From: Deltaproteobacteria bacterium
GTDB taxonomy: Bacteria; Myxococcota_A; Polyangia; JAAYKL01
Assembly: GCA_016935665.1 (NCBI GenBank)
Contig: JAFGQN010000129.1
Span: 1 to 39,784, forward strand
DNA: 39,784 bases
Reading direction: 5' to 3'
A model generated the notes under the pieces. It was given only the letters and a program-made list of their open reading frames with translations. It was not told the DNA's origin and searched no databases. The translations under genes and the position numbers were made by a program. This document shows, piece after piece, positions 1 through 39,784 of this stretch (position 1 is the first letter of the stretch; each line of letters starts with the position of its first letter).

Positions 1-325
1 CCCCCCCCCCCCCTCACATATTGGAGCAACAGAAGATGCACCTGCGCCGCATCTTCACTTCCTTTCATATGTTCTTGAAAAAAAACAGAAAAAAACAAAC
101 TCTGAATTCTCATATCCAACCTGCGGATACAGCATACACCGGAAAACCTTTTTCAAAACAACGCAGACGGAACAGCCGCTGCTGTATCAACCTGGACCAG
201 GTTTGATGAGATGATTCAGTAATTTGTTTTCAAAGAGCGTTCTCATCGGGTGAAAAGAAGCGGCGCCCCTTCCGGGACATTCCGGGCAGGAAATCCCGAA
301 AGGGGCGAGGCGTCAATCAGCGCGC
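1..325. other. Window edge and intergenic region downstream of flagellins
   Basis: No convincing gene is seen here. The stretch opens with a run of 13 C, which may be a contig-end artefact. An 8-bp stem with a 9-nt loop lies at 32-56 (GAAGATGC paired with GCATCTTC), and a short AACCTGG/CCAGGTT dyad lies near 190-204. A 61-codon open frame at 21-206 has basic, low-information composition and no recognisable domain, so it is not called. The terminator-like hairpin at 264-307 is listed separately. Confidence 0.5.
264..307 (-). terminator. Hairpin terminator after flagellin 1
   Basis: The two 14-nt arms (264-277 and 294-307) pair with a single mismatch around a 16-nt loop. The hairpin lies 18 bases beyond the flagellin stop codon on the transcribed strand. 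The sequence after it on the minus strand is only moderately T-rich (CTTCTTTT), so it is a probable but not textbook intrinsic terminator. It could instead protect the mRNA 3' end. Confidence 0.6.
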
Positions 326-1153
326 CTAGATGAGACTCAGGGCCATCGAAGGCACCTGGTTTGCCTGTGCAAGTACGGCGGTACCGGCCTGCATCAGAAT
401 TTGACTTCGGGTCATGCTCACTGATTCGTCTGCCACATCCACGTCGCGAATTCGACTGTTGGAGGCGGACAGATTCTCTCGTGTGGTTGCCAGGTTGCGC
501 ACCGTACTGGCCAACCTGTTTTGCACCGCACCCATTTTACCTCGCTGCTCCGAGAGATTGGTAATGGCGGTATCCAGTGCATCAACTGCTGCAAGTGCAT
601 TGGACGCCGTATCAATAGTGCTGCTACTGATATTGATGGCGCTTGAATCGGCGGAAACATCTTTCAACTCGACGTTGATTTGGTCGTTCGACGACGATGT
701 TCCAATGCCTACCTGCAGTGTGACAGATGCGGCGCCATTCAACAGATTCGTTCCGTTGAACGATGTGGAGTCCGCGATTCGACTGATTTCTGTGGATAAC
801 TGCTGGAATTCGTTGTTCAAAAATCCTTTCTGTGCGGAATCTGTCGTACCGTTGGCCGCTTGAATGGACAGCTCACGCATACGAATCAGCATGCCGCTGA
901 TTTCGTCCATCGCGCCTTCAGCCGTTTGTACCATCGAAATTCCGTCATTCGCATTTCGTTCGGCCTGACCGAGACCACGAATCTGCGCTTTCATCTTTTC
1001 GCTGATGGCCAAACCTGCGGCATCGTCTTTCGCCGCAGTGATGCGCTGCCCCGAAGACAGTCGTGCCATGCTGGTGGACAGAGAGGAACTGGTTTTACTC
1101 AGGTTCCGTTGGGCATTAATTGCCATTGTGTTGGTGTTAATTACCATTCCCAT
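326..1153 (-). CDS. fliC: Flagellin (copy 1)
   Basis: Structural subunit of the flagellar filament, exported through the flagellar type III system and polymerised outside the cell. The 275-residue protein has the conserved N-terminal D0/D1 helices (MGMVINTN start, LSSGQRI and AAGLAIS motifs) and the C-terminal D1/D0 block (NRLAS, RIRDVD, then a Gln/Ala-rich end). The variable middle is short, giving a compact flagellin without large surface domains. The ATG at 1153 is preceded by AAGGAG at a 7-nt spacing. It is the last-transcribed of three tandem paralogues and the most divergent (SKTSSSL in place of SNTTANL near the N-terminus, and no final Gly). A 5'-UTR stem-loop shared with its neighbours precedes it. 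Family identity is certain; the individual filament role of each copy is not. Confidence 0.97.
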   Translation of the reverse strand: MGMVINTNTMAINAQRNLSKTSSSLSTSMARLSSGQRITAAKDDAAGLAISEKMKAQIRGLGQAERNANDGISMVQTAEGAMDEISGMLIRMRELSIQAANGTTDSAQKGFLNNEFQQLSTEISRIADSTSFNGTNLLNGAASVTLQVGIGTSSSNDQINVELKDVSADSSAINISSSTIDTASNALAAVDALDTAITNLSEQRGKMGAVQNRLASTVRNLATTRENLSASNSRIRDVDVADESVSMTRSQILMQAGTAVLAQANQVPSMALSLI

Positions 1154-1170
1154 AATAGTTCTCCTTACGT

Positions 1171-1200
1171 GGAACCGGGACCGACAACGTGTCGGGTTCC
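1171..1200 (-). promoter_or_regulatory. Second 5'-UTR hairpin of flagellin 1
   Basis: GGAACC and GGTTCC arms enclose an inner CGACA/TGTCG stem. This lies between the shared GGAGCA stem-loop and the ribosome-binding site of flagellin 1. It is not found in the other two leaders and its function is unknown. Confidence 0.4.
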
Positions 1201-1204
1201 CCGG

Positions 1205-1220
1205 GGAGCATTCTTGCTCC
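1205..1220 (-). promoter_or_regulatory. Conserved flagellin leader stem-loop (copy 1)
   Basis: A perfect 6-bp stem (GGAGCA/TGCTCC) closes a 4-nt loop about 50 nt upstream of the flagellin 1 start. The same stem occurs at 2218-2233 and 3277-3293 before the other two flagellins, while the sequence between stem and start differs. A post-transcriptional role such as stability or translation control is inferred. Confidence 0.55.
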
Positions 1221-1301
1221 GGCTATGGTTTTCCTTGTTCAAAGCGTCTCACCTGGGCGACCGGTCATCATATGACCCGGTGATTCGCTTTGTTTTTTAT
1301 G

Positions 1302-1336
1302 AAAAACGAGTGGGGTCATGACTCCCCACTCGCGTT
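1302..1336 (-). terminator. Intrinsic terminator after flagellin 2
   Basis: A 9-bp GC-rich stem (1307-1315 paired with 1324-1332, CGAGTGGGG/CCCCACTCG) has an 8-nt loop. It is followed on the minus strand by TTTTTCAT and preceded by an A-run. It starts a few bases after the flagellin 2 stop. This is a textbook intrinsic terminator, so copy 1 probably has its own promoter or depends on read-through. Confidence 0.8.
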
Positions 1337-1343
1337 TTCACCG

Positions 1344-2177
1344 CTATCCTATCAATGACAGCGCCATGCTCGGTATCTGGTTGGCCTGCGCCAACACCGA
1401 CGAACCGGCCTGCATCAATATTTGGGATCGCGTCATGGCCACCGACTCATCGGCAACATCAACGTCACGAATCCGACTGTTGGATGCCGAGAGATTTTCC
1501 CTGGTGGTGGCCAGGTTTCGCACTGTACTGGCAAGTCTGTTCTGGAACGCGCCGAGTTTGCCGCGCTGTTCCGACAGATTTGTAATGGCTGTATCCAGAT
1601 TTCCAACAGCGGTCAGCGCACCGGACGCAGTGGAAATGTTGTCTGAGGAGATATTTCCCATGTAAGACGTATCTGCCGATACATCTTTAAAAGAGACAGT
1701 CATCTGATCATTGGCAGTTGAAGTGCCAATACCGACCTGCAGCGTAATTGACAAATCTCCATTCAACAGCGACGCGCTGTTAAAAGAAGTGGCATCCGCA
1801 ATTCGGGTAATCTCAGTCGCCAGCTGACTGAATTCTGTGTTGAGAAATCCTTTCTGGTTGGAATCGGTGGTACCGTTGGCCGCCTGGATAGCCAGCTCGC
1901 GCATACGAATCAGCATGCCTGATATTTCATCCATGGCGCCTTCTGCAGTCTGCACCAGCGAAATGCCATCATTGGCGTTTCGTTCGGCCTGTCCCAAACC
2001 GCGAATCTGTGCTTTCAATTTTTCACTGATTGCCAAACCGGCCGCATCATCTTTGGCAGCGGTGATGCGTTTACCGGATGACAGTCGTGCCATACTGGTG
2101 GACAGATTGGCGGTAGTGTTGGACAGATTGCGCTGTGCATTGATTGCCATTACGTTGGTGTTGATTACCATTCCCAT
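1344..2177 (-). CDS. fliC: Flagellin (copy 2)
   Basis: Flagellar filament subunit of 277 residues with the full N- and C-terminal D0/D1 blocks and a short central region (SFNSASLLNG, then a beta-rich variable part). The open frame extends 47 codons further upstream, but that extension is basic, runs through an intergenic hairpin and resembles no flagellin. The ATG at 2177 is preferred because it gives the canonical MGMVINTN start and has GGAGGAAAG immediately upstream. It is much closer to copy 3 than to copy 1, which indicates recent tandem duplication. It is flanked by tandem hairpins upstream and an intrinsic terminator downstream. Confidence 0.97.
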   Translation of the reverse strand: MGMVINTNVMAINAQRNLSNTTANLSTSMARLSSGKRITAAKDDAAGLAISEKLKAQIRGLGQAERNANDGISLVQTAEGAMDEISGMLIRMRELAIQAANGTTDSNQKGFLNTEFSQLATEITRIADATSFNSASLLNGDLSITLQVGIGTSTANDQMTVSFKDVSADTSYMGNISSDNISTASGALTAVGNLDTAITNLSEQRGKLGAFQNRLASTVRNLATTRENLSASNSRIRDVDVADESVAMTRSQILMQAGSSVLAQANQIPSMALSLIG

Positions 2178-2217
2178 TTTTCTTTCCTCCGTGAAAGCCG
2201 TCTGTTTTTGTCGACGG

Positions 2218-2233
2218 GGAGCATTCTTGCTCC
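2218..2233 (-). promoter_or_regulatory. Conserved flagellin leader stem-loop (copy 2)
   Basis: A perfect GGAGCA/TGCTCC stem with a 4-nt loop lies about 40 nt upstream of the flagellin 2 start, equivalent to the elements at 1205-1220 and 3277-3293. The segment between stem and start (CGGCTTTCACGGAGGAAAG) is also shared with copy 3. Confidence 0.55.
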
Positions 2234-2286
2234 GTATGTTATTTTTTTTAAGCCGACGTTGCAGCCGACCTTTTTTATTACCCACT

Positions 2287-2326
2287 CGCTGTCTTTGGCT
2301 CCGGCGATCTGGAGCCAAAGACAGCG
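2287..2326 (-). other. Strong intergenic hairpin, second of a tandem pair
   Basis: A perfect 16-bp stem (2287-2302 with 2311-2326) has an 8-nt loop GGCGATCT. It sits between flagellin 3 and flagellin 2 and is followed on the plus strand by CATAACGGTT, the same flank as the neighbouring hairpin. No T-run follows on the minus strand, so simple intrinsic termination is doubtful. mRNA processing or 3'-end stabilisation is possible. Confidence 0.6.
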
Positions 2327-2350
2327 CATAACGGTTAAACTATGCCCACA

Positions 2351-2390
2351 CGTTGCCTCCGGTTCTGGCGATCGTGAACCGGAGGCAACG
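2351..2390 (-). terminator. Strong intergenic hairpin, first after flagellin 3
   Basis: A perfect 15-bp stem (2351-2365 with 2376-2390) has the loop TGGCGATCGT. It begins 15 bases after the flagellin 3 stop. The loop core GGCGATC and the flank CATAACGGTT are shared with the hairpin at 2287-2326, while the stem sequences differ and still pair fully. It likely marks the 3' end of the flagellin 3 transcript, by termination or stabilisation; the U-tract is missing. Confidence 0.5.
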
Positions 2391-2405
2391 CCATAACGGT
2401 TCTAA

Positions 2406-3239
2406 TTACCCAATGAGCGAGAGCGCCATGCTCGGTATCTGATTGGCCTGCGCCAATATCGATGAGCCCGCCTGCATCAGAATCTGGGAACGCGTCATGT
2501 TCACCGATTCATCAGCAACATCCACGTCTCGGATGCGACTGTTGGATGCGGAGAGATTCTCCCTCGTGGTGGCCAGGTTTCTTACCGTGCTGGCAAGTCT
2601 GTTCTGGAATGCACCGAGTTTACCTCGCTGCTCAGACAGATTGGTTATCGCTGTATCGATTGCGCCAATGGCAGACAGGGCTGCTGACGCCGTGTTAATT
2701 GTTTCGCCGGCAACATTGCCCATGTATGATGTATCCGCGGACACATCTCTGAAATCAACGGTCATTTGATCGTTGGCAGCGGAGGTACCAATGCCCACCT
2801 GAAGTGTAATAGATGTGTCACCATTCAATAGAGAAGCACTGTTGAAGGACGTGGCATCAGCGATTCTTGTAATTTCGGTGGCCAGTTGCTGAAATTCCGT
2901 ATTGAGAAATCCTTTTTGGGAAGAGTCTGTGGTTCCGTTGGCAGCCTGGATGGCCAGTTCACGCATACGGATAAGCATGCTGGATATTTCGTCCATGGCG
3001 CCTTCTGCGGTTTGCACCAGTGAAATTCCGTCGTTCGCGTTGCGTTCCGCTTGTCCAAGACCGCGAATCTGTGCTTTCAATTTTTCGCTGATGGCAAGGC
3101 CTGCTGCGTCATCTTTCGCTGCAGTAATTCGCTGACCGGAAGACAATCTGGCCATGCTCGTAGAAAGATTTGCAGTGGTGTTGGAGAGGTTACGCTGGGC
3201 GTTAATCGCCATTACATTGGTGTTAATTACCATTCCCAT
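2406..3239 (-). CDS. fliC: Flagellin (copy 3)
   Basis: Flagellar filament subunit of 277 residues with canonical N-terminal (MGMVINTN, LSSGQRI, AAGLAIS) and C-terminal (NRLASTVRNL, RIRDVDVADE, ending SLIG) helical blocks. The variable centre is short. The ATG at 3239 is preceded by GGAGGAAAG. It is the first-transcribed copy and the only one with a recognisable sigma-28-type promoter upstream (3379-3404), which suggests it is the main class III late gene here. It is nearly identical to copy 2 outside the central third. No fliD, fliS or flaG lies beside it within the window. Confidence 0.97.
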   Translation of the reverse strand: MGMVINTNVMAINAQRNLSNTTANLSTSMARLSSGQRITAAKDDAAGLAISEKLKAQIRGLGQAERNANDGISLVQTAEGAMDEISSMLIRMRELAIQAANGTTDSSQKGFLNTEFQQLATEITRIADATSFNSASLLNGDTSITLQVGIGTSAANDQMTVDFRDVSADTSYMGNVAGETINTASAALSAIGAIDTAITNLSEQRGKLGAFQNRLASTVRNLATTRENLSASNSRIRDVDVADESVNMTRSQILMQAGSSILAQANQIPSMALSLIG

Positions 3240-3276
3240 TTTCTTTCCTCCGTGAAAGCCGACCAGGTAAAGCCGG

Positions 3277-3293
3277 GGAGCAATCCGTGCTCC
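3277..3293 (-). promoter_or_regulatory. Conserved flagellin leader stem-loop (copy 3)
   Basis: A GGAGCA/TGCTCC stem closes a 5-nt loop whose sequence differs from copies 1 and 2. It lies about 38 nt upstream of the start. Conservation of the stem and not the loop points to structure. Confidence 0.55.
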
Positions 3294-3378
3294 ATATGAC
3301 GCGTCAACCGCTGACGCTCCGCCTGCAAGTACATCAAAGCATCCGTGCTTTTTTCCCCCTCGCAGGTTTCACAAACTA

Positions 3379-3404
3379 CATCGGCGTGTCCAATGGCGTC
3401 TTGA
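3379..3404 (-). promoter_or_regulatory. Sigma-28 (FliA)-type promoter of flagellin 3
   Basis: Read on the minus strand this is TCAA, a 15-nt spacer, then GCCGATG. It matches the FliA consensus TAAA-N15-GCCGATAA in spacing and in most positions. It implies a leader of about 130 nt that includes the stem-loop at 3277-3293. Flagellin promoters are the classic FliA targets, so the context supports the call. Confidence 0.6.
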
Positions 3405-3748
3405 GTGAAAAAAGAAAAAAAACGCATTTTTTTTCACGAATGGGTCGGCTTCGCCAACTCATTTGTAAATATCTTCATTAATACAAATCGAAGAGCAATT
3501 CATCAACTGCGGACGAATAGCGATATTCCCAAACGGCATGCCCAAATATAAACCGTGGCGAATGTCTCAACGGAGGCCGATGTCTTAACAGCCCGATACA
3601 CAACTCATTTCACGACTGACTCGGATTGCAAAAGAGACATATCTACCGACGTCACTCAATTTCCAATTAAGCAAACGATTTCAAGCAATTAACATAAAAC
3701 TGCCGTTGTCGGCATGGTCATTGCATTTCGAACGCGCTGGAGAACGAC

Positions 3749-4144
3749 ATGATACAGCTATTACTATTTTCAGAAAACACGACGACAAATACCAGGCTGA
3801 AGAACATTCTGAAAGCGGAAGGGATAGACACAAACATATCCGACAGTTCTTCACCCGAAAAAACACTGCAGACATTATCTCGAACAAAATTCGATATGGT
3901 GGTTTTAGAAACAGCCAATCAAAGCATTAACTATCTGAAATTACTGCAAAAAATTAAAATGCTTCATCCGTCGGTGCCCGTTTTAATGCTCAGCATGGAC
4001 AATACACGCACCTTTGCACTACAGGCGATGCGCCTCAATGCTCATGGATTTCTTACAAAAGACAGTATGGGGTTGGAACTGGCGGATGCAGTTAAATCAA
4101 TCAGACTGGGGCGTTGCTATATGACAACCGCTCTTACCGCATAA
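3749..4144 (+). CDS. Stand-alone degenerate receiver-domain protein
   Basis: A 131-residue protein with the length and layout of a single CheY/NarL-type receiver domain and no output domain. The expected phosphoacceptor Asp is Glu54 in VVLE, the acidic pair near the N-terminus is reduced to Ser9-Glu10, while Ser82 and Lys104 (FLTKD) occupy the usual switch and Lys positions. Normal phosphorylation is therefore doubtful; a Glu at this site may mimic the phosphorylated state. The late part (HPSVPVLMLSM, GFLTKDS) is NarL-like, so it may derive from a LuxR-type regulator that lost its helix-turn-helix. ATG has GGAG 6 nt upstream. Target unknown; a flagellar or chemotaxis link is only suggested by position. 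Confidence 0.75.
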   Translation: MIQLLLFSENTTTNTRLKNILKAEGIDTNISDSSSPEKTLQTLSRTKFDMVVLETANQSINYLKLLQKIKMLHPSVPVLMLSMDNTRTFALQAMRLNAHGFLTKDSMGLELADAVKSIRLGRCYMTTALTA

Positions 4145-4227
4145 ATACATTAATTGTAAAACCGAAACTTCATTGCTGAAAAAAACAATCTCATTATTTA
4201 TATTAAGTGGCGAGTGTTTGAGCAAAA

Positions 4228-5112
4228 TCAAACATTGTATTCCAATAAATCCAAAAAAACTGTGGATTGTTCCACCTTCCTAGCCATTTCACCTCTGATT
4301 TGATCAATATCATTACGCCCCAGACCAAGACGTTTAATCAATTCACTATCGAAATCCGGATGAATCAGATCGCCACTGTCTCCAATTTCATTTCGTTTGC
4401 ATATGGTATTTGCCAGAATAACCACGTCGACCTCCGGCTGCAGATTCTTTGAAACAGTGCTCATTCGTAACTGATAATTCAAATGGTGCATTGCGATGGC
4501 CGCACGCAGCGCCATGGGAAGTCGCCACTTTTCAGCGAGAACGCTGCCTACTTTGTCATGCGCCGGCAATCCGAGCTCTTTTTCTGCCTGCTTGATAGGA
4601 ATTCCATCCCGATGGGCATGGGCCACTGCTTCGCTGAATTTTTTATTGGCCACTTTGGCCAACCCCAGTTTTCCCAGATCATGCAATAATCCTGCGGCGA
4701 AAAGTTCTTTGGGGTCTGCGATTCCCACTCGTTCGGCAATAATCTCTGACGCAATGGCCACGCCAAGAGAATGTTTCCAGAATTCACGCAAATCCATCCC
4801 CGCTTCCCCGCCCAGTCTGCTGAATTCCATTACTGAAACGCCCACAAGAATCTGATAAATGGTGTTGTACCCAAGGAATCGAACCGCCTTTTCTATGGTT
4901 GAAACCCCCCCTCTGATGGCATAGTAAGGAGAATTCACAAGACGCAGTACTTTGGACGTGATTGCCTGATCGGCTTTCATCAACTCGGTAATCTGTTTGG
5001 GATTTGTCGACGGATCCTCCAGCAGTTTCGCAACTTCGATAGCCACCAGAGGCAATGTAGGCAATTCCGCTACCAGAGCCAGCGCTTCAAGAAACGGATC
5101 TTTCTTTTTCAT
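4228..5112 (-). CDS. HDOD domain signalling protein
   Basis: A 294-residue single-domain HDOD protein. Visible features are the LPTLP start of the domain (residues 17-21), the hallmark NSPYY (60-64), a central His114, and LLHDLGK (142-148), which keeps an HD pair. HDOD proteins are cytoplasmic, usually non-catalytic signalling scaffolds related to HD-GYP phosphodiesterases and linked to motility, stress or cell-cycle control. It is the last gene of a minus-strand cluster, 21 nt after the Cys-rich lipoprotein gene, and ends convergently with the receiver-domain gene. The C-terminal 80 residues are helical without a recognised domain. Family assignment is firm; the process it controls is unknown. 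Confidence 0.9.
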   Translation of the reverse strand: MKKKDPFLEALALVAELPTLPLVAIEVAKLLEDPSTNPKQITELMKADQAITSKVLRLVNSPYYAIRGGVSTIEKAVRFLGYNTIYQILVGVSVMEFSRLGGEAGMDLREFWKHSLGVAIASEIIAERVGIADPKELFAAGLLHDLGKLGLAKVANKKFSEAVAHAHRDGIPIKQAEKELGLPAHDKVGSVLAEKWRLPMALRAAIAMHHLNYQLRMSTVSKNLQPEVDVVILANTICKRNEIGDSGDLIHPDFDSELIKRLGLGRNDIDQIRGEMARKVEQSTVFLDLLEYNV

Positions 5113-5133
5113 GGGACGATGACCTCGCTCACA

Positions 5134-5445
5134 TCAGCCAGTTCCGGTGTCATCCACAAAATCCGTCCCGGATGTCCCCGCTGTATCACTGCCGGTGTCC
5201 GATAGCGAATCGGAATCCGTTGCAGTATCCTTTGACTGACTGGTCGTCTCTGAATCGGAAGGTTCATTACTATCGGTATCTCCCCCGCTATCCGCGTCGG
5301 CTGACCCTTTCTCCCAGCAGTAGCCAGCTTCGCAATAATAACCCGCTTTGCAGTCGCTGTTGCGCACACAATCCCCCCCGCACGCCCAAATCAGGCTTCC
5401 AGCAATAAAAAAAGTAAAGCACGATTTGTGTGTTTTGCAATGCAT
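5134..5445 (-). CDS. Small Cys-rich lipoprotein with Ser/Asp/Thr tail
   Basis: A 103-residue putative lipoprotein. A hydrophobic N-terminus ends in IWAC, with Cys22 as the likely lipidated residue. It is followed by a compact four-Cys block (Cys26, 32, 38, 43; pattern C-x5-C-x5-C-x4-C) and then a low-complexity acidic tail of Ser, Asp, Thr and Gly to the end. This layout is common among surface proteins of Myxococcota-like bacteria, where the tail acts as a spacer. The start ATG overlaps the stop of the upstream gene (TAATG), implying translational coupling. No specific function is recognised. The longer shadow frame at 5109-5369 is rejected in favour of this frame because of the lipoprotein signal and the overlap. 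Confidence 0.7.
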   Translation of the reverse strand: MHCKTHKSCFTFFIAGSLIWACGGDCVRNSDCKAGYYCEAGYCWEKGSADADSGGDTDSNEPSDSETTSQSKDTATDSDSLSDTGSDTAGTSGTDFVDDTGTG

Positions 5446-5984
5446 TAGAACCTCACGCGTATTCCCGCATTGGAATCCAGCTGGATCAATGCACCGCTTT
5501 TTTGCAAATCCGTCCCTAAAAAGAAATAGTCCACAACCACCTCAGCAAAGACGCCAAATTTCTCATCAAACCGCCACAGAAATCCACCTCCCGCCTCAAC
5601 TCCAAACAGTGAAAAGGGTGCGACCACCAGAGGCGCCCCTGCCAATGCGTACCACATCAAAACTTCCGGGCCCGACGTATACCGGATTTGCGGCACGATC
5701 CCCACAGATACCCTCCCCTGCACCTCGGCCTGCAATCCCACTCCCAGTTCATACTGAGGTCGCTCATCGTTGGCGTATAAAAAATCCAAATCCAGATAGA
5801 TGGGACTTGGCATGACCACCGCATGACCATCTCCTGGACCAAATGAGAGCCCGGTTCCCAGACTGGCAGCAGTATCGTAAACGGGCCTTTGGGCCGTAAC
5901 TACCGAAGAGTAAGCCATGCAGACTACAAATATCAGCAGCGCAGCAGTAAAACAGTTTCGGTATTCTGGTGTACCATGTTCCAT
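5445..5984 (-). CDS. Predicted outer-membrane beta-barrel-like protein
   Basis: A 179-residue protein from the ATG at 5984; the frame opens six codons earlier with TTG (6002). A signal peptide is visible (FTAALLIFVVCMAYSSVVTA, cleavage after TAQ). The mature part alternates polar and hydrophobic residues in strand-like segments rich in Gly, Tyr and Phe (YELGVGLQAEV, VSVGIVPQIRY, FSLFGVEAGGGFLW, FGVFAEVVVDYFF) and ends in Phe, the usual C-terminal signature of outer-membrane barrels. No named family is recognised. It lies between a TPR lipoprotein and a Cys-rich lipoprotein on the same strand and overlaps the latter's start codon, so the three probably act in the envelope together. Confidence 0.7.
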   Translation of the reverse strand: MEHGTPEYRNCFTAALLIFVVCMAYSSVVTAQRPVYDTAASLGTGLSFGPGDGHAVVMPSPIYLDLDFLYANDERPQYELGVGLQAEVQGRVSVGIVPQIRYTSGPEVLMWYALAGAPLVVAPFSLFGVEAGGGFLWRFDEKFGVFAEVVVDYFFLGTDLQKSGALIQLDSNAGIRVRF

Positions 5985-6089
5985 AAATGAACAATTAAGC
6001 AAGGAATATACCAGACCAACCCAAACAAAAAAACTAACAATTATATATAATTGCAGGATAAAATCAGGACCGCGACAAATCGATTGGCG

Positions 6090-8303
6090 TCAGCGCTGTG
6101 ACGAAGCGTCATTTTTTTTGGGGGGCGTGCTTACGGGGCGCGTTTGACTGACATCGAGGGCATTCCCCTCTATTCTGTTGAGCAACACTGCTGCCATGCG
6201 GTACTCGAAAAACGCATAGAGATTCGAATTTATCACATTTTTCAAGAGTTTTTTGGCGCCATCTGATTTTCCACCAACCACAAGCAACAAGGCTTCATAA
6301 TAATCCGCTTCCACCTGCTGTCCTTTGTTGACCGCTGATTTTCTCAATGCAGAGGCATCAATGGCGCCAATGAAAAACGATGCCAGCTTATCCTGCCAGC
6401 TGTCATCACTGGTGTTGGCAAGGTATCCGGTTGCCAAATCAAATGGTTTGTCCTCCAGCTGTCTGGACAATCCATCCACCCAGATAGAGAAATATACCTT
6501 CCACATAGCTGCCAGCATATCCTGATTGAATGCCAACTGGTAAAACTCCTTGGCGTCCTCCAGCCGCTCATTGATGACCAGGAAAGATATGATTTCCGCA
6601 TACGAAGGCCGTCTATCGGGCGACAGTCGAATGGCTTCTCTGAACTTATCCATGGATTTCTCCATATCCCCCACACGTGACAGCAGGACCCCCTGACGGA
6701 TGGAGATAACCGGCGCCTGTTCCATTGGGTAATCCGCTTTCTCCCATCGCTTGAGTGCAAGACGATAATCCGCCGTTGCCGACGCCTTGTCGCCAAGCGC
6801 CAAATAGCAATCTCCCCGCTGTTCGTACATCATTGCGCGCCAGTAATCCGCGTAGGCGCCCCCCACCTTGTCTTTGGCATTCATGGTCTGTGTCAGATAA
6901 TCCACCGCCCGCTGATAATCTCCGCGCCAATAAAAGATCTCGGCAATTTTTGTCACCGGAGTGGGTCTGCTGGGCCAAAACTCATGAGCCATCTGGAACC
7001 ATTTTTCGGCGGTATCAATTTCGCCGTCATCAAACTCAATGATGGCTGCTGTTTCAATCAGCGATGAAGCGGAAAAGAGTACATCCTCATCTTCCAGCTT
7101 CTTGTCCATAATGGTCTGAATAATTTTTTCGGTCTGTTCGAGCGCAATGCGCATCTCTGCACGATTTTCCGCTTTGTGAATGCGGTAAAGCGAATCCTGA
7201 ACCAGTTCCATTGCCTGTACCAGAGAGGCGCCGCTATCGAGGAGAACTGCTTTGGCAAAAAAATCAATCGCCGCCACCTCCCGCTCCATATTGGAGAAGA
7301 AGCGGCCAACACAAAGATTGTAGCGTGGTTCTCTGGGAGCCAGATGAAGGGCGCGCATACAGGCACGCATACCAGCCACCGGATCGCCTGGGCCAAGCAA
7401 CTGCGCCAGTTGATGGTAATTGTGAGCCAGGTTTTTTCCGTGCTTGAGTTGAGACAAAATAGCCAGAAGCTCCTCTTCGATTCCATCGACCACGTCCAGC
7501 TCCTGCATCACATCCAACACTTCTTCCAGATAATCCCCCACAAACCATGCGTGAACAAACTCCTTGCCAATCCCCCCCTGGGAAATGACAGAATGAAATA
7601 ACAGAGGCGAGAAACGACGTGAATCTCCAGCAAACATTTGCAGGAACTGCACCACCGCTTTTTGACGCCCCGCCAATGCAGCCGCCAGACGCTCCAGCAG
7701 GGTTTTGTGCGGAACCAGCGCCGCCGCCTCGGAATACATGGCCGAAAGCGAACTGTACCGCTCGATGGGGTCTCGTATTGTATCCCGAACACTCTCTGAC
7801 CAATCCAACAGTGACGTGAATCGCGTCTGGTAATCCGTATTCTCCGGTTCGGCCATGCTCAAAAAGGTCAGGCCTGCCAGAACAAGCGCCTCTTTGCCCT
7901 GCGGCTCAAATTGTTGCACGACCCATTGTGCCATTGGCACCGCGTCAAGAGAGACATTTCCGTTGCGGAAATCCAACGGTTCGTGCAATGCCAGCGCTAA
8001 GTGAAACTCCGCCAGTCGCCCTTCGATATCGTCCGGTTCCAGCCCTTCAAAAATACTTAGGTGATACTTTATGAGTTTATCTCTAAGTACCTGTCTTTCC
8101 GGATGATTTTCATCCAAAGAAAAAACGGTCGTTTCTTCTATTTTCACATTCTCCGACGTAATTTTGTCAGGAATAGAAACAGGTGAATACGTGACATCAC
8201 CGGGTGCCGGAACAGTTTTTTGTTTTTTCGAAACGGCGCTGGCGCAACCAACCGCAACGAAACCGGCCCATATACAAAAACAAATAATACATCTTTTTAT
8301 CAT
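6090..8303 (-). CDS. Large TPR-repeat lipoprotein
   Basis: A 737-residue protein with an N-terminal lipoprotein signal ending VAVGC (Cys20) and long alpha-helical tetratricopeptide-like repeats. TPR patterns are clearest from about residue 310 (PREPRYNLCVGRFF, then AEKWFQMAHEFWPSRP, GDYQRAVDYL, GDCYLALGDKASATADYRLA, GDMEKSMDKFREAIRLSPDR). TPR arrays bind partner proteins, so this is probably a membrane-anchored scaffold. It heads the minus-strand cluster, 105 nt from the barrel-like protein (ATG 5984), and is divergent from the hybrid kinase. No Shine-Dalgarno sequence is obvious before the ATG, which lies in an AT-rich leader. Specific role unknown. Confidence 0.8.
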   Translation of the reverse strand: MIKRCIICFCIWAGFVAVGCASAVSKKQKTVPAPGDVTYSPVSIPDKITSENVKIEETTVFSLDENHPERQVLRDKLIKYHLSIFEGLEPDDIEGRLAEFHLALALHEPLDFRNGNVSLDAVPMAQWVVQQFEPQGKEALVLAGLTFLSMAEPENTDYQTRFTSLLDWSESVRDTIRDPIERYSSLSAMYSEAAALVPHKTLLERLAAALAGRQKAVVQFLQMFAGDSRRFSPLLFHSVISQGGIGKEFVHAWFVGDYLEEVLDVMQELDVVDGIEEELLAILSQLKHGKNLAHNYHQLAQLLGPGDPVAGMRACMRALHLAPREPRYNLCVGRFFSNMEREVAAIDFFAKAVLLDSGASLVQAMELVQDSLYRIHKAENRAEMRIALEQTEKIIQTIMDKKLEDEDVLFSASSLIETAAIIEFDDGEIDTAEKWFQMAHEFWPSRPTPVTKIAEIFYWRGDYQRAVDYLTQTMNAKDKVGGAYADYWRAMMYEQRGDCYLALGDKASATADYRLALKRWEKADYPMEQAPVISIRQGVLLSRVGDMEKSMDKFREAIRLSPDRRPSYAEIISFLVINERLEDAKEFYQLAFNQDMLAAMWKVYFSIWVDGLSRQLEDKPFDLATGYLANTSDDSWQDKLASFFIGAIDASALRKSAVNKGQQVEADYYEALLLVVGGKSDGAKKLLKNVINSNLYAFFEYRMAAVLLNRIEGNALDVSQTRPVSTPPKKNDASSQR

Positions 8304-8456
8304 GGGCGCAGTTTATGGGGAATCTCGGGTTCGCGCAAGCCAATAAAAGTACATTATTTTCGTATATTCATCTTCGTCTCTGGCATTCTCCATCATTCGC
8401 ATCTTAATTTTTCAGGGTCTTTGTCGAATTTTATGCAGAAAGGGCTTCTCCAAAAA

Positions 8457-10112
8457 ATGGATAGAAATGAACAGGATTGGCAGCTGAATATGATCCCCAG
8501 GGTATTGCTGGCAGATGACAGCATCTCAAATCGCATACAGATTAAGCGGTTGCTGAACGAGATCGATATTCAGATAATGGAATCGGAATCTGGTCTCGAA
8601 ACAGTTCAGCTCGTTTCCAGATACGAATTCGGCGCCATTTTACTGGATATTCACATGAAGGATATGAGTGGATTCGAAGCGGCTGAAATGATAAAAAAAA
8701 CAGGCGCCGCAACCTACACCCCCATTATCTTCCTCTCCGGCCCCGCGTTGACTGAGACAGAAATGGTCCGTGGATACGAAACAGGTGGCGTGGACTCCAT
8801 CCGGTGGACCGATTTGCCCGTTGTTTTACCTGCCAAACTCAATTTTTATCTCAATCACTACAAACAGCGCAAGGAGCTGGAATCCGCCAATCGAACCAAA
8901 TCTGAATTCCTGTCCAACATGAGCCACGAACTGAGAACTCCGCTCAATTCCATTCTGGTGCTGGCACAGCTGCTGGCAGACAATTCAGAACACAATCTCA
9001 ATGAAAAGCAACTGAAGTTCGCCAATACGATATACAGTTCCGGAACGGATTTGTTAAATTTAATTAACGACATACTTGATTTGTCAAAAGTGGAATCGGG
9101 TATGATGCAGTTTGTTATCGACGAAGTTGAGCTATCTGGATTTCTTAAGGATGTGGAACGCAAAATTACCTATACGGCCGGCGCCAAGGGTCTGGACTTC
9201 AAAGTAACACTCGAAAAGAATCTACCAGACACAATCCAGGTGGATGGCGTCCGTGTCCATCAAATCCTGAATAATCTGCTGTCCAACGCCATAAAGTTTA
9301 CCGACAGCGGTTCAGTCGTGCTGCGCGTATTTTGCCCGGATGAAACAATTACCACGGAAACACATCAGATTCTTAGCGGAAACGCGGTGGCTTTTTCTGT
9401 AACAGACTCCGGAATCGGCATTCCTGAAGAAAAAAAAAATCTCATCTTCGAGGCATTTCGGCAGGCGGATGGCAGCATCAAGCGCAAATACGGCGGGACG
9501 GGGCTTGGCCTTTCCATCTCAAAGAAACTTGCGAGCATTATGGGCGGAGATCTGTTTTTTGAAAGCATCGAAGGTCAGGGAAGCACTTTTACGTTGTATT
9601 TACCCCTGGCGCCATCCGGTATCCGGAAAGACGATACTGTTCTAGTAGCGATAGAGCCTCCGGAATCCAATCGCGCACTTCAATCGGTCAAAGACGTGAA
9701 CAATTCCATCCCCCCGGCGATGGTCACCCAACTCAAAGGGAAGAGGGCCCTTTTGGTCGAAGATGATATTATAAACATATACGTCATGCTCGCCCTTCTT
9801 GACAAAGTTCAAATGGAAGCCGTTGTTGCTTCCAATGGCATGGAAGCCCTTGAAAAATTAAAATCGGAAATGGTGGATTTGGTGCTGATGGATATGATGA
9901 TGCCCGACATGGACGGCTATGAAGCCACTTCCAAAATAAAGTCACAACCCGAAACAGCCTCTTTGCCGGTAGTGGCCGTTACTGCCAAGGCCATGAAAGG
10001 CGACCGGGAAAAATGCTTCAAGGCTGGCGCAGACGGATATGTCACCAAACCAATACTCGCCAGCACATTATTTACCGAAATATTTGAATGCCTGAACACC
10101 TCCCCCAAATAA
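8457..10112 (+). CDS. Hybrid sensor histidine kinase, REC-HisKA-HATPase-REC
   Basis: A 551-residue cytoplasmic kinase without membrane segments. Order: receiver 1 (about 14-128, Asp20/Asp21 acidic pair, Asp64 acceptor), dimerisation domain with His157 in SHELRTP, ATPase domain (N-box Asn276, DSGIGIP at 317-323, GGTGLGL at 346-352), then receiver 2 (Asp436/437, Asp479, Thr509, Lys531). Receiver 1 lacks the usual Lys before Pro (SIRWTDLP), so its switching may be altered; receiver 2 is complete. The frame is open to 8220, but earlier starts overlap the divergent TPR gene and add non-domain sequence; ATGs at 8433 and 8490 are also possible. The domain order suggests that receiver 1 input controls autophosphorylation. 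No partner regulator is adjacent. Confidence 0.92.
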   Translation: MDRNEQDWQLNMIPRVLLADDSISNRIQIKRLLNEIDIQIMESESGLETVQLVSRYEFGAILLDIHMKDMSGFEAAEMIKKTGAATYTPIIFLSGPALTETEMVRGYETGGVDSIRWTDLPVVLPAKLNFYLNHYKQRKELESANRTKSEFLSNMSHELRTPLNSILVLAQLLADNSEHNLNEKQLKFANTIYSSGTDLLNLINDILDLSKVESGMMQFVIDEVELSGFLKDVERKITYTAGAKGLDFKVTLEKNLPDTIQVDGVRVHQILNNLLSNAIKFTDSGSVVLRVFCPDETITTETHQILSGNAVAFSVTDSGIGIPEEKKNLIFEAFRQADGSIKRKYGGTGLGLSISKKLASIMGGDLFFESIEGQGSTFTLYLPLAPSGIRKDDTVLVAIEPPESNRALQSVKDVNNSIPPAMVTQLKGKRALLVEDDIINIYVMLALLDKVQMEAVVASNGMEALEKLKSEMVDLVLMDMMMPDMDGYEATSKIKSQPETASLPVVAVTAKAMKGDREKCFKAGADGYVTKPILASTLFTEIFECLNTSPK

Positions 10113-10230
10113 ATAATTAAAAAAACCGCTGATTTTTTGTTTCATTTCTGGAATAAGAGTGCCCTCTGTTTGTTGTACGAATCAAATTTTCAAACTCATC
10201 TGTCACGATACAGGAGGAGGAATTGAATTC

Positions 10231-11205
10231 ATGATAGACGCGAAGAACCTAAGTAAGCGGTATGATGCCGTTGAAGCGGTGAAAAACGTAAACGTAGACA
10301 TTAAAAAAGGTGAAATCGTGGGACTTTTGGGCCAAAACGGCGCAGGCAAAACCACCATGATGAAAATGATCACCGGCTATCTGGAACCCACCGAAGGTAC
10401 GGTGCTTTTAGGGGGGAAGGACGTGCTGGAAGATCGCATCGGAGTGCAGCGTCAAATCGGATATATGCCCGAAAATGCACCGCTCTACCCGGAAATGCTG
10501 GTGCAGGAATATTTGCAGATGGTCGCAGATCTCCGTGATATTCCGAAAGAAAAGCAGCGTTCGATGATTATCGAGGCTGTGAAGGCCACAGGCATTGAAA
10601 AATTCCTGACACGTCCAATTGGCACTCTATCAAAGGGATATCGTCAGCGTGTGGGCATTTGTCAGGCGATTCTTCATCAGCCGGATGTGCTTATCCTCGA
10701 CGAGCCAACCAACGGGCTTGATCCTGTTCAGATTATTGAAATTCGTGGACTAATCAAAAATCTGGCCCAAAAGAGCACCGTTATCGTATCGACTCACATT
10801 TTGCAGGAGATTGAAGCCGTCTGTGACAGGGTGCTGATTCTTATCGACGGACAGCTCGTAAAAGATGCGCCATTGAAGGAGTTCCTTACTTCCAATCGCA
10901 TTAAAATTTCTCTTGCGGACAGCGTGAGCAATTCCGATGTGGAAATGGTGAAAAACGAAATCAAATCGATTGGTAAAATTTCCAAAGCCGGCGCAGATCC
11001 CCAACGCAACGGATTCACCATATGGGATTTGGAATGGAACGGCAGTTTGCCCCCCATTCCCGAACTGCTGAATCTGGCCGCGTCTCAGAAGTGGCCGGTG
11101 GGATTCGTAACCGCCAACCCGCCCACGCTGGAGCAGGCGTTCAACGCACTGATGATTGAACACGCAAAGAAGAAAGCTGAAGCGAAGAAGGAGGACGCTG
11201 CATGA
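10231..11205 (+). CDS. ABC transporter ATP-binding protein (GldA-like)
   Basis: ATPase subunit of an ABC-2-type exporter, 324 residues. Walker A GQNGAGKT (34-41), signature LSKGYRQR (133-140), Walker B VLILDEP (153-159) and switch His189 (VSTHIL) are all present, followed by a C-terminal regulatory extension as in DrrA/GldA-type ATPases. The start at 10231 is chosen over the longer frame from 10159 because AGGAGGAGG lies 10 nt upstream and the protein begins at the domain. It overlaps the permease gene by 4 nt (ATGA), so the two are co-translated. It supplies energy to the membrane fusion protein that follows; substrate unknown. Confidence 0.93.
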   Translation: MIDAKNLSKRYDAVEAVKNVNVDIKKGEIVGLLGQNGAGKTTMMKMITGYLEPTEGTVLLGGKDVLEDRIGVQRQIGYMPENAPLYPEMLVQEYLQMVADLRDIPKEKQRSMIIEAVKATGIEKFLTRPIGTLSKGYRQRVGICQAILHQPDVLILDEPTNGLDPVQIIEIRGLIKNLAQKSTVIVSTHILQEIEAVCDRVLILIDGQLVKDAPLKEFLTSNRIKISLADSVSNSDVEMVKNEIKSIGKISKAGADPQRNGFTIWDLEWNGSLPPIPELLNLAASQKWPVGFVTANPPTLEQAFNALMIEHAKKKAEAKKEDAA

Positions 11206-14200
11206 AACCTTTGAAAACCATTCTTGCAAAAGAACTTCGTTCGTACTTCCTTTCGCCTGTTGCGCTGATATTCCTCGGAATATTCCTGGTGGTGAACCTT
11301 TTTGTGTTCTTTACTTATGCCACCTTCTTTGCACGCAATATCGCAGATGTTCGCCCAATGTTCGAATGGCTGCCCATTTTGCTTATCTTCCTTGTTGCTG
11401 CCATCAGCATGCGCAGCTGGAGCGAGGAACAGGCGGGCGGTACACTTGAAATCCTCATGACCATGCCCATTCGCACCTGGAATCTGGTGCTGGGTAAACT
11501 GGGCGCCGGTATGATACTGGTGGTGATAGCGTTGCTGCTCACCCTGCCCTTACCCATCATGGTTTCCGTGCTGGGGGATATGGATGCCGGCCCGGTTGTG
11601 GGCGGATATGTGGGAGCGCTGTTTTTAGCGCTGGCGTACATGTCCATCGGTATGTGTGTCAGTTCAAAAACCAATAATCAAATCGTATCGCTCATGGTCA
11701 CCGCGGTGATTGGCGCCCTTTTCTATCTCATCGGTTCGGACACGCTCGTATCTTTTGTAAGTGCCGACACGGGCGATATACTCCGCGCTCTGGGCTCCGG
11801 CAGCCGTTTCTACAACATCGAACGCGGTGTGCTCGATGTGCGCGATGTATTCTACTACACCAGCATTTCCGTGTTCTTTGTGGCTCTGAATATTTATTTC
11901 ATTGACATGAAGCGAATGGACACCCAGATGGCGCAGGGAAAATCCAGAGCGTTCACCAAAAATGCCACTGTATTTCTGGTCGCCTCCAATATGGTTCTAG
12001 GCAATATCTGGCTCGCTCCGGTCAGCAGCGTGCGCGCCGACCTAACCGCAGACGGTCAGTTCTCCATCAGTGAATCCACTGAGCAGATTCTTGCAGGTCT
12101 CGATGAACCGTTGGTTATTGCAGGATATTTCTCGGAAAAAACACATCCATTGCTGGCGCCGCTGGTTCCCAACATTCGGGACTTCCTCAACGAATACAAA
12201 AACGCTGGTCGCGGCAAAGTCATTGTGAAGTTTGAAAACCCCAATGCGGACGAAGCGCTGGAATCCGAAGTGGCTCAGGCCTACGACATTCAGCCCCTGC
12301 CCTTCCGCGTGGCCGCCAGACATCAGCAATCGGTTGTAAACGCGTATTTCCACATTCTGGTGAAATACGGTGACGAATACGAAGTGCTTTCCATCAATGA
12401 TCTTATTGAAGTGGTTCAAAACAACGAGGATGTGGAAGTAAAACTGAAAAATCTGGAATACGACGTTACCAAGGCCATAAAAAAAGTGAGCAGCGGATTT
12501 CAGTCCATCGAGTCGGTATTTGCCAGCATGGCCACACCTTCTAAACTCAGTCTATACGTATCTCCCACCAAATTGCCGGAAGATGCCAAAGAACTGCCCA
12601 AATTCATTGAGAAGGTTGCCAGGGAGCTGGAGGAAAAATCCAACGGCAAATTCAAATATGAAGAAGTAAACATGGAAGGCAATACCGCCAAACAGCAGGA
12701 GCTTGAGGAGAAATACGGATTGCAGCCCCTGGCGCTCGATCTGTTTGGCGAGCAGACATTTTACCTGCATCTCATTTTGGAGGACGGCGACAAGGTTCAG
12801 CGGATTGCATTACAGGGACAGCAGACCGAGGCATCCATTAAAAGCACCATCGAAGGCGCTTTCAAGCGTGCCGCAACCGGATTCATTAAAACCATCGGTA
12901 TCTTTACCGAGGTTCCCGAGCAGCCGCAGCGCGATCCCCGCATGCCACCCAATATGCAGCCGCCACCACCCAGACCGGACTATCAGACGCTGGAAAAACT
13001 GCTGACGCAGGAGTTTAAGGTTCAGCGCGTGGATTTGAAAAATGGCAATGTCCCAGGGGACATCGATATTCTGATTGTGGCCAAACCCGGCAAAATGGAC
13101 GATAAACAGAAATTCGCCATCGACCAGTATCTTATGGGCGGTGGACCGGTTATCGTGCTCGCCGGCGACAAGCGCATCCAGGCGGAACGTTCATCCGTGA
13201 CCGCAGTGGACGGCAGTGAAGATCTCAAGGAGATGCTGAAGCGTTACGGCGTCACTATAGAGGACGGTTTCGTGATGGACGCCCAGAATGCCGCGTTCCC
13301 GGTGCCGGTGCAGGAACAAAAAGGCATGTTCATGGTGCGCAAAATCCAGATGATGGATTATCCCTTCTTCCCCGATGTGCGTAAAGATGGATTTGCAACG
13401 GATAATATCGCCACGTCCGGGCTCCAGAATGTTGTATACAACTGGGGTTCTGCCATCTCTGTGGCCAAAGACCTCAAAGGCGTGGAATCCACGGTAATTT
13501 TAAAAACGACGAATCAGGCGTGGACGCGCAACTCCCCAACCGTATTACCTGAGAGCGTGGAATCAGCGGCCACCGAATTCGCGCCGCCGGATGCCCGCGA
13601 ACAGTACGCACTGGCAGCGGTTATGGAAGGAACGTTCGAGAGCTACTTTGACGACAAGCCCTCTCCGCTGTTTACCAAAGAGAATGCCAAAGCGGCTGCT
13701 CCCGCGAATAAAGAAGCGGAGAAGGATGCCGATTCCAACGCGGCTGAAGCAGCAGAAGGCGACGCAGGCCCCGAAGCTGAAAAAGCCGAACCGGCCCCCG
13801 AAGCTGAAAAAGCCGAAGCCGGGCCCGCCAAAGACAAAAAAGAAGATCGCACGGGTCGGACGCTGAAAAAAGCGGTTCCCAAAGCGAGACTGGCTGTCGT
13901 TGGATCATCGGAATTCATGTCGGATTTGGCGGTACAGCTCAGCGCGCAGGTGGCGGGTAACGTACAGCGCAGTAATTTCCAACTCATTCGCAACCTGGTG
14001 GACTGGGCCGTGGCCGATACTGAACTGCTTCAGATTCGAACCGCCGGAACCTTTGCCAGAACGCTCAAACCCATTGACGAGAGCACTCGGAACAAATGGG
14101 AATGGGGCAACTACATATTTGTCCTGATTGCACTGTGTATTGTGGTGTTCGTCACCATCACCCGACGACGCAATCAGAAATCGCTTCTTGAGAAGGAGGG

Positions 14201-14207
14201 CAACTAA
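11202..14207 (+). CDS. ABC-2 permease fused to GldG-like periplasmic domain
   Basis: A 1001-residue membrane protein. Residues 1-240 form an ABC-2 permease with about six membrane segments. After another membrane segment near 255-275 comes a long GldG-type auxiliary domain (about 280-900) in which the ABC_transp_aux pattern is visible (a disordered proline-rich MPPNMQPPPPRP stretch followed by LLTQEFKVQRVDL, DILIVAKP and YLMGGGPVIVLAGD). A low-complexity Ala/Glu/Lys linker with internal repeats (PEAEKAE) precedes a final membrane segment (about 963-985). In Bacteroidota GldF and GldG are separate proteins; here they are one. Flanking ATPase and DUF4340 genes overlap it by 4 and 1 nt. Export or envelope remodelling is likely; gliding is not implied by this alone. 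Confidence 0.9.
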   Translation: MKPLKTILAKELRSYFLSPVALIFLGIFLVVNLFVFFTYATFFARNIADVRPMFEWLPILLIFLVAAISMRSWSEEQAGGTLEILMTMPIRTWNLVLGKLGAGMILVVIALLLTLPLPIMVSVLGDMDAGPVVGGYVGALFLALAYMSIGMCVSSKTNNQIVSLMVTAVIGALFYLIGSDTLVSFVSADTGDILRALGSGSRFYNIERGVLDVRDVFYYTSISVFFVALNIYFIDMKRMDTQMAQGKSRAFTKNATVFLVASNMVLGNIWLAPVSSVRADLTADGQFSISESTEQILAGLDEPLVIAGYFSEKTHPLLAPLVPNIRDFLNEYKNAGRGKVIVKFENPNADEALESEVAQAYDIQPLPFRVAARHQQSVVNAYFHILVKYGDEYEVLSINDLIEVVQNNEDVEVKLKNLEYDVTKAIKKVSSGFQSIESVFASMATPSKLSLYVSPTKLPEDAKELPKFIEKVARELEEKSNGKFKYEEVNMEGNTAKQQELEEKYGLQPLALDLFGEQTFYLHLILEDGDKVQRIALQGQQTEASIKSTIEGAFKRAATGFIKTIGIFTEVPEQPQRDPRMPPNMQPPPPRPDYQTLEKLLTQEFKVQRVDLKNGNVPGDIDILIVAKPGKMDDKQKFAIDQYLMGGGPVIVLAGDKRIQAERSSVTAVDGSEDLKEMLKRYGVTIEDGFVMDAQNAAFPVPVQEQKGMFMVRKIQMMDYPFFPDVRKDGFATDNIATSGLQNVVYNWGSAISVAKDLKGVESTVILKTTNQAWTRNSPTVLPESVESAATEFAPPDAREQYALAAVMEGTFESYFDDKPSPLFTKENAKAAAPANKEAEKDADSNAAEAAEGDAGPEAEKAEPAPEAEKAEAGPAKDKKEDRTGRTLKKAVPKARLAVVGSSEFMSDLAVQLSAQVAGNVQRSNFQLIRNLVDWAVADTELLQIRTAGTFARTLKPIDESTRNKWEWGNYIFVLIALCIVVFVTITRRRNQKSLLEKEGN

Positions 14208-15319
14208 TGAATAAGACGAACAAAATTCTCATCGCCCTTCTGGCAGCGCAGGCGGCTCTGGCGCTGATCACCTGGACAGCCGTGAAAGACGCGCCGGAAG
14301 TCACCAGGAAATCGGCATTTTTCGATTTCAAGGCAAAAGATGTGACCAAAATTGAGATTATCGCCACACAGGGCGAAGAAATTCAACCGGGTATTGTGAT
14401 GGAAAAGGACGGCGACAACTGGGTCCTCGCTTCTGCGGACAAATACCCGGTTAAAAGCGAAGCGGTTACCGAGTTACTGGATAGTCTAACGGCAATCGAA
14501 GTGGACTCCCCCATTGCGACCACCGCAGCCAACCACGCCACATTAAACGTTGCGAAAGATGCGTTCGATCGCAAACTCGTGCTGACCGCCAGGGGCAAAG
14601 ACGTTACCGTTTATCTGGGGCGCGGCGGCCGTGGCAATGCGCATGTGCGAAAGGGAGAAGACAAGAATGTGTACGAGGCCATTGGTCTCTCCGTCTGGAA
14701 CATCAATAGCCGTGTTTCCAATTATGTGGATACGCAATATGTCCTGGTAGATGCCGAAAAAGCGAACAAGGTTACTGTAACCAACGCCAAAGGCGCCATG
14801 AACATTGTCAAAAGCGGCAGTGACTGGGATATTCCAGGCGCCGTTGCGGCCGCACCCGCTGAAGCGGACACCGATGCCGCCCACGCGGGCACGGATTCTG
14901 AACTCCCCAAAGAGCTGGATAAAAAGGGTGTGAAGTCTTTTGTGGAAAAATTCCTGGACATCAAACTGGTTGAGGTCGTGGGTAAAAAGGCCGAAGATTC
15001 ATATGGGCTGAAGGACGGCGCAAAAGTGGTCATCGAGGCCGAAAAAGATGGAAAGCCGCATACGGTTGAAATCACCGTGGGCGCCAAAGACGATGGCAGC
15101 TATCGCTATGTGAAATCCAGTGACAGCGAATACATTGTTAAAGTGGCCAACTACGGCATGGAACCCGCTCAGGAAAAAACCGTGGCGGATTTCCTGAAAG
15201 ACGCCGCCCCTGAAGGGGAAGAAGCCCCGGCCATGCCGCAGGGTATGCCCATGGGAATGCAGGGAATGGACGGAATGCAGGGAATGCCCCCCGGCATGAT
15301 GATGGCGCCTCCTCAGTAA
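14207..15319 (+). CDS. DUF4340-family membrane-anchored protein
   Basis: A 370-residue protein with one N-terminal membrane anchor (ILIALLAAQAALALITW) and an extracytoplasmic DUF4340-type region: repeated beta-rich modules resembling WVLASADKYPVKSEAVTELL, LTARGKDVTVYLGRGG, and a later YRYVKSS segment. It ends in a Met/Gly/Pro/Gln-rich tail (about residues 344-370). DUF4340 proteins typically follow GldG-type ABC genes, as here, where the start overlaps the permease stop (TAATG). It probably completes the exporter complex in the periplasm. An Ala/Asp-rich insertion near 216-235 is unconserved-looking. Substrate and exact role are unknown. Confidence 0.85.
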   Translation: MNKTNKILIALLAAQAALALITWTAVKDAPEVTRKSAFFDFKAKDVTKIEIIATQGEEIQPGIVMEKDGDNWVLASADKYPVKSEAVTELLDSLTAIEVDSPIATTAANHATLNVAKDAFDRKLVLTARGKDVTVYLGRGGRGNAHVRKGEDKNVYEAIGLSVWNINSRVSNYVDTQYVLVDAEKANKVTVTNAKGAMNIVKSGSDWDIPGAVAAAPAEADTDAAHAGTDSELPKELDKKGVKSFVEKFLDIKLVEVVGKKAEDSYGLKDGAKVVIEAEKDGKPHTVEITVGAKDDGSYRYVKSSDSEYIVKVANYGMEPAQEKTVADFLKDAAPEGEEAPAMPQGMPMGMQGMDGMQGMPPGMMMAPPQ

Positions 15320-15549
15320 ACGGCTTTCCCCTGCTCTCCATTTCATCCTGAATCACATATCCCTCCATATTATTTTTCAATGAATGGCCTCAGATGATTT
15401 CGCAAAATTCATCACCCGAAAGCTGAAGCGATTATTCAGACTGAAGCGCTGAACAAAGATTCGCCATTCACAAAACGGAATTCCAATGATAACTGAACCT
15501 GAACACTCAACCGCCTTTGAAACGGGCTTAAAAAAAAGAAACCGATCCA

Positions 15550-17949
15550 TTGTTCCCCAAAACTGTTCCTATTTTTGTAATTCTCTTAATCATTGCCTTT
15601 ATGCTGATGACGACGTCCATCTTTGCCAGGAATCTTCCCCGACAATCGATACAGGTGTCTTTGGCTAAAGAAATACCTCACATTGATGGCCTATTGAATG
15701 ACTCCGTTTGGCAGCAGGCCACGTTCTTTTCGGCGTTTTCGCAGCAAACGCCCACACCTTTCGAAACGCCCTCGGTAAAAACCGAAATCGCTGCCGCATA
15801 CAGTGCCGACACATTGTACGTGGCGGTGCGTTGTCATGGCGACAGCGCGGAGGTGATCTCCCGATTTGTGCGCAGAGACCGAGACGGGGATTTTGACAAG
15901 GTGGAACTTATCCTGAGTCCCATGAACGACGGCGTCACAGCCTTCGGTTTTATTGTGAATCCGGATGGTATGATGCAGGACGGATTGTGGAGTGATGACA
16001 CTGTGTTCGATCGCAACTGGGACGCCACATGGGAAGTGGCCACCCGCCGTGCCCCGGGTTACTGGAGCGCGGAATTCGCCATTCCATGGGACCAGCTCAG
16101 ATTTTCGGGCCAATTGACGGAGATGGGATTTCAGGTGAAACGCTGGCAGGCCAGCCGCCACGAATTGCTTGTGTTCAACCCCAGGCCACGGGGTGCGAAG
16201 GGAGAAGTATCGCGACTTGGGCGTCTGACCGGATTTCCAAAGCTGTCCCCGCGACTTCCCTTTTCAATGAAACCGGAGCTTGTTCTCAACTATCTGCACA
16301 AGGATGACGCGTCGGAGCAAACGTCCCCGGAAGGCGGCTTCTTTGGCGTTGGCGGGTATGTCAAGGCGGGGGTGGCGTCGGGGTGGACTCTGGATTTGGC
16401 CCTGAAACCGGATTTTGGTGAAGTGGAGCAGGATGCGGCCCAAATCAATCTTTCCAGCATCGAAACTGTCTATGCGGAAAAACGCCCGTTCTTCCTTGAA
16501 AATCGCCAAATGTTTGAGACCCCCATATCGCTTTTCTACAGCCGTCGTCTGGGCGCGAAACCGCCTAAACCCGATGTGGATGACAACGAGACAGTGGTTG
16601 AGGTTCCGCTCAATACTCCCATCGTCATGGCATCGAAGCTTTCCGGCACATCCGCGAATGGGAACTACATGGGATTGATGCATGTACTCTCGGCGCCCAC
16701 CCGCGTGTGGGTTAAAAATGATGATACGGAACGAAAGCGTCGGGAAGACGCCACGTTCTGGACGCACGACAGTGTATTGCGCATCGGCAAACAGTTTAAG
16801 AACGGCAGCGACATTGGATTGCTGGCCACCGGACACATCCCTTTGAACCATGCAAATGCCGCATTTGCCGGCGGCGGAGACTGGAATCTCTTTTGGAAAA
16901 AGAAGGAGTACGTCTTTAAAGGGCAAATTGCCTGTTCGTCCGTTCAGGATGAAGATGCCGACAATTTCGATACAGGAATGGGAGTTATGACCCGCATTGG
17001 ACGCCAGAGCGGCGATTATTTCAGGCCCTACCTGCAATACGAATATCGCAGCGTGGATTTCGATATAAATGCGCTCGGATATCTCGACCGAAACGACATC
17101 CACAAATTAACGGCGTCATTCGATGTGCTGCTCACCGAAAAACGCAAACTGATTTATGAATTCTATACAGGTATGCAGTTTTATCAGAACTGGAATACCG
17201 ATGGTCTCAATCTGACCAGGTCAATGACGTTGTATGGAAATATCAAATGGAGAAATCGCATGTGGACGTACTTTGGCGCGTCTGCCAAACTCAGCCACTA
17301 CGACGATGTGGAGTTTTCCGATGGCCCTCCCCTTAAACGAATCCCAGGCATTCTGGGATGGGCAACGCTGACGACACCCGCGGAGAAACCCGTGGGGGCC
17401 AGCGTTGAATGGAATACAGGCACAGATGATACGGGCTACTATTTTATTTTCAAGCCTGCGTTGCTGGTGCGCTGGGGGCGACTGGAACTGGAGCTGAACT
17501 ACCGACTGGTGCGTGCAAAGGATCGCGAATCCTATGCGGATAAATTTACAAAGGATGATGAAAAAATCTATATTGTGTCAAAGCGAAACCTGCTGGAGTC
17601 GGATATTGGTCTTAAAACCACAGTGGCGCTGGCCCAGAATATCTCCTGGGAACTCAATACACAGCTACTCGCCTCCAGGGCGCACTATCACGATTTCAGG
17701 CGACTTTTGCCAGACAGTCGTGAAGTGGCCACCAATTATTCCGACAATCCAGATTTTGGAAAAACCATCTGGCGGTTGCAAACGCTGCTGCGATACGAGT
17801 TTCTTCCCCAGTCGGTGCTTTATTTCATGTATAGTCGCCAAAGCAACGGCGAACTGGACGCGGCCCCCTACTCCATAAAGCGCACCTGGCAAACATTCAA
17901 TCAATCCACCGAACAGCGCTTCCTCATCAAAGCCGGCTATTTGTTTTGA
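15550..17949 (+). CDS. DUF5916-type outer-membrane protein with N-terminal CBM9-like domain
   Basis: A 799-residue secreted protein. The signal peptide (about 1-27, ending SIFA) requires a TTG start at 15550, since the next in-frame ATG (15601) would cut it and a stop lies at 15529; there is no good Shine-Dalgarno sequence. Residues 35-220 match the CBM9-like fold that opens DUF5916 proteins (HIDGLLNDSVWQ, LYVAVRCHGD, GYWSAEFAIPWDQLRF). The remaining 570 residues resemble the DUF5916 region (PDFGEVEQDAAQINLS, EKRPFFLEN) and continue as strand-rich sequence ending in Phe, as outer-membrane barrels do. Carbohydrate binding or surface attachment is possible but unproven. It stands alone, convergent with mepA. 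Confidence 0.85.
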   Translation: MFPKTVPIFVILLIIAFMLMTTSIFARNLPRQSIQVSLAKEIPHIDGLLNDSVWQQATFFSAFSQQTPTPFETPSVKTEIAAAYSADTLYVAVRCHGDSAEVISRFVRRDRDGDFDKVELILSPMNDGVTAFGFIVNPDGMMQDGLWSDDTVFDRNWDATWEVATRRAPGYWSAEFAIPWDQLRFSGQLTEMGFQVKRWQASRHELLVFNPRPRGAKGEVSRLGRLTGFPKLSPRLPFSMKPELVLNYLHKDDASEQTSPEGGFFGVGGYVKAGVASGWTLDLALKPDFGEVEQDAAQINLSSIETVYAEKRPFFLENRQMFETPISLFYSRRLGAKPPKPDVDDNETVVEVPLNTPIVMASKLSGTSANGNYMGLMHVLSAPTRVWVKNDDTERKRREDATFWTHDSVLRIGKQFKNGSDIGLLATGHIPLNHANAAFAGGGDWNLFWKKKEYVFKGQIACSSVQDEDADNFDTGMGVMTRIGRQSGDYFRPYLQYEYRSVDFDINALGYLDRNDIHKLTASFDVLLTEKRKLIYEFYTGMQFYQNWNTDGLNLTRSMTLYGNIKWRNRMWTYFGASAKLSHYDDVEFSDGPPLKRIPGILGWATLTTPAEKPVGASVEWNTGTDDTGYYFIFKPALLVRWGRLELELNYRLVRAKDRESYADKFTKDDEKIYIVSKRNLLESDIGLKTTVALAQNISWELNTQLLASRAHYHDFRRLLPDSREVATNYSDNPDFGKTIWRLQTLLRYEFLPQSVLYFMYSRQSNGELDAAPYSIKRTWQTFNQSTEQRFLIKAGYLF

Positions 17950-17998
17950 AATATGAATATCCGATTAAATAGATGGGCAGCAGCAATCGCCCTCTGGT

Positions 17999-18844
17999 TC
18001 ACAGACCTTCAAGCGCCAGGGCCATCAACTGGTGGTCAGAAGGCAACACGCTCGCGGGAGGTGGGGTCTGTTTTTCTTTAATCCAGGGCCAGATGGGTTT
18101 GCGCTGTTCGCAGGCGGGCGCGACATCCACTGGCGGGCAGAAAATACGCACGTGAAAATGATCGTTGTGAATGGCGCTGTCTTTGGGCTGATGAAGGATC
18201 ATCGACGCTTTCTCAATCAGTTCCACATCTTTTCCGGCAGCCAGCGCGTATGCCAGCAGTCTGGCTTTGAGCCCTTTGCTTATAAAAATCCACTGGATGT
18301 CGGCATGGTTTGATGACAGCAACGCTTCAACCACCGCCCAGTTTTTGGGCGTGTCAAAGTAGGCGACCGCGTGGTCTCCAACCGCAACGCCCAAGGCATC
18401 GTGTTTGGCCAAAACAAATTCGCGGGTACTTTTTTTTTTAGGATTTCGCACAAAAAAAGCCAAATCCACGTCCATCCCAGTGCGATGGGAGTGATGCCCC
18501 GATATTCGGCCTCCTCCGTCACCGCTTAAATCCCTTACTTGCAGAACGCTGCCAGGATATGCCGATGAGACATCCCTGGCCACATCTTCCACCAGCGCCG
18601 TCAATGCCAGGGAACCATATCGCCTGTCTCTCTGATGATAAAACGCATACCCATCTGCGCCCTCGGCCGGCAGCGCACGGCCCCCCACCAGCACGCCGTT
18701 TGACGTACTTCCCACCGGCCCACCTGCTTCAGATGTAATGGCCATCCAGGGCGTACACCCCGACAGCAGTGTTCCTGCGGCAACCAACATGCACACCAAA
18801 ATGCCACAAACAGACTGAAAACATGGATAATCCCAGCGGAACAT
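17999..18844 (-). CDS. mepA: Penicillin-insensitive murein endopeptidase (MepA family), lipoprotein
   Basis: LAS-type zinc peptidase (family M74) that cleaves D-Ala-meso-DAP cross-links in peptidoglycan. The 281-residue protein has a lipoprotein signal ending LLSGC (Cys30). Zinc-ligand motifs are visible: SHRTGMDVD gives His120 and Asp127, and DHFHVR near the C-terminus gives His229/His231, as in E. coli MepA, together with the FCPP end of the domain. The lipoprotein anchor differs from the soluble periplasmic E. coli enzyme and would place it on a membrane leaflet. Convergent with the DUF5916 gene (49 nt apart) and divergent from the TrpD-like gene. Confidence 0.9.
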   Translation of the reverse strand: MFRWDYPCFQSVCGILVCMLVAAGTLLSGCTPWMAITSEAGGPVGSTSNGVLVGGRALPAEGADGYAFYHQRDRRYGSLALTALVEDVARDVSSAYPGSVLQVRDLSGDGGGRISGHHSHRTGMDVDLAFFVRNPKKKSTREFVLAKHDALGVAVGDHAVAYFDTPKNWAVVEALLSSNHADIQWIFISKGLKARLLAYALAAGKDVELIEKASMILHQPKDSAIHNDHFHVRIFCPPVDVAPACEQRKPIWPWIKEKQTPPPASVLPSDHQLMALALEGL

Positions 18845-19031
18845 ACCGAATTTTTAACCCCATCTGTCCGGGATTGCAACCGTATTTGGATTTCGGCATA
18901 AGCAGCGTGCTTAAGGGGCAACTCCCGGATTGACATTCATCTTATTATGCGCAACACAGATATGCGTAATCGTTTTACATAAAATATCAAAATTCGTTCT
19001 CAATATCGGCGAAATCGGCGAAAGGTTCATT
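18845..19031. other. Divergent intergenic region mepA / trpD-like gene
   Basis: A 187-base gap that should carry both promoters. A perfect TTGACA occurs at 18930-18935, but no -10 element lies at a proper distance. AAGCA/TGCTT forms a small dyad at 18899-18911. Nothing more can be supported. Confidence 0.3.
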
Positions 19032-20108
19032 ATGCCTAACGAAACACGTCTTAAACAATTTGGTGAAATTATTACCACACTTCAGCAGGGGAAAAACCTC
19101 ACGCGAAAACAATCTGCCTCGGCCTGGAAGGAAGTAATCGAAAATACGCAGCCCGAACTTCATCAGGGCGCGTTTCTGGCGGCACTCTCCATGAAAGGAG
19201 AAACCGAATCTGAAATTGCCGGAAGCTACGACGCCATTTATCAATCCGATACGCAGAAAGTCGACCTGTCCCATCTGGATGCCGTTGAGAACTGTGGAAC
19301 CGGCATGGATACGCTTAAAACATTTAACATCAGTACCGCCGCGTCCATTGTTGCGGCCGCAGCGGGCGTGCCCATGGCCAAACACGGCGCCAGGGCCATC
19401 ACGTCCCAATGCGGTACCGTGGATGTGCTGGAGCAACTGGGCGTGGATGTTGAATGTGATGTCCAGACTGTTCAACGAAGCATTGAAAGCGTAGGTATCG
19501 GCATCTTCAATGGAATGAGCGCCAATGTTCACCCCGAGGCATTGTTTCGAATTCTGTCGCAAATCCGATTTGGCTCCACCTTGAATATCGCCGGTTCCCT
19601 CGCCAGTCCAGCCAGCCCCAGATTGGGGGTTCGCGGCGTGTGGTCTCCCAAAATGGTCCGTAAAACCGCTGCCACCATGGCCACCATTGGCTATCGTCGG
19701 GCGCTGGTGGTATTTGGATGGAACGATTCCCGTGATGCCGGCATCGATGAGTTTTCCACCATGGGTCCCTCTCTGGTCGCTGAAGTGCACGAAGATGGCG
19801 CCATTGACGAATACGAAATCACCCCCGAAGAATTCGGTATTCCCCGCGTGGCCTACAGCGAAATCGCAGCGGCTGGTAATGTTGTAGCAGCGGCGCGGAT
19901 TGTGCGCAGTGTTCTGGACGGAAATGGTACGTCTGCCCAGAGGGACATTGTCTGTCTGAACGCCGCTCCGGTGCTGCTGGTGGCCCAAAAAGTGGAAACA
20001 CTCAAAGAGGGAATCGACCTGGCGCGTCGCACCATCAACGACGGACTGGCAGCACAGAAGCTGAACGACTGGGTGGCCAACCAACAACGCGTCTGCAAAA
20101 CCGCATAG
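19032..20108 (+). CDS. TrpD-like phosphoribosyltransferase (atypical)
   Basis: A 358-residue member of the anthranilate phosphoribosyltransferase (TrpD) fold. It keeps TFNIST (97-102), the AKHG segment and the Mg-binding pair Asp239-Glu240, so phosphoribosyl-diphosphate chemistry is plausible. It departs from TrpD where the acceptor binds: GTGGD is GTGMD (89-93), KHGNR is KHGAR (117-121), and GPLxNPA is GSLASPA. The Asn lost in KHGNR contacts anthranilate in known TrpD structures, so the acceptor may not be anthranilate. The ATG at 19032, with AAAGG upstream, removes 34 unlikely residues of the longer frame. Only 6 nt separate it from a UbiA-type prenyltransferase gene, and no other trp genes are present. 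An annotation as plain trpD would be unsafe. Confidence 0.8.
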   Translation: MPNETRLKQFGEIITTLQQGKNLTRKQSASAWKEVIENTQPELHQGAFLAALSMKGETESEIAGSYDAIYQSDTQKVDLSHLDAVENCGTGMDTLKTFNISTAASIVAAAAGVPMAKHGARAITSQCGTVDVLEQLGVDVECDVQTVQRSIESVGIGIFNGMSANVHPEALFRILSQIRFGSTLNIAGSLASPASPRLGVRGVWSPKMVRKTAATMATIGYRRALVVFGWNDSRDAGIDEFSTMGPSLVAEVHEDGAIDEYEITPEEFGIPRVAYSEIAAAGNVVAAARIVRSVLDGNGTSAQRDIVCLNAAPVLLVAQKVETLKEGIDLARRTINDGLAAQKLNDWVANQQRVCKTA

Positions 20109-20114
20109 TTTCCC

Positions 20115-21038
20115 ATGCGCCATTCCACAGTTCAAACGTTCAAATACTGGTGGCTGGCATCCCGAACGCCATCCGTTGTAAAGATCCTGTTCCCCATCAT
20201 TGTTGGGCTCAGCGCGGGCTTTTCCCATACAGGGCGAGTGCGTCCCGCATATATCGCCTTGGCAATGCTGTTTGGCTGGTTCAACCAGCTCATCATCATT
20301 TTCTTTAATGACGCCGCAGATTACGAAGCCGACATTCACCATACCAACGCGTTTCCAAAGTTAATCGATCCCCGGGTACTTCCCAACCGGTGGCTTAGCC
20401 GAACGCAGATTTTTTTTGCGGGAATTATCGCCGCATCTTTAATGGCGATGGTCACCGCTATTGCCTGGCTGGGATTTCAACGTCCCTTCGCCCCGCTCTT
20501 CTTTGGCGCATCGGTAACATTTTTATGGGCCTATAGTTTTCCCCCCATCAAACTCAATTATCGCGGCTTTGGCGAATTGCTCGAAATGACAGGTGTGGGC
20601 ATCATTTTGCCATTGCTGGGATATTACTTCTACACAGGCACCTTTTCGCTTCCAATGGCAACCATCATCCCGGTTGCGTTGCTGTCTTTTGCCGGGTCCA
20701 TTTCAAGTACGCTGAAGCATCAGCCCGCCGACGCCGAAACCGGAAAACGCACATTGTCGGTCATATATGGCCCCAAAATCGCAAGGGTCGTTCTGTTTAC
20801 CGCAACGGTTCTGGGAATGCTGTCCACCGTTGGCCTGATGTTCACGGGTGACATTCACCCGGCCATACCGGTGATCACTGTGGTATTGCCCTCATTTTTT
20901 GTCTGGCGAATGGCAAAGACGTTTCATCAGGCCACCACCGAACACCTGGCAGCATTGAAAGCGTTTAAAACAGCCCTGAACAACATCACATACCTGGTGC
21001 TTGCAGGTCTGACCATCGGCCTTATATGGGCGCGCTGA
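20115..21038 (+). CDS. UbiA-superfamily prenyltransferase (MenA-like)
   Basis: A 307-residue integral membrane protein with about eight to nine hydrophobic segments. The first polyprenyl-diphosphate/Mg motif is intact (Asn65, Asp66, Asp69, Asp73 in FNDAADYEAD). The second resembles MenA's (ADAETGKRTL), but the position of its first Asp is His202 instead of Asp. MenA attaches a prenyl chain to 1,4-dihydroxy-2-naphthoate for menaquinone; the GKRTL motif supports that relationship. It begins 6 nt after the TrpD-like gene without its own clear ribosome-binding site, so the two are probably translationally coupled and share a pathway. It ends convergently with the Mrp operon. Substrate uncertain. 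Confidence 0.82.
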   Translation: MRHSTVQTFKYWWLASRTPSVVKILFPIIVGLSAGFSHTGRVRPAYIALAMLFGWFNQLIIIFFNDAADYEADIHHTNAFPKLIDPRVLPNRWLSRTQIFFAGIIAASLMAMVTAIAWLGFQRPFAPLFFGASVTFLWAYSFPPIKLNYRGFGELLEMTGVGIILPLLGYYFYTGTFSLPMATIIPVALLSFAGSISSTLKHQPADAETGKRTLSVIYGPKIARVVLFTATVLGMLSTVGLMFTGDIHPAIPVITVVLPSFFVWRMAKTFHQATTEHLAALKAFKTALNNITYLVLAGLTIGLIWAR

Positions 21039-21074
21039 TTATCTCGAATCACTCGCGCAGCAAAATCAGGGGAA

Positions 21075-21440
21075 TTATTTTTTTTCGGGCGAAGGCGTTT
21101 CTTTTTTGTCTGCGGGAGTCGGTAAAGGCCATTCGTTTGAGAGCGTTTTTTTGTCGAGCGGTTCTCCGGCGCGAATGGCGGCGCGGGCAATGAGGTGACT
21201 TCCCACCGGAGCGGTTAGAATGAAAAAGACAATGGCCACGACACACCGGGTCACAACCCCCACTTCGCGGGCATCCAGCGCAACGGCCAGCAGGATGAAG
21301 GCAACTCCCAAAGTGGACGCCTTGGTGCTGGCGTGCAACCGCTGGTACAAATCCGGCAGACGCACAACGCCAATCGCGGCAACCAGCATGAAGAAGGCAC
21401 CAATGCTAAGCAGTATAACAACAATCCAATCAATCCACAT
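21075..21440 (-). CDS. mnhG: Mrp/Mnh cation-proton antiporter subunit G
   Basis: Small subunit of the Mrp (Mnh) Na+(K+)/H+ antiporter, 121 residues with three membrane helices. The family pattern is clear: GAFFMLVAAIGVVRLPDLYQRLHA early on, then STLGV and APVGSHLIARAA. The hydrophilic C-terminus (about 25 residues, Lys/Pro-rich) is variable. It is the last gene of the operon and overlaps mnhF by 11 nt. Convergent with the prenyltransferase gene, 36 nt apart. Confidence 0.93.
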   Translation of the reverse strand: MWIDWIVVILLSIGAFFMLVAAIGVVRLPDLYQRLHASTKASTLGVAFILLAVALDAREVGVVTRCVVAIVFFILTAPVGSHLIARAAIRAGEPLDKKTLSNEWPLPTPADKKETPSPEKK

Positions 21441-21705
21441 CGCCGCCCCCCGGGTCTCGGAGAATTAAAAGGGCGAAGCTGGCGGTGCCCACAAACGCCA
21501 CAATACCAATTCCAATGGCCACGTCAACCAGTGAATATTGGCTGGTCCACACCGCCTCCACTGCCATAAATCCAACAGCGAGAACAGCCAGCAAATCAAT
21601 TGCCACGACGCGGTTTGCCATGGTTGGCCCGCGAAAAACGGCTATTGTGGCAAGTAAAATGGCCAGCCCAAGTACAGCCTCAATAACGCCAAACATTGTT
21701 ATCAC
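21430..21705 (-). CDS. mnhF: Mrp/Mnh antiporter subunit F
   Basis: A 91-residue membrane protein with three hydrophobic helices and the MnhF pattern (RGPTMANRVVAIDLL, then DVAIGIGIVAFVGT). Part of the hetero-oligomeric Mrp complex in the cytoplasmic membrane. The start overlaps the mnhE stop by 4 nt (ATGA) and the end overlaps mnhG. Confidence 0.93.
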   Translation of the reverse strand: MITMFGVIEAVLGLAILLATIAVFRGPTMANRVVAIDLLAVLAVGFMAVEAVWTSQYSLVDVAIGIGIVAFVGTASFALLILRDPGGGDVD

Positions 21706-22211
21706 GCGTCACCTCCTGGCGGCTCACAGGGAAATGCGTCACGCACCAGCGACGCCAGTTCCATGGACACAGCAGCACGCACCTTGTCCGCGTCTTCGGC
21801 ATACATATCATGTACGTAGAGCACGGTGCCATCTTCGTTGGTATCGAGGGTCAGGCTTCCCGGTGTCAGAGTTATTCCGTTGGCCAGAACCGTTACACCC
21901 ACGTGGTCAAGCTGTGCCACCGGAACCGCCAGAATCCGGGGACGCGCACGGGCTGTGGGTGTCAATACGTCAAAGGTCACCCGCACACTGGAGCGCACCA
22001 GATCCACCATTTGATGAAGAATCAGACGAATCAGTGGAAAAAGTCGAATCCTTCGTTTTAACGTTTTGTTGGGGGTTGCCACCACAAATAATGTGAATGC
22101 GCCAACTGCCAGACCAATTAAGAACTGCCCCGCAGAGAGGCTTCCCTGCAGCATACACCAGAAACCAGCGAGAATAAGAATCCATCTTATGCGACTGATA
22201 ACCGGTGTCAT
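21702..22211 (-). CDS. mnhE: Mrp/Mnh antiporter subunit E
   Basis: A 169-residue subunit with N-terminal membrane helices (ILILAGFWCMLQG, FLIGLAVGAFTLFVV) and the conserved MnhE block LANGITLTPGSLTLD followed by VHDMYAEDAD. The frame is open to 22349, but the ATG at 22211 has GGGAGG upstream and overlaps the mnhD stop by 4 nt, as elsewhere in this operon, so the shorter protein is chosen. MnhE is needed for assembly and for activity of the full complex. Confidence 0.92.
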   Translation of the reverse strand: MTPVISRIRWILILAGFWCMLQGSLSAGQFLIGLAVGAFTLFVVATPNKTLKRRIRLFPLIRLILHQMVDLVRSSVRVTFDVLTPTARARPRILAVPVAQLDHVGVTVLANGITLTPGSLTLDTNEDGTVLYVHDMYAEDADKVRAAVSMELASLVRDAFPCEPPGGDA

Positions 22212-23707
22212 AATCGGCCTCCCAAAACAGCATGTATGTAGCCATTGGGATTCAACAACTGCAACGCGGCCTCTTCGCAAAAATGAAACAGGGGGCCGCT
22301 CATCAATCCAATGGCAATGGTAATCGCTGCCAACGCCAGCATGGGCCAAAGCCGCACAAACGAGCGCTGCTCCGGTGCGAGACGGAATCCGGAGGAGGGA
22401 TGATCTTTCCAGAAGGCTTCAATCCATATTTTAAACATGGAGTACAAAGTAAAGGCGCCGGTGGCCAATGCCGCCGCGACCACCCACCACAGCTCTCGCT
22501 CCACGCCGGCGGAAACAATTCCCAGTTTGGCAAAAAAACCACTAAACGGCGGAATGCCGCTTAGCGACAATGCGGGCACCAGGTACAACAGACCCAGCAG
22601 CGGCCAGGCCAGCCACATGCCGCCGGTTTTGCGTAAATCTTCCGAACCCGCGCAGTCGGCGGCGATGCCTCCCACCAGGAACAGGTTGCTCTTTACAACG
22701 ATATGATGACACAGATAAAAAACACAGGCGGCCAGCGCCAGCGGCGTTCCAATGGCAATCCCCACCACCATGTAGCCCACCTGACTGATGATGTGAAAAC
22801 TCAATATTCTGCGAATCCCCATTTGTCCTGCCGCGCCCAAAACGCCGGTAATCATGGTCGCCACCCCCAGCACCAGGAGAATTTCATGTCCCAGCACATC
22901 GTTGGGCATAATTAACGTGTGCAGTCGAATCAGCGCGAACACGCCCACTTTGGTGAGCAGCCCGGCAAACAACGCCGACACCGGCACAGAGGGCGTATGA
23001 TAACTTGCAGGCAGCCAGAAGAAGAACGGAAACATCCCCGCTTTAATGGCGAACGCGACCATGAACAGCAATCCCCCCAGGCGAAGCGGACCGGCGCGGT
23101 GCTCTGCAACCGCCTCCTGAGCAAGAATGGATATGTCAGCCATATTCAGCGTGCCGGCCTTGGCATACAACAGGCCCAATGCGGTGAGAAAAATCGTGGA
23201 ACTCATCAGATTTAATACCACATACTTTACCGCTCCCTCGGTTTGCTCCGCCTTGCCTTCGAGCACCAGCATAACAAAGCTGGACAGCAGCATGATCTCG
23301 AAGCAAACGTACAGATTAAACAGGTCGCCTGTAATAAACGCACCGGAAACCCCCATCAGTAAAAAATGCAGCAATGGATGAAATGCCGGGCTCAACGCGG
23401 ATTTGGGCAGACTGATCCAGCTGTACCATGCCGAAGCCGCACCGGTCAGCGCCGTGAGCAACACCATCACCGCTGCCAGACGATCGATGACCAGCGTAAT
23501 GCCGAATGGGGCCTGCCAGTTCCCCATGTTTGAAACCAGGTAATCCGAGCTGTTCACTTCCACCAGCAGCAGCAGTGCAACACCAATTTCCACTGCGCTG
23601 CCCACAAGCGAAAATCCCCGCTGCAGCACTGCCATTCGCCGCAGCAGTGTACAGACCGCGGCTGTGACAAGCGGTACCAACATGGGAGCTGCGACTAAAC
23701 CATTCAT
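22208..23707 (-). CDS. mnhD: Mrp/Mnh antiporter subunit D
   Basis: A 499-residue homologue of the proton-pumping subunits of complex I (NuoN/NuoM type), with about 14 membrane helices. Key ion-path residues of the family can be placed: Glu137 in NLYVCFEIMLLSS and Lys222 in FAIKAGMFPFFFWLP. With MnhA it forms the ion-translocating core. Overlaps mnhC by 1 nt and mnhE by 4 nt. Confidence 0.95.
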   Translation of the reverse strand: MNGLVAAPMLVPLVTAAVCTLLRRMAVLQRGFSLVGSAVEIGVALLLLVEVNSSDYLVSNMGNWQAPFGITLVIDRLAAVMVLLTALTGAASAWYSWISLPKSALSPAFHPLLHFLLMGVSGAFITGDLFNLYVCFEIMLLSSFVMLVLEGKAEQTEGAVKYVVLNLMSSTIFLTALGLLYAKAGTLNMADISILAQEAVAEHRAGPLRLGGLLFMVAFAIKAGMFPFFFWLPASYHTPSVPVSALFAGLLTKVGVFALIRLHTLIMPNDVLGHEILLVLGVATMITGVLGAAGQMGIRRILSFHIISQVGYMVVGIAIGTPLALAACVFYLCHHIVVKSNLFLVGGIAADCAGSEDLRKTGGMWLAWPLLGLLYLVPALSLSGIPPFSGFFAKLGIVSAGVERELWWVVAAALATGAFTLYSMFKIWIEAFWKDHPSSGFRLAPEQRSFVRLWPMLALAAITIAIGLMSGPLFHFCEEAALQLLNPNGYIHAVLGGRL

Positions 23708-24060
23708 CAGTGGCCCACCTCATCGAGACGATCGGTGTTGTTCAGCTCATCGATGTCATCATGTCCCAATACGCGCATACAGCGATACGCCAGGGCCAAC
23801 GCGAATCCCAAAAGGGCGAACCCGATTACAATGGCCGTTAGAATGAAAGCCTGTGGCAAGGGATCTGCTGCGTGAGCAGACAATGTTGCAGCACCCTCAG
23901 CGATAATGGGGACCTCTGTTCCGCGCAGTCCCGACGCCACCAGGATAAGTAGATTGGTGGCATGGCCCAAAAGAGCGATGCCAAGCAGAACCTGCAGCAA
24001 CCGACGCTGCAGCAGCAGATAGACGGCAGATGCATAGCAGATACCAATCGCAATGGACAT
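23707..24060 (-). CDS. mnhC: Mrp/Mnh antiporter subunit C
   Basis: A 117-residue, three-helix NuoK-like subunit (LLQRRLLQVLLGIALLGHATNLL, then PLPQAFILTAIVIGFALLGF, both diagnostic). The PQALVLTAIVI-type motif is shared with NuoK. The loop between helices 2 and 3 is unremarkable and the tail is acidic. It shares a base with both mnhB and mnhD. Confidence 0.94.
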   Translation of the reverse strand: MSIAIGICYASAVYLLLQRRLLQVLLGIALLGHATNLLILVASGLRGTEVPIIAEGAATLSAHAADPLPQAFILTAIVIGFALLGFALALAYRCMRVLGHDDIDELNNTDRLDEVGH

Positions 24061-24554
24061 TAAGACTTCGATGGGGCGCCTCCTTCTACAGAATCTGTCT
24101 TTGCCGGGGTGGCGCCCGTTCTATCCGGGGCCAAAGGAGCGGCTTCCTCGATTTCGAGAGCGAACGTGCTCACCGCGCCGACCACGACGAGATACACACC
24201 AATATCAAACAGAAGCGGCGTTCCAGCTTTAAAATAAAAAAGCCCGACATCCGCTTTCAGCCACACGGCTGTTAAAAACGCTTTGCCGGTCAACGGTCCG
24301 ATAAGTCCAGCCACAAGAGCGACCAGCAATCCCAGAGCGATGAGGGTTGTTGGGTGCAGACGCAACAGTCGCCGTGCCTCGGTGGGGGTCTCGGCCAGCG
24401 CCACCAGGATAACCGCGGCGGCAGCCATCAGGCCTCCGGCAAATCCGCCCCCCGGTTCATCGTGGCCTCTCAGCAAAAGAAACAGGGATACCACCACTAA
24501 CAATGGCACCAGCCAATGCTGCATGACGCGTAAAATAATGGAGGGTAATTTCAT
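24060..24554 (-). CDS. mnhB: Mrp/Mnh antiporter subunit B
   Basis: A 164-residue subunit with four membrane helices and the MnhB pattern (LLRGHDEPGGGFAGGLMAAAAVIL, then TPLLFDIGVYLVVVGAVST). The C-terminal 25 residues are hydrophilic and Ala/Pro-rich. The start overlaps the mnhA stop by 4 nt. Confidence 0.94.
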   Translation of the reverse strand: MKLPSIILRVMQHWLVPLLVVVSLFLLLRGHDEPGGGFAGGLMAAAAVILVALAETPTEARRLLRLHPTTLIALGLLVALVAGLIGPLTGKAFLTAVWLKADVGLFYFKAGTPLLFDIGVYLVVVGAVSTFALEIEEAAPLAPDRTGATPAKTDSVEGGAPSKS

Positions 24555-26854
24555 TGCACCGGTTCCTTAGTGTTGCCGGATAGCATCTCCGGATTGTGTT
24601 TTCGAAGCTTCTGCAGACTGCCCACCAGCACCCCAACCCCCAGCGCAGCAATCCCAAGAACGATGATTTCACCAAACGTATCGAAACCGCGAAAATCCAC
24701 AAGGATAACATTTACCACGTTATGCCCATGCCCTTTGGTCAACGCATTATCGCCGTGCCAGGCGCTGATTGGCGCGGCGTAGTCGGTGCTGAGTGCGACC
24801 AGTGTCATTACAGACATTGTAAATCCCACCAATACAGCAATTGCAACTCGCCCTATCTGGTACCGCTTTTTCGTGATGCGAAAATCCGGAAGATGTCGAA
24901 AGCCGATGACCAGGATCACCACAGACAAAATCTCCACCAAAAACTGCGTCAACGCCAAATCCGGGGCCTGACTTGCCAGAAAGAACAATGTGACCCCCAT
25001 GCCCATTGCCCCCAACGCCGCAATGGCCGGCAAGCGCCTTCGGGCAAGCGCTGTCACCACTGCGGACACGGCAATCACTGCTGCAATTATCACATCGATA
25101 ATAGGCACTTTGCGAACGACATCCACATCAATAGGCGCCGCTTCAATGATCCATACTGAAAGCAAAAGCACGCAGGCCACCACAACGATGGTCCCCAAAT
25201 ACATGGTCAAACTGCCATTTTGTAAAATTCTGGTCACATTTCTGCCAAACCCAACCGTCCCGTTCCAAATGGCGTCGAAAATACGTGGACCGGAAGGAAG
25301 CGCAGGACAAAAAGCGCCAAGCGCAGTGCGTTTCCAAAATGCGAGCCCCCCCCAAAAAACAGCCGCCGTGCTTAGCAGCAATGGCAAATTCCAACCATGC
25401 CACAAACTGAGATGAACCGGTGTGACCTCCAGACTGGTTACTGCCGGGCCAACGATATACCTTTCCAGTAATCCAGGCGACACCCCCAAAATCAGCCCAA
25501 GCGAACTGATGACCACCATGGGGACCCGCATGGACCACGGCGCTTCGTGGGCATGGGACGCCAGCTCCCGTTTTTTTCCAAATGCAGGAATCAGGATCAC
25601 ATTTGCCGCCACCAGTACAAATGCCATTGCCAGCACGGTGATCAGCCCCGCGACCCAGGGCGCGTAGTTCATCCCCGCCCCCAGGGCATATTCCTTGGCG
25701 ATAAACCCGAGCATCGGTGGAATCCCAACCATGGACAGCCCTGCAATCACCCCTGTCACTATGGTCACAGGCATCTTCTGTGCAAGACCGCCCAAACGCC
25801 TGATGTCACGGGAATGAACCGCATGATCAATACTGCCCGCGACGAGAAAGAGAGGCCCTTTATAGCAGGCATGGGCCAGCAGAAACACCACCATCGCCGT
25901 CATTGATTTATCGGTGCCAATGCCAATCAGACCCACCATGATGGCCAACGCACCAATGGTGGAATACGCCAGGAGGGCCTTGAGGTCGGTGGCCCTGGGC
26001 ACCGCCAGGATTACAAGTATCATTGTTGCCGCAGCGGTAATCACCAGGGTGGGCGTCCAGGCGGGCAGTTCACCAAGGACGTGATGCATGCGCGCCAGCA
26101 AAAATACGCCCGCTTTTACCATTGTGGCCGAATGAAGATATGCACTGACAGGCGTTGGCGCGCGCATGGCCCCCGGCAACCAAAACGAAAACGGAAACTG
26201 CGCACTCTTGGTAAACGCGCCGAGGCAGATGAGCACAAAGGCGCCGAGCGCAAACGGATGGTCGTGCATCGCCGGCATTTCGGACAGGTTCCACGTGCCT
26301 GCCTGCCGCCCCAGAATGACCAGACCACCCAGCAACGCCAGGCCCCCTATCGCAGTAACCAGCAATGCCTGTTTAGCCCCGACACGCGATTCTTCATCCC
26401 GATGATTGGTGCCAATGAGCATAAAGCTCGTAAAGCTGGTCATCTCCCACGAGACAAAGAGCATCAGAATATTGTCCGCCACGCTAACGCCAATCATCGC
26501 AGCCATAAACAACAGCAACCAGCCAGTGATGGACCCCGTCCGTTCATCCTTGCCGAGATATCCCCCCGCATAACTCATGATACCCCAACCGATTCCGGAA
26601 ATAATCAGCGCCATAAAAATGCCAAAGGAATCCGCCCGCAGTGCAAAGGTCACCCCCAGCTGTGGCATCCACTCCCGCGTCACGGTCTGCGGATGCCCCA
26701 AAATCGCATCGGGTAACATCAGCAGCAAAAAAACGAAAACCGTCAATGCCCCAAGACTTGCCACCCGAGGCCACCACGCGCCCAGCCTGCGCCACGCCAA
26801 CGGCGCCACCACGGCGAGCAAAACGGGTATCGCCAGAGTCAACTCCAGCAGCAT
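24551..26854 (-). CDS. mnhA: Mrp/Mnh antiporter subunit A
   Basis: Largest Mrp subunit, 767 residues, NuoL-like over the first 480 and carrying the C-terminal MnhA-specific region (DUF4040-like, about 590-690) found in true MrpA. Family key residues are visible: Glu137 in FVSWEMTSFTSF, Lys216 in FTKSAQFPF, His241 and Lys247 in YLHSATMVKAG. It heads the seven-gene operon A-B-C-D-E-F-G, the standard order for group 1 Mrp loci. GGAGG lies 4 nt before the ATG. Mrp complexes exchange Na+ or K+ for protons, giving alkali and salt tolerance. Confidence 0.95.
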   Translation of the reverse strand: MLLELTLAIPVLLAVVAPLAWRRLGAWWPRVASLGALTVFVFLLLMLPDAILGHPQTVTREWMPQLGVTFALRADSFGIFMALIISGIGWGIMSYAGGYLGKDERTGSITGWLLLFMAAMIGVSVADNILMLFVSWEMTSFTSFMLIGTNHRDEESRVGAKQALLVTAIGGLALLGGLVILGRQAGTWNLSEMPAMHDHPFALGAFVLICLGAFTKSAQFPFSFWLPGAMRAPTPVSAYLHSATMVKAGVFLLARMHHVLGELPAWTPTLVITAAATMILVILAVPRATDLKALLAYSTIGALAIMVGLIGIGTDKSMTAMVVFLLAHACYKGPLFLVAGSIDHAVHSRDIRRLGGLAQKMPVTIVTGVIAGLSMVGIPPMLGFIAKEYALGAGMNYAPWVAGLITVLAMAFVLVAANVILIPAFGKKRELASHAHEAPWSMRVPMVVISSLGLILGVSPGLLERYIVGPAVTSLEVTPVHLSLWHGWNLPLLLSTAAVFWGGLAFWKRTALGAFCPALPSGPRIFDAIWNGTVGFGRNVTRILQNGSLTMYLGTIVVVACVLLLSVWIIEAAPIDVDVVRKVPIIDVIIAAVIAVSAVVTALARRRLPAIAALGAMGMGVTLFFLASQAPDLALTQFLVEILSVVILVIGFRHLPDFRITKKRYQIGRVAIAVLVGFTMSVMTLVALSTDYAAPISAWHGDNALTKGHGHNVVNVILVDFRGFDTFGEIIVLGIAALGVGVLVGSLQKLRKHNPEMLSGNTKEPVQ

Positions 26855-26925
26855 TGCGCCTCCGCCAGTGTGGTTCTGCGAATATGAACGCCGTATATTG
26901 TGAACAGTCGATACGTCCGCATAAA

Positions 26926-26931
26926 ATTATA
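26926..26931 (-). promoter_or_regulatory. Possible -10 element of the Mrp operon
   Basis: A perfect TATAAT on the minus strand lies about 70 nt upstream of mnhA. No good -35 hexamer lies 16-18 nt further upstream, so this is a weak call. Confidence 0.25.
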
Positions 26932-27392
26932 TGTCGCCTCATCCGGTATATTCACTTCGAAAAGCGAAATTGTCTCGATAACCGTTTTTTACCTCAATAT
27001 CACTGCTGCCACCGTACTACAAACACATATGAGCATTAATCAGTGAATTGTCGAGACATCAGCAGCTGTGCGTGTCCGTCCATACATCGTGATCTTAAAG
27101 AATGGTCAATTCCGCATCGGCTCCGGCAGAGTGGAATGTGCCGTAAAAAAAAAACGCAACCTGGGCATTGGTCATCCGTTACTACACAGCAGAAACGACG
27201 CAGCAACAGACCGCCTCGCTTCTGAAATACGTGTCCGGCACCAATGTTCAGGCACTACGGGTACCCTTTTCCTGAAAACAACGATGTCGGAACGACACAC
27301 CATATGGCGTAATGAGACTTAACAGGATTGAATGGTCGTTTGGCCCAAACAGGTTGCACAGGCGGCCGTCGTTTGCCCAGGACCATCAAAAA

Positions 27393-27407
27393 AGACGCAG
27401 TGCGTCT
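27393..27407 (+). promoter_or_regulatory. Palindrome next to the ribosome-binding site of the secreted protein gene
   Basis: AGACGCA and TGCGTCT form a perfect 7-bp dyad around one base. It ends 10 bases before AAAGGAGAAAG and the ATG at 27430. It could be an operator for a dimeric repressor or a small leader structure. Confidence 0.4.
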
Positions 27408-27429
27408 GCAAATTTAAAGGAGAAAGAAA

Positions 27430-28104
27430 ATGAAACGATTCATTGGTATGGCATTTATCATTTCCACATTGCTGTCCACTTCGGCATTTGCAACGGACAG
27501 ACTGCACATCGACAGTTTTGCAGATGGCAACATGATTTCTGAGCAGGGAGGCTGGTGGTATGTGTACAACGATGCGCGCAACGGCGGAAATACCGAGGTG
27601 ACGCCCCTGGGCACACTGACACCCACAAAGGGCACGGACACTCAGGGATATGCCGCATATGTGGAAGGCACCACTGGCAATCGACTGGGATGGGACTATT
27701 TCGGTTTTGGTGTCACCTTCACTGCCACTTCCGGGTGTCCCAAACAGGACAAAGTGAACTTAAGCAAATACACCACACTTGAATTCAAAATCAAAGGAAA
27801 CGCATCGGGCGGTCGCCTCACTGTCGTTCTGCCATACACCGGTCAAACCTGTGAGGGCTATATCCCAAAAACCCTCACCCACTGGGCCGACTATGAGGCC
27901 AGCATCACATCGGATGTATCCGAAAACTGGCAAACGGTTCGCTTAAACCTGCGAAATGACTTTGCCCAACCGTACTGGTCAAAAGCAGAAGATATAGTAT
28001 CCATCGAAAAGGTACTGCAAAACGCCAGCCAGCTTCAATGGCATTTCGCCAGCCCCGACGGTGACACCCTCAGCGTGTGGATTGATGACATTTATCTGTA
28101 TTAA
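27430..28104 (+). CDS. Secreted beta-sandwich (carbohydrate-binding-like) protein
   Basis: A 224-residue exported protein. The signal peptide is clear (MKRFIGMAFIISTLLSTSAFA, cleavage before TDR). The mature part looks like one galactose-binding-like (CBM11/CIA30-type) beta-sandwich: LHIDSFADGN at the start, WDYFGFGVTF, LEFKIKGNASGGRLTVVLP, SENWQTVRLNL, and a final VWIDDIYLY that typically closes such domains. Two pairs of Cys may form disulphides. Sugar binding is inferred from fold resemblance only. ATG 27430 has AAAGGAGAAAG upstream. It is monocistronic and borders the repeat-rich region that leads into the conflict-type island. Confidence 0.75.
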   Translation: MKRFIGMAFIISTLLSTSAFATDRLHIDSFADGNMISEQGGWWYVYNDARNGGNTEVTPLGTLTPTKGTDTQGYAAYVEGTTGNRLGWDYFGFGVTFTATSGCPKQDKVNLSKYTTLEFKIKGNASGGRLTVVLPYTGQTCEGYIPKTLTHWADYEASITSDVSENWQTVRLNLRNDFAQPYWSKAEDIVSIEKVLQNASQLQWHFASPDGDTLSVWIDDIYLY

Positions 28105-28907
28105 AAATTCAGGGCGGTCGCTCAGCAGATACCTGGCAACCAATCCACTGGCGTCTCACCTGTTTCACAAAATATTCCCCCGTTTTCGTTTCGAATTTCT
28201 GCAACTTCAACGTTTGTTTCAAACGTAAACACAACCGCAAAGAACCCGTCTGCTGCCGAAAATGCCATCCCCCTTGGCGACGTGCAACGGGCAAGGTTCC
28301 TTTGGGTGCGCGGCTAGCTTCTAAAACAACCCCCACCGGTTTTAACCGCCCAAAAAGCCCACAAAACTGAATCTCAGCCGGATAAAACCGGTTTTCAAAT
28401 AGTTCATAATATTTTTGCACCGGTTCAATCCGCCCAAAAACCTCATCAGGCTAAAAATCACCCGGTTCAATCCGCCAAAAAAGTATTCCAAAACCCATTT
28501 ATCCCAGTCAAAACCGCCCTCAAAACCCGCCCAATTAAACAAACCCCGGTTAAAACCGACCCCAAAATTAGTTCAGGAGGATCAAAACCCGGTAACAACC
28601 GACTTTCAGGCCGTCTAACTAAACCAATCAGTGGTTAAAACTGGCCGAATAAATAGTTTGAAGAGTTGAAGGCCAGCGACGACTGGGTTTTGAATAGTTC
28701 GAATTAAATAATGAGCGGTTAAAACCGACAAGCAAATAGTTTGGACAGCCAAAGGCTGGTGACAACCGACTTTCAAATAGTTCAAATTAAATTCGCCTTG
28801 CTCATTTGCACCCTCAGTAAACTGCCGTAACATTATGGAAAAATAAAGCAGATCGACATTCAGTTAACGATTTGCTGGATACATAGCCTTTGTGGGGAGG
28901 CAAGAAT
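28105..28907. other. Intergenic region with repeats, upstream of the TIR operon
   Basis: This 803-base gap has no convincing gene. A perfect ACGTTTG/CAAACGT hairpin with a TTT loop lies at 28210-28226. The degenerate repeat array at 28335-28795 is listed separately. Several 60-100 codon frames occur on both strands inside the array, with 14-residue periodicity that follows from the 42-bp DNA period, but none has a start signal. The TIR gene's ribosome-binding site GGGGAGG is at 28894-28900. Confidence 0.5.
28335..28795. repeat. Degenerate repeat array, about 42-bp period
   Basis: Related segments with a core like CCGGTT-(A/C/T)AA-(A/T)-CCG(C/A)C recur near 28336, 28388, 28420, 28461, 28505, 28546, 28588, 28631, 28684, 28716 and 28757. 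Steps are 41-44 bases or pairs of 52+32, so the overall period is about 42. A second recurring motif is AAATAGTT followed by C or G (28397, 28651, 28692, 28734, 28776). The units are too diverged for CRISPR or recent tandem duplication. Origin and function are unknown; it lies directly upstream of the TIR-STAND operon. Confidence 0.6.
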
Positions 28908-30290
28908 ATGGCTAGTATTTTTGTGAGCTATGCTCATGTGGACAACGTTGTTCCCGAAAAATACCGACAGCATACAAAGGGATGGGTTTTGGATTTTGTG
29001 GAAGAACTCAAAATCCAGTTGGATAGGAAACCTATTCGAAATGGCAGTTATCAGATATTCACTGACGGTTTAATGAAAGGCTATGATGTTGTAGAATCCA
29101 AACTAAAAGAACAGTGTGAGGAGGCAGATATCTTATTGCTTGTAATGTCTGAAGGCTACTTGAATTCTGACTGGTGCAAGCGCGAACGAGAATGGTTCTT
29201 ACAATATGTTGCAGATTACTCTGGAAAGGTTTTTTTAATTGAATTAGAGCCGACAGAGCGGGAAAACTGGCCTGATGAATTTAAGGGACTACAGGGGTAC
29301 CCCTTTTTTGAACTAGATAATGGAAATCCTGTTACTCTTGGTGAGCCGTCATGGAGTTTTGTGGATCCCAATATAAAATATCATACAGAAGTAAAAAGAA
29401 TTGCCGCAGATATCGCGGATAGATTAAAATGGTTACATTTTTCTGGTGAGAACGACACCTTTGATTACCCAACCATTTTTCTTGCGGATCCCACCGATGA
29501 TGTAAGGGATGATTGCGAAAAAGTGTACCAATTTCTTAAAAAAGAAAATGTTACCATTTTGCCGATTAGTAGTTTCATTAGTGACACAGAAGGATTCAAG
29601 AAACAGGTAAACAACGATATTCGAAGAAGCCACATTTTCGTTCAGCTTCTTGGCAAATATACCGGGAGAAAGACGCCCGAAATGCCGGATGGTAAACCTT
29701 ATTACCAATACAATTTGGCAAAAACAATTAGTGAAGAATCCCAATTACGTATTGTTCAGTGGAGGAACAGCGACTTAAATCTTAGCGAAGTGCAAGATAA
29801 TGACCACCGCAACCTTCTGCAGCATGATACTGTACGCAGCGAGTATATAGACCAATTTATTCCTTATTTAAAGAGTGTAATAAAACCATTAAGCTCCCTT
29901 CCTGAACCCTCGTCTCTCTATCCTACAAATAATCGCAGAATTATTATTATTTATAACAGAAATGAAAGTGTACCTTTAAATATTACAATTAATCTTGAAG
30001 TATTAGGCATCGATTACTTTGTTCAATCGCCCATCGGTATGGAACTTAGACAAATAGTAAAAAAATCGAACGGCGTTGTGATCTACTCCGGGGCGGATTC
30101 AAATTGGGCTAAGAATACCTCTTTGCATTGCAGAAAGTGGATGATATCGACTGACGACGAAAACAGACCTCACGGGAACAATGAGTATGTTGTATCTGAC
30201 CAGGAAAACGCAATAATAATTTTTCGGACAAATGCATTTGATCCAGCGCAACGAAACGAACTGTCGAAGATTGGAGAGGCCAGACAATGA
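28908..30290 (+). CDS. TIR-domain protein with additional TIR-like segments
   Basis: A 460-residue predicted cytoplasmic protein. Residues 1-145 are a TIR domain: IFVSYAHVD strand, ILLLVMSEGYL, and DWCKREREW carrying the likely catalytic Glu (Glu93 or Glu95) of NAD-cleaving TIRs. A second segment (about 187-300; TIFLADPTDDVRDDCEKVY, SHIFVQLLGKYTG) resembles the TIR-like domain that often opens with a (L)AD/ET..D..D motif, and a third alpha/beta segment (about 343-445; RRIIIIYN, GVVIYSGAD, AIIIFRTNAF) may be another degenerate copy. The ATG at 28908 with GGGGAGG 7 nt upstream is preferred to the TTG at 28890. It overlaps the nSTAND1 gene by 4 nt. Likely effector of a conflict system. The gene is visibly AT-richer than the Mrp region. 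Confidence 0.85.
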   Translation: MASIFVSYAHVDNVVPEKYRQHTKGWVLDFVEELKIQLDRKPIRNGSYQIFTDGLMKGYDVVESKLKEQCEEADILLLVMSEGYLNSDWCKREREWFLQYVADYSGKVFLIELEPTERENWPDEFKGLQGYPFFELDNGNPVTLGEPSWSFVDPNIKYHTEVKRIAADIADRLKWLHFSGENDTFDYPTIFLADPTDDVRDDCEKVYQFLKKENVTILPISSFISDTEGFKKQVNNDIRRSHIFVQLLGKYTGRKTPEMPDGKPYYQYNLAKTISEESQLRIVQWRNSDLNLSEVQDNDHRNLLQHDTVRSEYIDQFIPYLKSVIKPLSSLPEPSSLYPTNNRRIIIIYNRNESVPLNITINLEVLGIDYFVQSPIGMELRQIVKKSNGVVIYSGADSNWAKNTSLHCRKWMISTDDENRPHGNNEYVVSDQENAIIIFRTNAFDPAQRNELSKIGEARQ

Positions 30291-32290
30291 ATACAAAAAA
30301 TCCATATCCAGGTCTTCGGCCGTTTCACCGCGATGAGGCAGATATTTTTTTTGGACGCGATTCTCATATTGCTGACCTGCTGGAGATGCTTCCTGAAAAA
30401 CGATTTTTGGCGATTATTGGCGCATCTGGCGCAGGCAAATCATCTTTGATTAAAGCTGGCATGATTCCGGCTTTGAAAGCTGGTTTCATGTTAAATACAG
30501 GAAGCCACTGGAAAATTGCCGAGATGCAACCTGGTGACAGGCCCTTTGAAAGGTTAGCGGAGGCTGTATTCCACTCTCTGATTAAACCTCAGGACAACAC
30601 TGCATCCCACGATACCAAGCAGGAAATAGCCGGGATAGCTTCGGATTTGCGTTGTGGTCCACGAAGTCTTGTTAACATATTGCGTAAACAATTTACATCC
30701 ACCAAGGAGAATATTCTTTTACTTGTTGACCAGTTTGAAGAGTTGTTTCGGTACAGTACCAGTAACAAAGGTGCACCTTTAAAAGATGCCGAAGCATTTA
30801 TTGCACTGTTGCTCGAGACCGCAGGAGAACTTGAAGTCCCTTTATACATTGTTGTGACCATGCGGGCTGAATATATTGGTGAGTGTTCGCAGTTCCAGAA
30901 TCTTGCTAAGATTTTAAGCAGAAGCATGTATGTCACCCCTATGCTCACACGCGAACAGCTTCAAGAGGCGATCATTGGGCCTGCCCGTATGTTCGATAGC
31001 GATGTGGAACCAGAATTGTTGAACGATCTGCTAAATGAAATAGATCGAAAACAGGATGACCTGCCAATTTTGCAGCACGCTCTTATGCGCGTGTGGTCCA
31101 AAGTTAAAAAGACATCTGAGAAGCCCATATTAACACTAAGCGCGTATGATAAAATTGGTCGCATGAAAGACGCCGTCAATCGGCATGCAGAAGAAATATA
31201 TGAAAAACTGGACGAAAATCAGCAGAATATCGCCACAGAAATATTTTGCATTCTGTCGGATAGCACCAGTCCAGGAAAGGATATGCGGCGACCGTCTCTA
31301 TTAAGGGATATAGTTGCCCAAATTAATGCTTCCCTTAAAACCGGTGTTTCATTTAAAGATGTGCGGGCAGTGATAGACTTTTTTAGAAAACCCGAATGTG
31401 GATTTATAGTTCCCGGTCCTGATCAGAAACTCAATGAAAATGATATGATTGACCTTAGTCATGAAAGTCTTCTCCGTATCTGGCATAGGTTGAAATACCA
31501 TATTCATTGCAGCAAACAGCCCACAATTTGGTCGGAAGAAAAGATCAAGGATTGGATGAAAAAAAAATCATATGAAATAAGTGAACGCCGCGCTGTCGAA
31601 TGGCATTCAAAATTGCCGGTGCACAGAATCCTGGAGCTTTATTCCAATGAATTTCCAGCACAGATGGACGACCATTTGGTTTCGGATTGGCACCACGCGG
31701 AATTATACTTGGCGGCAGATGTGTTGGATGGCAGAACTAAATTGGACGATAATTTCGAGCCGACCTATTACTCGGAAATTGAAAATATTTGGTTGCAGGA
31801 AGTAAAAGAATTAAAAGCCTATTTCAACTGGAAGAAGGATGGTCATCAAGGGTATGCGGAAAATTATTGGAAGGCCTGCGAAGAGCTGCGCAATATGCTA
31901 ACCGGTTTTAGCAGGAAGGTAAACAGCATCAAGGCATTTGAACCCATCAAGCAACACATCAGGCGTTATCAGACAGATGGAACTGAAAAGAATAATCTTT
32001 TGAATGCCAAAATAAGTAGGCTTCGCCCGTTCGGTCTCTCCGCTGAACAAAGTAACAGAATTGCAGAAGAATATGTGACAGATTTCTATGGCAAAATCAC
32101 TGATGCCGCGACAACTGGTGAGGATAAAAATGCTACCTGTAGTGTACTTCACGCGCTCGGATTCTGCCCAAATGGGCCCAATGATGATAGCAGCAGATAT
32201 AATAATGCCATCGTAAATTGCTTCGAAATGACAATATCCATTCAATTCCTAAATGCAAATTTGGTTGACCGCATTCTGACCACCGGTTGA
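30287..32290 (+). CDS. nSTAND1-type NTPase
   Basis: A 667-residue STAND P-loop NTPase. The nSTAND1 opening NPYPGLRPF with FFGRD (5-25) is followed by Walker A GASGAGKS (45-52), Walker B LLLVDQFEEL (144-153) and an Arg in TMRAEY (193). The LSHESLLRIW motif near 385-400 matches the winged-helix end of this module. The remaining 270 residues are alpha-helical and lack the WD40 or TPR repeats usually attached, so the sensor is unrecognised. STAND proteins switch by nucleotide-dependent oligomerisation after ligand sensing. Translational coupling (ATGA) to the TIR gene suggests that it recruits or activates the TIR protein, a split version of the fused TIR-STAND layout seen in the next gene. Confidence 0.88.
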   Translation: MNTKNPYPGLRPFHRDEADIFFGRDSHIADLLEMLPEKRFLAIIGASGAGKSSLIKAGMIPALKAGFMLNTGSHWKIAEMQPGDRPFERLAEAVFHSLIKPQDNTASHDTKQEIAGIASDLRCGPRSLVNILRKQFTSTKENILLLVDQFEELFRYSTSNKGAPLKDAEAFIALLLETAGELEVPLYIVVTMRAEYIGECSQFQNLAKILSRSMYVTPMLTREQLQEAIIGPARMFDSDVEPELLNDLLNEIDRKQDDLPILQHALMRVWSKVKKTSEKPILTLSAYDKIGRMKDAVNRHAEEIYEKLDENQQNIATEIFCILSDSTSPGKDMRRPSLLRDIVAQINASLKTGVSFKDVRAVIDFFRKPECGFIVPGPDQKLNENDMIDLSHESLLRIWHRLKYHIHCSKQPTIWSEEKIKDWMKKKSYEISERRAVEWHSKLPVHRILELYSNEFPAQMDDHLVSDWHHAELYLAADVLDGRTKLDDNFEPTYYSEIENIWLQEVKELKAYFNWKKDGHQGYAENYWKACEELRNMLTGFSRKVNSIKAFEPIKQHIRRYQTDGTEKNNLLNAKISRLRPFGLSAEQSNRIAEEYVTDFYGKITDAATTGEDKNATCSVLHALGFCPNGPNDDSSRYNNAIVNCFEMTISIQFLNANLVDRILTTG

Positions 32291-32353
32291 TTTTTTTGTT
32301 ATCAGATAGTTTTTGATTGCCCCAAAGGTAGGAATACATAAGAGATCGAAGCA

Positions 32354-35300
32354 ATGGAGAAAGCGGCGCAAGGTGTACAAATGGCTGATTTCTTTTTCAT
32401 CAGTTACTCGTCATTCGATGGAAAAAAGTTCGCTGCAGATCTGACGGATAATCTTGAATCAGGTCCCCCAGAATTCTGTATTTGGCTGGACGCACGTTCT
32501 CTTCGAGGCGGTGAAGACTGGGATGAGCAACTGGTGGAAGCAATTAGGACATGTAAAGGAATGATTTTTGTGATGTCGGAAGACAGTGTCCGCAGTAACT
32601 CTGTCTGTAAAAATGAGTGGGTGCACGCTCTGAGATATAAAAAGCCTATAATACCAATTCGTCTGGACCGGCATGCGGAATTACCTTTCCGTCTTGGTTC
32701 CCGTCAATACATTGACTTTGCAGATTCATATAGTTCAGGGCTCGCACGACTACGAAAGCATCTGAGCTGGATGGACTCCCCGGAGGGACAACTTCTGAGT
32801 CTCAGGCACCGCTTAACGGATGCGGAACGCGAGCTACCGCGCGCCACCTCCGCGCGGCAGCAACACATCAAGGATGACATCGACGAACTGAAACAACAAA
32901 TATCTGAAATGGAGCGATTAATCCACGATCCCAAGGCTGCGGAGCAAAGAGTTGAAGACAGCATCAAGACCGGTCTGGAAGCTGAGCGCAATCCTGCCAA
33001 ACCGGTCAACGAATTCTCACACGGCAAGTTCATTAATCCACGTCCATTGACTGCCCCGACATGGTTTCAAGACCGTCATGTCGAGACTCGGCAGATTGGA
33101 GAATTCTTAAAAGACGAATCATTGCGATTGATAACCATTGTTGGGCGTGGCGGCATTGGTAAAACAGCTATGGTGTGTCGACTGTTGCACTCGCTGGAAG
33201 GTGGCAAGCTTCCCGATGACGGCGGGCCACTAATGCTGGACGGCATTGTTTACCTCTGCGCTGCCCATTCGCTCCACAGGCCAGATTTTCCAAGTATATA
33301 TGCGGGATTGGCCAAACTGTTACCGGAGGAAGTGAGCAAGCAGCTGGATTCCGAGTATAGAAATCCCTGTAAACCTACTCGGGAAAAAATGGAAGTTCTG
33401 CTGCAAGCCTTTCCGTTCGGCAGGACGGTCGTGCTATTGGACAGTTTCGAGGACATGCTCGACTGTGAGACCGGACAAATCAGCGATACTGAATTGAGCG
33501 ATGCCATGCGCGCCTTCCTGGAACTGCCGCCTCACGGCATCAAAATCATTGTTACAACAAGGAAGCCTCACAATCTCGCACTGGTGCAACCAGGGCGGCA
33601 GCGTCGCATGGACCTTGATATAGGATTGGGACATCCATTTGCCGAAGATATTTTACGAACTATGGATGTAGATGGTAAAGTGGGATTGCGGGACGCGCCA
33701 AACGATCTCCTTGCTGAAGCACGCGAGCGCACACTTGGCTATCCTCGCGCCCTTGAACACCTGTTTGGTATCCTTTCCGCTGATCGTGACACATCGTTAC
33801 AGGAAATATTAGCGGATACCCAAAAGCTTTTACCTGAGCAGGTAGTAGAAGTCCTCGTGGGCGAAGCGTTCGATCGCCTCGATTTAATCAGTCAACGCAT
33901 CATGCTGGCACTGGCGATCTATCGTTATCCCGCCTTTCCCGCTGCCATAGACTACCTGTTACAGCCATATGTCGCTGGTATAAACAGTAAACTGGTGTTG
34001 AGCAAACTCGTCAATATGCAGTTCGCACGACGCGATGCGGGTCGATACTACCTGCATCAGGTCGATCGGGACTATGCCATAAGCCGCGTAGCAGAAGGTG
34101 ATATTGGTAACCGCGACGCCAATCCCCCTCCGCTGACACGATTCGCATTGTGTCACAGAGCGGCTGAGTGGTTCAGACTCTCCCGTAAACCGCGCGAGTC
34201 ATGGAAATCCATCGAGGACCTGACCGCGCAATTCTCCGAATTCGAACTGCGCTGTCAGGGAAAAGACTACGACAAGGCAGCGACAGTACTGCTCGAATTC
34301 GATTCTGATTTTCTGTACCTTTGGGGACATTACCGATTGCTAACAATGTTACATGAGCGACTGCAAGGGAATCTTACCGAACCGCAGCTTGCTCTAGCCA
34401 GCGCAGGGAGCCTTGGTCTGGCCTATTCCAGGATGGGGGAAGTTCGCAGGGCAGTCAGTTTTTTCAAACAGACTCTGGAGATGGCACAGGACCAAAATGA
34501 CCCACAGAACAAAGGGGCATCGCTAATCAACCTCGCAAATTGCGTATCCACCCTCGGTGAGATTTCCCGTGCTATCGAACTCTATCAAGAGGCCCTTGTT
34601 ATTGCTGACAAATTTGATGACCACAAAGGCAAAGCCAGGTGTCTTTGCTGCATAGCGAATAGGTATGCAGACCTCGGTAATCATACGCAATCGATTACAT
34701 ATTACAAAAAGGCGCTACAAATCCAAAATTCATTTGATGATTCAGATGGCAAAGCAATAAGCATCCACAATTTAGGCATTTGCTACACATGCCTAGGCAA
34801 ACAGGACAAAGCACAAAAATGTTTCTTTGAGGCGCTCACTATTGCGAAAAAAATTGATTACCGCTTGGTTGAAGCAGTGGCAACCGCCGAATTGGGCGAA
34901 CTTTTCGATAGCAAGGGAGACCGTGATAAAGCGATTCTGATGCTCCAACAGGCCATCGAAATCGCAGACAAAATTGCGTTGGCACAATGTTCGAACGGAG
35001 CAAGGGTGGCTCTTGCCTGGGTATACCTGCATAACGGCCAGCTAACGGAAGCCCTCGATTTGGTGACGGCTGCCCGCGAACACACTATAGATCTAAATAA
35101 GTATGATTCATTGGCAATACTCGGTCTGATAGCCTTGCGGCAAGGAAATCATACAACAGCAAAAGACACTTTTTCTGAAGCAATCAAAGAGGCTGACCGC
35201 CTAATCAGCTTATGCAAAGAACGGTATCACGCCTTTGACATCAAGGGGCTCTCTCATTGCGGTTTAGCCGTTTGTAGCGACGCAACGCAAGTTACCGCAG

Positions 35301-35452
35301 CAATGAATGCATATTCGGCTGCGCGTGCTTTGACGTCAGGCGCGGGAATTGTCCACGAAGTATTACGACGTTTCGATGCGCTGGCTACGGTTGACATCAA
35401 TCACATTCTCGCGGGAGTAAGATCAGTTGCCAGCGGAATGCAACTCGGATAG
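32354..35452 (+). CDS. NLR-like TIR-STAND(NB-ARC)-TPR protein
   Basis: A 1032-residue three-part protein like eukaryotic NLR receptors. The TIR domain covers about 10-135 (FFFISYSSFD, FCIWLDARSL, MIFVMSEDSV, CKNEW with putative catalytic Glu88). A helical coiled-coil-like linker follows (about 145-195), then a STAND/NB-ARC ATPase with Walker A GRGGIGKT (264-271), Walker B VVLLDSFEDM (359-368) and IIVTTRKP (398-405), a winged-helix region, and TPR repeats from about 690 to 1000 (GLAYSRMGEVRRAVSFF, ALVIADKFDDHKGKAR and similar 40-residue units). The TPRs would sense a ligand and trigger TIR NADase activity. A second ATG at 32381 has AAGG 7 nt upstream and may be the true start. It lies 63 nt after the nSTAND1 gene. 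Confidence 0.9.
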   Translation: MEKAAQGVQMADFFFISYSSFDGKKFAADLTDNLESGPPEFCIWLDARSLRGGEDWDEQLVEAIRTCKGMIFVMSEDSVRSNSVCKNEWVHALRYKKPIIPIRLDRHAELPFRLGSRQYIDFADSYSSGLARLRKHLSWMDSPEGQLLSLRHRLTDAERELPRATSARQQHIKDDIDELKQQISEMERLIHDPKAAEQRVEDSIKTGLEAERNPAKPVNEFSHGKFINPRPLTAPTWFQDRHVETRQIGEFLKDESLRLITIVGRGGIGKTAMVCRLLHSLEGGKLPDDGGPLMLDGIVYLCAAHSLHRPDFPSIYAGLAKLLPEEVSKQLDSEYRNPCKPTREKMEVLLQAFPFGRTVVLLDSFEDMLDCETGQISDTELSDAMRAFLELPPHGIKIIVTTRKPHNLALVQPGRQRRMDLDIGLGHPFAEDILRTMDVDGKVGLRDAPNDLLAEARERTLGYPRALEHLFGILSADRDTSLQEILADTQKLLPEQVVEVLVGEAFDRLDLISQRIMLALAIYRYPAFPAAIDYLLQPYVAGINSKLVLSKLVNMQFARRDAGRYYLHQVDRDYAISRVAEGDIGNRDANPPPLTRFALCHRAAEWFRLSRKPRESWKSIEDLTAQFSEFELRCQGKDYDKAATVLLEFDSDFLYLWGHYRLLTMLHERLQGNLTEPQLALASAGSLGLAYSRMGEVRRAVSFFKQTLEMAQDQNDPQNKGASLINLANCVSTLGEISRAIELYQEALVIADKFDDHKGKARCLCCIANRYADLGNHTQSITYYKKALQIQNSFDDSDGKAISIHNLGICYTCLGKQDKAQKCFFEALTIAKKIDYRLVEAVATAELGELFDSKGDRDKAILMLQQAIEIADKIALAQCSNGARVALAWVYLHNGQLTEALDLVTAAREHTIDLNKYDSLAILGLIALRQGNHTTAKDTFSEAIKEADRLISLCKERYHAFDIKGLSHCGLAVCSDATQVTAAMNAYSAARALTSGAGIVHEVLRRFDALATVDINHILAGVRSVASGMQLG

Positions 35453-35500
35453 AAAAGTTTTATCGTGGACCGTCGGTTGTGCGCATCAAAGAAGACGGCA

Positions 35501-36550
35501 TTAAAACAAGCTTTTCTCAATGATGCCCTCCTGAACTTCTGTCTCAAATGTTGTCATTCTCTCAGCTATTTCAAGGAAATCGAAATCACAGGCGCTCTCG
35601 AAGAGAACGACTTCGGACATGCGATCTTTTAAGTCATTGGCAACGCTTTGACATATTCGTTCTTTATCCGGCGTTATCAGCGCTTTGCTGGTTTTCACTG
35701 CTTCCCGGAATTGGATATAGTGTTCATTGAGCTTGCTCTTCTGTGTCTCTCGCATTAGGTTTGCATTCTTGATTATTTCGGAAAACGCCTTGTCATATCC
35801 GGCGAGTTCCGGCAGTCCGGCCCAGTCGTCAAGGTGATCACGATGCTCTATCTCCAGCACCATATAATCCTGCGCGTCATATGGCTTGGCGGAACTGATG
35901 TCTGCGCCCTCCAGCAAATGACCGTTTTTTAACCAAAGATTGGTAAAATCGACATCGTCCCTTTTTGCATTGATGGCAACGTGGAAACCTGCTCGCAAAG
36001 GATTGTTTGAGTAAAAGCTATCGTTGATACCGATTTGCAACTGCGCCTCATCGAGATTTAGGATGCTCTCCACACCCGACTTAACGACTTGTGTAATTGC
36101 CATTGCCGTTCCCAAGTCTAAACCACCGAGGCCGGAAATTGTGCTGACAGTGTCCAGCAAAGCCTTCGCCGCGTCTCCTCCAGGCACTGCGTAAAGACCA
36201 GCGACAATTTGAATGTCATCACCTAAAAATGCGATGGGTCCAGATAAACGGCAGTTGAACGTTGTGATGCGGTCAACGTTGGATGCGCTTAACTCTTTAA
36301 GCTGACCCGGTCCCACAACTTCGTGGACTTCCGTTTTTCGATACATCGTGAATCCGTGAAGGATCGGATAAAATTTTCGCCACAATTTGCGCGAATTTCT
36401 AATGAACATTTCGCTCATGCGAACCACGAAGTACGCCTTGTCTTTTTGAAAGACTGTTCCGCTTGGGATATTCGCGATGACCTTGTCATCAGGGATTCGT
36501 TGCCAACATTTGTGTTCAGCTTTTTTTTTAAAGATCTCGGTAAATTCCAT
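35501..36550 (-). CDS. Unrecognised 349-residue protein paired with the trypsin protease
   Basis: No domain is recognised. There is no signal peptide. The N-terminal 180 residues look mixed alpha/beta (AYFVVRMSEMFIRN, TTFNCRLSGPIAFLGDDIQI), with a Gly/Ala-rich stretch (GLYAVPGGDAAKALL, ISGLGGLDLGTAMAITQVV, about 117-161) that could be a hydrophobic or amphipathic hairpin. The C-terminal 140 residues are charged and helical. AAGGAAC lies before the ATG, and the gene starts 12 nt after the trypsin-TPR gene on the same strand, so it is very likely co-expressed. A protease substrate or a latent effector released by cleavage is a reasonable guess, but only from context. Confidence 0.75.
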   Translation of the reverse strand: MEFTEIFKKKAEHKCWQRIPDDKVIANIPSGTVFQKDKAYFVVRMSEMFIRNSRKLWRKFYPILHGFTMYRKTEVHEVVGPGQLKELSASNVDRITTFNCRLSGPIAFLGDDIQIVAGLYAVPGGDAAKALLDTVSTISGLGGLDLGTAMAITQVVKSGVESILNLDEAQLQIGINDSFYSNNPLRAGFHVAINAKRDDVDFTNLWLKNGHLLEGADISSAKPYDAQDYMVLEIEHRDHLDDWAGLPELAGYDKAFSEIIKNANLMRETQKSKLNEHYIQFREAVKTSKALITPDKERICQSVANDLKDRMSEVVLFESACDFDFLEIAERMTTFETEVQEGIIEKSLF

Positions 36551-36562
36551 TATTCGTTCCTT

Positions 36563-38194
36563 TTATTTCAAAAGGTCCTGCTTCATTTTCTCGACAATTC
36601 GATTGATGAGTATTCCCTCGTTGGCCTGCGCTTCTGTGGAGGCAGCGTGGTGAAGCGCTACCAACTCCCAATTTTGATTAAAAACCGGGCTTCCGCTGGA
36701 ACCATTGTCGGTTGGTGTTCGATAATGCAATAGCTTATCCTTCCGAGAAACCACCAGATTATCCTGCAGCGAAACTTTTAAGCCGAGCCCCCTGGGATGA
36801 CCGATGATGTTGACCCGCTCATCCTTCTCGGGCATCGTATCCCCAGGCGTGAGAGGTTGCTGCGTGCTCTCCGGCGGGCATTCAAGTTCCAGGAGTGTGG
36901 CATCAAATTCCATTGGGGAAGACGTCCATATTTGACGAATCACTTTGCGCTCCATAGCCCTTATTTTCTGATCTGGATCGATAGAACCAAGGAAAAATGC
37001 GGTGGTTTGCCCGGACGGTTTAGGATAGGGATACTGTCTCTGGACTTGGGCATCGTCACTACAGACATGTGCGTTCGTTAGCAGCAGAGTCTTTTTTGCG
37101 TATTCATCCGAAATACAGCCACCATCGAAGAGGAAGCCAGTGCCTCTTCCTTCCTCATACGCGGACGAACCAAGACGCGCCACGGACTGGGCGCGATTCA
37201 ATGCTTTTCTCAACCAGTCGATGGACTGGTAACCCGTCTCGCCCCAGACTGCCTCCAATCCGGACAGCATCTGGGGCTTCAATTCTATTTGCGTTGATCC
37301 GCCACCGAGCTCTGCGTACCGTGCTGTCATCATGGGCAGGATTAGCTGTCCCGGTTTTTTCTCCTCGCATAACATCCACAGCTGAATCAATTGTCGTTGA
37401 GTTGATTGAATGTTGAATGCAGTAAGCCCCTCTGAATCGAGGTACTCCCGGGCAGCTTTCACTGCTTCAGGCGTTTTACCACACGCCAGATACGCTTCAA
37501 TTAGATTGGCCTTATCCCATGGCTGGGGAGAATCAATGCGTTCGATCGCATCCAAAATGCTCTGTGCGTGTTTCCCGGCAGCTTTTGAGTAAACCATCGA
37601 GTTTGATTTTGATATCCGTTTGGCATGGGTTAAAAGCGCAATGTAGTTGACGCCGTGCCACAAGTAGTCCCCAAATAACTGATTGTATGCGTATTCGTAA
37701 TATTTTATTGCTTCATCCAGGTCACACTTGCGCGGCTCATTAGCGGTTGGATTTGCATTAATGTACAGTTGCTTATATGAACGTCCCAATAGCCCCAGTG
37801 TTTCACTAAGCTCCTGTTGAAGTCGCTTCTTATCCAAAGGAGTCAGCTGCCCTTGCTCTAATTCATTCTCCAAATCGTGTCGAAGCTTTTTCAGTTCTCC
37901 GATGGCAGTGGTCATTTGTCCTTTTTCAATGCGGGCCTGCGCAAGCAGATTCAGCACCTCGGGGGATGTGGTACCACACGCTTTAAAAGCCTGCGCAACA
38001 TCAAGCATCTGGTCAAACCTGGCATACGATTTCAGTATCGACAAAACCTTCTTCGCCGTCTGGGCCGGTACTTGACGCGGCATATCAGCAAGCTCCGCGA
38101 GCATTTCTGCCGTAGCCTTTTCGGCATCTGTAAACCGTCGTTCGTTTAAAGCTTTTTTCAGTGCATCTGGTGATCTATCGTCATCCCAAGGCAT
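36563..38194 (-). CDS. TPR-trypsin-like serine protease
   Basis: A 543-residue protein without a signal peptide, hence cytoplasmic, which is unusual for trypsin-like enzymes. Residues 1-335 are helical repeats resembling TPR/TRAFs-binding (DUF4071-like) units (ALNERRFTDAEKATAEML, AQARIEKGQMTTAIGEL, DEAIKYYEYAYNQLFGDYLWHGVN up to about 181). Residues 345-540 form a trypsin-like domain with the full triad: His376 in LTNAHVC, Asp431 in FDATLLE, Ser500 in GSSGSPVF. GAGGAAG lies 6 nt before the ATG. Cytoplasmic trypsin modules joined to TPR regions are known components of bacterial conflict systems, next to TIR and STAND genes as here. Transcribed towards the TIR-STAND-TPR gene (convergent). Confidence 0.9.
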   Translation of the reverse strand: MPWDDDRSPDALKKALNERRFTDAEKATAEMLAELADMPRQVPAQTAKKVLSILKSYARFDQMLDVAQAFKACGTTSPEVLNLLAQARIEKGQMTTAIGELKKLRHDLENELEQGQLTPLDKKRLQQELSETLGLLGRSYKQLYINANPTANEPRKCDLDEAIKYYEYAYNQLFGDYLWHGVNYIALLTHAKRISKSNSMVYSKAAGKHAQSILDAIERIDSPQPWDKANLIEAYLACGKTPEAVKAAREYLDSEGLTAFNIQSTQRQLIQLWMLCEEKKPGQLILPMMTARYAELGGGSTQIELKPQMLSGLEAVWGETGYQSIDWLRKALNRAQSVARLGSSAYEEGRGTGFLFDGGCISDEYAKKTLLLTNAHVCSDDAQVQRQYPYPKPSGQTTAFFLGSIDPDQKIRAMERKVIRQIWTSSPMEFDATLLELECPPESTQQPLTPGDTMPEKDERVNIIGHPRGLGLKVSLQDNLVVSRKDKLLHYRTPTDNGSSGSPVFNQNWELVALHHAASTEAQANEGILINRIVEKMKQDLLK

Positions 38195-38527
38195 AGCTGG
38201 CTTCCTCTGCTATTGACATTTCATCAGCAGTATCATCAAAAGACTACAACTTTAATTATCGCAAATATGCCACTTTTCTATATGCTGTCGAGAAAAACAT
38301 AATCACCTAAATCACCCCACCCCTGTTGTATATTTTCATGCAACAGGAAAAGCCAAAAATTTCCTCCGTGAGTTAAATCTGGTGACTAATTTCGAATATT
38401 CTTTATGAAATATTGAGCCTATCAATACATGGAGCGAGGAACATACACCTCTGTTTCCAACAGAAGATGCAGGAGTGCAAAACACGCGTGCATTGCCATC
38501 AAATTCGTTTCATAAGCCCAGCTTCGT
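38195..38527. other. Intergenic region, protease gene / transposase
   Basis: This 333-base, AT-rich gap contains a 7-bp hairpin CCTGTTG/CAACAGG with a 12-nt loop at 38322-38347. A REP-type element tied to the transposase is conceivable but no second copy is seen. No gene is supported here. Confidence 0.4.
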
Positions 38528-39418
38528 TTACGCTGAAGACACCGATACACCCGAATGAATACGCATTGCGTAAGTGCCCGCCGGAAACATGGCATCCCTT
38601 TTCCCTTCTTTCCACCGTTTCAACGCATCCCAGTACTGTGAGACAAAATATTTGTAACGACGGTTTGCATTGATTCGCAGCTTTTTTTCCAGGGCGAAGA
38701 ATTTCGGATTCATGCTTCGCCGCTCTTCGGTGGATTGTGGTTTGTCTGTGTATGATTGCTTTAAAACAGCGTCCATTCCCATGAATGTCTGACGGTTTTT
38801 TCTCATTGCGTCCGCAATTTCGTTTTCCTGCGTGGACAATTGTTCTTCAATCCGCTTTTCATATGCGGCAACGCGCATGTTTTCATGCGACACTGGTATA
38901 TGAATCTGCAGCTTTACCTTTTTGGGCATGGTGCCATCACGTTGAAAATATTTGTCTGGACGCCGCACCGTTCGCGAATGACTTTGTTTGCAAAGCCACA
39001 CGCCCTTCCACTGCGATGCTTTGGCCGTCAGATGGGCGTTGACTGGATTGATAAGACAATAGACAATTTTGCTCTGGATGTCCTCCGCCGATTCCAGCGG
39101 AATAACACTGGTTTTTTCCGATGACCAGAGATTCTCCCATCGACCACGGGAACAGTTCATTGCTTTGGCCACATACTTGTGCACCCATGCGTAAAACTGT
39201 GCGATCTTTGTCTCTGGGTCTGATATTACGGCATGCCAGTGATTACTCAGCACACAGGCCGCATGCAGTTGCACCCCTGTTTTTTGAGCCGCCACTGCGA
39301 TGCAATACAAAAAGATTTGCGTGTTTATCTTTGTCGGCTTCAACCAGAATTCCCGTTGAGTTGTTCGCCGCGTAATGAAGTAGGTTGTATTGGGTAGAAA
39401 TTGTCGGGGTAATGTCAT
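38528..39418 (-). mobile_element. Y1 transposase, REP-associated (IS200-like) type
   Basis: A 296-residue single-strand-type transposase. The HUH motif is visible as SNHWHAVI (His60 and His62), and the likely catalytic Tyr is Tyr82 in VHKYVAKAMN. The opening pattern (PRQFLPNTTYFITRRT) and the INPVNAHL segment match the TnpA_REP/Y1 family. The C-terminal 130 residues are basic and helical, longer than IS200 TnpA. Such single-gene transposases are often domesticated and spread in REP-like hairpins. Terminal repeats could not be defined. It closes the accessory region on the right. Confidence 0.88.
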
Positions 39419-39784
39419 AATCCCCTATCGGCCGTTTTGATATTTTGTTGCAATTAAAAATTAAAAAAATAACCCGGGAGCGGTTCTTTAGGAGCGGTTC
39501 TTTGAAAAAACGTATTCGGCGGAAGCTGTTTTGGTTTGAATTTTTGTTCCTTTTTTGCCCACATCCGCAAAGCAGCAGGGGCCGCAATAAAAATACATTT
39601 TCTCTGAGCCGTTTTTTACCAAATTTGCGCCATATCGTTTGTACGAAGGTAATTCTGCATTACCGCCATATCGATATTTCCCTATAGGAAGGGAAACACA
39701 GGAGATTCTATGAACAGGCCCCTCTCCGTTAGTTAAAATTGTTTTAACGAAAACATAAACGGGCTCTTGAGGCCCAAACTAACA
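39419..39784. other. Upstream region of the transposase to window end
   Basis: AT-rich, no confident gene. It contains a tandem pair of 14-bp repeats (39477-39504). A short frame of 8 codons with a good ribosome-binding site (GGAG, then ATG at 39710, stop TAA at 39734-39736) is followed by a GTTAAAA/TTTTAAC hairpin at 39732-39748. This could be a leader peptide for a gene beyond the window edge. Confidence 0.4.
39477..39504. repeat. Tandem 14-bp direct repeat
   Basis: GGAGCGGTTCTTTA at 39477-39490 is followed directly by GGAGCGGTTCTTTG. It lies about 60 bases upstream of the transposase start. It may be replication slippage or a binding site. Confidence 0.5.

Follow-up and report, generated by a model that had tools for sequence, protein, structure and literature searches.

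The window analysed here (the whole stretch of 39,784 nucleotides) carries on its forward strand a gene for a TrpD-like protein, followed immediately by a gene for a UbiA-like protein. We term the TrpD-like subfamily KTR, a name coined in this analysis. The two genes and their diagnostic features are as follows.

19032..20108, + strand: KTR gene, 358 aa; a TrpD-fold phosphoribosyltransferase-like protein of a non-anthranilate subfamily, as judged from the ORF, profiles and tree.
19296..19310, + strand: GTGMD (canonical GTGGD), the phosphate-binding loop, read from the sequence.
19380..19394, + strand: KHGAR (canonical KHGNR), read from the sequence; the Asn contacting anthranilate is lost.
19746..19751, + strand: Asp239-Glu240, the retained Mg-binding pair (78/78 in KTR).
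20109..20114, + strand: intergenic gap of 6 nt from stop to start; translational coupling is likely.
20115..21038, + strand: UbiA-superfamily prenyltransferase-like gene, 307 aa; MenA-like, far under the MenA cut-offs.
20307..20333, + strand: UbiA motif 1, NDAADYEAD, an intact NDxxDxxxD in the sequence.
20718..20720, + strand: codon of His202, giving motif 2 as HxxxD for DxxxD in the sequence; His in 3/3 of the trio of genomes that share the gene pair.

Upstream of the pair, positions 15550-17949 (+) encode a DUF5916 protein with a weak CBM9 match (Pfam). The downstream genes on the opposite strand, at 21075-26854 (-), resemble an operon for a multi-subunit Na+/H+ antiporter (Mrp/Mnh), in which MnhG was confirmed by Pfam and the remaining genes were read from sequence. 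A promoter and terminator scan of the window returned scores below the shuffle means.

The KTR product matched PF00591 at 206 bits, also matched PF02885, and scored 278 bits against the curated TIGR01245 trpD model (cut-off 199); public pipelines would therefore name the gene trpD. It shares with TrpD a fold family, a length and the PRPP/Mg residues, and the window protein is 30-34% identical to the TrpD of its own genome and to TrpDs of the same bacterial family. An alignment was assembled from 78 KTR rows (the window and 77 of 80 loci) and 27 canonical TrpDs, taken from relatives and from the window genome itself. The three loci without a row are L090, whose gene is split, and L072 and L085, which a simple ORF caller missed. 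Residue 92, the fourth of GTGGD, is Met in 78/78 KTRs and Gly in 27/27 canonical TrpDs, and column 120 holds Ala or Ser in every KTR against Asn in every canonical sequence. Column 175 is Leu in 78/78 KTRs and Arg in 27/27 TrpDs, while column 181 is Gly or Ala in 78/78 and Arg in 26/27. All 78 KTRs further differ from the canonical TrpDs in having Glu86 in place of Asp, an Asn-Gly insertion at 160-161 and Ser at column 189, the Pro of GPL. N160, R173 and R201 are further invariant positions. The window protein carries the full KTR signature of ENCGTGMD, KH[GA][AS]R and FNG. The KTR gene at L090 (4058-5164), from a Desulfobacteria MAG, is broken into two ORFs by an apparent frameshift.

One of columns 175 and 181, from both of which the Arg has gone in KTR, presumably corresponds to R193 of M. 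tuberculosis TrpD. In that enzyme the anthranilate carboxylate is held by an Arg of helix alpha8 (R193) and a loop Asn (N138), according to passages of PMC9835598. No aligned KTR row retains this Asn and Arg. The PRPP/Mg residues (NxST and DE), on the other hand, are all retained in the window protein (N99, S101, T102, D239 and E240), and across KTR N99, S101, D239 and E240 are present in 78/78 rows and T102 in 77/78. With the anthranilate-holding residues changed throughout and the PRPP/Mg residues kept, KTR reads most naturally as a PRPP-using enzyme that acts on another acceptor. The alignment thus upholds an earlier note on this DNA, which had reported the loss of the acceptor-side Asn and of a Gly of GTGGD together with the retention of the PRPP/Mg residues; the change of Arg175 to Leu, that of Pro189 to Ser and the extra Asn-Gly at 160-161 were not mentioned there.

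In a quick tree of 97 rows, the 78 KTRs fell on one side of a long branch and 19 TrpDs, the canonical rows holding HGN, on the other (SH-aLRT 100). On this sequence evidence, KTR is a separate, ancient family apart from canonical TrpD, and it lies outside trp operons. Among the best 80 of 109 KTR relatives found by a genome-wide scan (47-74% identity), the bacterial hosts are Myxococcota-type and other deltaproteobacterial MAGs, Bacillota, Chloroflexota, Kiritimatiellota, Omnitrophota and Aquificota, and the archaeal hosts are ANME-1, Methanothrix and Methanomassiliicoccales. Cultured hosts include Fuchsiella alkaliacetigena (L116) and Syntrophomonas. Within the phylum of the window KTR is rare: it was found in 1 of 377 sampled genomes and, at 60% identity or more, in 3 of 59 relatives of the window (the window genome, G000, together with G001 and G007), which rules it out as a common gene of that phylum. 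The KTRs of this trio group in the quick tree with those of Kiritimatiellota and deltaproteobacterial MAGs (SH-aLRT 85). Their rarity and this grouping suggest horizontal gain, and the window lineage probably acquired its KTR in that way.

The window genome (8.16 Mb in 249 contigs) possesses a canonical TrpD on contig C214, scoring 401 bits against the trpD model, in a cluster that we take to be TrpE-TrpD-TrpC/F-TrpB, the trp neighbours being named from their sequences. It also has a men cluster on C90, with MenB at 471 bits and MenA at 191 bits against TIGR00751 (cut-off 102). Neither window gene is therefore the housekeeping copy. The separate trpD and menA that the earlier note proposed to look for are thus both present, and its view of the TrpD-like protein as atypical is borne out by the separate clade, found in the phylogeny that it had suggested.

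The UbiA-like protein belongs to the UbiA superfamily, with 71 bits against PF01040 (gathering score 34.2); like other members of this membrane prenyltransferase family it has an intact NDxxDxxxD, and UBIAD1 was its sole PDB match. It is not, however, a MenA by profile, since the best NCBIfam MenA model gave 55 bits against a cut-off of 264. These scores and the men cluster elsewhere in the genome rule out a real MenA. Only the first of the two Asp-rich motifs is complete, motif 2 being HxxxD in 3/3 of the trio; its first position is Asp in more distant UbiA relatives, in a comparison of relatives read in frame with minus-strand relatives left out. The His202 reported in the earlier note thus stands, as does the 6-nt spacing of the genes. 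The constancy of Met92 and of Ala/Ser120 in KTR (78/78 each) and of the UbiA His in the trio argues that none of the three is a chance change. Two further UbiA proteins are encoded in the window genome, a MenA-like one on C206 and one on C167 (L154:7730-8641). The latter passes the model for decaprenyl-phosphate phosphoribosyltransferase (248 bits, cut-off 234), an enzyme that to our knowledge is unusual outside actinobacteria.

Among the 59 relatives, the closest UbiA homologues (46-56% identity) occur in the same three genomes and adjoin KTR each time, the two ORFs being 9 nt apart in L157 and overlapping in L039; the remaining neighbours of the pair differ across the three. Both genes appear constrained from sequence comparison, with dN/dS of approximately 0.12 for KTR and 0.23-0.33 for UbiA, at saturated dS. 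By tblastn, a window-type UbiA was found in 2 of 80 KTR loci, in addition to the window, which rules out an ancient KTR-UbiA pair. The UbiA-like partner is real but local to one bacterial family. The shared pathway that the earlier note thought conceivable, phosphoribosylating and prenylating an aromatic or quinone-like substrate, stays conceivable for the window lineage but finds no support in the wider family. There KTR is instead paired with a zinc dehydrogenase, in many loci also with CobT, and cobalamin riboswitches control the genes.

This usual partner, a zinc-dependent MDR dehydrogenase, adjoins KTR in 75 of the 80 loci, all of which were covered by tblastn. The five exceptions are the two loci of the UbiA lineage (L038, L039), two at contig ends (L048, L050) and L104, where a riboswitch precedes KTR and a CbiR-like gene follows it. 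CobT (18 loci) or archaeal CobT (17) is present in 35/80, and any of six cob genes in 37/80. Around canonical trpD, no MDR or cob gene was found in any of 28 loci, with flanks of approximately 1.5 kb except at L151. Example CobT and archaeal CobT proteins from KTR loci pass the NCBIfam cut-offs, and CobT looks standard (TIGR03160, 450 bits). The MDR examples scored best, below cut-off, with the NCBIfam models of threonine 3-dehydrogenase and inosose dehydrogenase, and the best structure matches were again threonine 3-dehydrogenase, along with polyol dehydrogenases. Two fusions join MDR to CobT (L099, L109) and one joins it to KTR (L115); a further candidate fusion, in L073, was ruled out because its upstream part is out of frame. 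KTR and MDR distances co-vary (Mantel r 0.87, n = 65, 0/2000 permutations), a correlation in which shared species history is not corrected for.

An Rfam scan of all 35 KTR loci with a bacterium named in the title, the other 45 of the 80 being archaeal, found a cobalamin riboswitch in 27 (in batches of 8/9, 9/10 and 10/16, with the window and L150 left out of the count). In 27/27 the next same-strand ORF after the riboswitch was MDR or KTR. The eight bacterial loci in which none was found are L038, L039, L051, L061, L068, L074, L077 and L108; five of these (L051, L061, L068, L074 and L077) have cob or btu genes beside them, and at L108 the contig begins inside MDR. A CbiR-like gene directly follows KTR in L067 and L104.

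Other genes recur around KTR. In L061 and L068 (Aquificota) the KTR/MDR run also contains genes for radical SAM proteins and BtuF-like genes, which might contribute additional steps to the module. L078:392-1345 (-) encodes a ribbon-helix-helix and weakly AIR-synthase-like protein near CobT and KTR; proteins of its cluster, c8, recur in seven further loci (L042, L044, L066, L083, L087, L094 and L116), mostly of ANME-1 and Methanolliviera. The protein may be a regulator, or may be related to alpha-ribazole kinase. In Methanothrix loci (L043, L052, L054, L055 and others) the genes after KTR keep a conserved order: an AI-2E family transporter gene, one for a MiaB-like protein and acetyl-CoA synthetase-like genes.

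The trio departs from this arrangement. MDR is absent beside KTR in the window, L038 and L039, and no MDR ortholog was found in G000, G001 or G007, in which the best matches reach 24-31% identity. No cobalamin riboswitch was detected in the window at the gathering score, nor a degenerate one before its KTR (17900-21200, E up to 10), and the Rfam scan gave none at L038 or L039. CobT is encoded in each of the three genomes. The window genome has a riboswitch-led cob operon, including CobT and a CbiR-like gene, which we take to comprise a TonB receptor, a CbiR-like TIM-barrel protein, CobU, CobT, CobS, CobQ, CobD, CbiB and Btu transport, several of these being named from their sequences. CbiR itself is described in passages of PMC7733943. 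KTR is not in this operon, and together with the missing MDR ortholog and riboswitch this means that the ancestral role may have been dropped in the trio.

BluB needs oxygen and flavin, and the bza enzymes comprise ThiC-like proteins together with tailoring enzymes. BluB exceeded its cut-off in 1 of 45 genomes, a set made up of 38 KTR genomes, the trio and four KTR-less relatives (41/45 KTR-bearing). CobT was found in 36 of the 38 KTR genomes (34 over cut-off) and not in G067, a small MAG, or G078. By comparison, it was found in 18 of the 59 window relatives, including all three KTR carriers, so that 15 of the 56 KTR-less relatives have CobT and do without KTR. Among 36 KTR genomes other than the trio, ThiC-family genes were missing from 8, single in 23 and multiple in 5. 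When 10 of 30 fetched ThiC-family loci were checked for identity, 0/10 reached the BzaB cut-off and 10/10 scored best with the ThiC model. A ThiC-family gene adjoins CobT in G089, tandem ThiC-family genes do so in G093, and G091 has a tandem pair; this coexistence of bza-like genes with KTR weakens the idea of KTR as a strict bza replacement. As most KTR genomes are incomplete MAGs, absences from them are soft, and some of them may carry BzaF.

The cobalamin riboswitches, the cob neighbours and the CobT fusions make a cobamide (B12-family) role of the KTR family very likely on genomic evidence. Two precedents bear on what that role might be. The anaerobic benzimidazole genes bzaABCDEF lie, according to parts of PMC8123684, in operons with cobT in anaerobic hosts, a lower-ligand context similar to that of the KTR loci; KTR and MDR nevertheless come from families other than those of the bza enzymes. 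Propionibacterium freudenreichii has a BluB/CobT2 fusion that both produces and activates the base, as described in PMC4657239, and this fusion of a base-supply enzyme to CobT recalls MDR-CobT in L099 and L109, with the difference that MDR is a zinc dehydrogenase. By analogy with these systems, and given that most KTR genomes lack BluB, the KTR family probably supplies the cobamide lower ligand.

We infer with moderate confidence that KTR is a PRPP-using TrpD-fold enzyme of cobamide nucleotide-loop assembly, acting with MDR and most likely forming or activating the lower-ligand base ahead of CobT in anaerobes. KTR would use PRPP to phosphoribosylate an acceptor that is not anthranilate, the zinc-dependent, polyol-type MDR would oxidise the KTR product or its precursor, and the outcome would reach CobT; a plausible order is KTR (PRPP and acceptor), MDR (oxidation), CobT. 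The window lineage would have gained KTR horizontally and lost its MDR partner and riboswitch, and KTR now presumably forms a two-gene operon with the divergent UbiA-like protein as a recent, lineage-specific partner. Given an intact KTR signature and a cob operon that is led by a riboswitch and includes CobT and a CbiR-like gene, it is most economical to suppose that the window KTR keeps its ancestral chemistry.

Two alternatives deny KTR any such chemistry. Its score over the trpD cut-off, and the name that pipelines would give it, might suggest a second, real anthranilate phosphoribosyltransferase. We consider this effectively ruled out by the separate clade, by the canonical TrpD that the genome's own trp operon encodes and by the replacement in 78/78 rows of both anthranilate-holding residues, whose roles are given in passages of PMC9835598. 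Parts of the same source describe TrpD2 proteins that keep the fold, have no PRPP-binding motif and bind DNA, a precedent for KTR as a non-catalytic protein of the TrpD2/YbiB type, and YbiB is a weak match of the KTR product. The YbiB model, however, gave 37 bits against a cut-off of 185, and with PRPP and Mg residues that are invariant or nearly so, KTR is highly improbable as a member of that group.

The other two alternatives concern what an active KTR does. The window KTR might have been recruited with the UbiA-like enzyme into a new pathway, much as the earlier note conceived, for instance one leading to an aromatic membrane compound that is phosphoribosylated or prenylated: the pair is kept in the window, L157/L038 and L039 with ORFs touching or nearly so amid differing neighbours, both genes appear constrained, exactly 3 of 59 relatives have both KTR and this UbiA and, L104 apart, no locus outside this lineage with sufficient flank lacks the MDR linkage. 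The unchanged KTR signature of the trio argues instead for the same acceptor, and no third pathway gene is conserved near the pair; such recruitment seems possible but somewhat unlikely. Alternatively, KTR and MDR may serve cobamide metabolism other than in base synthesis, through an alternative ribosyl donor, the recycling of alpha-ribazole phosphate during remodelling or another need of the nucleotide loop. The CbiR-like genes immediately after KTR in L067 and L104 agree with this, as do the coexistence of bza-like genes with KTR in G089 and G093 and an MDR that most resembles threonine 3-dehydrogenase and polyol dehydrogenases, a resemblance compatible with chemistry on a linker or sugar. 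Riboswitch control of this kind is, however, typical of synthesis and uptake, a standard CobT needs no new donor, and the BluB/CobT2 precedent, as PMC4657239 describes it, points to base supply. We regard a role outside base synthesis as possible but unlikely.

The reading that we prefer, a KTR that works with MDR on the lower ligand ahead of CobT, can tentatively be taken further. MDR and KTR could constitute an undescribed, oxygen- and ThiC-independent route in many anaerobic bacteria and archaea, in which PRPP and an aromatic or heterocyclic acceptor would yield a lower ligand, known or new, for CobT; in the window this route may have been re-plumbed via the UbiA-like enzyme, a prenylated or membrane-tethered ligand being one possibility. 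We found no description of the KTR-MDR-CobT linkage in the open-access literature, which is weak evidence of novelty; the parts are of known kinds, while both the KTR subfamily and the way in which the parts are combined appear to be new.

Since KTR passes a curated trpD model, mis-annotation would be systematic, and a genome may be recorded as having a tryptophan gene because of this locus. The lower ligand, according to parts of PMC6461909, is predictable for only 58% of predicted cobamide-producing bacteria. The riboswitch-controlled, CobT-linked MDR-KTR module is a candidate for part of this gap, in hosts that include syntrophs, ANME-1, Methanothrix and relatives of Dehalococcoidia, mostly without BluB.
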